From Urbifossiella limnaea (GTDB lineage: Bacteria > Planctomycetota > Planctomycetia > Gemmatales > Gemmataceae), in assembly GCF_007747215.1 (NCBI RefSeq), contig NZ_CP036273.1:4014322-4078321 (forward strand): a stretch of 64,000 nt of DNA. Direction: 5' to 3'. Below, piece by piece: positions 1 through 64,000 of the stretch. Within the stretch, counting starts at the first letter, position 1, and each line of letters begins with the position of its first letter. A model generated the notes under the pieces. It did no database searches. It saw only the letters and a list, made by a program, of their open reading frames with translations, and had not been told where the DNA came from. A program made the translations under genes and the position numbers.

Positions 1-41
1 ACCGAACCCGTCTCTCCACACGTCGAACACGGAGGGTTCAG

Positions 42-263
42 ATGTCCGCGAGCGTCCATCCCGTGCTCAACCGCGACCGCGACGAAGTCCGCGTGCCGGC
101 GCCCTACGGCGCCACCCTGCTCTCCTACCTCGGCCGCAAGGGGCTCCGAGGCCACATCCACACGGACACCGTCGGCGACGTCATCGTCCTCGATGGTGAG
201 CCCGACATGGGCCGCGTCCGGATGTACCTCGACGACTGGGAACGTGCCGCCACGTCCGCCTGA
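42..263 (+). CDS. small conserved-looking hypothetical protein (73 aa)
   Basis: A 73-residue soluble protein with no signal peptide or membrane segment. I do not recognise a family. It is mixed charged, with a central GHIHTDTVGDVIVLDGEPD stretch that looks like a small beta-rich fold. The ATG is preceded by a strong GGAGG ribosome-binding site seven bases upstream, the best reason to call it real. It converges on the thioesterase gene, and an imperfect hairpin lies between the two stop codons. The upstream gene is outside the window, so operon membership cannot be judged. Confidence 0.7.
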   Translation: MSASVHPVLNRDRDEVRVPAPYGATLLSYLGRKGLRGHIHTDTVGDVIVLDGEPDMGRVRMYLDDWERAATSA

Positions 264-273
264 GTCGACGACC

Positions 274-305
274 GAGCCCGCCCGGCCTAACCGGCGGGTG
301 GGCTC
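274..305. terminator. imperfect GC-rich hairpin between convergent genes
   Basis: GAGCCC pairs with GGGCTC, and an inner GC-rich stem closes a short loop. The hairpin covers the stop codon of the leftward thioesterase and lies just after the stop of the rightward small protein, so it could end both transcripts. There is no clear T-tract. Confidence 0.45.
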
Positions 306-751
306 GTTTCCGTCGGGAACAGCGGGATCGGCCTGCGGTCAGGCGTGGACATGTCCACGCCGACGAACACCGCCTCGGCTTCCGTCACCGAGATCGTCTC
401 GGCGCCGCGCTCGGCCAGCACGTCCACGTGAACCGTGACCGACGTGCGGCCGAATTTCACCACCGACACGTTGAGCGACACCACATCGCCGACCAGCACC
501 GGCTTCTTGAACTCAACCCGGTTCAGGGCCACCGTCACGAACGCGGCGCGGGGCGTGCCGCCGTTCAACTGCACGGCGCGACGGGCGCCGATGGCCCCGG
601 CCATGTCGATGTGGCTGAGGATGACGCCGCCGAAGACGGTGTTGTAGACCGGGTACTGACTGCCGTCGGGGAGCGTGGCGACTCCCGGCAGCGGGTTCGC
701 GTCCTGCGGCATCATCACCACCTTCACGGCGGTGTACGGCTCGGTCGCCAC
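287..751 (-). CDS. acyl-CoA thioesterase, hotdog fold (YciA/BACH-like)
   Basis: 154 aa from a GTG start. Family members hydrolyse acyl-CoA thioesters in the cytoplasm. What is seen: the NTVFGGVILSHIDMAGAIGA segment (about residues 37-56), where the family usually has G-G-x-[IL]-[ML]-x-x-[MI]-D followed by the long hotdog helix; then VTVALNRVEFKKPVLVGDVV and a parallel beta tail, all typical of YciA-like single-hotdog enzymes of about 130-160 aa. The GTG at 751 has GGGGAG seven bases upstream; an in-frame ATG pair begins 12 codons later. It is the last gene of a leftward group behind LptF/G. Substrate length cannot be told from sequence. Confidence 0.85.
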   Translation of the reverse strand: MATEPYTAVKVVMMPQDANPLPGVATLPDGSQYPVYNTVFGGVILSHIDMAGAIGARRAVQLNGGTPRAAFVTVALNRVEFKKPVLVGDVVSLNVSVVKFGRTSVTVHVDVLAERGAETISVTEAEAVFVGVDMSTPDRRPIPLFPTETSPPAG

Positions 752-795
752 GGCGGAGCTCCCCGGAGTGCACCGCCGCGGGCGGCGGCGGCGGG

Positions 796-1929
796 CTAGG
801 TGTGGACGGAGTCGAAGGCCACGACCGTGATCGGCCCGAACAACAGGACCGGCAGCCATGCCGAGAGCGGTGGGGCGACGTACCCCTGGTCGCCGAGGTA
901 CTTGCTGCCGAGCAGGCACAGGTAGAACCACACGCTGAACGCCAGGCAGACGCCCGTGCTGATGAACACGTGCCGGTTGGGGTTCTGAAGCACCACCGCC
1001 AGCCCGAGCAGCACCAGTAACGCACCCGTGATCGGCCGCGTCACGCGGGTGTGGAAGAGCACCGCCACCCGGGCCTGCCGCCGCGGCTCGTTCCGCGACA
1101 GCAGCTCCCGCAGCTTGCCGACCGGGGCGTACAGGTACCACCCGGCCCCCCGGCTCATCATGTCGTAGTCCACGTCCTGAGTCGTCAGGAAGTACTGGCC
1201 GATCTCCACCTGCCGGAGGTTCGGCGGCAGCGGCTCGCGCGGCGGGTTCTCCTTCGTCTCCTTCTCGCCGAGCCGCAGCCACCACCCGCCGCCCGGCGGC
1301 ACGCCGCCGGCGACGGGCCCGTCGGACCCCGGCGGGAAGTAGATCGCCTCGTCGGCCGTGACGTGGAACATCGGGTACGGCGGGTTCTCCGGGAAGGTGG
1401 CGTAGAACTTGATGACCCGCCGCTCCTTCCGCACGCCGGCCAGGCCCTCCACCTGCACGCCGCTCGGGTCGTAGGCCCCGGCCAGCACCTGCGCCTTCAC
1501 GCCCTCGGGGTCGTCCTTGGCGATCAACAACTGCCCGGCGATCCGCGGCAGAATGAACTCCTGGTTCAACGGCCCGAACGACAGCGTCACGGCCGAGCCG
1601 ATCAGGATCGGGCGGATGACGCGGCGCGTCGGGATGCCGGCCGATAACTGCGGCAGCAACTCGTTGTTACGCTGCATCCACGAGACGGTAAACGCCGCCG
1701 CCATCAAGGCCGCGGGCTCGGCCAGGCGGTCGAAGATGAGCGCGATCTGGTACGAGTAGTAGCCGACGACGTGCCGGATGACGCCGGCCGCGCCGCCGCC
1801 GGCCCGGCCGAACGAGTCGATGTTCGTGAACAGGTCGATGATGACGTACAGGCTCAGCAGGCTGCTGAGGACGATGGCGTAGGAGCGGAAGTAGTTCCAC
1901 AGAACCATGCGGTCGAGGGTGGTGGTCAC
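796..1929 (-). CDS. LptF/LptG family permease (YjgP/YjgQ)
   Basis: 377 aa inner-membrane protein. Family role: membrane half of the LptBFG ABC transporter that extracts lipopolysaccharide for the Lpt bridge. The topology fits: three hydrophobic segments within the first 130 residues, a long polar periplasmic part (about 130-285), then three C-terminal segments. The family signature region around FTVSWMQRNNELLPQLSAGI and NQEFILPRIA is present. The GTG start overlaps the stop of the phosphatase gene by four bases (GTGA), so the two are probably translationally coupled. Only one such permease is in the window, and F versus G cannot be decided. Confidence 0.88.
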   Translation of the reverse strand: MTTTLDRMVLWNYFRSYAIVLSSLLSLYVIIDLFTNIDSFGRAGGGAAGVIRHVVGYYSYQIALIFDRLAEPAALMAAAFTVSWMQRNNELLPQLSAGIPTRRVIRPILIGSAVTLSFGPLNQEFILPRIAGQLLIAKDDPEGVKAQVLAGAYDPSGVQVEGLAGVRKERRVIKFYATFPENPPYPMFHVTADEAIYFPPGSDGPVAGGVPPGGGWWLRLGEKETKENPPREPLPPNLRQVEIGQYFLTTQDVDYDMMSRGAGWYLYAPVGKLRELLSRNEPRRQARVAVLFHTRVTRPITGALLVLLGLAVVLQNPNRHVFISTGVCLAFSVWFYLCLLGSKYLGDQGYVAPPLSAWLPVLLFGPITVVAFDSVHT

Positions 1930-2543
1930 TTCGGTCCCCCGCCCGGCCGCCGCGGCGCGTAGTGCTTCACGAACTGGATGATGAAGTCGTCGGCCTCGCT
2001 GGCCATGGCGTACCCGTAGCCGTTGTCGCGCAGTTCGCGGAGGGCGTCGCCGGTGCTCCAGCCCTCGTACTCCATCCGGTAGATCGCCGTGAGCCGGCCG
2101 GTGCGGTGGAGGCCGGCCTTGCAGTGGATCAGGATCGGGTACGAGGCGGGGTCGTCGAGCAGTTTCAGGTAGTCGGTGACGACTGCCGGCTGCTTCGTCA
2201 CGTCGTTCGGCTGCGGCAGCACATCCGGCGTCATCAGCACGTAGCGGACGCCGAGTTGCTTGCAGAGGTCGCTTTCGAGCACCGCCGGCCGACCGAGCCA
2301 CGACTCCGGCATGTGCGGGTCGGGGTTCTCGTGCTGGAGGTTCAGCACGGTCTTGATGCCGTACCGCTCGATCGTCTCGCGGAAGCCGCCGGCGGTCATC
2401 TGGCCGGAGCGGTAGAAGCGGCCGGGGGTCACCTCGCGGAACCGCTTGGCGTGGGCGTAGTTGGCGCGGAAAAGCGCCACCGGCGGCACCGCGACGAGCG
2501 CGACGACGACGAGCGAAAGTACCCAACGCCCCCAGCCCGGCAT
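1926..2543 (-). CDS. membrane-anchored tyrosine/dual-specificity phosphatase-like protein
   Basis: 205 aa. An N-terminal hydrophobic helix (about residues 7-25) is followed by a compact phosphatase domain with the P-loop HCKAGLHRTG (140-149), that is Cys141 and Arg147 of the CX5R signature. The GRFYRSGQM and TVLNLQHENPDPHMPES segments are typical of the DSP/PTP-like family that includes plant and bacterial SIW14-type proteins. Known family members remove phosphate from phosphotyrosine or inositol phosphates; the substrate here is unknown. The anchor plus coupling to the LptF/G gene suggests an envelope role, which is inference. Divergent from the SGNH gene across 164 bp. Confidence 0.85.
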   Translation of the reverse strand: MPGWGRWVLSLVVVALVAVPPVALFRANYAHAKRFREVTPGRFYRSGQMTAGGFRETIERYGIKTVLNLQHENPDPHMPESWLGRPAVLESDLCKQLGVRYVLMTPDVLPQPNDVTKQPAVVTDYLKLLDDPASYPILIHCKAGLHRTGRLTAIYRMEYEGWSTGDALRELRDNGYGYAMASEADDFIIQFVKHYAPRRPGGGPK

Positions 2544-2707
2544 CCGCGGCCCCCCGTTCCCACCCGCATTCTTCGGCCGATCGCAGCCGCCGGAATACCC
2601 CCAGAGGGCGGGCGGTGTCAACTTCGACCCGCGGCCGCCGGCGCCACCTTCCCCCCGCGGTGCGGCCGGCGTAACCTGAACGTATCCCCTGCGCCGCGAG
2701 GTCCGCC

Positions 2708-3613
2708 GTGGTTCTCCCCCCTGCCCTGCTCGCCGCCGCGCTGCTCGCGCCGGCCCAGCCCGCCGCCCCGCCCCGCCCCGAACTCCGTGACGGCGACCGC
2801 GTCGTGTGGCTCGGCAACACGCTCGTCGAGCGCGAGCAGCGGTACGGCTACTGGGAGACGGCACTTTACGCGGCCAACCCCGGCAAGCGGTTCACCGTCC
2901 GCAACCTCGGGTGGAGCGGCGACACCGTGTTCGGCGAGGCCCGCGCCGCCTTCGACCCGCCCGCCAAGGGCTTTGAGCGGATGGTGAACCTGACGCTCGA
3001 ACTGAAACCGACGACGGTGTGGGTCGCGTTCGGGGCGAACGAGTCGTTCGAGGGCGCGGCCGGACTGCCGCGGTTCGAGCAGGGGTTGAACAAGCTCTTG
3101 GACTCAATCCGCCCCGCGAACGCGCGGGTGGTGTTGTTCACGCCGGCGCCGGTGCAGGCGTTCCCCAAGATGCTCAGCGCCGAGGCCCGCGACGCCCGTA
3201 TGAAGGATCTGGCGCTCTACGCCGAATCGGTGAAGAAGGTCGCTGCCGCGCGCGGGCTCGCCCTCGTGGACCTGTTCACAGCTCTGCAACCGACCTTCTC
3301 ACAGACCACGTTCACCGAGAACGGCGTCCACCCGACCGCCGACGGCTTCCGCGACACGGCGGCGGGCTTCCTGACCGCGGTCGGCGGCGCACCTCGGACG
3401 CTGGAGTGGAAGCAGCTCGACGCCCTGCGGATCGCCGTGGTGGCGAAGAACGAGCTGTTCTTCCACCGCTGGCGGCCGCAGAACGAGACGTACCTGTTCG
3501 GCTTCCGCAAGCACGAGCAGGGGAAGAACGCCAAGGAAATCGCCGAGTTCGACCCGCTGGTCGCCACCGCCGAGACGGCCGTCGAGGCCGCCCGCGCCGC
3601 CCTCCAAAAGTAA
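2708..3613 (+). CDS. secreted SGNH/GDSL-like protein with altered active-site block
   Basis: 301 aa with a signal peptide (about 1-18) from a GTG start with GAGGT upstream. The fold signals are block II (LGWSGDT), block III (FGANESF) and a late NGVHPTADGF where SGNH hydrolases carry DxxH. Block I, normally GDSL, reads LGNTLVER, so the usual nucleophile serine is absent, and the Asp of DxxH is an Asn. A C-terminal extension (about 230-301) has no recognised domain. The gene lies 19 bp ahead of the PVC dehydrogenase gene, a pairing I associate with planctomycete sugar or sulfatase loci. Enzymatic activity is uncertain. Confidence 0.82.
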   Translation: MVLPPALLAAALLAPAQPAAPPRPELRDGDRVVWLGNTLVEREQRYGYWETALYAANPGKRFTVRNLGWSGDTVFGEARAAFDPPAKGFERMVNLTLELKPTTVWVAFGANESFEGAAGLPRFEQGLNKLLDSIRPANARVVLFTPAPVQAFPKMLSAEARDARMKDLALYAESVKKVAAARGLALVDLFTALQPTFSQTTFTENGVHPTADGFRDTAAGFLTAVGGAPRTLEWKQLDALRIAVVAKNELFFHRWRPQNETYLFGFRKHEQGKNAKEIAEFDPLVATAETAVEAARAALQK

Positions 3614-3632
3614 CCCCTCAATCGGACGCCAT

Positions 3633-6600
3633 ATGCCCCGCTTCCTCCCCGCGGCGCTGCTGCTCCTGTGGCCGTCGGCCGCGTTCGCCCAGCAGAACGC
3701 CAAGATCCCCGACCCCGACCCGGAGGTCGAGCGCCGCTCGTTCCAGGTGGCCGAGGGGTTCGAGGTGTCGCTGTACGCGGCCGACCCGCTCCTGAACAAG
3801 CCGATCCAGATCAACTTCGACGCGAAGGGCCGGCTGTGGGTGGCGTCGAGCGCGACGTACCCGCAGATCAAGCCCGGCGAGGCGGCCAACGACCGGATCA
3901 TCGTCCTCGAAGACACCGACCGTGACGGCAAGGCCGACAAGACCACCGTCTTCGCCGACGGCCTCCTCATTCCCACCGGACTGGTGCCGGGTGACGGTGG
4001 CGTCTACGTCGCCAACAGCACCGAGCTGGTTCACCTGTCGGCGTCGCAGCCCGGGGGGAAGGCCGACCGCCGCAAGGTGCTCCTCAGCGGCTTCGGCACC
4101 GAGGACACGCACCACATCATTCACACGTTCCGCTGGGGGCCGGACAGCCGGCTGTACTTCAACCAGTCGATCTACATCCACAGCCACATCGAGACGCCGC
4201 ACGGCGTCCGCCGGCTGAACGCGGGCGGGATCTGGCGCTACGAACCGGGCACCAGCCAGCTCGACGTGTTCGCCCGCGGCTGGGTCAACACCTGGGGCCA
4301 CGCCTTCGACCGCGCCGGCCAGTCGTTCGTGACCGACGGCGCCGGCGGCGAGGGGATCAACTACCTGGTCGTCGGCGGGTACTATCTCACGTCGCAGGGC
4401 CAACACGTCGCGCGAATCCTGCAAGGGCTGAACCCCGGCTCGCCGAAGTTCTGCGGCCTCGAAATCGTCAGCGGCCGGCACCTCCCGCCGGAGTGGCAGG
4501 GCGACCTGATTACCAGCGACTTCCGCGGCCACCGCGTGTGCCGGTTCAAGCTCCAGGACGACGGGAGCAGCTACGCCAGCCGCGAGCAGGAACCGCTGAT
4601 CCGGAGCAGTCACCCGGCGTTCCGGCCGATCGACGCGAAGATGGGGCCGGACGGGGCGCTGTACATCGCCGACTGGTACAACCCGATCATCCAGCACGGC
4701 GAGGTCGATTTCCGCGACCCGCGCCGCGACAAGACGCACGGCCGCATCTGGCGCGTGACCGCGAAGAACCGCCCGCTCGCCCCGTGGCCGAAGCTGGAGG
4801 GGGCGAGCGTAGCCGAGCTGCTGGAGGCACTCAAAGCACCCGAGGACTTCACCCGCCAGATGGCGAAGCGCGTCCTCGTGGAGCGCGGCACGGCGTCGGT
4901 GAAGCCCGAGTTGCAGAAGTGGGTCTCGGCGCTGCCCTCAGACGCGGACGCGGCCCGACTCGAGGCCCTCTGGGTTTCGCAAGGACTGAACGACACCGAC
5001 TCCGAGTTGCTGAGCAAGCTTCAGAAGTCGGCTGACTTCCGCACCCGTGCCGCGGCCGTCCGCGTGCTGTCGCAGGTCGCGCCCGGCGCGACCGGGCAAT
5101 TCGCTGCGGCCGTCGCCGATGATCACCCGCGCGTGCGGCTCGAAGCCGTCCGCGGGCTCGTCGGCGCGAAGTCGGCATCCGCCGCCGAGATCGCCCTTCG
5201 CGTTCTCGACAAGCCGATGGACCGGACGCTGGACTACGCCCTGTGGCTGACGACGCGTGAACTCGAACCCCAGTGGATGCCCGAGTTCCGAGCCGGCAAG
5301 TTGACGTTCGGCGGCGACCCGAAGAAGCTGGCGTTCGCGCTCAACGCCGTCGGCACCGCTGACGCCGTGAAGCCGGTGTTGGCGCTGATCGAGGGGAAGA
5401 CCGTCCCCGCCGCCAACCGGCACGGCCTGTGGATGCTGCTCGCCCGCGTTGGCGGCCCCGACGAGTTGGTGAAAGTGCTGAACTTCGCCGACAAGGTGGA
5501 GAACGTGTCTCCAACCCAGCGCGTCGAGCTGGTCGCCGCTGTGGAGGACGCCATCCGCACCCGGCGCGTCCCTAAGCCGCGCGATGAGGTGAACCTGTTC
5601 CACCTCATCGACGAAATTAGCAACGGCACGAATCCCGAGTCCCGCGCCGCGGCCCGGTCCGCGTGCCGCATCCTGGCGCTGTGGAAGGAGCAGAACACCC
5701 GCCCGGGGATCGAGAGCATCGCCAAGCGCGAGACGCCCGTGGCGACGGCCGACCGGGCCGCGGCGATGGAGGCCGTTGCGCTCTACGGCGACCCGCGGGC
5801 GAAGACGTTTTTGGCCTCCCTCGCCGACACCGGCAAGGGCGACGCCCGGCGGCTGGCGATCGTGTCGCTGGCGTCGCTCGACCTGCCCGCCGCTGCGGGC
5901 AAGGCAGCGGCTTTCCTGCCGACCGCCGAGGCGAAGGACGACTTGCTGGAGGTGTACGGCGCCTTCCTGAACCGCAAGGGCGGCGCGCCCGTGCTGGCGA
6001 AGGCTCTCGCCGCCGCGAAGTTGCCGCCCGACGTGGCCAAGCTCGGCCTCCGCGCCGTCCGCTCCGCCGTCGGCGCCGACGGTGCCGCGCTCACGGACGC
6101 CCTCACGAAGGCCGGCGACCTGACCGCCGCCCGCAAGGAGCCCACCCCCGACGACATCCGCGCCCGCGTCGCCGACCTGGCGGCGATCGGCGACGCCTCC
6201 CGTGGCGAGGCGATCTTCCGCCGCCGCGAGATGCAGTGCTTCGCGTGCCACGCCGTCGGCGGCGCCGGCGGCCGCGTCGGTCCGGACCTGTCGAGCATCG
6301 GCGCGAGCGCCCCGGCGGACTACCTCGTCGAGTCGCTGCTCCTGCCGAGCAAGGCGATCAAGGAGGGCTTCCACGCCGAGCGCGTCGTCACCGCCGACGA
6401 AAAGGTCCGCGTCGGCGTCGTGGTCCGCGAGGCGAACGGGATGCTGGTGCTGCGCGACGAGAAGGACCAGGAAATCGCGGTGCCGACGCGCGACATCACC
6501 GAGCGCGGCAAGACGACGAAGTCGATGATGCCCGAGGGTCTGATCGACCCGCTGACGCGGCAGGAGGTCGCCGACCTGGCGCGGTTCCTGAGCGAGCTCG

Positions 6601-7079
6601 GCAAGGTCGGCCCGTACGCGGCGAACCCGGCCCGCGTGGTGCGGCGATGGGAGATCATCGAGGGGACGCCCGAGAACATGAACCTGGCGCGCCGCACCCG
6701 GCTCGCTGCGGCCGCGGAGGCGGGCACGCCCTTCGCCTGGACGCCGATGTACTCGAAGGTGAGCGGCGTGCTGCCGGCCTCCGAGCTGCCGCGGCTCGTG
6801 GTGTGGAACGGCAACGACCCGCTGGCCGTGGCCCGCTTCCAGCTCGACGTGACGACCGCCGGCAAGGTCGGTCTGCGGTTCAACAGCGTCGCCGGGTTGC
6901 AGGTGTTCGTGAACGGCCGCGCCGCCGAGCCCGCCGCCGAAACCGTGCTCGACCTGCCGGCCGGCGTACAGACGGTTACCGTCGTGATCGACCGCGCGAA
7001 GCGGGCCGACGACCTGCGCGTCGAGCTGACCGACGTGCCCGGCTCGCCGGCGCGGGCGGCCGTGGTTGGCGGGAAGTGA
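3633..7079 (+). CDS. PVC-type dehydrogenase with HEAT-like region and c-type haem domain
   Basis: 1148 aa with a signal peptide (1-19). Domain order: a beta-propeller resembling soluble glucose/sorbosone dehydrogenase (about 30-370; TIGR02604-like), an alpha-helical HEAT-like stretch (about 390-840), a cytochrome-c module with CFACH at 869-873 (TIGR02603-like planctomycete haem-binding domain), and a C-terminal beta domain (about 1000-1148). CxxCH covalently binds haem; a distal Met is plausible in the following region. The likely role is periplasmic oxidation of a sugar or similar with electrons passed to haem; the substrate is unknown. It is cotranscribed with the SGNH gene upstream and overlaps the CbiM-like gene downstream. 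Such giant fusions are characteristic of Planctomycetes and Verrucomicrobia. Confidence 0.92.
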   Translation: MPRFLPAALLLLWPSAAFAQQNAKIPDPDPEVERRSFQVAEGFEVSLYAADPLLNKPIQINFDAKGRLWVASSATYPQIKPGEAANDRIIVLEDTDRDGKADKTTVFADGLLIPTGLVPGDGGVYVANSTELVHLSASQPGGKADRRKVLLSGFGTEDTHHIIHTFRWGPDSRLYFNQSIYIHSHIETPHGVRRLNAGGIWRYEPGTSQLDVFARGWVNTWGHAFDRAGQSFVTDGAGGEGINYLVVGGYYLTSQGQHVARILQGLNPGSPKFCGLEIVSGRHLPPEWQGDLITSDFRGHRVCRFKLQDDGSSYASREQEPLIRSSHPAFRPIDAKMGPDGALYIADWYNPIIQHGEVDFRDPRRDKTHGRIWRVTAKNRPLAPWPKLEGASVAELLEALKAPEDFTRQMAKRVLVERGTASVKPELQKWVSALPSDADAARLEALWVSQGLNDTDSELLSKLQKSADFRTRAAAVRVLSQVAPGATGQFAAAVADDHPRVRLEAVRGLVGAKSASAAEIALRVLDKPMDRTLDYALWLTTRELEPQWMPEFRAGKLTFGGDPKKLAFALNAVGTADAVKPVLALIEGKTVPAANRHGLWMLLARVGGPDELVKVLNFADKVENVSPTQRVELVAAVEDAIRTRRVPKPRDEVNLFHLIDEISNGTNPESRAAARSACRILALWKEQNTRPGIESIAKRETPVATADRAAAMEAVALYGDPRAKTFLASLADTGKGDARRLAIVSLASLDLPAAAGKAAAFLPTAEAKDDLLEVYGAFLNRKGGAPVLAKALAAAKLPPDVAKLGLRAVRSAVGADGAALTDALTKAGDLTAARKEPTPDDIRARVADLAAIGDASRGEAIFRRREMQCFACHAVGGAGGRVGPDLSSIGASAPADYLVESLLLPSKAIKEGFHAERVVTADEKVRVGVVVREANGMLVLRDEKDQEIAVPTRDITERGKTTKSMMPEGLIDPLTRQEVADLARFLSELGKVGPYAANPARVVRRWEIIEGTPENMNLARRTRLAAAAEAGTPFAWTPMYSKVSGVLPASELPRLVVWNGNDPLAVARFQLDVTTAGKVGLRFNSVAGLQVFVNGRAAEPAAETVLDLPAGVQTVTVVIDRAKRADDLRVELTDVPGSPARAAVVGGK

Positions 7080-7705
7080 GTGACGTGCCGCTGTCGCTGT
7101 TCGCCGTCCACCTGTCCGGCGGCGTCGTCGCCGGGCCGTGGGCGGTCGGCGGGTTCGTCGGGGCGGCGGCGCTGTTGGCCGCGGCTTGCTGGCGACTCCC
7201 GGAGCGCGACATCCCCCGCGTCGGCGTCCTGTCCGCGGCGTTCTTCGTCGCCTCCAGCATCTCGCTACCGCTCGGAGGCCTGACGAGCGTCCACCCCATC
7301 CTGAACGGCCTCGTCGGCGCCTGCCTCGGCCGGCGGGCGCCACTGGCGATCGCCGTCGGCCTGACGCTCCACCTGTTCCTGCTGGCGCACGGCGGCCTCG
7401 ACTCGCTCGGGCTGAACGTGTGCATCATGGCGCTGCCCGCCCTCGGCGTCGCGGCCGTGCATCCCGCGCTGCGGCGCCTCGGCCTGCGCGCATTCACGCG
7501 TGGCACGCTGCTGGGCGGCGGCGCGGTCGCGGGTGCTGCGATCCTGAACTTCCTGGTGCTGCTCCTGGGCGGGATCGAGGACTGGCCGACGCTGGCGCGG
7601 CTGGTGCTGTTGGCACACGTCCCCGTCATGCTGATCGAGGGGTTTCTGGTCGGCGTGATGGTGAGCTACGTCGAGAAGGTGAAGCCGGACCTGCTGGCGA
7701 GTTGA
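7076..7705 (+). CDS. CbiM-like membrane protein (ECF cobalt/nickel transporter S component family)
   Basis: 209 aa with six or so hydrophobic segments. The motif AVHLSGGVVAGPWAVGG near the N-terminus and HPILNGLVGACLG further on resemble CbiM/NikM, which bind Co2+ or Ni2+ with an N-terminal Met-His. Here the His is not at position 2, because at least six residues precede it from either possible GTG start (7076, overlapping the dehydrogenase stop as GTGA, or 7085). No CbiN, CbiQ or CbiO gene is adjacent. It could be a metal transporter component working with remote partners, or a divergent membrane protein tied to the haem dehydrogenase. Confidence 0.7.
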   Translation: MSDVPLSLFAVHLSGGVVAGPWAVGGFVGAAALLAAACWRLPERDIPRVGVLSAAFFVASSISLPLGGLTSVHPILNGLVGACLGRRAPLAIAVGLTLHLFLLAHGGLDSLGLNVCIMALPALGVAAVHPALRRLGLRAFTRGTLLGGGAVAGAAILNFLVLLLGGIEDWPTLARLVLLAHVPVMLIEGFLVGVMVSYVEKVKPDLLAS

Positions 7706-7711
7706 GGGCGG

Positions 7712-9637
7712 TCAGCCGGCGGGGAAGATTTCGTCGAACGGGACCTCCCACTGGCCGATGCCGACGCCGACGGTCACCGTCTGCTTCTTGGCGTCGACGC
7801 GGACGACCTTGCCCGTCTTGTCGAACCGCGACACCAGCACCACGTCGCCGGCCTTCAAGCCCGCACGCATCTGAACCAGCGCCGCCGCGGCTTCGGCCTC
7901 GCGGTCGAGTTGGGCCCTTCGGCGTTCGAAGTCCTCCTTCTCGCGGTTCGCCTCGTGCGTCGCGGCGAGCGCCGCCTCCTTCGCCTTTTCGGCCTCCTCG
8001 CGCAGCTCCTGCAACCGGGCCAGCTCGCCGGTCTTCCCCTTGCGGCGCTTCAGGTAGCGGCGGGCCTTCTGCAACACACCCTTCGGCAGCTTCAGGCGGC
8101 GCGCGATCTTCAGGGCGTTGCTCATCCCGTACTGCCCGATCAGCAGTCGGTAGGTCGGCCGCAGCGTCTCGGCGTCGAACTCCACCGCCCCGTTCTCGGC
8201 CCGGTCGTTGTTGAACGCGTACGTCTTCAGGTCGCCGAGGTGCGTCGTCACGACCGCGCGGCAGCCGATGCGGTCGAGTTCGTCCAGGATCGCTCTCCCG
8301 AGCGCGGCCCCTTCGGTGGGGTCGGTGCCGGCGCCGAGTTCGTCGAGGAGCACGAGGCTGTCGGCGTCGGCCGTGCGGAGGATCGCTGCGATGCGCGTGA
8401 CGTGCGAGCTGAACGTGCTGAGCGACTGTTCGAGGCTCTGCTCGTCGCCGATGTCGGACAGGATGTGGCGGAAGACCGGCACCTGACTCCCTTCGCCGGC
8501 CGGGATGTGCATGCCGCACTGGGCCATCAGGCACAGCAGGCCGGTCGTCTTCAGCGTGACGGTCTTCCCGCCGGTGTTCGGGCCGGTGACGACCAACAGG
8601 TTGAACCCGTACCCGAGCCGCAGGTCGATCGGCATTACCTTTCGCGCACCCTCTGCGGGGTCGCCGCGGAACAGGTTTTCGAGGAGCGGGTGCCGGGCCT
8701 GTCGGAGCCACAGGCGGCGCTCGTCGTTCACGTCTGCGGGGTACATGCCGAAGTCGCGGCTGAACCGGGCCTTCGCCGCCACCAGGTCGAGCTTCGCCAG
8801 CACCTCGACCGCGTAGGCCAGCGGCTTCGCCACCTTGCCGACCTCGGTGCTGAGCCGGCGCAGGACGCGCTTCACCTCGCGGTCCTCGTCGGCCTTCAGC
8901 GTCACCCGCTCGGCGCTGAGGTTGGCGATACTCGCCGGCTCGACGAAGATCGTCTCGCCCGTGCCGCTGACGCGGTGAACCACGCCCTGCACCTTGTGCC
9001 GGTGGTTCGCCGCCACGGGCAGCACGTAATGGTCGCCGTGGATCGTGGCGTTCGGGTAACTCAGGATTCGCCGCAGCTCGGGGTTCGCGAGCAGCCGGCG
9101 GACCTCGTTCTTCACCTTCTCGTCGAGGTCGGCGAGGAGTTGCCGCACGGCGGCGAGGTCGCGGCTGGCCATGTCGAGGACGTGGCCGCGGGTGTCGATG
9201 CAGCCGCTGATGGTCTTGGCGACGAGGCCCAGGTCTTCGATCCCGGAGAGGTGGTCGATGAGGCCGGTGAGGTGCTCGGCGAGCCGCATCCGGTAGCGGT
9301 ACATCGCCCCGGTGCAGGAGAGCGTGTCGGCCACTTCGAGGAGCTGCTCGGCCGTGAGCATGGTGCCGATGGCGGCGCGGCGGGCGAGGAGCCGCACGTC
9401 GTGCAGGCCGCTGAACGGCGGCGCCTGCCCGAGCCCGAGCGCTTCGACCATCTCGGTGACGAGGCGTGTTTCCGCGCGGATCGGGTCGGCGTCGGTGAAC
9501 GGCTCAACGGCGCCGGCCAGGTCGCGGCCGAGGGCGGTGGCGGCGTACGCAGCGAGGAGGTCGCGGACCTTGTCGAACTGGAGGAGTTCGAGCGTGTGAG
9601 CGTCCATCAGCGGGGGGGCGGGGTGTTCGGCGATCAT
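7712..9637 (-). CDS. mutS2: MutS2 family ATPase lacking the C-terminal Smr nuclease domain
   Basis: 641 aa against roughly 780 for full MutS2. Core/lever region about 20-330, then the ATPase with Walker A GPNTGGKT (352-359), Walker B LVLLDELGAGTDP (428-440), and THLGDLK; then a long charged coiled coil (about 500-590) and a KOW-like beta segment ending at the stop. The Smr endonuclease domain that normally follows is missing. Known MutS2 proteins act on branched DNA or collided ribosomes. Without Smr this one may only bind and remodel. The start could also be the ATG ten codons in (9607). Its stop is 7 bp from that of the convergent CbiM-like gene. Confidence 0.9.
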   Translation of the reverse strand: MIAEHPAPPLMDAHTLELLQFDKVRDLLAAYAATALGRDLAGAVEPFTDADPIRAETRLVTEMVEALGLGQAPPFSGLHDVRLLARRAAIGTMLTAEQLLEVADTLSCTGAMYRYRMRLAEHLTGLIDHLSGIEDLGLVAKTISGCIDTRGHVLDMASRDLAAVRQLLADLDEKVKNEVRRLLANPELRRILSYPNATIHGDHYVLPVAANHRHKVQGVVHRVSGTGETIFVEPASIANLSAERVTLKADEDREVKRVLRRLSTEVGKVAKPLAYAVEVLAKLDLVAAKARFSRDFGMYPADVNDERRLWLRQARHPLLENLFRGDPAEGARKVMPIDLRLGYGFNLLVVTGPNTGGKTVTLKTTGLLCLMAQCGMHIPAGEGSQVPVFRHILSDIGDEQSLEQSLSTFSSHVTRIAAILRTADADSLVLLDELGAGTDPTEGAALGRAILDELDRIGCRAVVTTHLGDLKTYAFNNDRAENGAVEFDAETLRPTYRLLIGQYGMSNALKIARRLKLPKGVLQKARRYLKRRKGKTGELARLQELREEAEKAKEAALAATHEANREKEDFERRRAQLDREAEAAAALVQMRAGLKAGDVVLVSRFDKTGKVVRVDAKKQTVTVGVGIGQWEVPFDEIFPAG

Positions 9638-9693
9638 GCGGGTCGGACACCCCGCCGCGCCGGCGGGTTCGGTATTCTACGACCGCCGCCGCC

Positions 9694-10173
9694 TCACTTC
9701 GGCTGCTTGGCCCAGACTTCGAGGAAGTGCCCGCTGCCGGCGGGGGCGACGAACTGCGTCGGCCGCGGCCGGTCGACGGGGCCGTAGCACAACTTCAACT
9801 CGTTGCCGGCGACCTCGTAGATGCCGTGGCGCTTCTGCCCCTTCAGGTTGCCGCCGGCGAACTCGAACGTGATCCCCTTCGGGCGCGTGCTCGGGTCGAG
9901 GGCGACGGTCATGACGGCGAGCTTGAGCACGGTCGGCGGGTTCTTCGACTTGTCGGCGTAGTACAGGTGGTACTCGCTGCCGTCGAACACGGCGGTCAGC
10001 TTGGCCATCTCGTCGACCGGCGCCTGGCTCTTCCCCTCGTGCTGGATGGCGAGCGGCTTCCAGTTGCCCTGCATGACGGCGAGGTCGCCGGCGGGCGCGG
10101 CCGGGGGCTGAGCCGTGACCGTACCGAGGAAGCCGAGAGCCGCCGCGACTGCCGCCAGACTGACCCGCCGCAT
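9694..10173 (-). CDS. secreted TIGR03067-type planctomycete protein
   Basis: 159 aa with a signal peptide (cut near residue 21, after TAQ). The remainder matches the planctomycete TIGR03067 pattern: an early LQGxW-like segment (VMQGNWKPL), a central KLAVMTVALDPSTRPKGI block, HGIYEVAGNELKLCYG, then RPTQF and SGHFLEVWAK at the end. The family is a small lipocalin-like beta barrel common in Planctomycetes. Its function is unknown. It is upstream of mutS2 on the same strand with 56 bp between; whether they share a transcript is unclear. Confidence 0.85.
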   Translation of the reverse strand: MRRVSLAAVAAALGFLGTVTAQPPAAPAGDLAVMQGNWKPLAIQHEGKSQAPVDEMAKLTAVFDGSEYHLYYADKSKNPPTVLKLAVMTVALDPSTRPKGITFEFAGGNLKGQKRHGIYEVAGNELKLCYGPVDRPRPTQFVAPAGSGHFLEVWAKQPK

Positions 10174-10305
10174 GTGCCACCCCCGCGCCCGGACGACCGT
10201 TGGCGGGCGGCTATGCCGACGGGCGCGTGCGGCGTCAAGGCCGGTCAGTGGTGCGGCAGGGGTCCGGGCAAACCAGGATTCCGGCCGGAATTCCCGCCCC
10301 GACAG

Positions 10306-10334
10306 TTGGCCCGACGTGCGAACCTGAATACAGT
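10306..10334 (+). promoter_or_regulatory. predicted sigma-70-type promoter for the DAC gene
   Basis: TTGGCC, 17 bp, TACAGT. The predicted transcript start is about 45-50 bp before the ATG of the diadenylate-cyclase-like gene. A GGAATTCC-plus-GCCCCG element directly precedes the -35, as it does before the ABC promoter at 21268. Confidence 0.45.
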
Positions 10335-10388
10335 GGGCTCGGTAACCCCCGTCGCCGACTCGTTCCAGCCCCCGGATCGTCCTCGCGC

Positions 10389-11354
10389 ATGAGCCTGCCG
10401 AGCCAAACCGTCGCGCTCCTCCAGGCCGCCCGCGACCTGGTCAAGACGCTCCCGGCCGACGCCGTCCTCGTGCTCACCGAGACGGCCATCGACTGGGACG
10501 AGGTCGGGCGCCTCCTCGTCGGCTGTCGGTTGTTCGTCGCCGCCGAGAACCCCGCCCTCACCAAGCCGCTCCGCGACCACCCCGACTGGACGGTCATCGA
10601 CCTCGACCCGGAGCCGCGGCCCACGCAGGAGCGGATGAACGACGCCCTCCTCAAGGCCGTCAGCGAGGAGATGCTGCAACCCGGGTCGCACGTCGTCGCC
10701 CTCTACAACGGCATCGCCACCCTCGAGGACGCCCCCGAGCCCGTGGACAGCCTCAGCGTCATTCACCTCGGCGAGCACCTCGAGCGGATGACCTCGCAGG
10801 ACCTCCGCGTCCTCGGCACGTCGGTGCCCCTCGACGTGCTGCGGGCCGTCGTCGAACTCGCCACCGAGATCGGGCGCGAGGGGCGCGAGGGGCAGCCGAT
10901 CGGGACCATCCTGGTCGTCGGCGACACGAAGAAGGTGCTGGGCCTGTCGCGGTTCCAGAACTTCAACCCGTTCCGGGGCTACACCCGGGCCGAGCGGGAC
11001 ATCCGCGACCGCGAGGTCCGCGAGCAGATCAAGGAGATCGCCAAGCTGGACGGCGCCCTCCTCATCGGCCGCGACGGCATCGCCGAAGCCGCGTGCCTCC
11101 ACCTCGGGGCGCGGGCCGACGGGCTGAACCTGCGGAAGGGGTTCGGCAGCCGCCACGCCGCCGCCGCCGGCATCAGCAAGCACACGAACGCCATCGCCTT
11201 CGCCGTCAGCCAGTCGAGCGGGTCGGTGCGGGTGTTCCAGAAGGGCGAGGAAGTGCTGCACATCGAGCCGCTCGCCCGGCCGCACGTCTGGCAGCCGTTC
11301 CGCCTCGAAACGCAGGAGGAGCCCGACGGCGAGGCCGGCGACGACGCTTCCTGA
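10389..11354 (+). CDS. DAC (DisA_N) domain protein, probable diadenylate cyclase, DacZ-like
   Basis: 321 aa. The N-terminal two thirds have no membrane segment and resemble the extra domain of archaeal DacZ-type proteins rather than CdaA (membrane) or DisA (HhH). The C-terminal DAC domain shows DGA at 221-223 and the SRHAAAAGIS block (254-263) followed by FAVSQSSGSVRVFQKGE. The family joins two ATP into cyclic di-AMP, a second messenger for osmotic and wall control. The usual RHR motif reads RHA here: the second arginine is an alanine, so activity needs proof. The tail (305-321) is acidic. It has its own predicted promoter and diverges from the TIGR03067 gene. Confidence 0.82.
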   Translation: MSLPSQTVALLQAARDLVKTLPADAVLVLTETAIDWDEVGRLLVGCRLFVAAENPALTKPLRDHPDWTVIDLDPEPRPTQERMNDALLKAVSEEMLQPGSHVVALYNGIATLEDAPEPVDSLSVIHLGEHLERMTSQDLRVLGTSVPLDVLRAVVELATEIGREGREGQPIGTILVVGDTKKVLGLSRFQNFNPFRGYTRAERDIRDREVREQIKEIAKLDGALLIGRDGIAEAACLHLGARADGLNLRKGFGSRHAAAAGISKHTNAIAFAVSQSSGSVRVFQKGEEVLHIEPLARPHVWQPFRLETQEEPDGEAGDDAS

Positions 11355-11417
11355 AAGCCCGCCCGGCGGCCGGCGAATCACCGGGTGGCGAAACCACGAT
11401 CCCGTTCGCCGGGTAGC

Positions 11418-11447
11418 GTGACCGTCGGCGGCCGTGGTCGGTAAGAT
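11418..11447 (+). promoter_or_regulatory. possible promoter for the large secreted protein
   Basis: GTGACC, 18 bp, TAAGAT, about 70 bp before the ATG at 11518. The -35 is one base from TTGACC. Modest support only. Confidence 0.3.
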
Positions 11448-11517
11448 GGCCCGCGAGCGAAACGCGGGCGCCCGGCCGGCGTCAGCCGTCTGCCCCCGTC
11501 CTCACGAGACACCGCTC

Positions 11518-13323
11518 ATGCTGCGGACCCTGCGCCTCCCCCTCGCCGCCGCCCTGGCCCTGGCCGCCGCCGGCCCCGTCGCCGCCCAGCCGGCCGGTAA
11601 GAACGTCAGCCTCCCGTACCCGGCCAAGGCGCCGCTCGTCGTCGCCGTGAACGGCTGGCAGAAGACGACCGACCGCCTGACCAAGATGACCGACTCCCTC
11701 CCGAAGGCCGAGGCCGAGAAGGTCCGCGGCGGGCTGGAGCTCGGCATCGACAAGGTGTTCGAGGGCCGCAAGACCGAGAGCGTGCCCGGCGACCGCCGAC
11801 TCTTCGGGGTGATTCACGACTTCTCCAAGCTCGGCGACGAAGAGCCGGCCTTCGCCGTGCTCCTCCCCGTCACGGGGTACGCCGAGTTCAAGCGCTCGTT
11901 CCTCACCGCCGGCGAGCGCGACACGGTGGCGAAGGCTGGTAAGGGCGTCGAGTCGGCCGAGGTGTCGTTCGGCGGCGGGCCGACGAAGAAGATGTACCTC
12001 GCCGACCTGAAGGATTACGTGGCCGTGTCGCCGAGCGAGGAGGTGGCGGCGAGCTACGCGGCGCCGTACACGCGGGCGCAGTCCGGCTCGATGGGGCCGG
12101 ACCTGTCCGGCACGTTCATGGCCGCCGACGCCGCCGTCTACGTCAACATGGAGGTGATCAACGACCTGTACGGCGAGCAGATCCGGCAGGTGAAGGGGCT
12201 CATCGACTTCGGCCTCGGGCAGGCCGAGATGCAGGGCAAGATTCCCGGCCTGGACGGCCGGCAGATCGACGTGGTGAAGACGATGTTCACCGGGCTGCTG
12301 CAGGGCGTCGAGGACGCGCAGGGGCTTCTGCTGGCGATGGAGTTCCGGCCCGACGGGCTGCGGTTCGCCGCCCGCACGCGCTTCACCACCGACAGCCCGA
12401 CGTCCACGGCCCTGGCCGCCGAGGCGCCGACGTCGCTGACCGATTTGGGCAAGCTGCCGCAGGGGCTGGGTGCGTACGGCGGCTGGCGGTTCGGCAAAAA
12501 GCTGAGCGACACGTTCCGCCCGTTCACCCAGAACTTCGCGGCCCCGGAGGGGGAGGACGCGCAGGACGCCAAGATCACGAAGCTGCTGAATCAGGTGGGC
12601 GCGGCCGGCGCGGGCGTCGAGGTGACCGGCAGCAGCGGCGCCAACGCCGCCATCGTGATGTCGCAGTACAAGAACGCGAAGCAGGCCGCGGCCGGCCTCG
12701 TCGGGGCGTACGGGGCCGTGCCGGTCGGCGGTAAGGTGATGGGCGTCGTGACCAAGGAGAAGACCCGCGTCACCGACGCGGCGCAGGCGCACCGCGGGTT
12801 CACGTTCTCCGAGATCAAGCTGGCGTTCGACTTCGAGGCGACGATCCAGTCGCTGCCGGAGCAGGCCCGCGAGACCACCCTGGGGAACCTGAAGCGGGTG
12901 GCCAAGGAGCGGATGACGTACTGGATCGGCACCGACGGCAAGGCCGTGGCCACGCTCACCGCCGACGACTGGGGCGCCGCGAGCAAGCTCCTCGACGACT
13001 ACCTCGAAGGCACCGCCGGTGTCGGCACCGAGGCCGGGTTCAAGCTGACGCGCTCCAACCTCCCGGCCGACGCCACGGCGGTCTACCTCGCGGAGACGAG
13101 CCAGACCGTCCAGATGATCACCGACCAGGTGAAGGGCATCCCGACGCCGAACGGCCGGCCGGCGATCGGCAAACTCGGTAACGTTCAGGGCGGCGAGCCG
13201 ACGTACGTCGGGTTCGCGCTGACGCTGAAGCCGCAAGGCGCGGGCGTGGACGTGTTCGTCCCCGGCACGGCGATGAACGTCGCCGCCCGGATGCTGGCCG
13301 GCGCGTTCCGCCGCGTCGAATAG
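11518..13323 (+). CDS. secreted planctomycete protein of unknown function (601 aa)
   Basis: The protein starts with a clear signal peptide (LRLPLAAALALAAAGPVAAQ, cut near residue 23). The mature part has no recognised catalytic motif, no transmembrane segment and no cysteines. It is a mix of helices and strands with repeated K/D-rich stretches, resembling the large exported beta/alpha proteins that planctomycetes encode in numbers. The ATG at 11518 is chosen because it begins the signal peptide, although an in-frame GTG lies 28 codons upstream. A lipoprotein gene follows after 55 bp on the same strand, so the two may act together at the cell surface. I do not assign a function. Confidence 0.8.
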   Translation: MLRTLRLPLAAALALAAAGPVAAQPAGKNVSLPYPAKAPLVVAVNGWQKTTDRLTKMTDSLPKAEAEKVRGGLELGIDKVFEGRKTESVPGDRRLFGVIHDFSKLGDEEPAFAVLLPVTGYAEFKRSFLTAGERDTVAKAGKGVESAEVSFGGGPTKKMYLADLKDYVAVSPSEEVAASYAAPYTRAQSGSMGPDLSGTFMAADAAVYVNMEVINDLYGEQIRQVKGLIDFGLGQAEMQGKIPGLDGRQIDVVKTMFTGLLQGVEDAQGLLLAMEFRPDGLRFAARTRFTTDSPTSTALAAEAPTSLTDLGKLPQGLGAYGGWRFGKKLSDTFRPFTQNFAAPEGEDAQDAKITKLLNQVGAAGAGVEVTGSSGANAAIVMSQYKNAKQAAAGLVGAYGAVPVGGKVMGVVTKEKTRVTDAAQAHRGFTFSEIKLAFDFEATIQSLPEQARETTLGNLKRVAKERMTYWIGTDGKAVATLTADDWGAASKLLDDYLEGTAGVGTEAGFKLTRSNLPADATAVYLAETSQTVQMITDQVKGIPTPNGRPAIGKLGNVQGGEPTYVGFALTLKPQGAGVDVFVPGTAMNVAARMLAGAFRRVE

Positions 13324-13378
13324 TTCGCCACCCGGCCCGGGGCCGCCCCCGGGCCACTTCCCCACCCCGGAGGTCCTC

Positions 13379-13759
13379 GTGCCCACGCACGCGCTCCTGT
13401 GCCTGTCCGCGGTCGTGCTCGCAACTGCCGCCGGCTGCGGCCCGGCCCGCCTTGACGAGAAGAAGACGTACCAGCTGACCCCCGGCGACACGCAGATGAT
13501 GATCCTGCCCAAGCAGCCGAAGCCGCAGCGGATCACCGTCGAGTTTGAGTCGGACCAGCCGATCGAGGTGGGGATCTACCGGTCGTCGGACGTGCCCCAG
13601 GACACGACGCCGCCGGCGTCGAAGGCGCTGGGAATCGAGCGGGCCAAGGCGACCGGCACCGTCACCGCGGACCTGGGGCCGGACGAGGCGACCACGGTCA
13701 CGTTTTCGGCGCTGGGCAAGGCGGCAACTGTAAAAGCGCACGTCCACAACAAGAAGTGA
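13379..13759 (+). CDS. small lipoprotein, unknown function
   Basis: 126 aa from a GTG start with CCGGAGG seven bases upstream. A hydrophobic leader ends in the lipobox TAAGC, so the mature protein would be acylated at Cys19. The mature part is about 108 residues, predicted mostly beta (QRITVEFESDQPIEVGIYRS, then TVTADLGPDEATTVTFSALG), suggesting a small beta sandwich. It follows the large secreted protein and is followed by a perfect hairpin terminator at 13774, so it closes that transcription unit. Confidence 0.75.
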   Translation: MPTHALLCLSAVVLATAAGCGPARLDEKKTYQLTPGDTQMMILPKQPKPQRITVEFESDQPIEVGIYRSSDVPQDTTPPASKALGIERAKATGTVTADLGPDEATTVTFSALGKAATVKAHVHNKK

Positions 13760-13773
13760 CGCAAGCCGCCGGT

Positions 13774-13799
13774 GATCCGGGGGCGTCGGCCCCCGGATC
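13774..13799. terminator. perfect 11-bp hairpin, terminator/dispersed palindrome
   Basis: GATCCGGGGGC, loop GTCG, GCCCCCGGATC. It sits 15 bp after the lipoprotein stop, between convergent genes. The core GGGGGCGTCGGCCCCC closely resembles part of the longer inverted repeat at 30330-30404. No T-tract. Confidence 0.6.
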
Positions 13800-13864
13800 G
13801 TGTCAGGCGTGTTGACGGTATCCGAAGCCCGGGTGCGGACGCTCCCGGGACACCTCTCCCGATA

Positions 13865-14506
13865 CTACACCCGCCGGGTAAATCGCCGCCGGGCCAGTAC
13901 CAACACCCCACCGACTCCCAGCAACACCGCCCCGCCCGGTCCCGGCACGACCGCCGGGTCCGGCGCCGCCTCCGGGAACACGGTCACCGGGTCGGGCGGC
14001 TGCAACCCCTGCCCAGTCTCGGACGTGGCCCCGATCGTGTACGAGCCCGCGTCGATGAAGAAGGTCAGCGGCTCGTTCAGCCCCGACCCCGGCGTGACGC
14101 GGATTCTTGCCAGCACGTCGTTGGCTCCGGCCACCGTGTTAACGCCGATCCCGGCGATCGAACCGGCGATGTTGACCGTGAAGTTCGGGCTGTCGACGAT
14201 GGCCGACTGGCTCGAGCCGAACGTGCCGGCCGCCCCGAAGGCGTACTCGCCGTCGCCGGGGCGGAACACCTCAACGCTCATCAGCGTGATGGGGTTAAGG
14301 CTGGTCGTCTCGACGATCAGGTCGAGGTTGAAGTTGGTGAACGAGTTCAAGCCCGGGGCGCGGAGCTCGAACGTGAACGGAGTGCTCGGCTGGTAGCTGC
14401 CGGGGAACGGACCACCGCCGTCGCCGACGAACAGGGGGATGGTGTCGGCCCGCGCGGGGGCGGCGGCCCCGATCGCGGTCGCCAGGGCCAGCACGATCGT
14501 CCTCAC
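13865..14506 (-). CDS. secreted protein with PEP-CTERM-like sorting tail
   Basis: 213 aa from a GTG with GAGGA upstream. Signal peptide at 1-21 (cut after ARA). The body is a beta-rich domain of about 165 residues. The C-terminus has the sorting layout: a VVPGPGG motif, a hydrophobic helix (AVLLGVGGVLVLA) and an RRRFTRR basic end. PEP-CTERM proteins are cut and sorted to the surface or exopolysaccharide by exosortase. The motif here is PGPG instead of PEP, a variation found in planctomycete proteins. No exosortase is in this window. Confidence 0.75.
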   Translation of the reverse strand: MRTIVLALATAIGAAAPARADTIPLFVGDGGGPFPGSYQPSTPFTFELRAPGLNSFTNFNLDLIVETTSLNPITLMSVEVFRPGDGEYAFGAAGTFGSSQSAIVDSPNFTVNIAGSIAGIGVNTVAGANDVLARIRVTPGSGLNEPLTFFIDAGSYTIGATSETGQGLQPPDPVTVFPEAAPDPAVVPGPGGAVLLGVGGVLVLARRRFTRRV

Positions 14507-14756
14507 GTTCGGTCCTCGCAGGTGTGTCAGACTGCACCCGTTGTACCACCCGCGACCGCCGCCGGCGCCGTCAAAACCGCTACGACCGGCACATCCGGCC
14601 GCGCAAAGTCGATTTTCGAGGCGATGCCATGCCAACTGCGAAGACGGGAACTAGCTCGAACCAACTTTTTTATGAGTCGGTGACATGTTTCCGCGACCCG
14701 ACCCCCACCGGCCAGAAACAATGATTACGGCTTGATCGTTCTCCGCGGATCGCGAG
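14507..14756. other. 250-bp intergenic region between two leftward genes
   Basis: Richer in A/T than its surroundings, with a run of Ts at 14666-14671. TGTTTC at 14686-14691 and GAAACA at 14715-14720 could close a weak stem that might end the leftward oxidoreductase transcript. A 31-codon rightward ORF from the ATG at 14629, preceded by GAGG, is possible but unsupported. The promoter of the PEP-CTERM-like gene should lie here, but I see no clear -35/-10 pair. Confidence 0.4.
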
Positions 14757-15833
14757 TCAGAGCGGGAGGCGAACCGCCCGGCGCTCGCGGTGCGACTGGT
14801 AGACCGCGGTGAACATCTCGACCACGGCCCGGCCGTCTTCGCCGGTCACGAGCGGCGGCCGGCCCTCGCGCACGGCGCGGACGAAGTCGCGGATTTGCAG
14901 AGCGTGGTAGTGCGTGGTGCCGTCCACGCCGGCGAACGCGGCGCGGTCGGCGGCCTGGAACTCGGCCAACCGGTGTTCCTCGCCGGGGATCGTCCACAGG
15001 TCCGTTACCGGGGGTTCAGCGATGCCCGACACGCCGGCGACGAAGCTCGCCCCGGTGTCGGTTTCGACGCCGACCGACGCCCCGTTCGAGCCGTGGACGT
15101 GAACCTTCGTGTAGACCCCCGGCCTCTGCGCCACGCTCGTAAGGATTGAGCCGAGCCCGCCGGACTTGAAGCGGATGGCAGCGACCGCGGTGTCGTCCAC
15201 CTCAACGGTCGGGTGGTTGAGGTTGCCCCAGAAGCCGGTCACCTCCGCGGCCGGGCCGAGCAGCCACAGCAGCAGGTCGAGTTGGTGCGGCGACTGGTTG
15301 ACGAGAACGCCGCCGCCCTCGGTGTCCCAGCGGCCGCGCCACGGGTCGGAGGTGTAGTACGCGGCGTCGCGCCACGAGTACATCAGGAACAGCCCCAGCG
15401 CCGGGGTGCCGAGCTTACCCGCGTCGATCGCCGCCCTGATGCGCCGGACCGGCTCGTAGAACCGCCGCTGACTGATGACGCCGAGGCGAACCCCGGCCCG
15501 CTCGGCGGTGGCGATCATGGCATCGCAATCGGCGAGTGTCGCCGCCATCGGCTTCTCGACGAGGACGTGTACGCCAGCCTCCGCGGCGCGGATCGTCGGC
15601 GCGGCGTGCGCCGGGTGCGGCGTGGCGATCAGCACCACCTCGACGCCGGCACTCAACAGCGCGTCCAGGTCCGTGAAACCAACTCCCCCGTGCGTGGCGG
15701 CGAACGCCGCGGCCCGCGCCGGGTCGGCGTCGCATGCGCCGACGAACACCGCCTCCGGGACGGCCCGCAGCGCCGCCGCGTGCAGCCCGGCCACCTTGCC
15801 GCAGCCGACGATCCCGACCCGTACCGGTTGCAC
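14757..15833 (-). CDS. Gfo/Idh/MocA family NAD(P)-dependent oxidoreductase
   Basis: 358 aa. N-terminal Rossmann fold with GIVGCGKVAGLH (8-19), then the signature VLVEKPMAATLADCD (about 92-106), whose EKP lysine is catalytic in the family; the C-terminal GFO_IDH_MocA_C domain contains SWRDAAYYTSDPWRG and the NQSPHQLDLLLWL helix with its family histidine. There is no signal peptide, so it is cytoplasmic. Members oxidise sugars, inositols or sugar acids. It follows a sugar isomerase/epimerase by 10 bp on the same strand, which suggests a two-gene operon for a cyclic polyol or sugar. The substrate is unknown. Confidence 0.93.
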   Translation of the reverse strand: MQPVRVGIVGCGKVAGLHAAALRAVPEAVFVGACDADPARAAAFAATHGGVGFTDLDALLSAGVEVVLIATPHPAHAAPTIRAAEAGVHVLVEKPMAATLADCDAMIATAERAGVRLGVISQRRFYEPVRRIRAAIDAGKLGTPALGLFLMYSWRDAAYYTSDPWRGRWDTEGGGVLVNQSPHQLDLLLWLLGPAAEVTGFWGNLNHPTVEVDDTAVAAIRFKSGGLGSILTSVAQRPGVYTKVHVHGSNGASVGVETDTGASFVAGVSGIAEPPVTDLWTIPGEEHRLAEFQAADRAAFAGVDGTTHYHALQIRDFVRAVREGRPPLVTGEDGRAVVEMFTAVYQSHRERRAVRLPL

Positions 15834-15843
15834 TTCGCGGCCC

Positions 15844-16743
15844 TCAGTCGGGGAAGTGTTCGGCGACCTTCCGCCGCAGGAAGGCCAGCGACTCGGCCAT
15901 CTCGCCCATGCCGTTCATGCCGTCCTCGATGCTCACCCAGCCGCGGTAGCCCACGCCGGCGAGCGTGCGGAAGATGGCGTCGTAGTCGTTCAGCCCCTTC
16001 CCGGTCACGCCGTGTCGGAGGTTCGGCGAGTAGCCGAGCGTGCCGTCGGCCTGGCGCAGTTCCTCGATCGTCGTGCCGTCGGCGAGGTAACGGTCGCTGG
16101 CGTGCATGCTCACCACCCGCGGGGCGACGAGTTTCAGCAACTCCAGCGGGTCGTCGCCAGCGACGAGGGCGTTGGACGGGTCGTACTGGACGCCGAAGTG
16201 CGGGCTCTCCGGCACGGCGGCGAGAAGTTCGAGGAACACGTCCTGTTTCTGGGCGAACTCGGGGTACTGCCAGAAGCCGTCCTTGTAGTGGTTCTCCAGG
16301 CCCAGCACGATGTCGTGCTCCTTCGCCACCGGCAGCACCTGCTCGATGCAGCGGACCACCCGGTCGAGCCCCTCGCGGCGGTCGAGCCCGGGGTAGCGTT
16401 GCCCGCTGAGCACGCGGCACACGGTGCCCGGCCCCCCGAGCCGGCGCGCGACGCCGATCATGGCGACCTCGCGCTCGACGGCGCGCTCGCGGGCGTCAGC
16501 GTCGGGGTGGGTGAAGTCGGGGGAACAGCACAGCATCGGCATGGCGAACCCGGCTGTGCGGATGGCGTCGCCGACGGAGTCGAGGTAGCCGGGGTCGAGG
16601 GACGTGAAAAACCCGTCGTACATTTCGAGGCCGTCGGCGTCGAGTTGCTTCGCCTGCTCGATCCAGTCGAAGACGGACATCGACCGCGCACCGGCGATCG
16701 CGTCGAGGTAGCACTTGGGGAACGCGGAGAGGCGCAGGGGCAT
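15844..16743 (-). CDS. sugar phosphate isomerase/epimerase family TIM barrel
   Basis: 299 aa with the AP_endonuc_2 / xylose-isomerase-like fold. Conserved metal-site-type residues are visible in LGLENHYKDGFW (Glu), FGVQYDPSNAL (Asp), VSMHASDRYL (His) and WVSIEDGMNGM (Glu). Such enzymes bind Mn2+, Mg2+ or Zn2+ and interconvert keto and aldo sugars or inosose derivatives. No export signal. It is the first gene of a pair with the Gfo/Idh/MocA oxidoreductase, the combination used in inositol-type catabolism. A 28-bp palindrome separates it from the upstream DUF4139-like gene. Confidence 0.9.
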   Translation of the reverse strand: MPLRLSAFPKCYLDAIAGARSMSVFDWIEQAKQLDADGLEMYDGFFTSLDPGYLDSVGDAIRTAGFAMPMLCCSPDFTHPDADARERAVEREVAMIGVARRLGGPGTVCRVLSGQRYPGLDRREGLDRVVRCIEQVLPVAKEHDIVLGLENHYKDGFWQYPEFAQKQDVFLELLAAVPESPHFGVQYDPSNALVAGDDPLELLKLVAPRVVSMHASDRYLADGTTIEELRQADGTLGYSPNLRHGVTGKGLNDYDAIFRTLAGVGYRGWVSIEDGMNGMGEMAESLAFLRRKVAEHFPD

Positions 16744-16777
16744 GGGGCACCGCGGGCGGGGGTGCCGCTAACGTAGA

Positions 16778-16805
16778 AAGCCCGGGGACGGCCGTCCCCG
16801 GGCTT
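16778..16805. terminator. perfect 28-bp palindrome
   Basis: 14-bp arms (AAGCCCGGGGACGG and its complement) with no loop bases. It lies 20 bp beyond the stop of the leftward DUF4139-like gene and before the isomerase start. It fits a strong hairpin terminator, without a clear U-tract. Confidence 0.6.
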
Positions 16806-16825
16806 CGCGGCGTGACACCGCGTCG

Positions 16826-19069
16826 TCAGTCGGTCAGGATTGCCAGGAAGTCCTCGAACGTCTTCCGCGAGGTGAACTCGGCCGCCATCAGGTTCTTCTC
16901 CTGGGTGGTGTAGCCGTCGATCTCGCGCTCCTGCGTCGCCAGCCGGTCGAGGTACGTCTTGTACACCTCGGCCTCCCGCGGCGTCGCGCCCAGGTTGCGG
17001 CGGATGCGGTCCTGGTCGGTGTTCAGCCGGGCCAGGTTCGCCTTCACCTGCGCGAGGTCGCGGACCTGAGTGTCCCACGCGGCCTTCAGCTTCAGCGCCT
17101 CCGCCAGTTTCTGCTTGAGCGCCGGCGTGGCCTCGTTCAAATTCATCACGAAGCGAATGGTCTGGTCCGGGTTGTTGGACAGCACCACTTGCGAGGCCAC
17201 GTCGCGCTCCTCATTGACCGGGAACGTCTTCTCCTCGCCGGCCTTCACCGCCACCTGGAACCGGTACACGCCGGCCGTGTCCTCGATGGGCCGGTCCGTC
17301 TCCACCAGCTTGAACTGCTGGTTGGTGCGGTTCGGGTGCTCGATCACGAGTGTGCGGTCCGTCTGGCTGCGGTTGGCGATGCGGTACTTCTTCTCCTCGC
17401 GCACTTTCGTCGTGGTCGTGACGATGCCTTTCACCGCCCGCACGTTCGTGATCCGGCTCGTGCCGGGGCCGTTCTGCGGATCGACTTCGGTGCCCAGGTC
17501 GATCGCGTAGCTCACGAGCCGCTCCTCGCCCGGCTGCACGTCCAGGACGCGCGTGTCGCCGGCGTAGGTGCTCCCCTCGAACACGGTGATCGGCCCCTGG
17601 GACAGGTGGACACCCGACGTATTCTTGAAGCGAAGCCCCAACAGCGGGTGCTTCGGCTGCACGGCCGGGTTGTAGATACTGACGCGCGTGCCCTCAACCT
17701 CCTTGCCGACGATCGGCAGCAGCGCCGACTTCTGGCGGGCGAGCGAGACGGGGTGGTCAATGGCGTACTGGAAGAAGTCGCCGAGCTTGCCGGCGGTGGC
17801 GGCGCTGCCGACTGCCCCGGTGCCGAGCCGGCCGGCGAGTTCGCGGCCCACGTCGGCGGCATGGCGGCGGCGCTGTTCGGCGTCGGCCGGGCTGTCGGTC
17901 GCCGCGAGACCCATCGCGGCGCTACCCCCGCCGGCACCACCACGGCCGAAGCCGCCCATCGGCCCGTTCATCGGCGGTGCCGATGCGGCCGGCGCCGGCG
18001 GCGCACCCGGCGCCATTTTCGCCATCGGAGCGCGGTTCAGGGCGTCGCGCAGGGCCAGCTTGTCGGCCTCGCCGCGGCCGTTGAAGCCGCCGTCATACGT
18101 CGGCGGCCGGAGGGACGCGAACAGCTCCGGCTCGACCGTCGGCCGTGGCACGAACAGCGGGTTGTACAGGTCCATCTTGAAGCTGATCGGCCGGCCGCTG
18201 ATCAGCGCCATCCGCACGCCCGACCAGTCCTCGTCGGTCGGGTTCTCGACCACCGCCCAACCCTGGAGGTAGGGCTTGCCGCCCTTCCCCTCGGCGTCCA
18301 GCACGAGCCGGTAGCTCGTCTTCCAGACCGGCGCCTCAACGACGTAGCCGACCTGCACGCGGCGCTTGCCGTCGCCGGCGAAGTGCAGGCTCACGGCCTT
18401 CTTCGCAGCATCGTGGTTCATCGCCAGCACTTCCAGTGCCCGGCGGAACTCGCTCTCGATCACCGGGTTCAGAAACCGCAGTTGCTGCACCTCGGTCAGC
18501 TTCACGGCACGCATCCCCTCGGCGCACCACATGTTGAGCACGGCCACGGGTACAGCCGGCTGGTTCGGGCCGCCGGCCACCGCCTGCGTCTCGATTCCGA
18601 CGATGGAGCCGGTCAGCTTGCCGGGCTGGTTCTGCGCCGTCGGCGTCGTCGTCACCTCGACCCGCTCGCCGCGGGCCTGCTGCAGGATGCCGGCGAACGT
18701 GGTGTCGCCGTTCAGGTTGATCGAGAAGCTGGCCAGCGTCCGCGCGATGGGTTCGCGGCTGTCGTAGGACACCGCCGCGACGCGACCGCCGCCGAAGTCT
18801 TCCAGGACCATCGACTTGATCAGGTCGTTGATGTCCGCTTCCTGGAAGGTGAGATCGACGCGGGCGTCACCGTCCACCTCGCCGCTTCGGCTGAAGTACC
18901 CGACGCCGCTGTTGAACATCACGACGCGGCTGATCGGCAGCGTCACGGCGGGCTTGAGGTCTTGCTTGCCGTCTGCGAGGGCGGTGTTGGCGAGCCAGCG
19001 GTCGGCGACGACGCCGGAGCCAATGGCCCCGGCCAGTGGCACGCCCCACAGTAGTTTCCGTCGCAGCAT
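16826..19069 (-). CDS. DUF4139-like exported protein (747 aa)
   Basis: ATG with GAGAGGGT upstream; N-terminal signal/anchor (about 8-25). The mature protein opens with PISRVVMFNSGVGYFSRSGEVDGDA, the way DUF4139/MucoidyA-type proteins begin with a segment on 'internal' strands. Two beta domains follow: WKTSYRLVLDAEGKGGKPYL (about 248) and a late GEERLVSYAIDLG region. Between them is a Pro/Ala/Gly-rich linker (about 375-420), and the C-terminus (about 640-740) is a long coiled coil. Family function is poorly known; a surface or adhesin-like role is likely. It is monocistronic, divergent from AMP nucleosidase and ending at the palindrome at 16778. Confidence 0.8.
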   Translation of the reverse strand: MLRRKLLWGVPLAGAIGSGVVADRWLANTALADGKQDLKPAVTLPISRVVMFNSGVGYFSRSGEVDGDARVDLTFQEADINDLIKSMVLEDFGGGRVAAVSYDSREPIARTLASFSINLNGDTTFAGILQQARGERVEVTTTPTAQNQPGKLTGSIVGIETQAVAGGPNQPAVPVAVLNMWCAEGMRAVKLTEVQQLRFLNPVIESEFRRALEVLAMNHDAAKKAVSLHFAGDGKRRVQVGYVVEAPVWKTSYRLVLDAEGKGGKPYLQGWAVVENPTDEDWSGVRMALISGRPISFKMDLYNPLFVPRPTVEPELFASLRPPTYDGGFNGRGEADKLALRDALNRAPMAKMAPGAPPAPAASAPPMNGPMGGFGRGGAGGGSAAMGLAATDSPADAEQRRRHAADVGRELAGRLGTGAVGSAATAGKLGDFFQYAIDHPVSLARQKSALLPIVGKEVEGTRVSIYNPAVQPKHPLLGLRFKNTSGVHLSQGPITVFEGSTYAGDTRVLDVQPGEERLVSYAIDLGTEVDPQNGPGTSRITNVRAVKGIVTTTTKVREEKKYRIANRSQTDRTLVIEHPNRTNQQFKLVETDRPIEDTAGVYRFQVAVKAGEEKTFPVNEERDVASQVVLSNNPDQTIRFVMNLNEATPALKQKLAEALKLKAAWDTQVRDLAQVKANLARLNTDQDRIRRNLGATPREAEVYKTYLDRLATQEREIDGYTTQEKNLMAAEFTSRKTFEDFLAILTD

Positions 19070-19231
19070 GGCAGACCCTCTCGGAACACGGGTGAGGCAA
19101 CACGGACGATCATACCGCCAACCCCGCGCTCGCGGCAGGCTTTCTCGCAGGGTCGTTACCGCGTCGTTACGCGGGCTGGTTACGGTCGGCGTCGGCCGGC
19201 ACAATACCCGCACCCCACCGGGAGCCGTTGC

Positions 19232-20017
19232 ATGAAGACGAAGGCCGAGATCGTCGCCGACTGGCTGCCTCGCTACACCGGCCGGCCGGTCGAGCAGTTC
19301 GGCAAGTACGTGCTCCTCACCAACTTCACCAACTACCTCGACCTGTTCGCCGAGCGGTTCGGCGTCAAGGTCGTCGGCCGCGACCGGCCGATGCAATCGG
19401 CCACGGCCGAGAACCTCACCATCGTCAACTTCGGGATGGGGAGCGCGATGGCGGCCACCGTGATGGACCTGCTCGCGGCCGTGGAGCCGCGGGCGGTACT
19501 TTTACTGGGGAAGTGCGGCGGGCTGAAAAAGACGAGGGTCGGCGAGTTCATCCTGCCGATCGCGGCGATCCGCGGCGAGGGGACGAGCAACGACTACATG
19601 CCGCCCGAGATTCCGGCGCTGCCGTCGTTCCGCCTGCAAGCCGCGGTGTCGGCGGCGATCGTGAAGCGCGACCTCGATTACTGGACGGGCACCGTCTACA
19701 CCACGAACCGCCGCGTCTGGGAGCACGACGACAAGTTCAAACAATACCTCACCGACATCCGCGCGTCGGCGATCGACATGGAGACGGCGACGGTGTTCGT
19801 GGTCGGCTTTGCGAACCACATCCCGAAGGGGGCGCTGCTACTCGTCTCGGACAACCCGATGACGCCGGAGGGGGTCAAGACCTCCCGCAGCGACGCGGCC
19901 GTGACCGCCCAGTTCGTGCGGGCACACCTCGACATCGGCATTGACGCGCTGGTCGAGTTGCGGGACCGGGGCGAGTCGGTCAAGCACCTGCGCTTCGAGG
20001 AGCGGCCGGCGAGTTGA
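19232..20017 (+). CDS. amn: AMP nucleosidase (short type)
   Basis: 261 aa. Cleaves AMP to adenine and ribose 5-phosphate in the cytoplasm. It matches the short, single-domain form seen in Bacteroidetes and others: start TKAEIVADWLPRYTGRP, then NFGMGSAMAATVMDLL, LLGKCGGLKK, ILPIAAIRGEGTSNDYMPPE, TGTVYTTNRRVWEHD and IDMETATVFVVGF, where the ME pair binds the ribose in the PNP/UDP family. It lacks the N-terminal regulatory domain of enteric Amn (about 480 aa). GGGAG precedes the ATG. Its last 38 bp overlap the 3' end of the convergent membrane-protein gene. Confidence 0.92.
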   Translation: MKTKAEIVADWLPRYTGRPVEQFGKYVLLTNFTNYLDLFAERFGVKVVGRDRPMQSATAENLTIVNFGMGSAMAATVMDLLAAVEPRAVLLLGKCGGLKKTRVGEFILPIAAIRGEGTSNDYMPPEIPALPSFRLQAAVSAAIVKRDLDYWTGTVYTTNRRVWEHDDKFKQYLTDIRASAIDMETATVFVVGFANHIPKGALLLVSDNPMTPEGVKTSRSDAAVTAQFVRAHLDIGIDALVELRDRGESVKHLRFEERPAS

Positions 20018-20555
20018 CCGCGGCCCGCACTTCCTTCAACCGCCGCTCGGCCCGGCGCAAGCGGATCACCACCCACCCGAGCACCAGCGTCAGCGCCAGG
20101 ATCGCGGCGCGTTCGGGGGTGATGTGTGCGTCGGTCGCGGGGTTGTCGGTCCGCAGCAGCAGCCACGCCAGGAAGCCGACCCAGGTGAAGGCGAACAGCA
20201 GCGGCACGGCCAGCGCCAGCGGCCGGGAGATCGACCACCCGTCGCTGCGGCCGGGGCCGGCCCAGCCGGCGAGGGTGTCGCGGTAGTCGGGGACCAGCTC
20301 GCGGGCGCGGCGGTGGACGTGCTGGCAGTACGCCCAGTGCCGCGTCTGGATGAGCAGCCACAACAGCGTGAACAGTAGCCCTACGACGGTGAGCGGCACG
20401 AACAGCGTGAGCGACGGTTCCTTGTTGAACAGGATGGCGCACAGCGACAGCAGGCCGGTTTCGAGGAACGAGAAGTAGTTCAGCCGGTTGTGGAACAGCT
20501 GCTCCTCGTGCATGCCGTGCTGCCACACCCGGTTCGCGGCGTCGGCGTCGGTCAT
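19980..20555 (-). CDS. small integral membrane protein, unknown
   Basis: 191 aa with about four hydrophobic helices (residues 30-45, 50-70, 112-134, 150-165) between a short polar N-terminus and a basic C-terminus. The start motif VWQHGMHEEQLFHNRLNYFS looks conserved, but I cannot name the family. The ATG overlaps the stop of the preceding membrane-protein gene as ATGA, so the two are coupled. Its 3' end overlaps the convergent AMP nucleosidase gene by 38 bp. Confidence 0.75.
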   Translation of the reverse strand: MTDADAANRVWQHGMHEEQLFHNRLNYFSFLETGLLSLCAILFNKEPSLTLFVPLTVVGLLFTLLWLLIQTRHWAYCQHVHRRARELVPDYRDTLAGWAGPGRSDGWSISRPLALAVPLLFAFTWVGFLAWLLLRTDNPATDAHITPERAAILALTLVLGWVVIRLRRAERRLKEVRAAVNSPAAPRSAGA

Positions 20556-21193
20556 CCGAAGCTCCCGAGACGGGCCGCCCACGCCGCCCACAGGGCGAGC
20601 CCGAACAGCACCCGGCACCCGATTTGCGCCGACACCCACCACAGCGACGAGCGGGCCGTCGCCCCGAACTCGGTCATGCTCTTGCGGACTTCGGCGTCCA
20701 CCATCTGCGACGGGTTCACAAGCCCGAGCGTGGCGATCTTCACCAGCGGGCCGCGCCACCCGAGCCACGTCTCGGCCTGGTCCAAGTACTTCACCGTTTC
20801 CGAGTGGTCGAACCGGCCGACGCTGACGACGAAGTAGAGATCGACGGCCAGCATCGGGACCACCGCGGCGACGACGACCGCGAACCAGAGCAACTCCTCC
20901 CGCAACTGTCCGCCGCTCAGGTCGGCGTCTGGCCAGATCACCCGCGAGCAGATCATCTGGATCAGCGTCAGGCCGAAGGCCAGCATCGCGGGGCGGAAGA
21001 ACTCCCAGTTCAGCAGCATACTGCCGTGCTCGGCCAGCCGGCTCATCAGCCGGGGCCAGCGGCCGCGGACGACGAAGATGATGCGGATCGCGTCCCAGTA
21101 CACTTCCCACCGCCGGACCAGACTGATGACGAACATCAGAGCCAGGTAGAAGTCGAAGACGCGGATCAGGTTGATGGGGTGGCCGTTCGGCAT
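20552..21193 (-). CDS. integral membrane protein paired with the downstream one, unknown
   Basis: 213 aa from the ATG at 21193, chosen because GGGAGG lies nine bases upstream; an in-frame ATG 14 codons earlier (21235) has no ribosome-binding site. Hydrophobic helices occur near residues 12-28, 67-85, 100-120 and 185-203. The large loops suggest a cytoplasmic domain (about 30-65, WEVYWDAIRIIFVVRGRWPR, and 120-180). No catalytic motif was recognised. It is the first gene of a two-gene operon. Confidence 0.72.
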   Translation of the reverse strand: MPNGHPINLIRVFDFYLALMFVISLVRRWEVYWDAIRIIFVVRGRWPRLMSRLAEHGSMLLNWEFFRPAMLAFGLTLIQMICSRVIWPDADLSGGQLREELLWFAVVVAAVVPMLAVDLYFVVSVGRFDHSETVKYLDQAETWLGWRGPLVKIATLGLVNPSQMVDAEVRKSMTEFGATARSSLWWVSAQIGCRVLFGLALWAAWAARLGSFG

Positions 21194-21267
21194 CGGCGTC
21201 GGCCTCCCGGGGTGCCGGCGCGGTTGGCCGGTCATCGGGGTTGTATCGGGAATTCCGCCCCGGCAAC

Positions 21268-21296
21268 TTGACCCGCGCTGCCGACGCCCTTACCTT
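21268..21296 (+). promoter_or_regulatory. predicted sigma-70 promoter of the first sugar ABC operon
   Basis: TTGACC, 17 bp, TACCTT, placing the start about 31 bp before the ATG at 21334. It is preceded by the same GGAATTCC-plus-GCCCCG block found before the promoter at 10306. Confidence 0.5.
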
Positions 21297-21333
21297 TCGC
21301 CCAACGGCCCGGCCCTCCCCCCGGACTCGCGGC

Positions 21334-22389
21334 ATGTTTCGCGGCCTGCGCATCCTCCTGCTGCTCGCCACCGCCCTGTCCGCCGGCTGCGGACGCGACG
21401 CGGACGAGCTGGTCATCGTCGTCATTCCCAAGGGGATGACGCACGAACACTGGCAGTCCGTCCGCCGCGGAGCGGAGCGGTGTGCCTCCGACCTGCTGGC
21501 GTCTGAAGGACGCCGCGTCCGCATCATCTTCGACGGCCCGCTCCGCGAGCGCGACGCGATGGAGCAGATTCGGATCGTCGATCGGCGCGTCGCCACCGGG
21601 GCCGACGGCATCGTGCTCGCCCCGCAGCACAGCCGCACCATGACGGCGTGCGTCCGCCGGGCCGCCGACGCGGGGCTCCCGGTCGTCGTCATCGACTCCG
21701 GGCTCGCCGACCCCGACCACTTCGTGAAGTACGTCGCCACCGACAACTACCGCGGCGGGTGCCTCGCGGCCGAGCATTTGATCGGCGAGTTGAAGAAACG
21801 TGGGAAGACGACGCCGAAGCTGATCCTGTTCCGATACGCGGTCGGCTCCGAGAGTACGGAGCAGCGCGAGAAGGGGTTCGAGGACACCGCGAAGCGGCTG
21901 TGCCCGAACGCGGTGTGGCTCTCGACCGACCGCTACGCCGGCTCGACGCGCGACTCGGCGATGCGCGAGGCCGGCCCGCTCGTGTTCCAGTTCCGCGACC
22001 AGGTGGACGGCGTGTTCGCGCCGAACGAGTCGTCCGCGAGCGGCCTCGTGGACGTGCTCCGCTCCCAGATCCTGAACGGTAAGGTCCTGGTGATGGGCTT
22101 CGACGCAAGCAAGCCGTTGCTGCACTCCATCGCCAGCGGCGACGTGGTCGGCAGCGTGCTCCAGGACCCGTACCGGATGGGATACCTGTCCACGTGGTGC
22201 GCCGTCCGCCACCGGCTCGGCGAGGACGTAAACGCGGGCCGGACGCAGATGGACCTGAGCACCGGCGAGTACGTCGTGACCCGCGACAACGTCGAGAGCG
22301 AGGCGATCCGCGGGCTGTTCGACCCGGAGTTGCAGGCCCGGCGCGTGATGAACCCGCCGCACTTCCCGAAGCGGGGGGCGACGCCGTGA
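21334..22389 (+). CDS. sugar-binding lipoprotein of a ribose-type ABC importer
   Basis: 351 aa. Lipoprotein signal with lipobox LSAGC (acylated Cys near residue 18). The mature part is a periplasmic-binding-protein fold of the peripla_BP_4 (RbsB-like) type: IVVIPKGMTHEHWQSVRRGAE, ADGIVLAPQH, LPVVVIDSGL, YVATDNYRGGCLAAEHLI and VDGVFAPNESSASG are the family's standard blocks. It binds a monosaccharide outside the inner membrane and feeds the permease. It overlaps the ATPase gene by four bases (GTGA). The sugar is not predictable, and the set is separate from the second importer at 27.8-31.5 kb. Confidence 0.9.
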   Translation: MFRGLRILLLLATALSAGCGRDADELVIVVIPKGMTHEHWQSVRRGAERCASDLLASEGRRVRIIFDGPLRERDAMEQIRIVDRRVATGADGIVLAPQHSRTMTACVRRAADAGLPVVVIDSGLADPDHFVKYVATDNYRGGCLAAEHLIGELKKRGKTTPKLILFRYAVGSESTEQREKGFEDTAKRLCPNAVWLSTDRYAGSTRDSAMREAGPLVFQFRDQVDGVFAPNESSASGLVDVLRSQILNGKVLVMGFDASKPLLHSIASGDVVGSVLQDPYRMGYLSTWCAVRHRLGEDVNAGRTQMDLSTGEYVVTRDNVESEAIRGLFDPELQARRVMNPPHFPKRGATP

Positions 22390-23903
22390 CCGCCCCGCGC
22401 CTCCGCATGACGGGCGTCCGCAAGAGCTACGGGCCGACGCACGCGCTCCGCGGCGTCGATCTGGAGTTGGCCGCGGGAGAGGTTCACGCCCTTGTCGGCG
22501 AGAACGGCGCCGGCAAGTCCACGCTCATGAAGGTGTTGAGCGGCGCCGAGCCGCCCGACGCCGGCACGATGGCGTTGGACGGCATGCCGTACCGGCCCGC
22601 GGGGCCACAGGCCGCCCGGCGGCGCGGCGTCGCCATGATTTATCAGGAACTTGCCGTCTGCCCGCACCTGTCGGTCGAAGCGAACGTGCTGCTCGGGCTC
22701 GAATCGACGAGTGCCGGGTTCCTGCGGAAGACCGCCGACCGCGACCGGGTGCGGGCGGCCCTCGCCGAACTGGGCCACCCCGAGATCGACCCCGCGGCCT
22801 CAGTCGAGTCGTTGTCCCCCGCCGCGCGGCAGGTTGTGGAAATCGCCCGTGCCCTGCTCACCGACGTGAAGCTGCTTGTGCTCGACGAGCCGACCAGCGC
22901 CCTGACCCAGGAGGACGCGCAACGGCTGTTCGAGCTCGTCGCCCGCCTCAAAGGCCGCGGCGTGACGGTGGTGTACATCAGCCACTTCCTCGAAGAGATC
23001 GAGGCGGTCGCGGACCGTTATACGGTTCTCCGCGATGGCTCGGCCGTGGGCACCGGCCGCGTGACGGACGTGACCCGGCCGCGGCTCGTCGAACTGATGG
23101 TCGGTCGGGCCGTGGACGAGCAGTACCCGCGCGTGCCGCACGCCGCCGGCGAAGTCATTCTGGAACTGAACGGCGTCGCTGGCTCTCCCCTGCCCCGCTC
23201 GGCGAGTTTAACGCTGCGCCGCGGCGAGATCCTCGGTCTCGCCGGGCTCGTGGGCTCGGGCCGCACGGAACTGCTGCGCGCCGTGTACGGCCTCGCCCCG
23301 GTCCGCGAGGGGTCGGTCAAGGTGCAAGCCTTCACCGGCGGAACTGCGACGCCGACACAGCGCATCCGGCAGGGGCTCGGGCTGCTGAGTGAAGACCGCA
23401 AGGAGGAAGGCCTGGCGCTGTCCCGCAGCCTCGCCGACAATCTCACCCTGAGCCGCTTCGCACCGCTCGCCCGCCACGGCTTCCTGTCCCCCGCCCGCAT
23501 CCGCGCCGCGGCTTCGGCTCAACTCACCCGTCTGGGTGTGAAGTACCGTGACGCCGAGCAGCCGGCCGCCGAACTGAGTGGCGGCAATCAGCAGAAGGTC
23601 GCACTCGGCCGGTTGCTCCACCAGGACGCGGACGTGTTCCTCCTCGACGAGCCGACCCGAGGAGTGGACGTGGGCAGCAAAGCCGACATCTATCGGCTCA
23701 TCGGCGAACTCGCCGCCGCGGGCAAGGCCGTGCTCGTGGTCAGCAGCTACCTCCCCGAGTTGTTCGGCGTGTGCGACCGCATCGCGGTGATGGCCCGCGG
23801 CACCCTCGGGCCGGCGCGGCCGGTCGCGGATTGGACACCGGAAGCCGTCATCGCCGCGGCGACCGGCGCGGACAAACCTTCAACCCCCGCCCACCATGTC
23901 TGA
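22386..23903 (+). CDS. sugar ABC importer ATPase (two nucleotide-binding domains)
   Basis: 505 aa with two fused ABC domains, as in RbsA/MglA/XylG. First half: Walker A GENGAGKST (38-46), signature-like SLSPAARQ and Walker B LLVLDEPTSAL. Second half: the P-loop is degenerate (GLVGSGRTE), as is normal for this family, with the signature LSGGNQQK and Walker B FLLDEPTRGVD. It powers import of the sugar delivered by the lipoprotein. The GTG start overlaps the lipoprotein stop, and the permease start overlaps this gene's end by 8 bp, so all three are one operon. Confidence 0.93.
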   Translation: MTAPRLRMTGVRKSYGPTHALRGVDLELAAGEVHALVGENGAGKSTLMKVLSGAEPPDAGTMALDGMPYRPAGPQAARRRGVAMIYQELAVCPHLSVEANVLLGLESTSAGFLRKTADRDRVRAALAELGHPEIDPAASVESLSPAARQVVEIARALLTDVKLLVLDEPTSALTQEDAQRLFELVARLKGRGVTVVYISHFLEEIEAVADRYTVLRDGSAVGTGRVTDVTRPRLVELMVGRAVDEQYPRVPHAAGEVILELNGVAGSPLPRSASLTLRRGEILGLAGLVGSGRTELLRAVYGLAPVREGSVKVQAFTGGTATPTQRIRQGLGLLSEDRKEEGLALSRSLADNLTLSRFAPLARHGFLSPARIRAAASAQLTRLGVKYRDAEQPAAELSGGNQQKVALGRLLHQDADVFLLDEPTRGVDVGSKADIYRLIGELAAAGKAVLVVSSYLPELFGVCDRIAVMARGTLGPARPVADWTPEAVIAAATGADKPSTPAHHV

Positions 23904-24879
23904 CGCAGCCTCGAAGCGCCTCGCGCTCCCCGCCGGCCCGTGGGCCGGGTTTGTCGGCGTGTTCCTCCTGTTCGCCGTCCTCATCGGCTCGCAAGGCGGG
24001 CTCAAGACGTTTCTCAGCGTCGGCAACCTCGAGGTGCTACTGCACGAGGGGACCATTCCGGCCGTGGTCGCGCTCGGGATGCTCCTCGTACTCATCAGCG
24101 GCGGCATCGATCTGTCGGTCGGCGCGGTCGTCGCGCTGGTCACGGTCGTGACGATGCGCGTGTACACCGCCGTACTGGCGTCGTCCGGCAGCGGCGTCGA
24201 AGCGAGCCTCACGGCGGTCGCGGCCGGCATCCTCTCAGGCGGGTTGTGCGGGCTTGCGAACGGACTCCTCGTCACCCGACTCGACCTACCGCCGTTCGTC
24301 GCCACACTCGGCATGTTCGGCGTCGCCCGCGGTGTAGCCGTGTGGCTCGCCGAGCGGACCACGCTGGCCTTCCCCGGCGGCGTCACCCCCGAGTGGGTGG
24401 TTTCGCTCGGGAAGACCTCGGCGCTGAACCCCGGGCTGTGGTCGCTTCTGGTGCTCGCCGTCGGGGTGGCCGTGCTCCTGCACCTCACGGTGTTCGGCCG
24501 ACACCTGTACGCCGTGGGGTCGAACGAGGCGACGGCCCGGCTGTGCGGCGTGGACGTGCGGCGCACCAAACTCGCGGTCTACGTACTCAGCGGTCTACTT
24601 ACCGGGTGGGCCGGCGTCCTGATGTTCGCCCACAGTAACAGCGGCAACCCGACCCTCGGGGAGCAACTGGAGTTGGACGTGATTACCGCCGTGGTCATCG
24701 GCGGGGCGAGCCTGGCCGGCGGGCGGGGCACGGTCGTCGGGGCGATGCTCGGGGTCACCATCCTGGGGCTCATCAAGAACGGTGTCAGCCTGTTCAACGT
24801 GCCGGTCGAGATGCAGTACATCCTCATCGGCGTCCTGCTTCTGGCCAACGTGGCGCTGGGCCGCTGGCGCGGGCGGTGA
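23896..24879 (+). CDS. sugar ABC importer permease (RbsC-like)
   Basis: 327 aa with 8-10 hydrophobic helices. The BPD_transp_2 family signature is clear: LGMLLVLISGGIDLSVGAVVAL early, ANGLLVTRLDLPPFVATLGMFGVARG in the middle, YAVGSNEATARLCGV, and TAVVIGGASLAGGRGTVVGA late. It forms the membrane channel with the upstream ATPase. It is the last gene of the operon. A 219-bp gap with a new promoter follows. Confidence 0.93.
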   Translation: MSDAASKRLALPAGPWAGFVGVFLLFAVLIGSQGGLKTFLSVGNLEVLLHEGTIPAVVALGMLLVLISGGIDLSVGAVVALVTVVTMRVYTAVLASSGSGVEASLTAVAAGILSGGLCGLANGLLVTRLDLPPFVATLGMFGVARGVAVWLAERTTLAFPGGVTPEWVVSLGKTSALNPGLWSLLVLAVGVAVLLHLTVFGRHLYAVGSNEATARLCGVDVRRTKLAVYVLSGLLTGWAGVLMFAHSNSGNPTLGEQLELDVITAVVIGGASLAGGRGTVVGAMLGVTILGLIKNGVSLFNVPVEMQYILIGVLLLANVALGRWRGR

Positions 24880-24965
24880 AGTTCCCCCATAGCACGCGTT
24901 TTGAGCAGCCGGCACAACCGGCACCGATTTTTCACCGCCGGATTGGGGCCGGGGCTGAAAATCGG

Positions 24966-24993
24966 TTGACACACCCCTCACGTCGGGTAGGCT
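24966..24993 (+). promoter_or_regulatory. predicted sigma-70 promoter
   Basis: TTGACA, 16 bp, TAGGCT. It gives a leader of about 95-100 bases for the 126-aa protein gene. The same type (TTGACC, 16 bp, TAGGTT) precedes the other small gene at 27582. Confidence 0.55.
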
Positions 24994-25098
24994 GAGAGTG
25001 ACCCGTCCATCCCCGAAGACCGGCGCAGGACGCACCCTTCCGGATGGTAAGCCTGGCCCCTCAGCCACCCCCCTAACCGGCTGCGAGGCACAGCACCA

Positions 25099-25479
25099 AT
25101 GTCCAACCTGAACGTCACGCCGGCCCCCGTGGCTGCCGCTGCGTCGTCGGCCGAGGGCGACAACTTCCCGAACGACCGCCGCAAGCGCAACATCCCGGTC
25201 GCGAAGGACCGCCGCGCCGCCAACGCGGCCGCCAAGCGCGCGGCCAGCGAACGCCGCCGGCTCATCGACCCGACCACCTGTGAGCGCGACTACAACGACG
25301 AGGAAACCGAGTTCATGAAGGCCATGGACCGGTACAAGCGCGAGAACCGCCGCCCGTTCCCGACGTGGAGCGAGGTGCTCGAGGTGATGCGCTCCCTCGG
25401 CTACCGCCGCGTCGCCGAGCCGACCGCCCTGCCCACCGGCAAGCGCGAGTCGGGGGTGTCACCCATCCCGACGCGGTAG
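25099..25479 (+). CDS. hypothetical protein, basic, conserved-looking C-terminal motif
   Basis: 126 aa, soluble, no export signal. The middle (about 24-55) is very basic and Ala-rich ([20 protein letters not shown], then KRAASERRR), suggesting nucleic-acid or ribosome contact. The later [20 protein letters not shown] with [14 protein letters not shown] is a motif I associate with a family of small planctomycete proteins of unknown role. The ATG has GAGG upstream, and a good promoter precedes it. An inverted repeat follows the stop and may end the transcript before lpxB. Confidence 0.75.
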
Positions 25480-25482
25480 CCG

Positions 25483-25539
25483 GTTCGAGTTCAGGGTTGC
25501 ACGAGGCCGCCTCCGAACTCTAAACTCTGAACTCGAAAC
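25483..25539. repeat. imperfect inverted repeat, possible terminator
   Basis: Arms GTTCGAGTTCAGGGTT and AAACTCTGAACTCGAAAC match at about 14 of 16 positions around a 23-nt loop. It is A/T-rich for this genome and of the same style as the long repeat at 61462. It lies between the small gene and lpxB. Confidence 0.5.
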
Positions 25540-25559
25540 TGTCCAGCGGCACGGACGCC

Positions 25560-26702
25560 ATGCACCTGTTTCTTTCCGCCGGCGAGCCGAGCGGCGACCT
25601 GCACGGCGCGAACCTCGTTCGCGCTCTCGCCCGTCACAACCCCGCGGTTCGCGTCACCGGCCTTGGCGGCCCGCGGATGGCCGCGGCCGGCGCGACCGTC
25701 CTGTACCCCCTGGCGAAGCACGCGGTCATGGGCTTCGTCCGCGTGCTGAAGCACCTGCGGACGTTCTTCCGCGCCGCCCGGCTGGCGCAACGGAGTTGGG
25801 CCGCCGACCGGCCGGACGCGGTCGTCATCATCGACTGCTCCGGCTTCAACCTGCCGCTGGCGAAGCGGGCGCACGCCGCCGGCATCCCCGTCTACTACTT
25901 CATGCCGCCGCAGGTGTGGGCGTGGCGGAGCGGCCGCGTCGAGAAGATTCGCCGCTGGTGCGCCGGCGTCCTGACCGTGCTGCCGTTCGAAGATGAGTGG
26001 TACCGCAGTCGCGGGGTCGCCACCCACTTCGTCGGCCACCCGTACTTCGACGAACTGGCCGCCCAGCAGCCCGACGCGGCGTACGTGGCTGCCGAACGAT
26101 CCGGCGTCGGGCCAATCGTCGGCCTCCTCCCCGGCTCCCGCGACCAGGAAGTGACCGCGAATCTTCGCCTGCTCGTCGGTACGGCTCGGCGCGTCGCTGC
26201 CGAGAGGCCGGACGCGCGGTTCCGCGTCGCGGCATTCAACGACCGACACGCCGACGTGTGCCGCGCCGCGTTCGCGGGCCTGAGCCTTCCCGTCGAGGTG
26301 CTGGTCGGCCGGACGCCGGAAGTGATTTCGATGGCGACCGCGTGCGTCGCCGTGTCCGGCTCGGTGAGTCTGGAGCTGATGGCCCGCCACGTCCCCTCCG
26401 TGGTCGTATACCGGATGGGCCGCTGGACGCGGAAGCTGGTGCTGAAGCTGGTCAAGGTGCGGTGGATGAGCCTCGTAAACCTGCTGGCCGGCGAAGAACT
26501 GTACCCCGAAAACGCCACCGACTCCGACGACCCGACGCCCGTCGCGGCACCGGTCCTCCGCTGGTTGAACGACGAGGCCGCGCGGTCGGAGGTCGTGGGC
26601 CGGCTCCGCGAACTGACCTCCCGCGAGGCCCGGCCCGGGGCGTGCGACCGCGCCGCCGCGTACCTGCTCGCCGCCGCCGGCGGCCGTGCCGCCGCCGCCT
26701 GA
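25560..26702 (+). CDS. lpxB: lipid-A-disaccharide synthase
   Basis: 380 aa, the usual length. It joins UDP-2,3-diacylglucosamine and lipid X to make the lipid A disaccharide at the inner face of the inner membrane. Diagnostic stretches: LSAGEPSGDLHGANL (5-19), GLGGPRMAAAG, VIIDCSGFNLPLAKRA, YYFMPPQVWAWR (the family's YxxPQxWAW), VGHPYFDEL, LLPGSRDQEV and SGSVSLELM. Its presence supports a Gram-negative envelope, in keeping with LptF/G at 0.8 kb. No other lpx gene is adjacent. Confidence 0.96.
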   Translation: MHLFLSAGEPSGDLHGANLVRALARHNPAVRVTGLGGPRMAAAGATVLYPLAKHAVMGFVRVLKHLRTFFRAARLAQRSWAADRPDAVVIIDCSGFNLPLAKRAHAAGIPVYYFMPPQVWAWRSGRVEKIRRWCAGVLTVLPFEDEWYRSRGVATHFVGHPYFDELAAQQPDAAYVAAERSGVGPIVGLLPGSRDQEVTANLRLLVGTARRVAAERPDARFRVAAFNDRHADVCRAAFAGLSLPVEVLVGRTPEVISMATACVAVSGSVSLELMARHVPSVVVYRMGRWTRKLVLKLVKVRWMSLVNLLAGEELYPENATDSDDPTPVAAPVLRWLNDEAARSEVVGRLRELTSREARPGACDRAAAYLLAAAGGRAAAA

Positions 26703-26786
26703 CGAGATTCACGAACTTCCCGCGGCGGCCGCGCCCCCGCCCCGATAGGATGGCGGGAACCATCTCCCCCCGGTGCCGGAGCCGGC

Positions 26787-27461
26787 ATGCCCGACCAGCC
26801 GTCGCAGGCGGTGCAGGACTACCTCAAGGCCATCCACCAGCTCGGTGGCGGCGACGACTTCGTGCCGCCGGCCAAGATCGCCGCCGCGCTCGTCGTCAAG
26901 GCGCCGTCCGTCACCGGGATGCTGAAGCGGCTCGCCGACGCCGGGTGGATCGACTACACGCCGAAGTCCGGTGCGCGACTCACGCCCACCGGGCTGTCCG
27001 AAGCCCTCCGCGTGATCCGCCGGCACCGGCTCGTCGAGCTGTTCCTCACTCAGGTACTCAAGCTCGACTGGAGCGAGGTGGACGCCGAAGCGGAGGCGCT
27101 GGAGCACGCCATCTCGCCGCGGCTCGAGCAGGCACTGGCCGACTACCTCGGCGAGCCGCTGGAGGACCCGCACGGCCACCCCATCCCGTCGAGTACGGGC
27201 GAGTTGCGGCGGCGCGAGCTCCTGCGACTGTCGGAGTTCCGCGAGGGCGCCCGCGTGGTCATTCGCGAGGCCCAGGACGACAACCCGGCCCGCCTTCGAC
27301 ACTGGAGCGATCTCGGGCTCACGCCCGGAGCGACGGTCCACATCCTCCACTACCAGCCGCTCGACGACTTGTTCGAAGTCGAGGTCGGTGGCAGGCTCGT
27401 CCGCCTCGGTAGCGAGGGACTGACAGGCCTCCGCGGCGAGCTGGAGGCGGTTGCCGGCTGA
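26787..27461 (+). CDS. DtxR/MntR-family metal-dependent regulator with FeoA-like C-terminus
   Basis: 224 aa. Domain order: winged-helix N-terminus (about 5-62; VQDYLKAIHQLG, SVTGMLKRLADAGWI), a dimerisation and metal-binding helical region (about 65-135; HRLVELFLTQVLKLDWSEV, EAEALEHAIS, with Glu and His of the metal site), and a C-terminal FeoA/SH3-like beta domain (about 145-224). DtxR-type proteins repress iron- or manganese-related genes when metal-bound. No iron or Mn transporter lies beside it, so its targets are probably elsewhere. Confidence 0.9.
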   Translation: MPDQPSQAVQDYLKAIHQLGGGDDFVPPAKIAAALVVKAPSVTGMLKRLADAGWIDYTPKSGARLTPTGLSEALRVIRRHRLVELFLTQVLKLDWSEVDAEAEALEHAISPRLEQALADYLGEPLEDPHGHPIPSSTGELRRRELLRLSEFREGARVVIREAQDDNPARLRHWSDLGLTPGATVHILHYQPLDDLFEVEVGGRLVRLGSEGLTGLRGELEAVAG

Positions 27462-27513
27462 CTGCGCCGAGAAATCGGGCGCCGGAGGGCGTCACATTTC
27501 CGGCCGCATCCGG

Positions 27514-27541
27514 TTGACCGGTCAGCACCCCGTTCTAGGTT
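27514..27541 (+). promoter_or_regulatory. predicted sigma-70 promoter
   Basis: TTGACC, 16 bp, TAGGTT. The transcript would start about 33 bases before the ATG at 27582, which rules out the upstream in-frame TTG at 27540 as the start. Confidence 0.5.
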
Positions 27542-27581
27542 GGAGCATCTTTCCGCGTCGCCCGCAACCGGGCTCCTGACC

Positions 27582-27734
27582 ATGCTCCACCTGATCGTCT
27601 GTGACCTGGCCTGCCTCGCCATCGCCGCGCTGTACTACACGTACCGCGACGTGTACCAGCACCGCCGCCGGCGGTCGCAGCTACGCGAGCGCGTTGCTTA
27701 CATGCTCTGGGCCGCCGCCGCGAAGGCGGCGTGA
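27582..27734 (+). CDS. small single-pass membrane protein
   Basis: 50 aa: MLHLIVCDLACLAIAALYYT is one membrane helix, followed by a basic cytoplasmic tail (YQHRRRRSQLRER) and VAYMLWAAAAKAA. I do not recognise the family. The gene is framed by its own promoter (27514) and a strong T-tailed terminator (27755), which supports it despite the small size and weak ribosome-binding site. Confidence 0.6.
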   Translation: MLHLIVCDLACLAIAALYYTYRDVYQHRRRRSQLRERVAYMLWAAAAKAA

Positions 27735-27754
27735 GGCCGAAGTGATAATGCCCC

Positions 27755-27785
27755 AAGCCCACCGGCCGCGGCCGGTGGGCTTTTT
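27755..27785. terminator. strong rho-independent terminator
   Basis: A perfect 28-bp palindrome (AAGCCCACCGGCCG and its complement, 27755-27782) runs into TTTTT on the plus strand. It ends the small membrane-protein transcript and may also stop the convergent ABC transcript. Confidence 0.85.
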
Positions 27786-27790
27786 CGTCG

Positions 27791-28801
27791 TCAGTGTCTG
27801 GCCCGCTGTCGACGCCGGATGAATTCGTCGAGGATGGTGCCGGCCAGGAGCGTCAACCCGATTACGGTTGGGATCAGGTCGCTCTTGAGCCCGCGGATGG
27901 TGACGAGGTTTTCGAGCACCGGCAGCACCATCGCCCCGAGCACCATGCCGACCGCGGTCCCCTCGCCGCCGCGGAGGCTGCACCCGCCGAGGACGGCGCC
28001 GAGGATCGCGTACAGTTCCAGGTACTGCCCGCCGCTGTCGGCCTGTACGTAAGCCGAATCGAGGAACAGCAGCACGCCCGCGAGCCCCGCCAGCGCCGAG
28101 CACACCACGTACACCCACGCCCGCTGCCGGTCCACGTTCACCCCGGCGTACTTCGCGGCCAGCTCGTTGTGCCCGATCGCGAACCAGTAGCGGCCATAAG
28201 CCGAGCGGTGGAGAAAGAAGCCGACCACCGCCGCGAGCACCAGCAGCACCACGAACTGCGCCGGGAACTGCAACTCGCCCGTCGAGTCTTTCCCGACCAG
28301 GACGTACCGCAAGAACTGAAGCGACCCCGCGAAGTCGGGCTGCGCCTCGACCGTGGCCGTGCGGCTGACCGTGCCCGCGAGGAGCCGTGCCGCGCCGCGG
28401 TAGACGAACATGCCGCACAGCGTCACGAGGAACGGCTGGAGCTTCAGCCGGGTGATGAGCAGCCCGTTCACCCAGCCCACGAACCCGCCGCAGGCCACGA
28501 CCAGCGGCAGCGCCACGAACGGGTGCACGCCGCGCTCCGTCAGCACGCCGAACAGCACCGCCGAGAAGCCGACCACGGCGCCGATCGACAGGTCGATGCC
28601 GCCGGTGATGATGACCAGGGCCGCGCCGAGCGTGATGACGCCGTAGCGGCCCTGGATACTGGCCACGTCGATGAGGTTGCCCTGAATCCGCTCCTGCGTC
28701 CGCGACGCCGGCTCGAACCCGGGGGCGTTGTCGACGTACGTGCCGACGAGCCCCGCGTAGAGGGCCGCGAGCAGGCCGAGCACCCCGAGGATGCGCATCA
28801 T
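27791..28801 (-). CDS. sugar ABC importer permease (second set)
   Basis: 336 aa, the RbsC/BPD_transp_2 type. The blocks LGAALVIITGGIDLSIGAVVG, WVNGLLITRLKLQPFLVTLC, RYWFAIGHNELAAKYAGV and LGAVLGGCSLRGGEGTAVG are visible. It is somewhat longer than the first-set permease, with a periplasmic insertion near 135-165 (SRTATVEAQPDFAGSL). The ATG overlaps the ATPase stop (ATGA), making a coupled operon. It ends at the shared terminator at 27755. Confidence 0.93.
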   Translation of the reverse strand: MMRILGVLGLLAALYAGLVGTYVDNAPGFEPASRTQERIQGNLIDVASIQGRYGVITLGAALVIITGGIDLSIGAVVGFSAVLFGVLTERGVHPFVALPLVVACGGFVGWVNGLLITRLKLQPFLVTLCGMFVYRGAARLLAGTVSRTATVEAQPDFAGSLQFLRYVLVGKDSTGELQFPAQFVVLLVLAAVVGFFLHRSAYGRYWFAIGHNELAAKYAGVNVDRQRAWVYVVCSALAGLAGVLLFLDSAYVQADSGGQYLELYAILGAVLGGCSLRGGEGTAVGMVLGAMVLPVLENLVTIRGLKSDLIPTVIGLTLLAGTILDEFIRRRQRARH

Positions 28802-30312
28802 CCGGCTTCCCCCCCCGTGGCCAGCCGCATCACGGCTTCTTCGGTCACCGCCGCCCCGGCCAGCTCGCCGGCCAAATGCCCCTCGTGCATCACGACCACG
28901 CGGTCAGACATGCCGAGGAGTTCTTCCATGTCGCTGGTGATCATCCACACCGCGACGCCGCGGCCGGCCAGCTCGTCGACCAGGGCGTAAATCTCGGCCT
29001 TCGCCCCGACGTCCACGCCGCGGGTCGGCTCGTCGAGGACCAGCACGCGCGGGCCGCGCGCGAGCCACTTGCCGTACACGACCTTCTGCTGGTTGCCGCC
29101 GGAGAGCAGGCCGACGGTCTGCGCCGCGGACGGCGTCTTGACGCGCAGCTTCTCGATCCACGTGGCGTGCAGTGCGGCCTCGGCACGACGGTGCAGGCCG
29201 AAGCGCGAGCGGAGCCGGTCCAGGTTCGGCAGGCTGAGGTTGAACCCGACCGACTCGGCGGTCACGAGTCCGTGTAGCCGGCGATCCTCGGGCACGAGGA
29301 AGACGCCCGCTCGGATCGCGTCGGCGGGCGACTTCACCGTCAGCGGTCGGCCGTCGAGCGTGAGCGAGCCGGCGGCGAGCTGGCGGACGCCGAACACCGC
29401 CTCGGCCAGCTCCGTGCGGCCGGCCCCGACCAGCCCCGCCATGCCGAGGATTTCGCCGGCGCGGACGTCGAGTGACACCGGGGTGTCGGGGCCATTCCGG
29501 TATCGGAGCCCGGCCAAGGACAACACTGGCTTGCCGCCGGTGCCGGAGCGATGAACCTTCGGGTAGAACGACTTCATGTCGCGGCCCACCATGAGCCGGA
29601 CCATGTTGTCGTGCGTCACGTCGGCCCTCGCCAGCTCGCCGGCGTTCTTTCCGTCCCGCAGCACCGTCACGCGGTCGGCGCAGCGCTTCACCTCGGCCAG
29701 CCGGTGCGAGATGTACAGGACCGAGACGCCGTCGCGGCGGAGGGCGTCGATCACCTCGTACAGCCGTTCCGTCTCGCGCTGCGTGAGGCTCGACGTTGGC
29801 TCGTCCATGATGAGGACGCGGACCGCGGTGCCGAGCGCCCGCGCGATCTCCACCAGTTGCTTCTCGCCCGGCGGCAGCGTCTCGACGCGCCGGGTCACGC
29901 GGTCGGCGGGGAGGCCGACGCGGGCGAGGAGTGCTGCCGCGCGCTCGGTCATGACGCGGTTGTTGAGGACGAGCAACTTGCCGCCGGCGGTGACCTCACG
30001 GCCCAGGAACAGGTTGTCGGCGACGGTCAGATTCTCGGCGAGGTTGAGTTCCTGGTGGATCAACACGACGCCGGCCGCGGTCGCCTCCGCGGGGCCGGCG
30101 AAGCGGACGGGGCGGCCGTCGAGTTCGACCGCGCCCTCGTCCGGCTGGTAGACGCCGGCCAGAATCTTCATCAGCGTAGACTTGCCGGCGCCGTTCTCGC
30201 CGACGACTGCGAGCACCTCGCCGGGCGCGAGCGTCAGTGACACACGGTCCAGTGCGACGACGCCTGGGAAGCGCTTCGAGACGGCGGCGGCGGTGACGCG
30301 GGGGGTGGTCAT
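28798..30312 (-). CDS. sugar ABC importer ATPase (second set, two nucleotide-binding domains)
   Basis: 504 aa, RbsA-like. First domain: Walker A GENGAGKST, signature-like TLPPGEKQ, Walker B LIMDEPTSSL. Second domain: degenerate P-loop GLVGAGRTE, signature LLSGGNQQK, Walker B LVLDEPTRGVD. Supplies energy for sugar import. It overlaps the permease gene and is separated from the lipoprotein gene upstream by a 101-bp gap filled with a long inverted repeat, so the repeat sits inside the operon. Confidence 0.93.
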   Translation of the reverse strand: MTTPRVTAAAVSKRFPGVVALDRVSLTLAPGEVLAVVGENGAGKSTLMKILAGVYQPDEGAVELDGRPVRFAGPAEATAAGVVLIHQELNLAENLTVADNLFLGREVTAGGKLLVLNNRVMTERAAALLARVGLPADRVTRRVETLPPGEKQLVEIARALGTAVRVLIMDEPTSSLTQRETERLYEVIDALRRDGVSVLYISHRLAEVKRCADRVTVLRDGKNAGELARADVTHDNMVRLMVGRDMKSFYPKVHRSGTGGKPVLSLAGLRYRNGPDTPVSLDVRAGEILGMAGLVGAGRTELAEAVFGVRQLAAGSLTLDGRPLTVKSPADAIRAGVFLVPEDRRLHGLVTAESVGFNLSLPNLDRLRSRFGLHRRAEAALHATWIEKLRVKTPSAAQTVGLLSGGNQQKVVYGKWLARGPRVLVLDEPTRGVDVGAKAEIYALVDELAGRGVAVWMITSDMEELLGMSDRVVVMHEGHLAGELAGAAVTEEAVMRLATGGEAG

Positions 30313-30329
30313 TGGCGCGAAGGTAGCCG

Positions 30330-30404
30330 GCGAGCCGGCGGCGTCAGCCCCGGGATTCCGGGGTGGCTGGAGCAAGAATCCGGGGGCTGACGCCCCCGGC
30401 TCGC
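30330..30404. repeat. long inverted repeat inside the second ABC operon
   Basis: 29-nt arms (30330-30358 and 30376-30404) pair at 27 of 29 positions around a 17-nt loop. The core GGGGGCGTCAGCCCCC-type sequence also appears at 13774-13799. It may lower expression of the ATPase and permease relative to the binding protein. Confidence 0.75.
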
Positions 30405-30413
30405 CTCGATCAA

Positions 30414-31496
30414 CTACCGCTTCACGCTGGCGAGTTGCTCCCGCATGGCGGTCAGGTAGTCGCCCGCCTTCGGGAACTTGATGTGGAGGCTGTTGATGGT
30501 CTGGTCCGGCCCGCCGTCGCGGGTGATGACCTGGTACGGGGCCGACCCGGCCACGCGCTTCGTCTTGTCGCCGCGGGCCTCGGCCGCCAGCACCTCCACG
30601 GTCTTGTAGCCGTAGTTGTAGGGGTCTTGCACCACAGTCCCCTCGATGTGCCCGTCGGCGATGGCCTTCAGCGTCTCCTGGTTCTCGTCGAACCCGACGA
30701 TCTTGACTTTGCCGACGAGGTTCTTGGAGCGGACGGCTTCCAGGATCGACGGCGGGTTGTAGGCGTACAGCCCGACCATGCACACGTCCGGCACGCCGTC
30801 CAGCCGGCTCAGCATCGCCTGGGCGTTGCTCGCGGCCTTCTCCTTCACCATGTCGTCGATCTTCGGCTCGCCGTCGACCAGGAAGTAGTTGCCGTAGAAC
30901 TTCCCGCTCAGCTCCGGCCGCGACGGGTGCCTGCCTGCCAAGCCGTTCTTGTCGGGCGTCGCCAGTTCTTCCAGCACACCCGCCGGCCGGGCCTGCCCGT
31001 TCGCCGAGGTCACGCTGCCGATGAACAGGGCGACGGTGCCGCCGTTCGGCAGCGCCTTCTTGACAAGTCGGCCGACCGCCCGCCCGGCCTCCTTGTTGTC
31101 CACGCCGACGTAGCAAACGCGGCCCGAGTCCGGGGCGTCGTTGTCCATCGTCACCAGCACCGACTTCTTGGCGACTAGCTTCAGGTCGTCAGTCTGCTCC
31201 TTGGGCTTGATGACGCTCACGCCGATGCCGCTGAAGCCCTGGCTGACCCAGGCGTCGATGACCGGCTTCTGGATGTCGCCGTCGCCGGACTTGGGCTGGT
31301 TGAACACCAGTTCCACGTCGAAGTCCTTGGCCGCCTTGTTGGCCCCGGCCTCGCACAGGTCCCAGAACGGGTCCACGCAGTTGGTGATGATGCCGACCTT
31401 CGGCTTCGCGGCCGTGTCCTTCTTGCCGCAGGCCGGGACGAAGCCGAGGCCGACCGCGACTGCCGCGACCAGCCCGAGACGTGACCACCGCGCCAT
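30414..31496 (-). CDS. sugar-binding lipoprotein (second ABC set)
   Basis: 360 aa. A lipoprotein signal ends in the VPACG lipobox. The mature protein is a peripla_BP_4 fold: VGIITNCVDPFWDLCEAGANKAA, ISVIKP-type loop, VLVTMDNDAP, YVGVDNKEAGRAVGRLV, FIGSVTSANGQAR, then VKIVGFDENQETLKAI and the VVQDPYNYGYKTVEVL strand typical of sugar binders. It is only distantly like the first-set binder. The promoter region carries a dyad operator at 31526. The ligand is unknown; the Asp and Asn of VTMDND are typical for pentoses or hexoses. Confidence 0.9.
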   Translation of the reverse strand: MARWSRLGLVAAVAVGLGFVPACGKKDTAAKPKVGIITNCVDPFWDLCEAGANKAAKDFDVELVFNQPKSGDGDIQKPVIDAWVSQGFSGIGVSVIKPKEQTDDLKLVAKKSVLVTMDNDAPDSGRVCYVGVDNKEAGRAVGRLVKKALPNGGTVALFIGSVTSANGQARPAGVLEELATPDKNGLAGRHPSRPELSGKFYGNYFLVDGEPKIDDMVKEKAASNAQAMLSRLDGVPDVCMVGLYAYNPPSILEAVRSKNLVGKVKIVGFDENQETLKAIADGHIEGTVVQDPYNYGYKTVEVLAAEARGDKTKRVAGSAPYQVITRDGGPDQTINSLHIKFPKAGDYLTAMREQLASVKR

Positions 31497-31525
31497 AGCC
31501 GCACCCGGGGAGTGGGGAGCTGGGA

Positions 31526-31548
31526 CTTCGTAAAGGTTCTTTACAAAG
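31526..31548. promoter_or_regulatory. dyad operator in front of the second sugar ABC operon
   Basis: CTTCGTAAAG, GTT, CTTTACAAAG: two 10-bp half-sites with one mismatch, typical in size of a LacI-family operator. On the minus strand it overlaps the -10 of a possible promoter (TTGCCG, 16 bp, TACTTT) about 30 bp ahead of the lipoprotein start. Confidence 0.55.
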
Positions 31549-31586
31549 TACCCGCGCTCGGCCCGGCGGCAAGAGTTACGCCGCGA

Positions 31587-32249
31587 TTATCGCTCCCACT
31601 TCGGGGCCGCGGCGCTGCCAGCCATCTGCTTGCGAATGTCATCACCGCGCTGCGACTGCCGCAACAACGGCTGCACCTTGTCCAACTCGGCCGGGTCGAA
31701 ACCGGTGCCGCGGAGCAGGTCGCGGGCCACCGCCTCGGCGTTCAACTCGGCGGGCGTGAACCGCTTCGTACCCACCGCCTCCTTGTGCCCCACCTCCGCC
31801 GCCAACGACGGGTCGAACGTGGTCGCGTCCGGCAGCGTGACGCTGGAGATGCCCTCGCGGTCCTTGCCGAACTGCGAAGCGCGGCGCTTCTCGGCCGACA
31901 TCTTGCCGAGTTCGGAACACAGCACCGCGGCCAACTCAGGCTCCGTCTTGCACGTCTCGACGAGGCCCGCGCTGATGAACACCTCGGATGTGCCGCGGTG
32001 GAACAGGACCGACTCGCGGACCCACACGACGTGAAAGAGCGGCTCCAGGCCGCTGAACGGGTTCTGCGCCATGATGCGCCGGCCAAGAGAGTCCACGCGC
32101 TCGGAGGTCGGCAGGGACACCGGAAGCGTGTTCGCCGTGGCCGGGTCTTCCCAGCCGAGCAGCTTCTCGACGGAGAACGTGCCGCTGTGGACGCAGCCGC
32201 TCAGGAGCAGCAGCCCGCAGGCGAACCCGATCGCGGCGCGGCGGTCCAT
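31587..32249 (-). CDS. lipoprotein resembling an M48 peptidase with lost zinc motif
   Basis: 220 aa. Lipobox LLSGC gives an acylated Cys19. The middle (about 85-125) follows the M48 pattern of a beta strand and GLVETCKTEPELAAVL, but where M48 enzymes have HExxH this protein reads SELGK (112-116): both zinc-binding histidines are gone while the glutamate stays. It would therefore not be a protease, and may be a chaperone-like or scaffold relative of BepA/LoiP at the outer membrane. It has a long leader and its own promoter (32634-32662). Monocistronic. Confidence 0.72.
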   Translation of the reverse strand: MDRRAAIGFACGLLLLSGCVHSGTFSVEKLLGWEDPATANTLPVSLPTSERVDSLGRRIMAQNPFSGLEPLFHVVWVRESVLFHRGTSEVFISAGLVETCKTEPELAAVLCSELGKMSAEKRRASQFGKDREGISSVTLPDATTFDPSLAAEVGHKEAVGTKRFTPAELNAEAVARDLLRGTGFDPAELDKVQPLLRQSQRGDDIRKQMAGSAAAPKWER

Positions 32250-32633
32250 TAGCGTAACCCCAGAACGCGGAACCGACCCGATACCGGGAGCAGGCGTTGC
32301 TGTCGAGAGGGAACCATCGTCGGCTCCCGGGCGAACGCCAACCGGCGGCCGGCGGCCGCGCGGGAACGCGGTGCAACGGCCGCCGGCGGCGGGGTGTCGG
32401 GTTTCGGCACAGACGCGCCCTCCGGGCCGCACTCGTTAGCCAGGGGGTTTGCAGGTTCGACCCTGCGGCCAGTCGCCCGGACGACCGGCGCCCCCCGGCA
32501 CCTCCTGAAGGAGGCGTACCGCGCGGCTCGCGTTGGGACCCACGGGTCGAGGCGGGGTTGACCGGCCACTCTTGTTGCGCGGTCCGGGCCGCGACGAACT
32601 CAGGCTTGAACCCCACCCGACACCTCAGGGAGA
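32250..32633 (-). other. about 380-nt leader with several hairpins, possible structured RNA
   Basis: This non-coding stretch lies between the predicted minus-strand promoter and the lipoprotein ATG. Stems seen: an 11-bp pairing of 32348-32358 with 32377-32387, a GCAGG/CCTGC hairpin at 32451-32466 and a CCTCC-TGAA-GGAGG hairpin at 32501-32514. I could not match it to tmRNA, RNase P RNA, SRP RNA, 6S RNA or a known riboswitch by eye. Confidence 0.35.
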
Positions 32634-32662
32634 ATCATACGGAACGCCTGTTCACTAGTCAA
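32634..32662 (-). promoter_or_regulatory. minus-strand sigma-70-like promoter with dyad
   Basis: Read leftward: TTGACT, 17 bp, TATGAT, near the consensus. The -35 is the start of TTGACTAGTGAAC, which contains the dyad TTNACTAGTNAA. The same layout recurs at 62548-62576. It would drive the M48-like lipoprotein and its leader. Confidence 0.55.
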
Positions 32663-32759
32663 GCCGGGATCGGATTTCGCCCCAGTGCCTGCCACGACCC
32701 GCGCGGCGCGACGGCTTCTATAACAGCACCCTTCAACCGTTCGTTCAGGATGCCCGCTC

Positions 32760-34304
32760 ATGGCCGACGCCATCACCCCCCGCGCGAAAGACTACCCCCG
32801 CTGGTACCTGGACGTGGTCCAGAAGGCCGGCCTCGCCGACAATTCGGACGTGCGCGGGTGCATGGTCATCAAGCCGACCGGGTACGCCCTGTGGGAGAAG
32901 ATGCAGCGCGCCCTCGACCGCCTGTTCAAGGACACCGGCCACGTCAACGCCTACTTCCCGCTGTTCATTCCCAAGCGCTACCTGGAGAAGGAGGCCGAGC
33001 ACGTCGAGGGCTTCGCCAAGGAGTGCGCCGTCGTCACGCACCACCGGCTCGTCGCCAAGCCGGACGGCAAGGGGCTCATGCCCGACCCCAAGGCCGCGCT
33101 CGGCGACGACGAGATCCTGGTGATCCGGCCCACCTCGGAGACGATCATCTGGCGCACCTACAAGGAGTGGATTCAGAGCTACCGCGACCTGCCGCTGCTC
33201 ATCAACCAGTGGGCCAACGTCGTCCGCTGGGAGATGCGCACCCGGCTGTTCCTCCGTACTGCCGAGTTCCTGTGGCAGGAGGGGCACACCGCCCACGCCA
33301 CCGCGAAGGAGGCCGAGGAGGAGACGCACCGCATGGTGGACGTCTACCGCCGCTTCGCCGAGGAGTGGATGGCGATGCCGGTGCTGGTCGGCCCCAAGAC
33401 GGACGCCCAGAAGTTCCCCGGGGCCGTGTACACGCTGTGCATCGAGGCGATGATGCAGGACGGCAAGGCGCTCCAGGCCGGCACCTCGCACTTCCTCGGG
33501 CAGAACTTCGCCAAGGCGTTCGACGTGACGTTCAAGGACGCGGCCAACAAGGAGGAGCACGCCTGGGCCACGAGTTGGGGCGTCAGCACGCGCCTGATCG
33601 GCGGGCTCATCATGACCCACTCCGACGACAACGGCCTGGTCTGCCCGCCGCGGCTGGCGCCGACCCACGTGGTGATCGTGCCGCTGGGCCGAAACGACGC
33701 CGAGCGCGGCCCGAGCATCGCCGCCGCGGAGACGCTGGCCGCCGAGTTGCGTGCCCTGCCCCGCGACGACTTCTACGGCTACGAGCCGATCGCGGTGAAG
33801 ATCGACACCATGTTCGACAAGCAGCCCGGCTTCCGCTACGCCGAGCACGAACTGCGGGGCGTTCCGGTGCGCGTCGAGATCGGGCCGAAGGACATCGAGA
33901 AGGCGGCGTGCGCCGTCGCCCGCCGTGACGTGCCCGGCAAGGAGGGGAAGCAGTTCGGCGTGCCGCTGACTGGTGCCGCGGCGCACATCGACGCCCTGCT
34001 CCGCGACATCCAGGTGAAGCTGTTCGAGAAGGCGAAGGCGTTCCGCGACGCGAACACGGTGACGGCGAACACGCTCGACGAGTTCAAGGCGCTGTTCCCG
34101 ATGGAGAAGGACGACGAGGGCGGCTCGGGGCTGAAGTTCGTGCTCGCCCACTACGACGGCAGCCGCGAGGTCGAAGACCTGGTGCAGAAGGAGTACAAGG
34201 CAACCGTGCGCTGCCTACCGTTCGGCGACGCCGGCGAGCCGGGGACGTGCGTGTTTACCGGCAAGCCGTCGCCGCGGCGTGTGGTCTTCGCACGGGCGTA
34301 CTAA
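32760..34304 (+). CDS. proS: prolyl-tRNA synthetase, short (eukaryote/archaea-like) type
   Basis: 514 aa. Charges tRNA-Pro in the cytoplasm. Class II motifs: motif 1 around [17 protein letters not shown], motif 2 [25 protein letters not shown], motif 3 [16 protein letters not shown]. The anticodon-binding and C-terminal zinc-like regions follow (about 290-514). It lacks the long YbaK-like insertion editing domain of the bacterial type, and resembles the ProS of Thermus, archaea and some planctomycetes. A GTTCACTAGTCAA motif lies about 100 bp upstream. A hairpin pair follows the stop. Confidence 0.95.
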
Positions 34305-34314
34305 AACTCGCTTC

Positions 34315-34378
34315 GCCCACCGGTTTCACCGGTGGGCCTGCTTCCTCACCTTCACCACTGGCAACTTCGTGCCAGTGG
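34315..34378. terminator. two tandem hairpins after proS
   Basis: The first: GCCCACCGG, loop TTTCA, CCGGTGGGC (34315-34337). The second: CCACTGGCA, loop ACTTCG, TGCCAGTGG (34355-34378, including flanking bases). Both have 9-bp perfect stems. They look like terminators of a dispersed type. Confidence 0.6.
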
Positions 34379-34465
34379 CCTACCAATACATCACCCCGCA
34401 GGTCAACTTTGCCCCCGGTACTCTCTCACCGGGTCGCGGGGTTCCGTCCCCCCGAGGTGCCCACC

Positions 34466-36283
34466 ATGTTTCGAACCGTGACGGCAGCCGCCGTGACTCT
34501 GGTCGCGGCCGCAATCACCTCCGCCGCGCCGCCGCCGGACGGCAACTACCTCCTCAGCGGCGTCACCCCGTTGGGCGACTCCCCGAGCTGCATCCTCAAG
34601 CTCGAAACGACCGACGGCAAGCAGACCGCCTCCGTCCTGTACGCCCCCAAGGGGACGGACATGAAGGTGAGCGGGTACACCGCCACGGACAAGAGCGTCA
34701 CGTTCACCGTCCAGCAGTTCGTCACCCAGCCGAACGGTCAGAAGTTCCAGTTCGTGCCGTCGCGGTTCGTCGGCACCCCGGGCGCGGACGGCAAGACCGT
34801 GGTCGGCAGCGGCGGCGCCGACCTGCGGCCGACGCGGATGAAGCTGACCGCCACCGACGCGACCGAGTTCACCCGCGCCACCACCGGCGGCGGCCCGGCC
34901 GCGGCCGCCTACAAGGCGGTCGGCGAACTGCAGCAGAAGGCGTTCCCGATCCAGATCAAGCTCCAGCAGGAGAAGGACCCCGCGGTCAAGAAGGAGCTTC
35001 TGAAGCAACTCGCTGACGCCCGGCAGGAGGTCACCGAGAAGATGCCCGTCCTCCTCCGCGAGGTCGTGGCCAAGCACCCCGACTCGGTGGCCGGCGCGGA
35101 GGCCGCGATGGGCCTGCTGCGGGTGCCGACCACGAAGCTCGCGGCCGGTGAGGCGCAGAAGCTGGTCGGCGTGATCCGTAAGCAGGGCGAGGTCTACGGC
35201 AAGCGGTTCGTCGACGGCACCGAGCGGCAGCTCGCCGACATCCTGGCCCCGCGGACCGACGTGGGCGACCTGGGCGTCAAGGCCATCGAGCCGGTCGTGA
35301 AGGCGATGAAGGCCGACGCCCCCGCCGCCGACCGCGTCGCCACGTTGCAGCTGTACGAGACGGCGCTGAAGAACGCCGGCATGACCGCCAAGGCCAAGGG
35401 CGTCGAGGCCGAGATCGCCAAGCTGGAGACGGTGCTGGACGAGGAGTACCACAAGACGGTGCCGCCGTTCAAGCCGGACGCCTTCGCCGGCCGCAAGGAC
35501 TCGAAGGCGAACCGCGCCGTCGTGATGGAACTTTTCACCGGCGCCCAGTGCCCGCCGTGCGTGGCCGCGGACGTGGCCTTCGACGCCCTCGGCAAGAGCT
35601 ACGGCTCGAAAGACCTGGTCCTGATCCAGTACCACATGCACATCCCCGGCCCCGACCCGCTGACGAACAAGGGCACCATCGCCCGGTGGGACTACTACCG
35701 CGAGCGCTTCCCCGAGGGCATCCGCGGCACGCCGAGCACGCTGTTCAACGGCACGCCCAAGGCCGGCGGCGGCGGCGGCATGGCCAACGCCGAGGCGAAG
35801 TACGGGGCGTACACGAACATCATCAACCCGCTGCTGGAGGAGAGCACGTCGGTGAAGCTGACCGGCAAGGCGACCCGCACCGGCGACAAGGTCGAGATCG
35901 GCGTCGAGTACGCCGGCGTGCCGACGGCCGGTGAGCCGAAGTTGCGGCTACTGCTCGTCGAGGACACGGTAAAGTACGTCGGCTCTAACAAGCTCCGGTT
36001 CCACCACGCCGTGGTCCGGGCGATGCCGGGCGGCGCGGCCGGGACGGCGCTGAAGGCCGCGACCGGCAAGCAGGCGGTGAGCGTGGACGTGTCGCAGGTG
36101 CGGGCCGAGCTGTCGAAGTACCTGGACGACTTCGCGGCGAACGAGCGCCCGTTCCCGACCTCGGCCCGGCCGCTGGAGATGGCCAAGCTACAGGTGATCG
36201 CGCTGGTGCAGGACGACGCGACGGGCGAGGTGCTGCACGCCGCCCGGTTCGACGTCGGCCCCCGCGGGCCGCAGTCCGAGTGA
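34466..36283 (+). CDS. large exported protein with thioredoxin-like CPPC site
   Basis: 605 aa. Signal peptide at 1-20. N-terminal beta domain (about 25-140), a helical region (about 150-325, rich in K/E and resembling HEAT-like repeats) and a thioredoxin-fold segment starting VMELFTGAQCPPC with CPPC at 362-365. Members with CxxC oxidise or reduce disulfides in the periplasm, or receive electrons; the active-site proline pair suggests a reducing type. A C-terminal beta domain completes the protein (about 450-605). GAGGT lies upstream of the ATG, so the first of several in-frame starts is not used. Function unassigned. Confidence 0.75.
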   Translation: MFRTVTAAAVTLVAAAITSAAPPPDGNYLLSGVTPLGDSPSCILKLETTDGKQTASVLYAPKGTDMKVSGYTATDKSVTFTVQQFVTQPNGQKFQFVPSRFVGTPGADGKTVVGSGGADLRPTRMKLTATDATEFTRATTGGGPAAAAYKAVGELQQKAFPIQIKLQQEKDPAVKKELLKQLADARQEVTEKMPVLLREVVAKHPDSVAGAEAAMGLLRVPTTKLAAGEAQKLVGVIRKQGEVYGKRFVDGTERQLADILAPRTDVGDLGVKAIEPVVKAMKADAPAADRVATLQLYETALKNAGMTAKAKGVEAEIAKLETVLDEEYHKTVPPFKPDAFAGRKDSKANRAVVMELFTGAQCPPCVAADVAFDALGKSYGSKDLVLIQYHMHIPGPDPLTNKGTIARWDYYRERFPEGIRGTPSTLFNGTPKAGGGGGMANAEAKYGAYTNIINPLLEESTSVKLTGKATRTGDKVEIGVEYAGVPTAGEPKLRLLLVEDTVKYVGSNKLRFHHAVVRAMPGGAAGTALKAATGKQAVSVDVSQVRAELSKYLDDFAANERPFPTSARPLEMAKLQVIALVQDDATGEVLHAARFDVGPRGPQSE

Positions 36284-36297
36284 CGGCGGCTTAGTCC

Positions 36298-36329
36298 GGC
36301 GTGTCGGGGGCAGCCACTCCCGACACGCC
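36298..36329. terminator. hairpin terminator between convergent genes
   Basis: GGCGTGTCGGG and CCCGACACGCC arms with a 10-nt loop. It lies between the stops of the thioredoxin-like gene (36283) and the GH5-like gene (36334). Confidence 0.75.
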
Positions 36330-36333
36330 CTGG

Positions 36334-37419
36334 TCACTTCTTGCTTCTCGCCACCCGCTCGAACAGTTCCAGCCAGCCCAGTATCAGGGCGTCCTTGATC
36401 TCGCGGGATCGCCGCAACTCCGCCGGCGGCTGACCCCAGTAGAACCCGAACCACCCGGCCGCCCGCGGGCCCGCGCGCTCGACGAACCGGCCCAGCTCCG
36501 CCGGCGAGCACCGCAGCGGGAACGTCTCCTCGACGACGACCGGCTTCCCGACGTCGAAGCCGTCCAGAGTCTTGAGCGCGTCGTCGAGCTTGCCCGCCTC
36601 CGGGTAGAGATGGACGGACACGAAGTCGAGTTCGGGCGCCACCCGCGCCGGCACGAAGCCCGATGTCAGTCCCTTGCGGTCCAGGCTCCAGTCCACGAGG
36701 CCGACCGTCACCAGTGCGTCGGGGTCGGCTGCACGTACGGCCGCGGTCAGGTGCTTAGTCCACGCCCGCGCCACGTCCGGCCGAGGGCGGTCTTTCTGGT
36801 CGAGCGACACGAACTGCACGAAGTGTTTGCCGCCGAAGGCCGGGCCGAGCCAGTCGCCGGCCGCGCGCCGGCCGCCGGGCACGACCGGCTCGTTCATCAG
36901 GTCGTAGCAGAAGACCACCGACCGCCCCTTGCACCGGCCCGCGACGGCCGTCCAGAAGCGGGCTTGCGCCGCCCACCGCTCCGCCTCGTCGAGCCGGTCG
37001 TACCACGCGGGCACGTCGGCCTTGTGGTAGCAGCCCAGCCCCGTGAGGTTGAGGTACAGCCGCTCGCGGGCCGCCAGGTCGAGGAGTTTGCCGAGGCGCT
37101 CCAGGTTCCTGGCGTCGGGCGTCTCGGCGCCGGTCATGAACCGGCCGAACTGGAGGTGGACGCGGACCACGTTCGCGCCAAGCCCGGCCATCGACTTGAA
37201 GTCGCGCTCGACGCGGTCCCACTCGTCGGCCCAGTAGTCCTCGATCAGCCGGCCGGTCGGGTCGTGGTCGTAGTTGAAGCCCCACGGACGGAACGCCTCG
37301 CCGCCGGGCGTGCGCACGAAACCCTTTCCATCCTTCGACACCACCACGCGTGGCGGGTCGGAGGCGGACGCAAGTGGTGCGACGAGGGCGAGGGTGACAA
37401 GGGATGTGAAGCAGACCAT
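36334..37419 (-). CDS. secreted GH5-like glycoside hydrolase
   Basis: 361 aa with a signal peptide (about 1-20). TIM-barrel cellulase-family pattern: FRPWGFNYDHD start, MAGLGANVVRVHLQFGRF (strand 2-3), CYDLMNEPVV with the acid/base Glu177 in NEP, SVHLYPEAGK, and GKPVVVEETFP with the nucleophile candidate Glu297. Family members cut beta-glucans, mannans or related polymers outside the cell. The ATG at 37419 has a G-rich ribosome-binding site, and the upstream FHA gene ends 20 bp away on the same strand. Substrate unknown. Confidence 0.85.
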   Translation of the reverse strand: MVCFTSLVTLALVAPLASASDPPRVVVSKDGKGFVRTPGGEAFRPWGFNYDHDPTGRLIEDYWADEWDRVERDFKSMAGLGANVVRVHLQFGRFMTGAETPDARNLERLGKLLDLAARERLYLNLTGLGCYHKADVPAWYDRLDEAERWAAQARFWTAVAGRCKGRSVVFCYDLMNEPVVPGGRRAAGDWLGPAFGGKHFVQFVSLDQKDRPRPDVARAWTKHLTAAVRAADPDALVTVGLVDWSLDRKGLTSGFVPARVAPELDFVSVHLYPEAGKLDDALKTLDGFDVGKPVVVEETFPLRCSPAELGRFVERAGPRAAGWFGFYWGQPPAELRRSREIKDALILGWLELFERVARSKK

Positions 37420-37439
37420 GTGCCCCCCTTCGGGTCGGG

Positions 37440-38090
37440 TCAGCCCGGCGGCGGGGCGGCTTCCACGTCCACGCGGAGTTGAGCGACGCCGATCTGGATC
37501 ACGTCGCCGGCCTTCAGCGGCAGCGCCCCGCCGGCGCGGAGGCGGGCGCCGTTCACCCACGTTCCGTTCAGGCTGTTTAAATCCTCGACGACGAGCACTG
37601 ACCGGTCAAGGGTCAGGCAGGCGTGGCGGCGCGAGCTCCACACCTGGCCGTCGGGCTCGATCGCCGTCAGATCAACGTCCACCGGCTTGTCCGCGAACCG
37701 ACCGATGATGTTCCGGCCCGGGTAGACGGGGTATTCCGCCCCGATCCGAAGCCCGCGGATCACCCGCAGCTTCACGACGAACGCGGGCGGCGGCGGCGGA
37801 GGGACCGCGAAGATCGTCGGCCGGTCGGGCGACCCGGCGGGGGCCGGGGTCACAGTGACTCGCGCGTCACCGCTCGTGTTGACGAGTACGGTGGCAGGGG
37901 CCAGTGTGCGGTCGGGGGCCGGGGTGACTGGCGGCCGCGAGTCGGCCGGGTAGCGGGAGTCGAGGCAGGCGACGCCGGGGCTGAGTGCCACGGTGACGAG
38001 CAGCGGTGATCCCGGGGAGAATGCGCCACAGCGGGCGCAGCCGGCGGCCCCGTCGGGAAGTGCCGTCAGGCACGTCGGACAACTGGACAT
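37440..38090 (-). CDS. FHA-domain protein with N-terminal zinc ribbon
   Basis: 216 aa. CPTC (4-7) and CARC (18-21) form a small zinc ribbon. A proline-rich linker (about 45-105) leads into an FHA domain (about 108-210): IGRFADKPVD, SSRRHACLTL and DLNSLNGTWVNG are the FHA landmarks that bind phosphothreonine. It has no membrane segment. Proteins of this layout recruit kinase substrates. It sits directly upstream of the GH5-like gene, with which it may share a transcript. No kinase is adjacent. Confidence 0.88.
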   Translation of the reverse strand: MSSCPTCLTALPDGAAGCARCGAFSPGSPLLVTVALSPGVACLDSRYPADSRPPVTPAPDRTLAPATVLVNTSGDARVTVTPAPAGSPDRPTIFAVPPPPPPAFVVKLRVIRGLRIGAEYPVYPGRNIIGRFADKPVDVDLTAIEPDGQVWSSRRHACLTLDRSVLVVEDLNSLNGTWVNGARLRAGGALPLKAGDVIQIGVAQLRVDVEAAPPPG

Positions 38091-38224
38091 CGAACGCGGT
38101 CCTTGACACGGGGCGACCGGGCGGTGGCGTCACCGACCGCCGGGCAAATCGTAGCTCACGGCGCCGTCGAGTGGGGAACGGCCGGTTGATTTCCGGGCGA
38201 TGCGGGCGGGGGTCGCAACGGCGC

Positions 38225-38548
38225 TCAGGCGGGAACCGAATTCGTGTCCCGCACCTCGAGCGTCACGTCAAGCGACTGGGCCGCCGTGTCGCGCGTGAGA
38301 AGAATTTCATTTCGTGGTCGAAGGAGGGCCGTGATGTCCGCCTCGAACTGCTCCCCGGTGGCGGAACGAGGTACGAGTTGAACTCCATTCAGTGCGACGT
38401 CTCCGCCCCCGACGACGACCAGCCAGACGCGCTCGCGCGGGTCGAGGGCCGCCGGCCAACCGAACGGGCGGGCGTGCCGGAACCGCGGGCCGTCGGCGGT
38501 GACGGTCCAGGCGCCGCGGAGGCGGATGACGTGGTGTGCGTGGCTCAC
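38225..38548 (-). CDS. hypothetical protein, beta-sandwich-like
   Basis: 107 aa, soluble, no signal. The pattern of strands (AWTVTADGPRFRHARPFG, VWLVVVGGGDVALNGVQL, FEADITALLRPRNEILL) resembles the sugar-binding domain of GH2 glycosidases, but no catalytic domain is attached. It could be a small carbohydrate- or ligand-binding module. I do not name a function. It lies on the minus strand, divergent from the phosphofructokinase gene, with 134 bp before the FHA gene. Confidence 0.6.
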   Translation of the reverse strand: MSHAHHVIRLRGAWTVTADGPRFRHARPFGWPAALDPRERVWLVVVGGGDVALNGVQLVPRSATGEQFEADITALLRPRNEILLTRDTAAQSLDVTLEVRDTNSVPA

Positions 38549-38652
38549 GGCTTCATCTTACCCCGCGGCGCGGCCCCTTGAAACGACTGCGGCAGTTCCG
38601 ATCCTGAACACCGAACGTCCACCCCGGTTGGGGGTCGAGAAGGGTGCAGCAC

Positions 38653-40011
38653 ATGGCCGAGTCGAGCCGCGGCAAGTTGGCGATCGTCACCGGCGGGGGG
38701 CCGGCCCCCGGCATTAACGGGGTCATCAGCTCGGTCACCATCGAGGCCATCAACCAGGGGCTGGAGGTGATCGGCTTCACCGACGGGTTCAAGAACCTCG
38801 TCCTCGGCGACGCCTCCGCCGCCCGGCCGCTGACCATCCCGGACGTGGCCCCGTACTACCACCGCGGCGGCTCCATCCTCGGCACCAGCCGGACGAACCC
38901 GGCCAAGAAGCCGGAAGACCTCGCCCGCGTCATCAGCACCCTCCAGGGGCTCGGCGTAAAGTACCTGGTCACGGTCGGCGGCGACGACACGGCGTTCGGC
39001 GGCAGCCAGGTGTACAAGCAGTGCAACGGGGCCATCAAGGTGGCGCACGTGCCGAAGACGATCGACAACGACCTGCCGCTGCCGCCGGGCGTGCCGACGT
39101 TCGGGTTCGAGACGGCCCGGCACTACGGCGTGCAGGTGGCCAGCAACGTCCGCGAGGACGCCAAGACGACGACGCGGTGGTACATGATCGTGTGCATGGG
39201 CCGCGCCGCGGGGCACCTCGCGCTCGGCGTCGGCAAGGCGTCCGCCGCCACGGTCACGATCATCGCCGAGGAGTTCCGCGGCAAGCCGGTCACCCTCAAA
39301 CTCGTGTGCGACATCCTGATCGGCTCCATGATCAAGCGGAAGGCCCAGGGCCGCGGGTACGGCCTGGCCATTCTTTCCGAGGGACTGCTGGAGTCGATCG
39401 GCGAGGCCGGCCTGCTCGCCGCCATGTGGGACCTGATGCCCGCGGCCCTCGTCGCGGAGCTGAAGCGGCGGAGCACGAAGGAGCAGGACGAGGCACTGGC
39501 CGAGTACCTGGGGCGGTTCGGCAACGTCGAGCGCGACGCCTTCGGCCACCTCCGGCTCGGCGAGATCGAGTTCGGCCGCATGGTCCGAGCCCTGCTGTCG
39601 AAGCGGCTCGACGTGCTGGGGCTCAAGACGACCATCGTGGACAAGGACCTCGGGTACGAGCTGCGCTGCGCCGACCCGATCCCGTTCGACGCCGAGTACA
39701 CCCGCAACCTCGGGTACGGGGCGGTGAAGTTCCTGCTGTCGCCGGAGGCGGACAAGTACGGGGCGATCGTCAGCTTCCTCGAGGGGAAGCTGGTGCCGCT
39801 GAAGTTCGAGGACATGATCAACCCGAAGACGCAGCGGATGCGGCCGCGGCTGGTGGACGTGGACGCCGAGAACTACGAGTGTGCCCGCCGCTACATGATC
39901 CGCCTGGAGCCGGCCGACTTCTCCGACCCCGAGCGGCTCCAGAAGCTGGCTGCGGTGGTGAAGCTCACGCCGGAGAAGTTCCGCGAGGAGTTCGGACACG
40001 TCGTCGAGTAG
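38653..40011 (+). CDS. pfp: 6-phosphofructokinase, probably pyrophosphate-dependent
   Basis: 452 aa. Fructose-6-phosphate phosphorylation in glycolysis. The phosphate-donor site reads GGDDT (109-113), where ATP enzymes have GGDGS, and the catalytic loop reads PKTIDND (134-140) where ATP enzymes have PGTIDND; both substitutions are the hallmark of PPi-using enzymes. Such enzymes are reversible and typical of planctomycetes. The start is at the second of two starts (ATG 38653; an in-frame GTG lies nine bases before). The terminator at 40024 follows. Confidence 0.92.
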   Translation: MAESSRGKLAIVTGGGPAPGINGVISSVTIEAINQGLEVIGFTDGFKNLVLGDASAARPLTIPDVAPYYHRGGSILGTSRTNPAKKPEDLARVISTLQGLGVKYLVTVGGDDTAFGGSQVYKQCNGAIKVAHVPKTIDNDLPLPPGVPTFGFETARHYGVQVASNVREDAKTTTRWYMIVCMGRAAGHLALGVGKASAATVTIIAEEFRGKPVTLKLVCDILIGSMIKRKAQGRGYGLAILSEGLLESIGEAGLLAAMWDLMPAALVAELKRRSTKEQDEALAEYLGRFGNVERDAFGHLRLGEIEFGRMVRALLSKRLDVLGLKTTIVDKDLGYELRCADPIPFDAEYTRNLGYGAVKFLLSPEADKYGAIVSFLEGKLVPLKFEDMINPKTQRMRPRLVDVDAENYECARRYMIRLEPADFSDPERLQKLAAVVKLTPEKFREEFGHVVE

Positions 40012-40023
40012 CCGACGTCAACC

Positions 40024-40053
40024 GGCCCACCCGTCCCGGCAGGCGGGTGGGCC
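40024..40053. terminator. hairpin terminator after pfp
   Basis: GGCCCACCCG and CGGGTGGGCC arms, 10-nt loop. It lies 12 bp past the stop of the phosphofructokinase gene. Confidence 0.7.
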
Positions 40054-40127
40054 TCCTCGGACTCGGGGTTGCGTCGGCCCCGGCGGTAGAATAGAGGGGA
40101 TTCCCCCCTCTCCGCCGAGACCGCCTC

Positions 40128-41405
40128 ATGGCCTCCGACAACCTGTACGACTCGTCGCCGGTGTACCGGATGGCCGCGGAACAGCTCCGGGCCGTCGCCG
40201 CGGCGATCGACCTGGACCCCGGCATCGCCGCCCGGCTGGCCGTCCCCAAGCGCTCGCTCATCACCGGCTTCCCGGTCCGCATGGACGACGGCGCCACCCG
40301 CATCTTCATGGGCTACCGCGTCCAGCACTCGCTCACCAGCGGCCCGAGCAAGGGCGGCCTTCGCTACGCCCCGTCCGTGGACCTGGGCGAAGTCGCGGCG
40401 CTGGCCATGTGGATGAGCTGGAAGTGCGGCATCATGAACCTGCCGTTCGCCGGCGCCAAGGGCGGCATCACCTGCGACCCGGCGGCACTGAGCGCCGGCG
40501 AGAAGGAGCGCGTCACCCGGCGGTTCACCGAGGAAGTGCTGTCCATCATCGGCCCGCGGGTGGACGTGATGGCCCCGGACGTGGGCACCGACGAGCAGAC
40601 GATGGCGTGGATCATGGACACCTATTCGATGAAGATCGGGTACGCGGTCCCCGAGGTGGTGACCGGCAAGCCGGTGGAACTCGGCGGCTGCATGGGCCGC
40701 CGCGAGGCCACCGGCCGCGGCGTGGTATACTGCGTCCGCGCGGCCCTCGACGAACTCCACATCGACCCCGTCGGCGCGACCGCCGTCGTGCAGGGCTTCG
40801 GCAACGTCGGCTCGGTGACGTGCGAGGAGCTGAACAAGATCGGCACGAAAGTCGTGGCGATCGGCGACCGCTACGGCGCGATCCGCAACGCGAAGGGGAT
40901 CGACGTCGCCGCCCTGTCCAGGCACGTCAACGCGCCGGCGAACACCCGCCGGACGGTGGTCGGCTTCGCGGGCGCGGACGAGATCGCGGCGGACGACCTG
41001 CTCACGACGGAGTGCACGGTGCTGGTGCCGGCGGCCATGGAGCGCGTCGTCACGGAGACCGTGGCGGGAAAGCTCCGCTGCCGGGTGCTGGCCGAGGGGG
41101 CGAACGGGCCGACGACGCCGAACGCGGACGCCGTGTTGGCGGCGTCGGACATTTACATCATCCCGGACGTGCTGTGCAACGCCGGCGGTGTTACGGTGAG
41201 CTACTTCGAGTGGGTGCAGGACATCCAGCAGTTCATGTGGAGTGAGGAGGACGTGAACCACGAGCTGCGGAAGCTGATGATGCAGGCCTTCACCCGCGTC
41301 CGCAAGCAGGCGGTCGAGCGGAAGCTGTCGAACCGGCTGGCGGCGCTGAGCCTCGGCGTGCAGAAGGTCGCCACCGAGAAGTTGAAGCGCGGCCTCTTCC
41401 CGTAA
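40128..41405 (+). CDS. gdhA: Glu/Leu/Phe/Val dehydrogenase (glutamate dehydrogenase)
   Basis: 425 aa, the hexameric GDH type. Interconverts glutamate and 2-oxoglutarate plus ammonia. Landmarks: FMGYRVQHSLTSGPSKGGLR, then CGIMNLPFAGAKGGI with the catalytic lysine (the conserved GAKGG), the VMAPDVGTDE loop, VVQGFGNVGS for NAD(P) (Rossmann), and AEGANGPTTPNAD. The length suits the smaller NAD-dependent type, although the coenzyme is not decided. A TAGAAT -10-like hexamer lies at 40087-40092. Convergent with the hypothetical protein at 41413. Confidence 0.94.
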   Translation: MASDNLYDSSPVYRMAAEQLRAVAAAIDLDPGIAARLAVPKRSLITGFPVRMDDGATRIFMGYRVQHSLTSGPSKGGLRYAPSVDLGEVAALAMWMSWKCGIMNLPFAGAKGGITCDPAALSAGEKERVTRRFTEEVLSIIGPRVDVMAPDVGTDEQTMAWIMDTYSMKIGYAVPEVVTGKPVELGGCMGRREATGRGVVYCVRAALDELHIDPVGATAVVQGFGNVGSVTCEELNKIGTKVVAIGDRYGAIRNAKGIDVAALSRHVNAPANTRRTVVGFAGADEIAADDLLTTECTVLVPAAMERVVTETVAGKLRCRVLAEGANGPTTPNADAVLAASDIYIIPDVLCNAGGVTVSYFEWVQDIQQFMWSEEDVNHELRKLMMQAFTRVRKQAVERKLSNRLAALSLGVQKVATEKLKRGLFP

Positions 41406-41412
41406 CCCTGCG

Positions 41413-42726
41413 TCAGCCGTCGTGCCTCAGGCTGTGCCACGTCTCCACGGCCCAGTCGCGGTCGGCGGCGGTCTCACTGTAGACGTGACACACCACGAGT
41501 TGGCCGTCGGCCGCCGTCACGCCGCTGAGCCGCCACACGCGGCGCTCGCCCTCGTCGGTCGTCTCGCCGAACACCGCCTCGCCGCGGACCCCCGGCAAGT
41601 TCACGGCTGCGACCGCGTCGCCGTCCGGCAGGCTGCGGCGGCCGACCGCGACGGATTCTTCCGGCGTCGGGCGGGTGCCGTCGGGCTTGGTGTAGCCGAC
41701 CGCGTGGAACCAGACCGTGCGGGTGGCGTTCCAGCCGGTCCAGGTGCGGTCGTCGCCGAGTTCGCGGGCGAAGTCGCCGGGCACGACGATCGACCAGCCG
41801 GAGCCGACCGGGGTCCGAACCGGGCCTCGGCGGTAGCCGATAGGCGGCCCCTCGGCGGCGAACTCGAACGCCCGCTGCGCCACCCGCTCGCGCAACTCCG
41901 GGTCCGACGGGTTGACCGTGTGCCCCTCCTCGTCGTTCTCGATCGCGTCGAGCACCTCCAGCCACTCGCGCCACGGCAGGTCACCCGCCGGGTCGAGCTT
42001 GTAGGCGCTGGCCAGGTCGTTGGCGATGCCGTCGGTCATCTCCCCCTCGGCCTCCGTGAGTGGCGGCCGCCACGGGAAGTCGCACCAGAGCCGGCACAGG
42101 GCGCGGTTGCGGTAGAAGGCGGCATCCGTCCCCGGCGACCACCACGCGAACACGTCTCGGCCAGAACTCGGGTTCGACGCCGCGGCTTCGAGCCACGCGC
42201 GGGAGCGCGGGCCGAGCGGCGTCAACACCGGACCGGGGTGCAGGAAGCCGTGGTTCGGCGGTAGTCCGATTGCCGCCGGCGGCCGCGCGGCGAGTGCCCG
42301 ACTGCACTCGGCTCCGAGCCAGGCGTCGGACGCCCGCTCGCACGCCGGCCGGTTCGTGTCGGTGAAGAAGCCCGTAGGGTCGTCCGCGTCGTCGGCCACC
42401 CATCCGACGTTGAACTCCGCGGCGAACTGCTTGAGTAGGCCGCACAGGTGGGCGTGGTAGCCGGGACCCGCGGCGTCGGTGCGGGCTGACACCCGCAGCC
42501 GACCGCTGGCACCGAGCCGGATCTCGGCCGGCGGAACCGCAGGATGGCAGGACACCAGGACGACAGGTTTGTCGTCGGCGTCGCGGACGACGGGTGCTTC
42601 GAGGACGGTGTCGCCGATCTGCTCGAACCAGACGGCCGCGCGCCCGAGCCAGTCGCGGGCCTCGGCGCGGCTAAACCGTTCGGGGCCGTCGTCGGCCTGG
42701 CCGGTGAGCGAGAGCGTGATCGGCAT
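41413..42726 (-). CDS. hypothetical protein (437 aa)
   Basis: A soluble protein of 437 residues from the ATG at 42726 (an in-frame GTG lies five codons upstream). No signal peptide or membrane segment. No motif recognised. It is rich in Trp, Asp and Pro, with a well-ordered C-terminal half (YTKPDGTRPTPEESVAVG, VRGEAVFGETTDEGERRVWR), probably a beta-rich enzyme-like or DUF domain. It ends 8 bp from the convergent GDH gene and is divergent from the small protein at 42973. I assign no function. Confidence 0.65.
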   Translation of the reverse strand: MPITLSLTGQADDGPERFSRAEARDWLGRAAVWFEQIGDTVLEAPVVRDADDKPVVLVSCHPAVPPAEIRLGASGRLRVSARTDAAGPGYHAHLCGLLKQFAAEFNVGWVADDADDPTGFFTDTNRPACERASDAWLGAECSRALAARPPAAIGLPPNHGFLHPGPVLTPLGPRSRAWLEAAASNPSSGRDVFAWWSPGTDAAFYRNRALCRLWCDFPWRPPLTEAEGEMTDGIANDLASAYKLDPAGDLPWREWLEVLDAIENDEEGHTVNPSDPELRERVAQRAFEFAAEGPPIGYRRGPVRTPVGSGWSIVVPGDFARELGDDRTWTGWNATRTVWFHAVGYTKPDGTRPTPEESVAVGRRSLPDGDAVAAVNLPGVRGEAVFGETTDEGERRVWRLSGVTAADGQLVVCHVYSETAADRDWAVETWHSLRHDG

Positions 42727-42856
42727 TTCGGGCCGGCCCACTCCGGGGCGATGCGGGGTCCGTTGGGACCACTGTACGGGCGGAAGGGAGTTTCGCCATC
42801 CTCGACGGAACCGGTTCTCGGGGTGGGGTTACGACAATTCGCCGGAAGCGCCGAGT

Positions 42857-42889
42857 TTGACTGGATTTCCTGGCCCGAATCAGTAGAAT
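42857..42889 (+). promoter_or_regulatory. weak candidate promoter
   Basis: TTGACT and TAGAAT are present but 21 bp apart, longer than usual; TGGATT with a 16-bp spacer to the same -10 is an alternative. It would serve the 61-aa protein. Confidence 0.25.
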
Positions 42890-42972
42890 AAATTCTCCAT
42901 CAGGCGAAGTCGTTTCTGGGGAGTTGCTCCACCCGCCACCCTCCCCGGCTGGGATGGATTGGAGATACGTAC

Positions 42973-43158
42973 ATGCAGTCGATTGGTGGCGACCTCAGCG
43001 TCGAACTATTCCGCTTCCGCGACCTGTGCAACGACGCCCCGCAAGCCCTGGACGGGCTGGCGCGTGTGCTCGTGGCCGCCGGGCAACTCGAAGCGGCCAA
43101 CCGTGTTTGGGCCTGGGTCGATCAGGCTCAGGCGTTGAGCGTCGAGAACGCGGCCTGA
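42973..43158 (+). CDS. small hypothetical protein (61 aa)
   Basis: 61 aa, soluble, mostly helical and Ala-rich: APQALDGLARVLVAAGQLEA followed by ANRVWAWVDQAQALSVENAA. It resembles a TPR-like helix pair. An ATG with GGAG nine bases upstream supports it. A good terminator hairpin follows (43175). Not recognised as a known family; it could be a small regulator or a single repeat unit. Confidence 0.55.
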   Translation: MQSIGGDLSVELFRFRDLCNDAPQALDGLARVLVAAGQLEAANRVWAWVDQAQALSVENAA

Positions 43159-43174
43159 GTCGGACCAAGATTTG

Positions 43175-43210
43175 TGTTTTCGCGACCCCCACCCCCGGGT
43201 CGCGGAAACA
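43175..43210. terminator. hairpin terminator between convergent genes
   Basis: TGTTTTCGCGACCC and GGGTCGCGGAAACA: 14-bp arms with one G-T pair and an 8-nt loop. It lies between the small protein and sua5. The phrase TGTTTCCGCGACCC also occurs in the intergenic region at 14686. Confidence 0.7.
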
Positions 43211-43232
43211 AGTGTCTTCGACGGAAAGACGA

Positions 43233-44168
43233 CTACTCCGCGGCCCGCATCAGTCGATCGCGCACGCCCGCCCAGTCCGCGGTGTCCGGCGGCAACTCGA
43301 TGACGATTCGCTCGTAACCCTCCCAGTCTAATTCGTGCAGTCGGTCGTATAGCACAGCTGCGTAGGCAGTTGGGCAATCGGGCATGTTCTGAAGCAGCCC
43401 CACACGTTCGCCGTATCGTTGCTCGGCTCCCGGAGCCACGAGCACAACCGGCGTGTGCGGGCTGTAGTGCTTTGCCATCTGACCGGGCGAACGGGCGATT
43501 GTGCTCGTGGATGGTTCGCGTTGCGAGTCGATGGAACCGACGACCGCTTCCAGCATCGGCGAAGTGATCAATCCCGGTCGCAGCACGCGGACTCGCGTAC
43601 CGGTCATATCCACGACAGTGGATTCGATCCCGCCCTGGCAACGCCCGCCGTCCAGGATCAGATCGATTCGCCCCGCCAGCCCCTTCACCACGTGTTCGGC
43701 CCGCGTCGGCGAAAGTTCCGTGCTTCGATTGGCACTCGGCGCCGCGATCGGAACTCCCGCAGCCCGGATCAGCGCCCGCGCCACCGGGTGCGCCGGGCAG
43801 CGAACCGCGACCGTCGGCCCGCCGGCGGTGACGACATCCGGCACGGCCGGCCCGCGCGGCAGCACGAGCGTGAGAGGTCCGGGCCAGAAGCGTGCGGCGA
43901 GCGCGCCCGCCGTTGCCGGCCATTCGGCGGTAACGTTTACAGCGTCACTCACGTCGGCCACGTGAACGATGACCGGGTTCGTCGCCGGCCGGCCCTTCGC
44001 GGCGAAGATGCGGCCGACCGCGGCCGCGTCGAGGGCGTTGGCCCCGAGGCCGTACACCGTCTCGGTCGGGAACGCGACCAACCCGCCGGCGCGGATGACG
44101 GCGGCGGCCCGCTCGATCAGCGCCGGGTCGGGGTTGTCCGGGTCCACGCGCAGTAGGTCCGTCGTCAC
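43233..44168 (-). CDS. sua5: threonylcarbamoyl-AMP synthase, Sua5 type
   Basis: 311 aa from a GTG with AGGTGG upstream. Makes threonylcarbamoyl-AMP, the first step of t6A modification of ANN-decoding tRNAs. The YrdC/TsaC domain is at 10-195: GGLVAFPTETVYGLGANA, KGRPATNPVIVH, FWPGPLTLVL and the SAN nucleotide site in AAPSANRST. The extra C-terminal Sua5 domain (about 235-311) follows, with the SPGQMAKHYSPHTP linker. It is longer than TsaC (about 190 aa), so it is the full Sua5 form. Divergent from the TPR gene. Confidence 0.93.
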   Translation of the reverse strand: MTTDLLRVDPDNPDPALIERAAAVIRAGGLVAFPTETVYGLGANALDAAAVGRIFAAKGRPATNPVIVHVADVSDAVNVTAEWPATAGALAARFWPGPLTLVLPRGPAVPDVVTAGGPTVAVRCPAHPVARALIRAAGVPIAAPSANRSTELSPTRAEHVVKGLAGRIDLILDGGRCQGGIESTVVDMTGTRVRVLRPGLITSPMLEAVVGSIDSQREPSTSTIARSPGQMAKHYSPHTPVVLVAPGAEQRYGERVGLLQNMPDCPTAYAAVLYDRLHELDWEGYERIVIELPPDTADWAGVRDRLMRAAE

Positions 44169-44265
44169 CGGTTCGCCACCTATTCCGGCGGGCCGTAGGA
44201 TGAGGTACAACGATACTGTACGCTGTCCACTCTCCGGACGGCCGCGGCGCGGAGGCCGTGACCCC

Positions 44266-45723
44266 ATGCCCGACACGCCCGCCCTTCCCCCTCCCACCGC
44301 CGAGCAGAAGCGCATCGCCACCGACAGCTTCACCCGGGCGAAGGAGGCCATCGCGTCGGGCGGGCTCGACTACGCCATCAACCTGCTCCTCACCTGCTGC
44401 AAGCTCGACCCGGCGAACTACTTCTACCGCCAGACGCTCCGCAAGACGCAGAAGGAGAAGTACGGCAACAACCTGCGCGGCAGCCGGTTCGCGTTCTTCA
44501 CCACGCCGCGGTGGAAGGCCAAGGCCAAGTCCGCCAAGCGAGGCCGCGATTACACCCGCGTGCTGGAGCACGGCGAACAGGTGCTGTGCCGCAACCCGTG
44601 GGACGTGGGCATCCAGATGGACATGTCCGAGGCGTTCGACGCCCTCGGGCTCGCCGACCTGGCCGTGTTCAGCCTCGATCAGGCACGCCAGAAGAACCCC
44701 AAGGACGCCACCCTGAACCGCGCGCTGGCCCGGCTGTTCGAGAAGCGCGGCGACTTCCAGAAGGCCATCGTGCTGTGGCAGATGGTGCGCGAGGTGGCCC
44801 CGAACGACGTGGAGGCCGCCCACAAGGCGAAGGACCTGGCGGCCAGTGAGACGATCAAGCGCGGGCAGTACGTCGAGGCCGCGAGCGGCTCCAAGGAGTC
44901 GCCGGTGATCGGGCGGATCGAGGCGCGGGCGACCGAGAGCAAGGAGCGCGGCACCCGCGAGGCCGAGCCGCTACGCCGCCGCATCGAGGCGGAGCCGACC
45001 GAGCCGTCGCTGTACATCCAGCTCGCCAACACCTATCGCAAGTACAACCAGGACGACCGCGCCCGCGCCACCCTGCAACAGGGGCTCGGCCCGACCGGCA
45101 ACAACTATCAGATTCAACTCGCGCTGATGGACCTGGACCTGGCCCCGGTCCGCAAGAACCTGGAGCTGGCCGAGGGGCGGCTGAAGAAACTCCGCGAGCG
45201 GATGAAGGACCCGGACCGCGACAAGTCGGAGGACGACGAGCCCCTGACGGAGGGCGAGTTGGTGACGCTCCGCGGCAAGCTGACGAAGGAAGTGAACGCC
45301 CGCGAGATCGAGCTGTACCGGCTGAAGGCCGACCGCACACCGACGGACCTGTCGCAGCGGTACGAGCTGGGCGTGCGGCTGATGAAGGCCGAGCTTTACG
45401 ACGAGGCCATCGCCGAGTTGCAGCAGGCCCGCAAGGAGGAGCGGCTGAAGTGGCGGGCGGGCCTTTCGCTGGGGCTGTGCTTCCGCAAGCGGAACAACTG
45501 GCGGCTGGCGCAGCGGAACTTCGAGGAGGCGCTCGCCGCGGTGCCCGAGTCGGAGGAGCGCGGGCGGAAGGAGTTACTGTTCGAGCTGGCGACAGGCGCG
45601 GCCGAGCAGGACGACCTGGCGCGGGCGATCGACCTGGGGCACGAGCTGGCGAACCTGGACTACTCGTTCAAGGGGATCGGCAAGCTGCTGGACGACTGGA
45701 ACGACCGGCTGCAGAACGCGTAG
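44266..45723 (+). CDS. TPR-repeat protein, cytoplasmic
   Basis: 485 aa. No signal peptide. N-terminal helices, then several 34-residue TPR-like units (about 75-160 and 220-290, then 380-470): NYFYRQTLRKTQ, DMSEAFDALGLADLAVFSLD, NRALARLFEKRGDFQKAIVLW. A charged, coiled region (about 290-375) lies between them. TPRs mediate protein contacts, so it is likely a scaffold. It is followed by a 36-bp perfect palindrome. The partner is unknown. The frame and long helices make the call firm. Confidence 0.82.
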   Translation: MPDTPALPPPTAEQKRIATDSFTRAKEAIASGGLDYAINLLLTCCKLDPANYFYRQTLRKTQKEKYGNNLRGSRFAFFTTPRWKAKAKSAKRGRDYTRVLEHGEQVLCRNPWDVGIQMDMSEAFDALGLADLAVFSLDQARQKNPKDATLNRALARLFEKRGDFQKAIVLWQMVREVAPNDVEAAHKAKDLAASETIKRGQYVEAASGSKESPVIGRIEARATESKERGTREAEPLRRRIEAEPTEPSLYIQLANTYRKYNQDDRARATLQQGLGPTGNNYQIQLALMDLDLAPVRKNLELAEGRLKKLRERMKDPDRDKSEDDEPLTEGELVTLRGKLTKEVNAREIELYRLKADRTPTDLSQRYELGVRLMKAELYDEAIAELQQARKEERLKWRAGLSLGLCFRKRNNWRLAQRNFEEALAAVPESEERGRKELLFELATGAAEQDDLARAIDLGHELANLDYSFKGIGKLLDDWNDRLQNA

Positions 45724-45728
45724 GTACG

Positions 45729-45764
45729 TTGCGGCTTAGCGGCGTCGACGCCGCTAAGCCGCAA
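45729..45764. repeat. perfect 36-bp palindrome, REP-like
   Basis: 18-nt arms with no loop; the outer part TTGCGGC and AGCCGCAA flanks TAGCGGCG. It lies 5 bp past the TPR gene stop. The flanking GCCGCAAGCGGC resembles the arm ends of the palindrome at 57674. Confidence 0.75.
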
Positions 45765-45783
45765 GCGGCCAAGCCCCGAGCCG

Positions 45784-46635
45784 TTACACGTACAAATGCC
45801 CCTCCCGCGGATACCGTGGGTGCCGCGCAATCGCAGCGTGGTCCGCCGCTGCGACCGCCCGCGCTGCCCCGACTGCCGCAATCACCGCGTCCAGCGCGTC
45901 AGCCCCGGGGTTGCGCATCATCACCCGGCGGAACCGCTCGTCGATCCGCACCAACTCGTCGAGCGCGGTGTGCAGCGCGTGCCGCGTGCGGAGCCGCTTC
46001 CGCGTCAGCGGGCCGCCCTCCGGCTGCTTGTAGTTCTGGTGCGGCAGGCCGAGCTTCTTCAGTACGCTCCCCGGGCAGCACTCCACCAACACGCGTTTCG
46101 CCCGGCCCAGCTTGCGGTAGTGGAACGGCAGGATGGCGGTGCCGGGGACGCGGGTCAGCGGCTGAACCACGTCGCGCATCCCGTAGAAGGTCTGGTAGAT
46201 CATGCGGTAGTGGTAGCCGTCGAACGGCGCCTTCGCGTCGGTGTCGGTGGTGCGGCGGAGGTGCATCCGGTCGCCGACGAGCAGGGCGCGGCGGATGCAT
46301 TCGAGTCCGCAGGCGTAGGCCTCGTCGCCCCACTCGCGGAGGAAATCGAACTGGTGGAGCCACTCGGCGGTTGAGGGGAACAGTTCGACTGGCAGCCCGA
46401 ACGGGCAGTCGAAGCCCCACAGCGCCGACTCGGACGCCGCGACCAGATCGACGAGATGGGCCAGTGCCGGCGCCCGTTTCGCGGTGCCGGCTATGTCTTC
46501 GAGCCGGTCGAGGGCCGTGAGGACCGGCCGGCCGCGGCGGCGCGGCTCGATGCGGGCGATCCAGATGTTGCGGCCGGCGAGCTTCGCCCCGGAGAAATCG
46601 ACGCCGTAGACCACCGCGAAGTCGGGAACGCGCAT
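45784..46635 (-). CDS. DUF429-like protein (RNase H-like fold)
   Basis: 283 aa. Begins VVYGVDFSGAKLAGRNIWIA, the RNase H-like strand with an Asp (GVDFSG) typical of DUF429 proteins, and continues with WGFDCPFGLPVELFP, another acidic strand, as in the family. A late MRNPGADALDAVIAAVGA helix carries the third Asp (DALDA). The three acids resemble a metal-dependent nuclease site, but activity is unproven. The ATG at 46635 has GGCGGG upstream. Monocistronic, 44 bp from the secreted protein that precedes it. Confidence 0.75.
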   Translation of the reverse strand: MRVPDFAVVYGVDFSGAKLAGRNIWIARIEPRRRGRPVLTALDRLEDIAGTAKRAPALAHLVDLVAASESALWGFDCPFGLPVELFPSTAEWLHQFDFLREWGDEAYACGLECIRRALLVGDRMHLRRTTDTDAKAPFDGYHYRMIYQTFYGMRDVVQPLTRVPGTAILPFHYRKLGRAKRVLVECCPGSVLKKLGLPHQNYKQPEGGPLTRKRLRTRHALHTALDELVRIDERFRRVMMRNPGADALDAVIAAVGAARAVAAADHAAIARHPRYPREGHLYV

Positions 46636-46679
46636 CCCGCCATTTTGCACGACGGCGGGGGAGCGGCCCAGGTCAGGAG

Positions 46680-48149
46680 TCACTTCCGCAGTTGCACCTC
46701 GTAGACGCGGTTGAGAGTCGCGTCCGCCTCGCGGCCGGACGGCGGCGTGCCGCGAATCACGGCGGTGCCGTTCGCCACCTCGTACCGCAGCGGCCGGCCG
46801 GTGAACGGGTCGTGCGGGATCGGCAGTCGCGTCTCGTCGAGCGTGCCGGGGAGCCGGCCGCCGTTGGCTGCCGCGAACGCCCGCACCGCCTCGACGGCCT
46901 GGAGCATGGCGACCTGTTGTTGGATGCGGCTGCGGGCGATCGACACCTTGCCGATGCCCGGCCCGAGCGGACCGAACACGCCGGTCGGTTGCGCCTTGTC
47001 GAACCCGGCGGGGAGTTGCCACGCAGGCACGGTGAGCCACTTAAGGATGTCGTCGCGGGACGCCTCGAACCGGTTCACCTCGTCGATCAAGATGACCTGC
47101 ATCGGCGGGAACGCCTTGACTCGCAGGTCCTGGACCGGCGGCGCGGGCAGGAGGCGGGCGCGGGCCTCGGCGACCTGCTTGGCGTCCGCCGCGCGCCCGC
47201 CGAGGTAGGTGGCAGGCGTCGGCGGCTCCTTCGGCCTCGGCTGAGCCTTCGGCAGCGGCGGGGGCGGATCCCCCTCCTTGAATGGGGGGGCGAGTCCCTC
47301 CTTGAACGGGGCGACGAGGTCGAGCAGGCGGGTGACTTTCAAGACCGCGACGCCGACCTGCGCCTCCGTCATCGGGTTCTTGCGGTCGAGGACCGGGTCG
47401 AGTTCGACCGCCAGGAACGTCCGCTCGCCGTGGGTCGCCTTGCGGAGGTCGAACAGCGGCGTCGGCAGGTCGGCGAGCGCCCAGAACAGGTTCGCCGCCC
47501 CCGGCTGCGCGACGAACTCTTCGACCGACGAGAGCGCCGTCGCCGCGATGGCGATGCCGACCAGCGAGCCGATGATCGTGGGGTGCTCGTTCAGAGTGCG
47601 AGCCAGGGCGAGGTGCGTCTGGATGGTCTCGGCGGCGGCCGCGAAGTCCCCGCGGGCGATCTCGCCGCGCGCCCGCACCCGCAGGACGCGGGCCAAGTCA
47701 CGGAACTGCTGGATGTCGGGCAACAGCGTGTAGATGCCGTCCTGCTTCAGTTCGGCGATGATCTGCCAGTCGATCGCCTCCATGCGGGCCGCGCGGGTCG
47801 CCAGGCGCACGGACGAGCCACCGTACTTCTCCAGCTCCTTGACCGTGCGGAGGTCGGCGAGCGGGGCGTTCAGCCACTTCTCGCGCTGCTCCACGGCCTC
47901 TTTGTTGTGGTAGAAGTTGTGCTGCTCGCCGAAGCACTTGTAAAAGCCCTGCACCTGGTTGCCGGGGATCATGTCGCGGGTCGTCGGGAGCAGCGTCCAC
48001 CGCAGCGCCGGCACCGGCGGTGCGGCGGGACTGGCGCTCAACTTGAGTGTCAACTTGCCGTCCTTCACCTGCGGGCCGGGCTGTGATCGGGCGTCGGCGA
48101 CGAGCAGCGCGGCGAGCACGAGGGCGCACGGGGGCACGAGGAACCGCAC
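46680..48149 (-). CDS. secreted protein of the sigma operon, unknown function
   Basis: 489 aa with a signal peptide (about 1-22). The mature part is helical with long stretches typical of planctomycete exported proteins. A Pro-rich segment near 275-310 contains the repeated FKEG words FKEGLAPPFKEG (about 282-293), encoded by two copies of a 24-bp unit. The C-terminal part (LPIPHDPFTGRPLRYEVANG) resembles the ending of type-II-secretion/pilin-like planctomycete proteins. It follows the membrane protein by 22 bp in an ECF operon. Function unknown. Confidence 0.72.
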   Translation of the reverse strand: MRFLVPPCALVLAALLVADARSQPGPQVKDGKLTLKLSASPAAPPVPALRWTLLPTTRDMIPGNQVQGFYKCFGEQHNFYHNKEAVEQREKWLNAPLADLRTVKELEKYGGSSVRLATRAARMEAIDWQIIAELKQDGIYTLLPDIQQFRDLARVLRVRARGEIARGDFAAAAETIQTHLALARTLNEHPTIIGSLVGIAIAATALSSVEEFVAQPGAANLFWALADLPTPLFDLRKATHGERTFLAVELDPVLDRKNPMTEAQVGVAVLKVTRLLDLVAPFKEGLAPPFKEGDPPPPLPKAQPRPKEPPTPATYLGGRAADAKQVAEARARLLPAPPVQDLRVKAFPPMQVILIDEVNRFEASRDDILKWLTVPAWQLPAGFDKAQPTGVFGPLGPGIGKVSIARSRIQQQVAMLQAVEAVRAFAAANGGRLPGTLDETRLPIPHDPFTGRPLRYEVANGTAVIRGTPPSGREADATLNRVYEVQLRK

Positions 48150-48171
48150 GGGTTCACCTTCGGGTTGGGGT

Positions 48172-48528
48172 TCAGTCGATGTCGCCGTGGCGGGCGGCGA
48201 GGGGGGTCAGCATCGGGCCGGACGGGGCGACACCGGCCAGGGGCTCGGGCTGCCAGCGGTCGGGGTCGTCGTACACGCGGAGCCCGCCGGACCACGGCGG
48301 TACGGGTGTGTTTGGAACGGCGATCGGAACGACGACAGGCACGAGAACCGGCTCAGTCGGTGGCGCGGGCCGCAGCGCGAACCACGCGAAAGCCACGTTC
48401 GACGCCAGCAGCACCGCGACGGCAACTCTCCAGCGCATCCGCGTCGGGGCGGACGCACGCCCCATGCGGACCAGCAACTCGGCCGGGTCGGGGCCGACGG
48501 GCGTGAAGCGGGCGAGGCGGTCGGTCAT
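48172..48528 (-). CDS. single-pass membrane protein, candidate anti-sigma or partner
   Basis: 118 aa. A short cytoplasmic N-terminus (about 1-33), one transmembrane helix (34-52, WRVAVAVLLASNVAFAWFAL), then a Pro-rich periplasmic tail (55-118). This layout matches anti-sigma factors of ECF operons, although the zinc ZAS motif (HxxxCxxC) is absent. The ATG overlaps the sigma-factor stop (ATGA), so the two are translationally coupled. The name anti-sigma is inference. Confidence 0.6.
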   Translation of the reverse strand: MTDRLARFTPVGPDPAELLVRMGRASAPTRMRWRVAVAVLLASNVAFAWFALRPAPPTEPVLVPVVVPIAVPNTPVPPWSGGLRVYDDPDRWQPEPLAGVAPSGPMLTPLAARHGDID

Positions 48529-49001
48529 GCGGTGTCCCCCACGCCGAGCCGCGCCCGCAGCGCGGCGATGCCGGCTTCGTAGCGGCGGAACGCGGTGCTG
48601 ACGGCGCACCCGGCCGCGCCCGCCGCCTGCTCCAGCGTCAGCCCGCCCCACAGCCGGGCGACGATTACCTCTCGCTGCTCCGGCGGCAGACACTCCAGCG
48701 CCGCCACGGCTTCGGCCGCAGCCAGGCCGTCGATCTCGGCCTCGACAAACCAGCGGTCCGGGCGAGCGACCGCTTCCTCGCGGCGCCGGCGGCGACGGTC
48801 GGCTCGACCGAGGTCGATCGCGGCGTTTCGCGTGGCGCGGAACAGCCACGCGGCCGGGTCGGCTGGCGCGACGCGCAGCGCGGCGAGCTTGCAGAACGCG
48901 TCCTGCACGGCGTCGTCGGGCGTGAGGCACCACGTCCGGGCGTACAGCGCCAGCGCCGGGGCGTGGGCCGCGACCAGGTCGGCGAGCTGGCGGGGCGTCA
49001 T
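48525..49001 (-). CDS. ECF-type sigma-70 factor
   Basis: 158 aa. Region 2 includes DDAVQDAFCKLAALR (29-43) and the AWLFRATRNAAIDLGR helix (51-66); region 4 is LPPEQREVIVARLWGGLTLEQAA with the following helix-turn-helix (about 105-145). It lacks region 3, like all ECF sigmas. The Arg-rich linker RADRRRRRREE (67-77) is striking. It directs RNA polymerase to a small regulon, probably this operon too. It starts at ATG 49001 (a longer frame to 49085 lacks a better start). Next upstream is the Gfo/Idh gene on the same strand. Confidence 0.88.
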   Translation of the reverse strand: MTPRQLADLVAAHAPALALYARTWCLTPDDAVQDAFCKLAALRVAPADPAAWLFRATRNAAIDLGRADRRRRRREEAVARPDRWFVEAEIDGLAAAEAVAALECLPPEQREVIVARLWGGLTLEQAAGAAGCAVSTAFRRYEAGIAALRARLGVGDTA

Positions 49002-49062
49002 GTCAGAAGGTAAGACGACACCGCCCGGCGGATTTTCCGCCGGGCGGGGAAAAGAGTGAGGC

Positions 49063-50496
49063 TCAGGCCACGCGGTCGGGAACAAGGAACGGCGCCCGGT
49101 ACTGCCGCGTCAGCAGCGCGTTGGCCTCGGCGTCGGTCTTGAACCGCTCCGTCGGGGCGTCGAACTCCAGCCGCCGGCCGACCTTCAGCTTCGCGCCGTC
49201 GAGCTGCACGGCGTTGCCGCGGAGGTGCGCTTCGAGCCGCTCCAGCGTCTCGGTCGCGGCGGTGTTCCCGGCCACACTCTGCGTCCGCGGGTTGAACGCC
49301 TCCTCGCGGCCGAGGCGGTAGCTGATGTTCGCCAGGTGGCACAGCCCGCTGGAGACGTGGCCGACGGCGATGTCGGCGTGCTGGTCCTCGACGCGGCGGC
49401 TGCGCACGCACGCGATGAAGTTCTGGAAGATGCTCCCCGGCTTCGGCAGCGGCCCTTCCACCTTCGGCAGCGGCTCGCCCTCGGTGCGACCGGGGCGGAG
49501 CAGTCGGCCGTTCGCCACCACACCGGCCTCGAAGTGCAAGATGTTGCCGACCGTCTGGCCGTGATACTGGTCGGTGCGCAGGCCGCGGACTTCGAACACG
49601 AGCTGCGTCTCGCCGTAGTCCATGACGGTGATCTGGCTGTTCGGCGTCTCGCCCTGGTCGGTGTAGCCGAACCGGCCGCCGAGGCTGAGCACGGACCGCG
49701 GCCAGGTGGCGTTCGGAATCAGCCAGCGGGCCACGTCCATCTGGTGGACTCCCTGGTTGCCAATGTCACCGTTGCCGAAGTCCCAGAACCAGTGCCAGTT
49801 GTAATGCACGAGGTTGCCGTGGTGCGGGCGGGATTGGGCGGGGCCGGTCCACAGGTTGAAGTCGAGCTCGGCCGGCGGCGGCGTCGCGGCCTTCGTGCCG
49901 ATCGAGTTCCGCGTCTTGTAGCACAGCCCGCGCGACACCAGCAGCTTGCCGAGCTGCCCGCTCTTGGCGACCGCCGCGAGTTCGGCCCACGCCCGGCTGC
50001 TCCGGTTCTGCGTGCCGTGCTGGACGATCCGCCGGTGCCGCCGGGCCGTCTCGACCGCGATCTTGCCCTCGTGGACGTTGTGGCTGCACGGCTTCTCGAC
50101 ATACACGTCCTTGCCGGCCTGGCACGCCCAGATCGTCATCAGCGCGTGCCAGTGGTTCGGCGTGGCGATGCTGACCGCGTCCACGTTCCGGTCTTCGAGG
50201 GCGCGGCGGATGTCCTGCACGGTCTGCGGCGCGGGCTTGTTCGCCTTCGCGATCTTGTCGAGGTGCTTCTTGTAGGTGCGGGTGTCGGGGTCCACGAGGT
50301 ACGCGACCTGAACGCCCTCCATGCCGAGGTACGCGTCGACGTGCGAGCCGCCGCGGCCGTTCAACCCGGCGACGGCGACGCGAATCGTGTCGTTGGCCCC
50401 GAGCACTTTGCCGGACGACTTGGTGCCGGCGACGGTGACGGTCGCGGCGGTGGCGAGGGTGGTGCGGACGAAGGCACGGCGGCTGAGGCGGGACAT
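49063..50496 (-). CDS. Tat-exported Gfo/Idh/MocA family protein
   Basis: 477 aa. A twin-arginine signal SRRAFVRTT with hydrophobic TLATAATVTVAGT (about 5-25) sends it folded to the periplasm. Rossmann part: VAVAGLNGRGGSHV, then the IATPNHWHALM and YVEKPCSHNVHEG segments (EKP signature) and a C-terminal domain with NWHWFWDFGNGDIGNQGVHQMD. Such exported members are abundant in planctomycetes, where they may keep a tightly bound NAD(H). ATG with GGAG upstream. Substrate unknown. Same strand as the sigma operon, 61 bp before it. Confidence 0.92.
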   Translation of the reverse strand: MSRLSRRAFVRTTLATAATVTVAGTKSSGKVLGANDTIRVAVAGLNGRGGSHVDAYLGMEGVQVAYLVDPDTRTYKKHLDKIAKANKPAPQTVQDIRRALEDRNVDAVSIATPNHWHALMTIWACQAGKDVYVEKPCSHNVHEGKIAVETARRHRRIVQHGTQNRSSRAWAELAAVAKSGQLGKLLVSRGLCYKTRNSIGTKAATPPPAELDFNLWTGPAQSRPHHGNLVHYNWHWFWDFGNGDIGNQGVHQMDVARWLIPNATWPRSVLSLGGRFGYTDQGETPNSQITVMDYGETQLVFEVRGLRTDQYHGQTVGNILHFEAGVVANGRLLRPGRTEGEPLPKVEGPLPKPGSIFQNFIACVRSRRVEDQHADIAVGHVSSGLCHLANISYRLGREEAFNPRTQSVAGNTAATETLERLEAHLRGNAVQLDGAKLKVGRRLEFDAPTERFKTDAEANALLTRQYRAPFLVPDRVA

Positions 50497-50631
50497 GCGG
50501 AACTCCGGGAGGAGGCGAACCGATCCTGAACAGTACCCGCCGCGGGGGCGGGTCGCAAGCGGCGAACCGGGTGGACACCGGCCGCGTTTCGCGCATGATG
50601 GAGCGGACTCGCACCCTCCCCCACGGTCGCC

Positions 50632-52155
50632 ATGACCTCGCCGCGCTCGCACGCCGTCCTGCTGGCCGTCGCGTCCCTCGTGGGGCTCGTCGCCGTCGTC
50701 GTCGCCTTCCGGCAGGCCGCGCCGGCATCATTTCCCGCGGCGGCGTCGATCGACTCACCACCGGCGGGCGAGTCGCCGCGCGCGAACCCGGCCGCGACCT
50801 ACCGGCCGACCGTGCTGCCCGATCGCGTCATCCTCACGTTCGCCGGCGACCCCACGAACTCGCAGGCCGTGACCTGGCGGACGGACACGACCGTGCGCGG
50901 CCCGGTCGCCGAACTGGCCGTCGCCACCGACGGGCCGGCGTTCGAAAAGGGCTGGCACGGGTACGACGAGAAGCGCGTGACCCGCGCCGCCGCCCGCACC
51001 GAGAAGCTGACCGCCGGCGGGTACGACGCGCTGTACCACAGCGTGAACTTCACCGGCCTCGCGGCGAAGACGAAGTACGTGTACCGCGTGGGCGACGGGT
51101 CGAACTGGAGCGAGTGGTTCCAGTTCGAGACGGCCGCGAAGGAGCCCGAGCCGTTCGGCTTCATTTACTTCGGCGACGCCCAGAACGGCATCCGCAGCCT
51201 GTGGTCGCGCGTGGCCCGCGGGGCGTACTCGGACATGCCGAAGGCGCGGTTCATCGTCCACGCCGGCGACCTGGTGGACGGCGGCAACAGCGACCAGCAG
51301 TGGGGCGAGTGGCACGCCGCGGCGGGGTGGATCAACGGCATGGTGCCGAGCGTGCCGGCCGCGGGGAACCACGAGTACACCGGCCCGAAGGGGCTCACGA
51401 ACCACTGGCGGCCGCAGTTCACGCTCCCCGAGCACGGCCCGCCCGGCTTGCAGGAAAGCTGCTACGTCATCGACTACCAGGGCGTCCGCGTCGTCGTCCT
51501 GAACTCGAACGAGAAGCACGCCGAGCAGGCCGAGTGGCTCGAAGGCGTGCTCGCCGACAACCCGAATCGCTGGACCGTACTCGCGTTCCACCACCCCGTT
51601 TACTCACCCGCCAACCGCGACAACCCGACCGTCCGCGAGGCGTGGCGCAAGGTCATCGACGCGGCCCCCCGCGGCGTCGATCTCGTGTTGCAGGGCCACG
51701 ACCACACCTACGGCCGCAGCGGGCTGATGCGCGAGGACAACACGCTGACCGGCTTCCAGGTGCAGGCGCTGCGCGGCACGGTGTACGTGGTGTCGGTGAG
51801 CGGCCCGAAGCTGTACACCGGGGGCGACGCGCCGTGGATGGTCCGCCGCGGCAACGGCGTGCAGCTGTACCAGCTCGTCCGCTTCGAGGGCGACGAACTC
51901 GTGTACGAGTCACGCACCGCCCGCGGCGACCTGTACGACGCCTTCACCCTGCAGAAGCGACCCGACGGCGGGAACGACCTGGTCGAGGGCGAGAACCCAC
52001 CCGGCCCCGACGGACCGTCGGGGCCGTACGGCGCGGCGGTGGCGGCGACGGACGTCGGCCGCGCGGCGCCGCGCGACGGGTGGAGCGCGGCGGCCGCGGT
52101 CGTGATCCTGGCGCTGGTCGGGTTGGCGATCGGGTGGGCACTTCGTGCCCGCTGA
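50632..52155 (+). CDS. membrane-anchored metallophosphoesterase (purple-acid-phosphatase-like)
   Basis: 507 aa. N-terminal helix (8-26) and a C-terminal helix (about 484-503) anchor it. A fibronectin-III-like N-terminal domain (about 58-170) carries the PAP-type pattern (PDRVILTFAGDPTNSQAVTW). The catalytic metallophosphoesterase domain follows, with GDAQ, HAGDLVDGG, AGNHEYTG, FHHPVY and GHDHTYGR as the five metal-ligand blocks. Such enzymes hydrolyse phosphomonoesters outside the cytoplasm. It is divergent from the Tat-exported oxidoreductase (135 bp). The helicase gene follows 36 bp later. Confidence 0.88.
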   Translation: MTSPRSHAVLLAVASLVGLVAVVVAFRQAAPASFPAAASIDSPPAGESPRANPAATYRPTVLPDRVILTFAGDPTNSQAVTWRTDTTVRGPVAELAVATDGPAFEKGWHGYDEKRVTRAAARTEKLTAGGYDALYHSVNFTGLAAKTKYVYRVGDGSNWSEWFQFETAAKEPEPFGFIYFGDAQNGIRSLWSRVARGAYSDMPKARFIVHAGDLVDGGNSDQQWGEWHAAAGWINGMVPSVPAAGNHEYTGPKGLTNHWRPQFTLPEHGPPGLQESCYVIDYQGVRVVVLNSNEKHAEQAEWLEGVLADNPNRWTVLAFHHPVYSPANRDNPTVREAWRKVIDAAPRGVDLVLQGHDHTYGRSGLMREDNTLTGFQVQALRGTVYVVSVSGPKLYTGGDAPWMVRRGNGVQLYQLVRFEGDELVYESRTARGDLYDAFTLQKRPDGGNDLVEGENPPGPDGPSGPYGAAVAATDVGRAAPRDGWSAAAAVVILALVGLAIGWALRAR

Positions 52156-52191
52156 GCCGGCTACACTAACGGTTCACACCGGGGGACGGCC

Positions 52192-54582
52192 GTGGACCGC
52201 AGCGAACTGGCGACGAAGTACCTCGACCAGCTCCCCTACCCGCCCTACCCCGTCCAGGAAGAAGCCCTCCTGTCGTGGTTCACCGCCGAGCAGGGCGTGC
52301 TCGTCTGCGCCCCCACCGGCACCGGCAAAACGCTCATCGCCCAGGCGGCGCTGTTCGAGGCGCTCCACACCAACACCGTCGCCTACTACACCACGCCGCT
52401 CATTGCCCTCACCGAGCAAAAGTTCGCCGAGATGCAGGCGGCCGCCGTCCGCTGGGGGTTCAAGGCCGAGGACGTGGGCCTCGTCACCGGCAACCGCCGC
52501 GTCAACCCGAACGCCCGCGTGCTGGTCGTCGTCGCCGAGATTCTGCTGAACCGGTTGCTGCACCAGGACGGGTTCGACTTCTCGCACGTGTCCGGCGTGG
52601 TGATGGACGAGTTCCACAGCTTCGCCGACCCCGAGCGCGGCATCGTCTGGGAGCTGTCGCTGAACATGCTCCCGAAGCACGTCCGGCTGCTGCTCCTCTC
52701 CGCGACCGTCGGCAACGCCGTCGAGTTCATCAACTGGCTCGACCGCTGTCACGGCCGAAAGGTCGAACTGGTCGAGGGCCGCGAGCGGAAGATTCCCCTG
52801 ACGTACAAGTGGGTGCCCGACCAGTTCCTGAACGAACTCGTCGTCGATCTCGCCAAGGGCGACGAGGCGACGCGGAAGACGCCGGCGCTGGTGTTCTGCT
52901 TCAACCGCGACGAGTGCTGGAGCGTGGCCGAGCAGTTGAAGGGGCTCGACCTGATGACCGCCACGCAGAAGTCGGCGCTGAACAAGGAGGTCGATCTGCT
53001 CGAGTGGCCGCAGGGCGTGGGCCCGAAGCTCAAGCAGATGCTCCGCCGCGGCGTCGGCGTCCACCACGCAGGCCTGCTGCCGAAGTACCGCCGCGTCGTC
53101 GAAGACTTGTTCGAGAAGAAGCTGCTGTCCGTCGCGCTCTGCACCGAGACGCTGGCCGCGGGGATCAACCTGCCGGCGCGGTCGGTGGTGCTGTCAAGTT
53201 TGATGAAGGGGCCGTTCGGCAAGGAGAAGGTGATCGACCCCAGCACGGCACACCAGATCTTCGGCCGCGCCGGCCGCCCGCAGTACGACACCGAAGGCTT
53301 CGTGTACGCCTTCCCGCACGAGGACGACGTGCGCATCGTGCGCTGGAAGCAGCAGTACGACCAGATTCCCGAGACGACCAAAGACCCCGGCCTGATGAAG
53401 GCCAAGAAGGCGCTGTTGAAGAAGAAGCCGAGCCGCAACCAGCAGCGAAAGTACTGGGGGGAAGGCGACTTCGAGCGCCTCAAGGCGGCGCCGCCGGCCC
53501 GGCTCTACAGCAAGGGGCCGCTACCGTGGCGGCTGCTGGCGTACCTGCTGAAGGTGTCGCCGGAGGTGGAGAAGATTCGCACCGTCGTCCGCAAACGGCT
53601 GCTGGACCAGCCGCGCGTCGAAGCGGGGATGAAGCAGCTGACGCGGATGCTGCGGACGCTCCACGACCACGGGTTCGTGGTGCTCGACCCGCCGCCGCCT
53701 GCGGAGGAAGGGGGCAGGAAACAGGAGACAGGTGAGAAGAAGAGCGGGCTCGTGATCGACATCAAGGTCGGCGAGCCGACCACCGTTTCGGCGGTCCCCG
53801 CGACGCCGGAGTACGTTCCCGTTACCGCCACGCCGACGCCTGCGCTCGACACGCTGCTGGTGTTTCGGGCCTGCCACCCGCTGTACGGCGCGTACCTCAT
53901 CAACACCCTCGCCACGGCCACGCCCGAAGAACGCCTTCAGGCCTTCGAGAGCGTGCTGGAACTGCCGAAGCCGCTGCTGCGGTACGTCCGCGTGCCGTGG
54001 GAAATGCCCGAGGGGCCGCTGCAAACCGAGGTGCTGAACCCCGAACTGATCGCCCGCGGGCTGATGGTGGCGAAGCCGCCGAAGCAGGACGGCGACGAGG
54101 ACGAAGACGAGTACATCCCGTGGGACGAGCGGCCGCCGGTGTTCGCCCAGAAGCTGCGATTGCTGTTCGACGCCAAGTATCCCGAGGTCGGCGACTTCGC
54201 CACCGAGGGCGTGTGGGCCGCGGGCGAAATCCTGATCGGCTTCGGCGGCAACTTCAACCTGTACGTCACGAGCCGGGAGCTGACCAAACAGGAAGGGCTG
54301 ATCTTCCGCCACCTGCTGCGGCTGATCCTGCTACTGGAGGAGTTCCAGCAACTGACGCCACCTGGCGTCGAGGCCGCGACGTGGCAGGCCGAGTTGAAAG
54401 ACCTCGCCGACCGGCTGACGGAGACGTGCCGCGTAGTGGACCCGACGAGCACCGAGCAGGCGATCAAGAAGGCTCACGCCGCCGACGTGGTGGAGGGCGA
54501 AGTTCACGCCGCAGTGCAGGTGATTCACACCGCGCAGACGACCGCCGAGGCCGACGCCTTCGCGGAAGGCCTCACCGACTGA
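52192..54582 (+). CDS. Ski2-like superfamily 2 helicase
   Basis: 796 aa from a GTG start with GGGGGAC upstream. Motif I APTGTGKT (40-47), motif II DEFH (139-142), motif III SAT (170-172), the helicase-C domain with LCTETLAAGINLPARSVV and motif VI QIFGRAGRPQYD (about 358). The DExH box, length and lack of other domains place it near bacterial Ski2-like RNA/DNA helicases. A short basic run GGRKQETGEKK lies near residue 506 as an insert in a Pro-rich hinge. The C-terminus is an unrecognised helical region. Likely RNA remodelling or repair. purU follows 39 bp later. Confidence 0.88.
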   Translation: MDRSELATKYLDQLPYPPYPVQEEALLSWFTAEQGVLVCAPTGTGKTLIAQAALFEALHTNTVAYYTTPLIALTEQKFAEMQAAAVRWGFKAEDVGLVTGNRRVNPNARVLVVVAEILLNRLLHQDGFDFSHVSGVVMDEFHSFADPERGIVWELSLNMLPKHVRLLLLSATVGNAVEFINWLDRCHGRKVELVEGRERKIPLTYKWVPDQFLNELVVDLAKGDEATRKTPALVFCFNRDECWSVAEQLKGLDLMTATQKSALNKEVDLLEWPQGVGPKLKQMLRRGVGVHHAGLLPKYRRVVEDLFEKKLLSVALCTETLAAGINLPARSVVLSSLMKGPFGKEKVIDPSTAHQIFGRAGRPQYDTEGFVYAFPHEDDVRIVRWKQQYDQIPETTKDPGLMKAKKALLKKKPSRNQQRKYWGEGDFERLKAAPPARLYSKGPLPWRLLAYLLKVSPEVEKIRTVVRKRLLDQPRVEAGMKQLTRMLRTLHDHGFVVLDPPPPAEEGGRKQETGEKKSGLVIDIKVGEPTTVSAVPATPEYVPVTATPTPALDTLLVFRACHPLYGAYLINTLATATPEERLQAFESVLELPKPLLRYVRVPWEMPEGPLQTEVLNPELIARGLMVAKPPKQDGDEDEDEYIPWDERPPVFAQKLRLLFDAKYPEVGDFATEGVWAAGEILIGFGGNFNLYVTSRELTKQEGLIFRHLLRLILLLEEFQQLTPPGVEAATWQAELKDLADRLTETCRVVDPTSTEQAIKKAHAADVVEGEVHAAVQVIHTAQTTAEADAFAEGLTD

Positions 54583-54621
54583 CGTGCCCGACTGACAACC
54601 GACCACTGACCACCGGCCGCC

Positions 54622-55476
54622 ATGAAGAACACCGCCGTCCTGCTCGTGACTTGCCCGGACCGCAAGGGGATCGTCGCCGGCGTGAGCGACTTCCTCTACC
54701 GGCACGACGCCAACATCCTCCACGCCGACCAGCACCAGGACGCCGAGCGCGGCCTGTTCCTGATGCGCGTCGAGTGGGAGTTGCCCGGCTTCACCCTCGA
54801 CCTCGCCGAGTTCCCGCGCCGGTTCGCCCCCATCGCCGACCGCTTCGACATGCGCTGGCGGCTGGAGCGCTCCGACCAGCCGGTCCGCGTCGCGCTGTTC
54901 GTGTCGAAGTACGACCACTGCCTGATGGACCTGCTGTACCGGCACCGCACCGGCGAACTGACCTGCGACATCCCGCTGATCGTCGCCAACCATCCGGACG
55001 CGGAGCGCTGGGCGAAGTTCTACGACGTGCCGTTCCACGTCATCCCCGTCCCCGCCGGAGCGAAAGCCGAGGCCGAGCGGCAGCAACTCGCGCTGCTGGC
55101 CGAGCACAAGATCGACCTGGTGGTGATGGCCCGGTACATGCAGGTGCTGTCGGGCGAGTTCGTGCGGGCGTTCCCGCACCGCGTCATCAACGTGCACCAC
55201 TCGTTCCTGCCGGCGTTCGTCGGGGCCAAACCCTACCACCGCGCCTTCGAGCGCGGCGTGAAGTTGATCGGCGCGACGAGCCACTACGCGACCGAGGACC
55301 TGGACGAGGGGCCGATCATCGAGCAGGACGTGGTCCGCATCTCGCACCGCGACGGGCTCGAAGACCTGCTGGAGAAGGGCCGCGACCTGGAGAAAGTCGT
55401 GCTGTCCCGCGCCGTGCGGTGGCACATCGACCACCGCATCCTCGTCTACGACCGCAAGACGGTGATCTTCGACTGA
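54622..55476 (+). CDS. purU: formyltetrahydrofolate deformylase
   Basis: 284 aa. Hydrolyses 10-formyl-tetrahydrofolate to formate and tetrahydrofolate. An N-terminal ACT domain (about 4-80; VTCPDRKGIVAGVSDFLYR) senses one-carbon metabolites, and the formyltransferase-like catalytic domain (about 85-284) contains INVHHSFLPAFVGAKPYHRA, with the conserved His, and Asp228 in ATEDLDEG. Standard length. Neighbouring helicase and permease are unlikely partners. Confidence 0.96.
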   Translation: MKNTAVLLVTCPDRKGIVAGVSDFLYRHDANILHADQHQDAERGLFLMRVEWELPGFTLDLAEFPRRFAPIADRFDMRWRLERSDQPVRVALFVSKYDHCLMDLLYRHRTGELTCDIPLIVANHPDAERWAKFYDVPFHVIPVPAGAKAEAERQQLALLAEHKIDLVVMARYMQVLSGEFVRAFPHRVINVHHSFLPAFVGAKPYHRAFERGVKLIGATSHYATEDLDEGPIIEQDVVRISHRDGLEDLLEKGRDLEKVVLSRAVRWHIDHRILVYDRKTVIFD

Positions 55477-55498
55477 TTTCGGGGTAAGATCGGTCCCC

Positions 55499-56956
55499 AT
55501 GCACACCCCGCAACTCGCCCGCGTCCTCGGGCCGTGGATGGCCGCCGCGATCGTCGTCGGCACGGTCATCGGCTCGGGCGTGTTCAAGAAGGCCCGCAAC
55601 GTCGCCGAGAACGTCCCCGAGACCGGCCTCGCACTCAGCGTGTGGGTGCTCGGCGGCGTCCTCGCGCTGCTGGGGGCGCTCGCCTACGCCGAGGTGGCGA
55701 CGCTGTTCCCGCGGGCCGGGGGCAACTACGTGTTCCTGCGGGAGGCCTACGGCCGCATGGCCGGGTTCCTGTGGGGCTGGGTCGAGTTCTGGATCATCCG
55801 CACCGGCTCGATCGCCGCCCTGGCGACGATGTTCACCGAGTCCTTCCACGACGTGCTGCGGCAGGCGCTGTACCCGGGCCAGTCGGTCGAGGTGCTGGCG
55901 TTCTGGCCGCGGCAGGCGCTCACCGTGCTGGTCATTGCCGCGCTCGCGGCTCTGAACGCCCGCGGCACGATTCTCGGCGGCCGGCTGCAAGTCGTCGTCA
56001 CGACCGTGAAGGTGGGTTCGCTTCTGCTGATCGTCACGCTGCCGTTCGCGGTGCTGGCGCTCGTCAGCGAGCCGAGCCACCCGCCGCGGGCGGAGTACCT
56101 CTCGCCGCCGTGGCCGGGGTCGTTCGGCGGCGTGAACTGGAGCCTCTACGGTGCGGCGCTCGTGGGCGTGCTGTGGGCGTACCACGGGTGGATGAACATC
56201 GCCCCGGTCGCCGAGGAGGTGACCGACCCGCAGCGGAACATCCCGCGCGCCCTGCTCGGCGGCGTGCTGCTGCTCGTGGCGCTGTACTGCGGCGCGAACC
56301 TGGCGTACTACCTCGTCATCCCCCGCGAGGAGATGCGCGAGCTGCGGAACACGACGGTCGCGACCGAGTTCTGCCTGCGGCTGCTCGGGCCCGTCGGTAG
56401 CCTGCTGGCGTCGGGGATCGTGATGACCTCCGTGTTCGGCTCGCTGAACGGCAACCTGCTCGTCGGCCCGCGGCTGCTGTTCGCCATGGGCAAAGACCGG
56501 CTTGCGCCGGCGGCGCTGCAGCGGCTCCACCCGTCGTTCGGCACGCCAGCGCTGGCCATCGGCGTACTCGCCGGGTGGTCGTGCCTCACGGTGCTGGGCG
56601 TCGGCGCGCTGACGCAGTACCGCCTGCCCGTCGTCCTCGGCCTCGACCTCAACCTGCCGGCGAACAAGGCGCCGTTCGACGTGGTGACCGACTTCGCCAT
56701 GTTCGGCGCGGTCGCGTTCGAGACGCTGGCGGTTGCGTCGATTTTCGTCTTCCGCTACCGCTTACCGACAGCCGACCGGCCGTACCGCTGCTGGGGATAC
56801 CCTGTGGTGCCGGCCGTCTACTGCCTCCTGATGGCGGCGGTGCTGGCGAACATGTTCATGACCCCCGAGCAACGGAGCGAGGCGCGGATCGGCCTCGGCT
56901 TCATGGGGGTCGGCGTCGGCGTCTACCTGTTGGCCTACCGGTGGCGCGGGGAATGA
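55499..56956 (+). CDS. APC-family amino acid permease
   Basis: 485 aa with about 12 hydrophobic helices, an inner-membrane secondary transporter. The APC fingerprint GTVIGSGVF (21-29) lies in the first helix, followed by AYAEVATLFPRAGGNYVFLREAYG and WGWVEFWIIRTGSIAALA. It imports an amino acid or polyamine with a cation. Its last four bases overlap the start of the PhyH gene (ATGA), an operon pair. The substrate cannot be told from the sequence. Confidence 0.92.
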   Translation: MHTPQLARVLGPWMAAAIVVGTVIGSGVFKKARNVAENVPETGLALSVWVLGGVLALLGALAYAEVATLFPRAGGNYVFLREAYGRMAGFLWGWVEFWIIRTGSIAALATMFTESFHDVLRQALYPGQSVEVLAFWPRQALTVLVIAALAALNARGTILGGRLQVVVTTVKVGSLLLIVTLPFAVLALVSEPSHPPRAEYLSPPWPGSFGGVNWSLYGAALVGVLWAYHGWMNIAPVAEEVTDPQRNIPRALLGGVLLLVALYCGANLAYYLVIPREEMRELRNTTVATEFCLRLLGPVGSLLASGIVMTSVFGSLNGNLLVGPRLLFAMGKDRLAPAALQRLHPSFGTPALAIGVLAGWSCLTVLGVGALTQYRLPVVLGLDLNLPANKAPFDVVTDFAMFGAVAFETLAVASIFVFRYRLPTADRPYRCWGYPVVPAVYCLLMAAVLANMFMTPEQRSEARIGLGFMGVGVGVYLLAYRWRGE

Positions 56957-57666
56957 CCACACTCGCCGCGGACGGCTTCGTGTTGCTCCCGGCCGTGTTC
57001 GACGCCGCGGCTGTTGCCGACGTCCGCGCCGCCTGTGACACCGCGTTGTCACGTCACGCCGGTGACCCCGCGATCCTGGCCGACCCGACCGGGGCCGTGA
57101 GCGGGGCCCGCGACCTGTTCCGCCTCTGGCCCGGCGCCGCCGAACTGGCCCGAGCTCCGGCGCTGCGGGACGCGCTGATCGCGGCGCTGGGTGCGGGTGC
57201 CGGCGTCGTGCGTGGGTTGTACTTCGACAAGCCGCCGGGCCACGGGTGGGCGCTGCCGTGGCACAAAGACTACACCGTGGCCGTACGGGCGCACGGCCCA
57301 CTCGGCCGATTCCGGAAGCCGACCACGAAGGCCGGCATCCCGCACCTCGAAGCACCGACGGAGTTGCTGTCGCGGATGCTGACGGCGCGAGTCCACCTCG
57401 ACGACATGACCGACGAGAACGGCCCGCTGCGAGTCGTCCCCGGTTCGCACCGCTTCGACCGCACCGCCGCCGACGAGCCGCGGCCGCCGGTCGTCGTGCA
57501 CTGCCGGGCCGGCGACGTGCTGTTGATGCGGCCGTTGCTGACGCACGCCAGCGGCCACGCCGACGCGGCGACAGCACGGCACCGGCGGATCGTTCACCTG
57601 GAGTGCGCCCCCGCGGGGGCGCTGGAAGACGGGTACGAGTGGCGTGAGTTCTTGGATTTGTCGTGA
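56953..57666 (+). CDS. phytanoyl-CoA dioxygenase family protein (PhyH)
   Basis: 237 aa. Non-haem Fe(II)/2-oxoglutarate dioxygenase fold: LPWHKDYTV gives the HxD iron pair (His104, Asp106), a later LLTHASGHA supplies the distal His (198), and an Arg (about 212) binds 2-oxoglutarate. The family hydroxylates lipids, amino acids or antibiotics. The overlap with the APC permease gene suggests that the transported compound may be its substrate. That link is inference. A 46-bp perfect palindrome follows the stop. Confidence 0.87.
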   Translation: MTTLAADGFVLLPAVFDAAAVADVRAACDTALSRHAGDPAILADPTGAVSGARDLFRLWPGAAELARAPALRDALIAALGAGAGVVRGLYFDKPPGHGWALPWHKDYTVAVRAHGPLGRFRKPTTKAGIPHLEAPTELLSRMLTARVHLDDMTDENGPLRVVPGSHRFDRTAADEPRPPVVVHCRAGDVLLMRPLLTHASGHADAATARHRRIVHLECAPAGALEDGYEWREFLDLS

Positions 57667-57673
57667 AGAGAAG

Positions 57674-57719
57674 TCGCCGCTTGCGGCGTAGCACCGCGGT
57701 GCTACGCCGCAAGCGGCGA
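57674..57719. repeat. perfect 46-bp palindrome, REP-like
   Basis: 23-nt arms, no mismatch, no loop. Arm ends read TCGCCGCTTGCGGC and its complement. It lies 8 bp past the PhyH stop and 12 bp before the convergent hypothetical's stop. The core CGCCGCAAGCGGCG resembles sequence near 45760. Confidence 0.8.
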
Positions 57720-57730
57720 AGCCCGGAACC

Positions 57731-58276
57731 CTACTTCTTCTTCCGCTTCGGCTTCTCCGCCGGCGGCTCGGGCGGCCGCGGGGCCGGCTTCGTCACCCGT
57801 GGCGCGGTCGCCGACGGAGCCACCACGAACCCGTGCGGCCTCAGTAGCGGCGTCAGGAGGTCCGCCTGCGCCGACGCCTCCGCGGAGTCGACACGGGCCA
57901 GCGCGATGGCGGAGTACCAGAACCGTTCACGGTCGCGCGGCGAGAGCGAGTCCGGGTCGGCGCCGAACTCGCGGACAAGTTCTCGGTCGTAGCGCAGCTC
58001 CTTCAGCACCGCGGCCGCCTCGCGCCACGTCAGCCCGCGCGACAGGACCGCCCCCGCCCCGTCGGACACGGTCCGGCCGATGGCGATGTGAAGCAGCCCG
58101 CGAAATCGGCCCGCCGCGAGCCCCGCGTCGCGGGCGGTGTCGAGCAGGCGGCGGATTCCCTCCATGCCCACGCTCCGATCGCTCGCCGGGTCGGCCGCCG
58201 GGGCCGCCGGCGGGGGAAGGATGCGGTTCGCGGCCGGGGCGACTACAGCCGGCACGGTCCGATACATCTCGCCCAT
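57731..58276 (-). CDS. hypothetical protein with basic C-terminus
   Basis: 181 aa. A Pro/Ala-rich N-terminus, a helical centre (about 35-130, GIRRLLDTARDAGLAAGRFR) and a Pro- and Lys-rich tail (AEKPKRKKK). No signal, no membrane segment, no recognised domain. The centre resembles a compact helix bundle. It may bind nucleic acid, but nothing in the sequence proves it. Leftward, in front of the thiamine synthase gene, which it does not share an operon with (the thiamine gene is upstream and ends 72 bp from its start). Confidence 0.6.
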   Translation of the reverse strand: MGEMYRTVPAVVAPAANRILPPPAAPAADPASDRSVGMEGIRRLLDTARDAGLAAGRFRGLLHIAIGRTVSDGAGAVLSRGLTWREAAAVLKELRYDRELVREFGADPDSLSPRDRERFWYSAIALARVDSAEASAQADLLTPLLRPHGFVVAPSATAPRVTKPAPRPPEPPAEKPKRKKK

Positions 58277-58348
58277 TTTACCAGTCCGCCGGAGTTACTC
58301 CAGACCCACAGCCCGCTCCTCGCATCATCGGCCCCCCTCGGCCTGCTA

Positions 58349-59878
58349 CTAACCTGGCGGTCGGCTTTCGGCCGGATCGGAACCCGCGGCCCCCGGCAGG
58401 TCCAGCGCCGCCCGGAGAATCCGGGCGACCGCTTCGGGGTCGTCGGCCTGGCAGACGGCCGCGCTCACGGCGATCCGTCGCAACCCGGCCGCGACCACGT
58501 CGGCGACGTTCGACGGGCCCACGCCGCCGAGTGCGAACGCGGGAAGTGTCGTTTCCCCGGCCGCGGCGCGGACGAACGCCAACCCGGGGAACTCGTCAAA
58601 CGCTTTGGTTCGGGACGGGAACGTCGGCCCGACGCCGAGGTAGTCGGCCCCGTCGAGCACGGCCTGCCTCAGCTGGGCGATGTTGTGCGTGCTCACGCCG
58701 ACGAACACGTCGGGGCCGACGACCCGGCGGGCGTCCGCGACGGGCAAATCGTCCTGCCCCAGGTGCACGCCGTCGGCCCCGACGAGGCGGGCGATGTCGG
58801 GCCGGTCGTTGACGACGAACAGGGCGTTGGCCTGCCGCGTCCAGCGGCGCACCTGACGGGCGCGGGCGATCAGTTCGGCGTCGGGCAGCTCCTTCTCGCG
58901 GAGCTGGAACACGGTCGCACCGCCGGCCGCGGCCTGGGCGATCGTCCAGTCCAGTGCCGCGGCACACTGCGCCCCGGTGAGCAACACGTAGAGTCGGGCG
59001 TCGGCCAGCCGCCGGCGCGCGTCGGAGCCGCGGACCACGGCCCGTTCGAGGGTGTAGGTGCGGTAGCGGAGCGACTCGACCTCGCGGGCGAACCCCGGGC
59101 TCACCAGCTTGCCGTACTCCTCGACGCTGCGGAGTGCCTCCTGCAACCGCTTGAGGTTGACCGCGGCCACCTGCGCCGGCGAACCGCGCTCGTACTCGCC
59201 GCCGGCGGTCACGGCGGTGCCGACGTCGCCGGGCGTGTCGCGCGCCGCGAGCAGGAGGCCCGGGGGAAGCTGATCGGTCGCCGCGGCCAGGGCGTGACGG
59301 ACGGCCTTCACCTGTTCCGTGAGGGTGCGGTCGTTCAGGACGAAGCGGCAGTGGTCGTCAAGAACGCGGAGCGCTTCCCGACTTCGGTTCAAGTTCGCGT
59401 CCAGCACCCGCGCCGCGGCGAGGTCATCGGCCGCGTCCGGCGGCGTGAACGTCGCGGGCGGCTGCTCGGGGCGGTCGAACGGGTCGTTCACGCCGCCGAC
59501 CATCCGGCCGAACAGCTGCGCGGCGTCGAGCCCGGCGGCGGCCGCGGCGCGCTCGAAGTCGGCGTCTGCTGTCAGCACGGCCATCAGGAGCGCGTCGGTC
59601 ATGAAGGCCGGGTCGGCCCGGTGGCGGAGCGACCAGTCGCGGGCCGCGTCGTACAGCGTCCGCAGCACGGGTACGGGACCGGTCAGTTGCTCGAACCGTT
59701 GCCGCACGGTCGTCAGGTCGCCGCCGGCGCGGGTCAGGAGTTCGGCGGGTCGGCCTTCCTCCTCGTCGAGCAGCCCCAGTACGTAGTCGGAAAACCGCAC
59801 GGCCGGGGAGCCGCGGCGGGCCGCCCACGCCGCCGCCGCCGCCACCGCCCGCTCGACCCCGGGACTCACCTGGTGCAT
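58349..59878 (-). CDS. thiE: thiamine-phosphate synthase fused to ThiD2 and a Clp-N-like domain
   Basis: 509 aa; ThiE alone is about 210. Domains: a Clp-N-like helical repeat region (about 1-135; VRFSDYVLGLLDEEEGRPAE), then ThiD2 (about 155-282; RVLDANLNRSREALRVLDDH, LAARDTPGDVGTAVT, NLKRLQEALRSVEEY), then ThiE (293-495) with ATVFQLREKELPDAEL, FVVNDRPDIA, GVHLGQDDLPV, STHN and YLGVGPTFPSRTK. ThiE joins HMP-PP and thiazole phosphate; ThiD2 relatives are linked to HMP phosphate activation. The Clp-N-like part is an unusual addition. The ATG begins just before GVERAVAAAAAW. Divergent from the TolC-like gene. Confidence 0.88.
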   Translation of the reverse strand: MHQVSPGVERAVAAAAAWAARRGSPAVRFSDYVLGLLDEEEGRPAELLTRAGGDLTTVRQRFEQLTGPVPVLRTLYDAARDWSLRHRADPAFMTDALLMAVLTADADFERAAAAAGLDAAQLFGRMVGGVNDPFDRPEQPPATFTPPDAADDLAAARVLDANLNRSREALRVLDDHCRFVLNDRTLTEQVKAVRHALAAATDQLPPGLLLAARDTPGDVGTAVTAGGEYERGSPAQVAAVNLKRLQEALRSVEEYGKLVSPGFAREVESLRYRTYTLERAVVRGSDARRRLADARLYVLLTGAQCAAALDWTIAQAAAGGATVFQLREKELPDAELIARARQVRRWTRQANALFVVNDRPDIARLVGADGVHLGQDDLPVADARRVVGPDVFVGVSTHNIAQLRQAVLDGADYLGVGPTFPSRTKAFDEFPGLAFVRAAAGETTLPAFALGGVGPSNVADVVAAGLRRIAVSAAVCQADDPEAVARILRAALDLPGAAGSDPAESRPPG

Positions 59879-60105
59879 CGTCTGTTCCTTCCCACACCCG
59901 GACCAGCCGTTACAGCCTGACTCTTCGACACCGAGTGCCTCTGGATTGGTCAGCCAAACCACCCGGTTCGTCCAGAGCGCCCGGCCCACGGCCGATTGGT
60001 AGGGGTACGGACATACCCACAGTCCGGACTCGTTCGCACCGCCACCGCCTGGCACCGACACGGTCAGAACCGTGTGGTCCGGGGGATTCGGCCAGGGGAT
60101 CGGCC

Positions 60106-61449
60106 ATGCCGTCGCCGTCCGCCCGAAGCAGCCGTCCCGCCCGCCTGGCGGCGCTGGCGTTCGGGCTGTTCGTCCTCGCCTCGTCCAGCTCCGGCCGGCA
60201 GCCGGGCCAGGCCCCGGCTCCGCAGCCTGCACCTCTGCCGGTGCCGGGCCTCGCCGCCGCCCAGCCGCCGAAGAACGGTGACGCCGAGATTCCGGAGTAC
60301 ACCCTCGGCGAGTGCATCGCGATCGCCATCGAGCGTCAGCCGACGCTGCGGGCGTCGCGGTCCAGCCAGCAAGCAACGTCGGCCGGGGTCCACGCGCTCG
60401 ACAACATCGGAAAGCTCGGCCAGCTCGTCGCCAAGGACTTGCCGGTCCGCAAGGAGCAGGCGCAGCGCGGGGCGGTGGCCGCCGCCGCCGACGTGCAGAA
60501 GACGCACAACGAGATCGTCCACGACGTCACCCGGTTGTATTACACCGCCGTCTACGCCCGGCAGGGGAGCCTGATCGCCGAGGACGTGGTCGCCCAGGTC
60601 GAGCTGCTGACGAAGATCGGCCGCGACCTGCTGAACTCGCCGCAGCCGGGCACGATGACCAAGGCGAAGCTCAACGCCATGGAGATCGGCCTGGAGGACG
60701 CCCGCAAGCTGCTCCGCACGGCGCAGCTCGGCGAGCGGAAGGCGTACGGGGCGCTCCGCGAGATGATGGCCGCCCAGGACACCGGCCCGCGCTTCAAGGT
60801 GAAGGACCGCGAGCTTCCGATCCTGTCGGCGAACGTGCCGTTGACCGAGGAGCTGATCGTCGAGTTGGCCCTGTGCCGCAGGCCCGAGTTGGCCCTCGCC
60901 GCGGCCGGGGCCGACGCCTTCCGGTTGGAGGTGTACGCACAGGGCGCCGTCCGCTTCAAGAAGTCGGTGCCGACGCTCGCCATCGGCGGTGACATCAAGG
61001 CCCGCGAGGTGCCCGCGACGGTACGCGACCTGGCCCAGCAGTACAAGCCGGGGGCCATCATCCCCGAGATGCCGCCGCAGCTGGTCGGCAACCAGGCCGA
61101 CCGCGTGGCGCGGGCGATGGCTTACAGCCAGCGGGCCGACGCGGTGTTCGAGAAGGCCCGTAACCTCGTCCGGCTGGAGGCCGAGAACGCCTACCTCGAG
61201 TACGAGCTGGCGTCGAAGAACGTCCTCGGCGGGAAGCGGAAGTTCGACTTCGGCAAGGACCTGATGGAGTACGTCCGGGCCCGGGTGGACAACCCCAACG
61301 TCGAGCGCGAGCAGCTGGTCCGCGGGTACATCGACGCGGCGAAGGCGCAGTCGGACTACGTCGAGTCGGTGTGGCAGTACCTGCTGACGCTCGCCCACCT
61401 GGAGCGGGTGACGGCCGGCGGCGTGCGCCCGGACTTCCCGGGCCGCTGA
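60106..61449 (+). CDS. TolC-like outer-membrane efflux protein
   Basis: 447 aa. Signal peptide at about 1-30, a Pro/Gln/Ala-rich segment, then the OEP pattern of long helices from about 60: YTLGECIAIAIERQPTLRASRSS at the start (as TolC begins) and later helix-rich EAENAYLEYELAS and EQLVRGYIDAAKAQSDYVE repeats, with NPN-like turns. Such proteins form an outer-membrane trimer with a periplasmic tunnel used by efflux or type I secretion. No inner-membrane pump is adjacent. AGGGGAT precedes the ATG. A 24-bp-arm hairpin follows the stop. Confidence 0.83.
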   Translation: MPSPSARSSRPARLAALAFGLFVLASSSSGRQPGQAPAPQPAPLPVPGLAAAQPPKNGDAEIPEYTLGECIAIAIERQPTLRASRSSQQATSAGVHALDNIGKLGQLVAKDLPVRKEQAQRGAVAAAADVQKTHNEIVHDVTRLYYTAVYARQGSLIAEDVVAQVELLTKIGRDLLNSPQPGTMTKAKLNAMEIGLEDARKLLRTAQLGERKAYGALREMMAAQDTGPRFKVKDRELPILSANVPLTEELIVELALCRRPELALAAAGADAFRLEVYAQGAVRFKKSVPTLAIGGDIKAREVPATVRDLAQQYKPGAIIPEMPPQLVGNQADRVARAMAYSQRADAVFEKARNLVRLEAENAYLEYELASKNVLGGKRKFDFGKDLMEYVRARVDNPNVEREQLVRGYIDAAKAQSDYVESVWQYLLTLAHLERVTAGGVRPDFPGR

Positions 61450-61461
61450 CAAAACCAAACT

Positions 61462-61517
61462 GAAATTCGAAGTCCGAAATTCGAACTCCGGGCTTCGAAT
61501 TTCGGACTTCGAATTTC
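61462..61517. repeat. perfect inverted repeat, 24-nt arms, A/T-rich
   Basis: Arms at 61462-61485 and 61494-61517 match perfectly around the 8-nt loop CTCCGGGC. Each arm contains the word AAATTCGAA. It is unlike the GC-rich surroundings. It sits between the TolC-like gene and the PhnD-like gene and is likely a terminator and a dispersed element. Confidence 0.85.
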
Positions 61518-61544
61518 GTGCTTCCCTTCTACCGGGGGTGGGAC

Positions 61545-62441
61545 GTGGTACGGGCTTCCGCGTGGACGGCGTTGACAATGCTCGTGGTGGCCGTCGGCCT
61601 CGCCACGCCCGCCGCGGCCGAGCCGCCGCAGGCGATCCGGCTCGGCGTGCTCGAGGGGATGTTCCGCGACGTGCCGGCGCCGCTCGTGCAGGCCGCCGCC
61701 ACGCCGTTCCGGGAGTTGCTGAAGCGGCAGACCGGGCTGAACGGCCAGCTCGACATCCAGCCCGACCACGAGGAGCTGGCCGCCCGCCTCCAGGAAAAGA
61801 AGGTTCACGTCGGCGTCTTCCACGGGTTCGAGTGGGCGTGGGTGAAGGACCGCCACCCGGACCTGATCCCGCTCGCCGTGAGCGTGCCGGCCCGCCGCTT
61901 CCAGGCGGCGCTGGTCGTGAACGCCGACAGCAAGGCCCAGGTGCCGGCGAACCTGAAGGGGGCCGTGACCCTGCCGCTCGGCTCGAAGGCACACTGCTAC
62001 CTGTTCGCGGAGCGGCTCGCCGAGACGCTGCCGGCCGGGACGATCGTGCCGACTCACACGCCGAAGCATGGACCGGACGACGTGCTCGACCTCGTCATCG
62101 ACGGCAAGGAGCAGGCGGCCGTGATCGACGTGGCGACGCTGGACGCCTTCCGGAGCGACCGCCCCGGCCGCGGCGCCCAGCTCCGCGTGCTCGCCCAGAG
62201 CGACCCGTTCCCCCTCTCGACCGTCGTGTACCGCAAGGACACGCTCACTCCCGAGATGGTCGCCAGGATCAAGTCCGGGCTGCTGAACACGAAGAACGAA
62301 CCGACCGGCCGGGCGTTCCTGTTCATGTGGAAGCTGCGCGGCTTCGAGGAGGTGCCGGCCGGGCACGACGCCGAGCTGCGGGCCGTGGCCGCGAAGTACC
62401 CCGCGCCGCGGGCCGCGACGGGCATGACGATGCACCCGTAG
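61545..62441 (+). CDS. phosphate/phosphonate-type substrate-binding protein (PhnD-like)
   Basis: 298 aa with a signal peptide (about 1-25, ending in ATPAAAE). The mature domain follows the PhnD/SsuA-like fold: FRELLKRQTGLNGQLDIQPD, then VHVGVFHGFEWAW, LIPLAV, VNADSKAQV, PLGSKAHCYLF and a late DVATLDAF. No lipobox, no permease or ATPase nearby, so it may work with a remote importer or as a sensor. The GTG at 61545 has a G-run five bases upstream; the in-frame GTG at 61518 lies at the end of the inverted repeat and is less likely. Confidence 0.78.
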   Translation: MVRASAWTALTMLVVAVGLATPAAAEPPQAIRLGVLEGMFRDVPAPLVQAAATPFRELLKRQTGLNGQLDIQPDHEELAARLQEKKVHVGVFHGFEWAWVKDRHPDLIPLAVSVPARRFQAALVVNADSKAQVPANLKGAVTLPLGSKAHCYLFAERLAETLPAGTIVPTHTPKHGPDDVLDLVIDGKEQAAVIDVATLDAFRSDRPGRGAQLRVLAQSDPFPLSTVVYRKDTLTPEMVARIKSGLLNTKNEPTGRAFLFMWKLRGFEEVPAGHDAELRAVAAKYPAPRAATGMTMHP

Positions 62442-62471
62442 ACGGGCGACCCGGATAATCCCGACGCCCCG

Positions 62472-62494
62472 CAACCCCCGGCTCCCGGGGGTTG
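62472..62494. terminator. hairpin terminator after the PhnD-like gene
   Basis: CAACCCCCGG, loop CTC, CCGGGGGTTG. It lies 30 bp past the stop and is followed by TTCGCGTTT. Confidence 0.7.
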
Positions 62495-62547
62495 TTCGCG
62501 TTTGGTGCGGCCCCGACTACCGACCTCCGCCCGCGGGCGATTAGTGG

Positions 62548-62576
62548 CTTATACTATAAATCCGTTCACCAGTCAA
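62548..62576 (-). promoter_or_regulatory. promoter/operator-like element upstream of gyrA
   Basis: Read leftward: TTGACT, 17 bp, TATAAG, containing TTGACTGGTGAAC. On the plus strand TATACT (62550-62555) with GTTCACCAGTCAA just after it faces the gyrA gene. It mirrors 32634-32662. Confidence 0.5.
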
Positions 62577-62641
62577 ATTGGGTGGGTGATTTGCCCGCCT
62601 TCTATGATGGGCGGGTGGCACCGAGTTCGGCGAGGCGAGTG

Positions 62642-64000
<1,359 letters not shown>

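Follow-up and report, generated by a model that had tools for sequence, protein, structure and literature searches.

Strict REPs carry an unpaired GTAG or GTGG tag (PMC2817692, PMC3116915 and PMC3686654, in the portions of text covered), and partial replacement of old REP variants by novel ones is described for pseudomonads and stenotrophomonads in the covered part of PMC3686654. TIRtrons, as presented in the portion of PMC3733652 covered, consist of a Y1 HUH transposase gene with inverted repeats on its flanks; these repeats are unrelated to GTAG REPs and form dispersed families, often as dimers. Reports of class 3 TnpA-Y1 come mainly from Planctomycetes, Acidobacteria and Proteobacteria (PMC6006769, covered portion). 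What REP-like elements do for their hosts is an old question, and the palindrome family described here, named F1, bears on it. The analysis started from a 64,000-nt stretch (the window, C1:4014322-4078321) of a genome, G000, which consists of the single contig C1 of 7,795,793 bp and which the best named relatives of a protein encoded beside the palindrome place in Gemmataceae.

A perfect palindrome between convergent genes

The longest loop-free palindrome in the window lies at 57674-57719. Its 46 bp equal their own reverse complement, which confirms the perfect, loop-free palindrome with 23-nt arms between convergent genes that a sequence-only reading of the window had described. Arms of this length are far beyond chance, as loop-free arms did not exceed 14 nt in 50 order-3 Markov simulations of the window. 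The palindrome fills most of the 64-bp gap between a predicted 237-aa gene at 56953-57666 (+), whose relatives were used for locating orthologous loci, and a 181-aa gene at 57731-58276 (−), which is kept beside the first in some relatives. It begins 7 nt after the stop codon of the former, and the stop codon of the latter lies 11 nt past the palindrome. The 237-aa product is putatively a phytanoyl-CoA dioxygenase-like protein. Two cores occupy the arms, one at 57676-57687 (−), where the plus strand reads GCCGCTTGCGGC, and the other, GCCGCAAGCGGC, at 57706-57717 (+); the interior between them (57688-57705) is self-complementary and varies between copies. The predicted RNA fold of 57674-57719 has an energy of −47.3 kcal/mol (z −8.27). 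The minus strand of this copy has a T-rich tail and was flagged by a terminator scan, and Rfam gave no match at the gathering threshold in the 64-kb window.

A left-truncated member of the same family lies between convergent genes at 45729-45769. Its perfect 36-bp palindrome spans 45729-45764, and the full GCCGCAAGCGGC core is present solely at the right end (45758-45769), reaching 5 nt past the perfect palindrome. The left end begins TTGCGGC and lacks the outer part of the core, so the proposal that the ends of the two palindromes share a core holds in full for the right end only. Within the window the core is weakly enriched (six sites with at most one mismatch versus 2.69 expected, a count reached in 5 of 100 shuffles); the enrichment is visible genome-wide. 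Short perfect palindromes of the form AAGCCC...GGGCTT were also seen at 16778-16805 and 27755-27782. Hairpins like these recur in G000, some followed by T, and resemble ordinary terminators.

Copies and anatomy of the F1 family

G000 contains 73 sites with the core GCCGCTTGCGGC paired in inverted orientation as GCCGCTTGCGGC...GCCGCAAGCGGC, and the reversed control contains none. A dispersed REP-like family had been proposed from the window, with a genome-wide search as the check and a unique hairpin as the alternative outcome; the 73 pairs bear the proposal out. Single cores number 252, versus 78 in the reversed control. Two regions picked irrespective of F1, C1:1-400000 and C1:3900001-4355000, of which the second surrounds the window, together contain 14 exact and 23 relaxed pairs, from which a rough estimate of about 120 relaxed pairs in G000 (73 × 23/14) was made. 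The 50 of 73 exact pairs listed, which extend up to 5.62 Mb, comprise 28 in 0-2 Mb, 10 in 2-4 Mb and 12 in 4-5.62 Mb, and the other 23 must therefore lie beyond. Between 0 and 2 Mb (28 copies) the density of F1 is roughly three times that between 2 and 4 Mb (10 copies).

For the anatomy of the family, 70 relaxed-core elements were extracted from 1.655 Mb of sequence, part of which had been fetched around known copies. These contain 62 distinct interiors. The first inner pair is Watson–Crick in 68 of the 70 and the third in 65, versus expected fractions of 0.49 and 0.43, respectively, if the two sides were unlinked, and both positions show several pair types. F1 is kept in sequence at the core and in complementarity in the interior. 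Palindromes that are perfect from core to core, centre included, account for 10 of the 70 elements. Outside the cores, pairing exceeds expectation mainly at the first position (0.73 versus 0.52) and slightly up to the sixth; with the excess so confined, locus-specific outer stems were dropped as a general F1 trait. In 27 elements, the six bases that directly follow the left core on its 3' side are GTAGCG. None of the 70 palindromes has an unpaired GTAG or GTGG at its 5' end; the positions adjoining the core are paired and variable. The family is accordingly REP-like, as proposed, and not a strict REP.

An F1-adjoining transposase gene

G000 contains three genes matching Pfam Y1_Tnp (PF01797), none of which adjoins F1, and this at first pointed against a link to a RAYT. 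Two of the three have other palindrome families on both flanks and the third has one upstream palindrome. The same profile missed a further gene, at C1:388355-389002. This gene was found with a protein from the relative G018, in which F1 cores flank a Y1-type gene interrupted by one in-frame stop; the G000 gene is 57% identical to it (E 3.9e-83) and encodes a RAYT-like HUH/tyrosine transposase of 216 aa. An F1 palindrome ends 24 nt upstream of the gene, and a half F1 copy begins 7 nt after its last sense codon. As a background rate, an F1 pair lies no more than 100 nt upstream of 14 of the 685 genes in the unselected stretches. An association with a RAYT/TnpA-REP gene, the other check suggested by the sequence-only reading, was thus found at this locus, and it recurs across Gemmataceae.

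The best curated family of the 216-aa protein is NCBIfam REP_Tyr_transpos, the REP-associated tyrosine transposase (E 2.3e-8), at 34 bits against a cut-off of 80 bits; its Pfam Y1_Tnp score of 17.6 bits likewise lies below the cut-off of 23 bits. REP_Tyr_transpos was matched by all nine aligned members (the 216-aa protein and eight homologues), and a profile of this alignment matches solved IS200/IS605 transposases (2xm3, E 5.8e-6) and the solved TnpA-REP 4er8 only at E 0.089. H107, H109, Y169, N173 and P174 are invariant in the nine sequences, which have the predicted HUH histidines and catalytic tyrosine expected of a RAYT. The tyrosine motif is YIERNP and does not conform to the Y----Q of class 3. 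As expected of a single-copy gene, G000 gives one match at E 1e-20 or better; some other genomes give two to four, mostly more distant.

Linkage of F1 and the transposase across Gemmataceae

Co-occurrence was assessed in 95 Gemmataceae genomes, 27 of which contain an F1 pair. Close homologues of the transposase, defined by at least 54% identity (a limit set after the table had been viewed, the next full-length matches reaching at most 52%), are present in 16 genomes, two of them as partial matches. All 16 are F1-positive, none of the 68 F1-negative genomes has a close homologue, and 11 of the 79 genomes without one are F1-positive, among them G099 (50 pairs), G071 (29) and G020 (24). Fisher's test gives p 2e-11, which is not an independent-sample probability because the genomes are related. 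When any homologue at E 1e-20 or better is counted, 24 of 35 genomes with one are F1-positive, as are 3 of 60 without.

Fifteen close loci were examined, none being returned for the partial match in G083, and a core lies within 250 bp in 13, with the variants TCGCTTGCGGTTTAGC and TCCGCTTGCGGCTTAGCG at the other two. Full F1 copies stand on both sides of the gene at L289, L320, L324 and L325, and other loci have F1 on one side only or as half copies. At the 23 more distant loci, a lone core-like site was present in 1 and some other inverted repeat within 200 nt in 20. Three flank types, assigned by eye and leaving 5 of 37 tree rows without a group, map on the transposase tree with the smallest possible number of changes, 2 (shuffled mean 14.8, with 0 of 200 shuffles as low), and the F1 branch has support of 87/84. 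The transposase link is well supported, and F1 is very probably a REP-like, transposase-linked family of palindromes that belongs to the TIRtron type.

Several palindromes of other kinds were seen during this work. In L048 (the C1:986477 region of G000), a Y1 gene has GTTAGGCCGGGGCGCAAGCCCCG palindromes on both flanks, at L048:1361-1433 and 1906-1978; these palindromes form a second dispersed family, with 13 copies in 1.655 Mb. A third family, of GGCGAGCCGGGAGCGTGAGCGACCGGAG palindromes, flanks the Y1 gene of L047 (C1:6914170 region) on both sides, at L047:1126-1204 and 1844-1929. Nested palindromes, in which a GCAGGCTGAAGGCCTGC palindrome lies within a larger imperfect one, occur at C1:360576 and 1186357 and beside a Y1 gene in L046. 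Palindromes at the distant transposase homologues L304, L305, L311, L312, L336, L338, L340 and L341 have GTTTAG(C) or GTTAGC at or close to their start, which may be a foot specific to these homologues.

Placement of F1 at gene ends

Gene positions were taken from a home-made hexamer gene finder (1355 genes, 88% coding), with which some gap types may be wrong. By this annotation, 22 of 68 F1 inverted repeats fall between convergent genes, 37 between tandem genes and 8 between divergent ones, and the last lies within a predicted gene; the corresponding totals of gaps of at least 40 nt are 133, 546 and 224. With 67 of 68 intergenic, F1 consists of many dispersed extragenic palindromes, as expected of REPs. 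The median distance to the nearest stop codon is 6 nt for the 59 copies with a gene reading towards them, and 55 of these lie within 20 nt of the stop, versus 36.5 if they were evenly placed in their own gaps. A U-run following the hairpin was not found as a family trait, the T fraction not exceeding 0.32 at any of 16 positions (n = 94). Inverted repeats at gene ends are also common outside the family: a score of at least 10 was reached in 67% of 100 F1-free convergent gaps and in 1.3% after shuffling. In addition, long inverted repeats with arms made of 7- or 8-nt words (for example AATGACG or GAAGGGGT repeats) were seen near gene ends at 61462-61517 of the window, at C1:53678, 322472 and 282806 in G000 and at several loci of the relative G001; no transposase link was seen at those loci.

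Hairpins at orthologous gene ends

Orthologous gene ends offer a natural way to test if hosts recruit selfish palindromes as signals at the ends of their genes. G001, the nearest relative compared, has two F1 pairs and no transposase homologue at E 1e-20. A first comparison of orthologous gaps, with loops of up to 24 nt and a threshold of 11, was not significant (p 0.23 for 25 gaps; p 0.059 for tandem gaps). A second used more sequence, loops of up to 80 nt and a threshold of 12, settings that were changed after the first outcome, and covered 48 G001 gaps from 638 kb, including regions chosen for F1 in G000. In the 38 non-divergent gaps, an inverted repeat was present in both species in 14, in G000 only in 7, in G001 only in 2 and in neither in 15, a joint presence with p 0.0009 (p 0.0001 and 0.0014 by permutation within gap-length classes). 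The 10 divergent gaps contain an inverted repeat in none of the G000 and two of the G001 sequences.

The repeats shared in position are mostly unrelated in sequence. In 12 of the 14 shared gaps, the arms are no more alike than shuffled arms within 2 s.d.; arms are clearly related in gap 487698 and fairly so in 85014. Ten gaps contain F1 or a variant in G000, and their G001 counterparts have an unrelated inverted repeat in seven, a related one in one and none above threshold in two. One of these two is the orthologue of the 57674-57719 site, where G001 has a short hairpin below threshold. Two G001 families found at such sites (gaps 370139 and 90033) are, by inspection, also present downstream of the G001 Y1 genes L297 and L309. 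Orthologous gene ends thus tend to keep a hairpin and not its sequence, and with unrelated palindromes at the same gene ends of sister species the hairpins look exchangeable. The orthologue of gap 90033 in G001 also contains a nested palindrome pair.

Proposed explanation and alternatives

Taken as a whole, the explanation we lean towards is that these hairpins are spread by a transposase, take up positions at gene ends and probably act there as exchangeable structures. On this explanation the palindrome at 57674-57719 is one copy of a dispersed, non-autonomous palindromic element, F1, which belongs with the REP-associated-type Y1 HUH transposase encoded elsewhere, at C1:388355-389002, between F1 sequences. 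Judging from known IS200/IS605 and RAYT enzymes, the transposase probably acts on single-stranded DNA, recognizing the conserved 12-nt arms of the core and moving or copying F1 in trans. Most copies are found directly after stop codons, in convergent or tandem gaps, where the F1 RNA is predicted to fold into a very stable hairpin. This hairpin most likely serves to terminate or protect transcripts from the genes on either side, and the other palindromes at the same gene ends in the sister species suggest that it can be exchanged. Given a transposase-linked family, we consider it rather likely that F1 hairpins act at gene ends, on account of where they lie, of the complementarity that they retain and of unrelated hairpins recurring at corresponding gene ends; the role we infer is terminator-like. 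Counting against this explanation are the 8 of 68 copies in divergent gaps and the one inside a predicted gene, the 11 F1-positive genomes without a close homologue, the transposase scores below the NCBIfam and Pfam cut-offs and the weak match to the solved TnpA-REP, the want of a family U-run, the sub-threshold hairpin of G001 at the 57674-57719 orthologue and the non-significant first gap comparison. The mobile reading is weakened in that neither movement of F1 nor a clean empty F1 site with a defined junction was seen. More tentatively, several transposases may each spread a palindrome family of their own, the host using whichever lands as a gene-end (terminator or mRNA-end) structure; families would then replace one another between species, with position and structure kept and sequence swapped wholesale.

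That the hairpin is useless to the host seems to us on the unlikely side. F1 would then be a purely selfish family, spread by its transposase and persisting behind stop codons where it does little harm. The transposase link accords with such a family, as do the gene-end preference reported for REPs at large (PMC3733652, covered portion) and the orthologous gaps in which just one of the two species has an inverted repeat (7 and 2 of 38), but the two species share gene ends with unrelated inverted repeats more often than expected, also within gap-length classes. The interior also keeps its complementarity while its sequence changes, although a mobile hairpin could need this for its own movement. 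Improbable in our view are ordinary bidirectional terminators built by selection alone, with the core a favoured stem and the transposase incidental: an identical 12-nt core forms 73 pairs and, across 95 genomes, goes with a single transposase clade, and the family lacks a U-run, all of which speaks against them, whereas placement at gene ends, the stable fold, the inverted repeats in 67% of the 100 F1-free convergent gaps (shuffled, 1.3%) and the T-rich minus-strand tail of the terminator-flagged copy at 57674-57719 would suit them. A DNA-uptake or other protein-binding word, its inverted pairs secondarily used as terminators, would share the short exact core and the many copies. We regard this as highly improbable, since 146 of the 252 cores sit in exact pairs and the remaining 106 compare with 78 in the reversed control, counts on which an uptake word was rejected. 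The explanation by transposase-spread, gene-end hairpins concerns a very regular Gemmataceae palindrome family that is tied to one RAYT-like transposase clade, with clean co-occurrence over 95 genomes.

Comparison with known systems

F1 shares with intrinsic terminators a strong GC-rich hairpin just behind stop codons and differs from them in having no family U-run and a shared core tied to a transposase. With class 3 TnpA-Y1 the likeness is in planctomycete Y1 genes flanked by atypical, possibly numerous secondary structures (PMC6006769, covered portion); the F1 transposase, with YIERNP in place of Y----Q, differs, and two other G000 Y1 genes, in L047 and L048, are, by inspection, nearer to class 3 by motif. 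As far as the portions of text covered extend, REPs, RAYTs and REPINs resemble F1 in their dispersed extragenic palindromes, in inverted pairs that fold into one long hairpin, in a distinctive transposase gene flanked by the repeats and in repeat and transposase apparently changing together. F1 departs from them in its lack of an unpaired GTAG/GTGG tag, in an interior that varies between copies yet stays paired and in a transposase below the curated REP_Tyr_transpos cut-off. Neither the core GCCGCTTGCGGC nor the replacement of one family by an unrelated one at orthologous gene ends is described in the portions of the literature covered.

The closest likeness is to the TIRtron/TIRYT arrangement, in which a Y1 transposase is likewise flanked by non-GTAG inverted repeats that form a dispersed family. 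F1 differs in its Gemmataceae host and its core, GCCGCTTGCGGC, in which, by inspection, the GGGGWSAS motif of some TIRs (PMC3733652, covered portion) is not found. Because strict REPs have an unpaired GTAG tag that F1 lacks, the TIRtron type fits F1 better than the strict REP.
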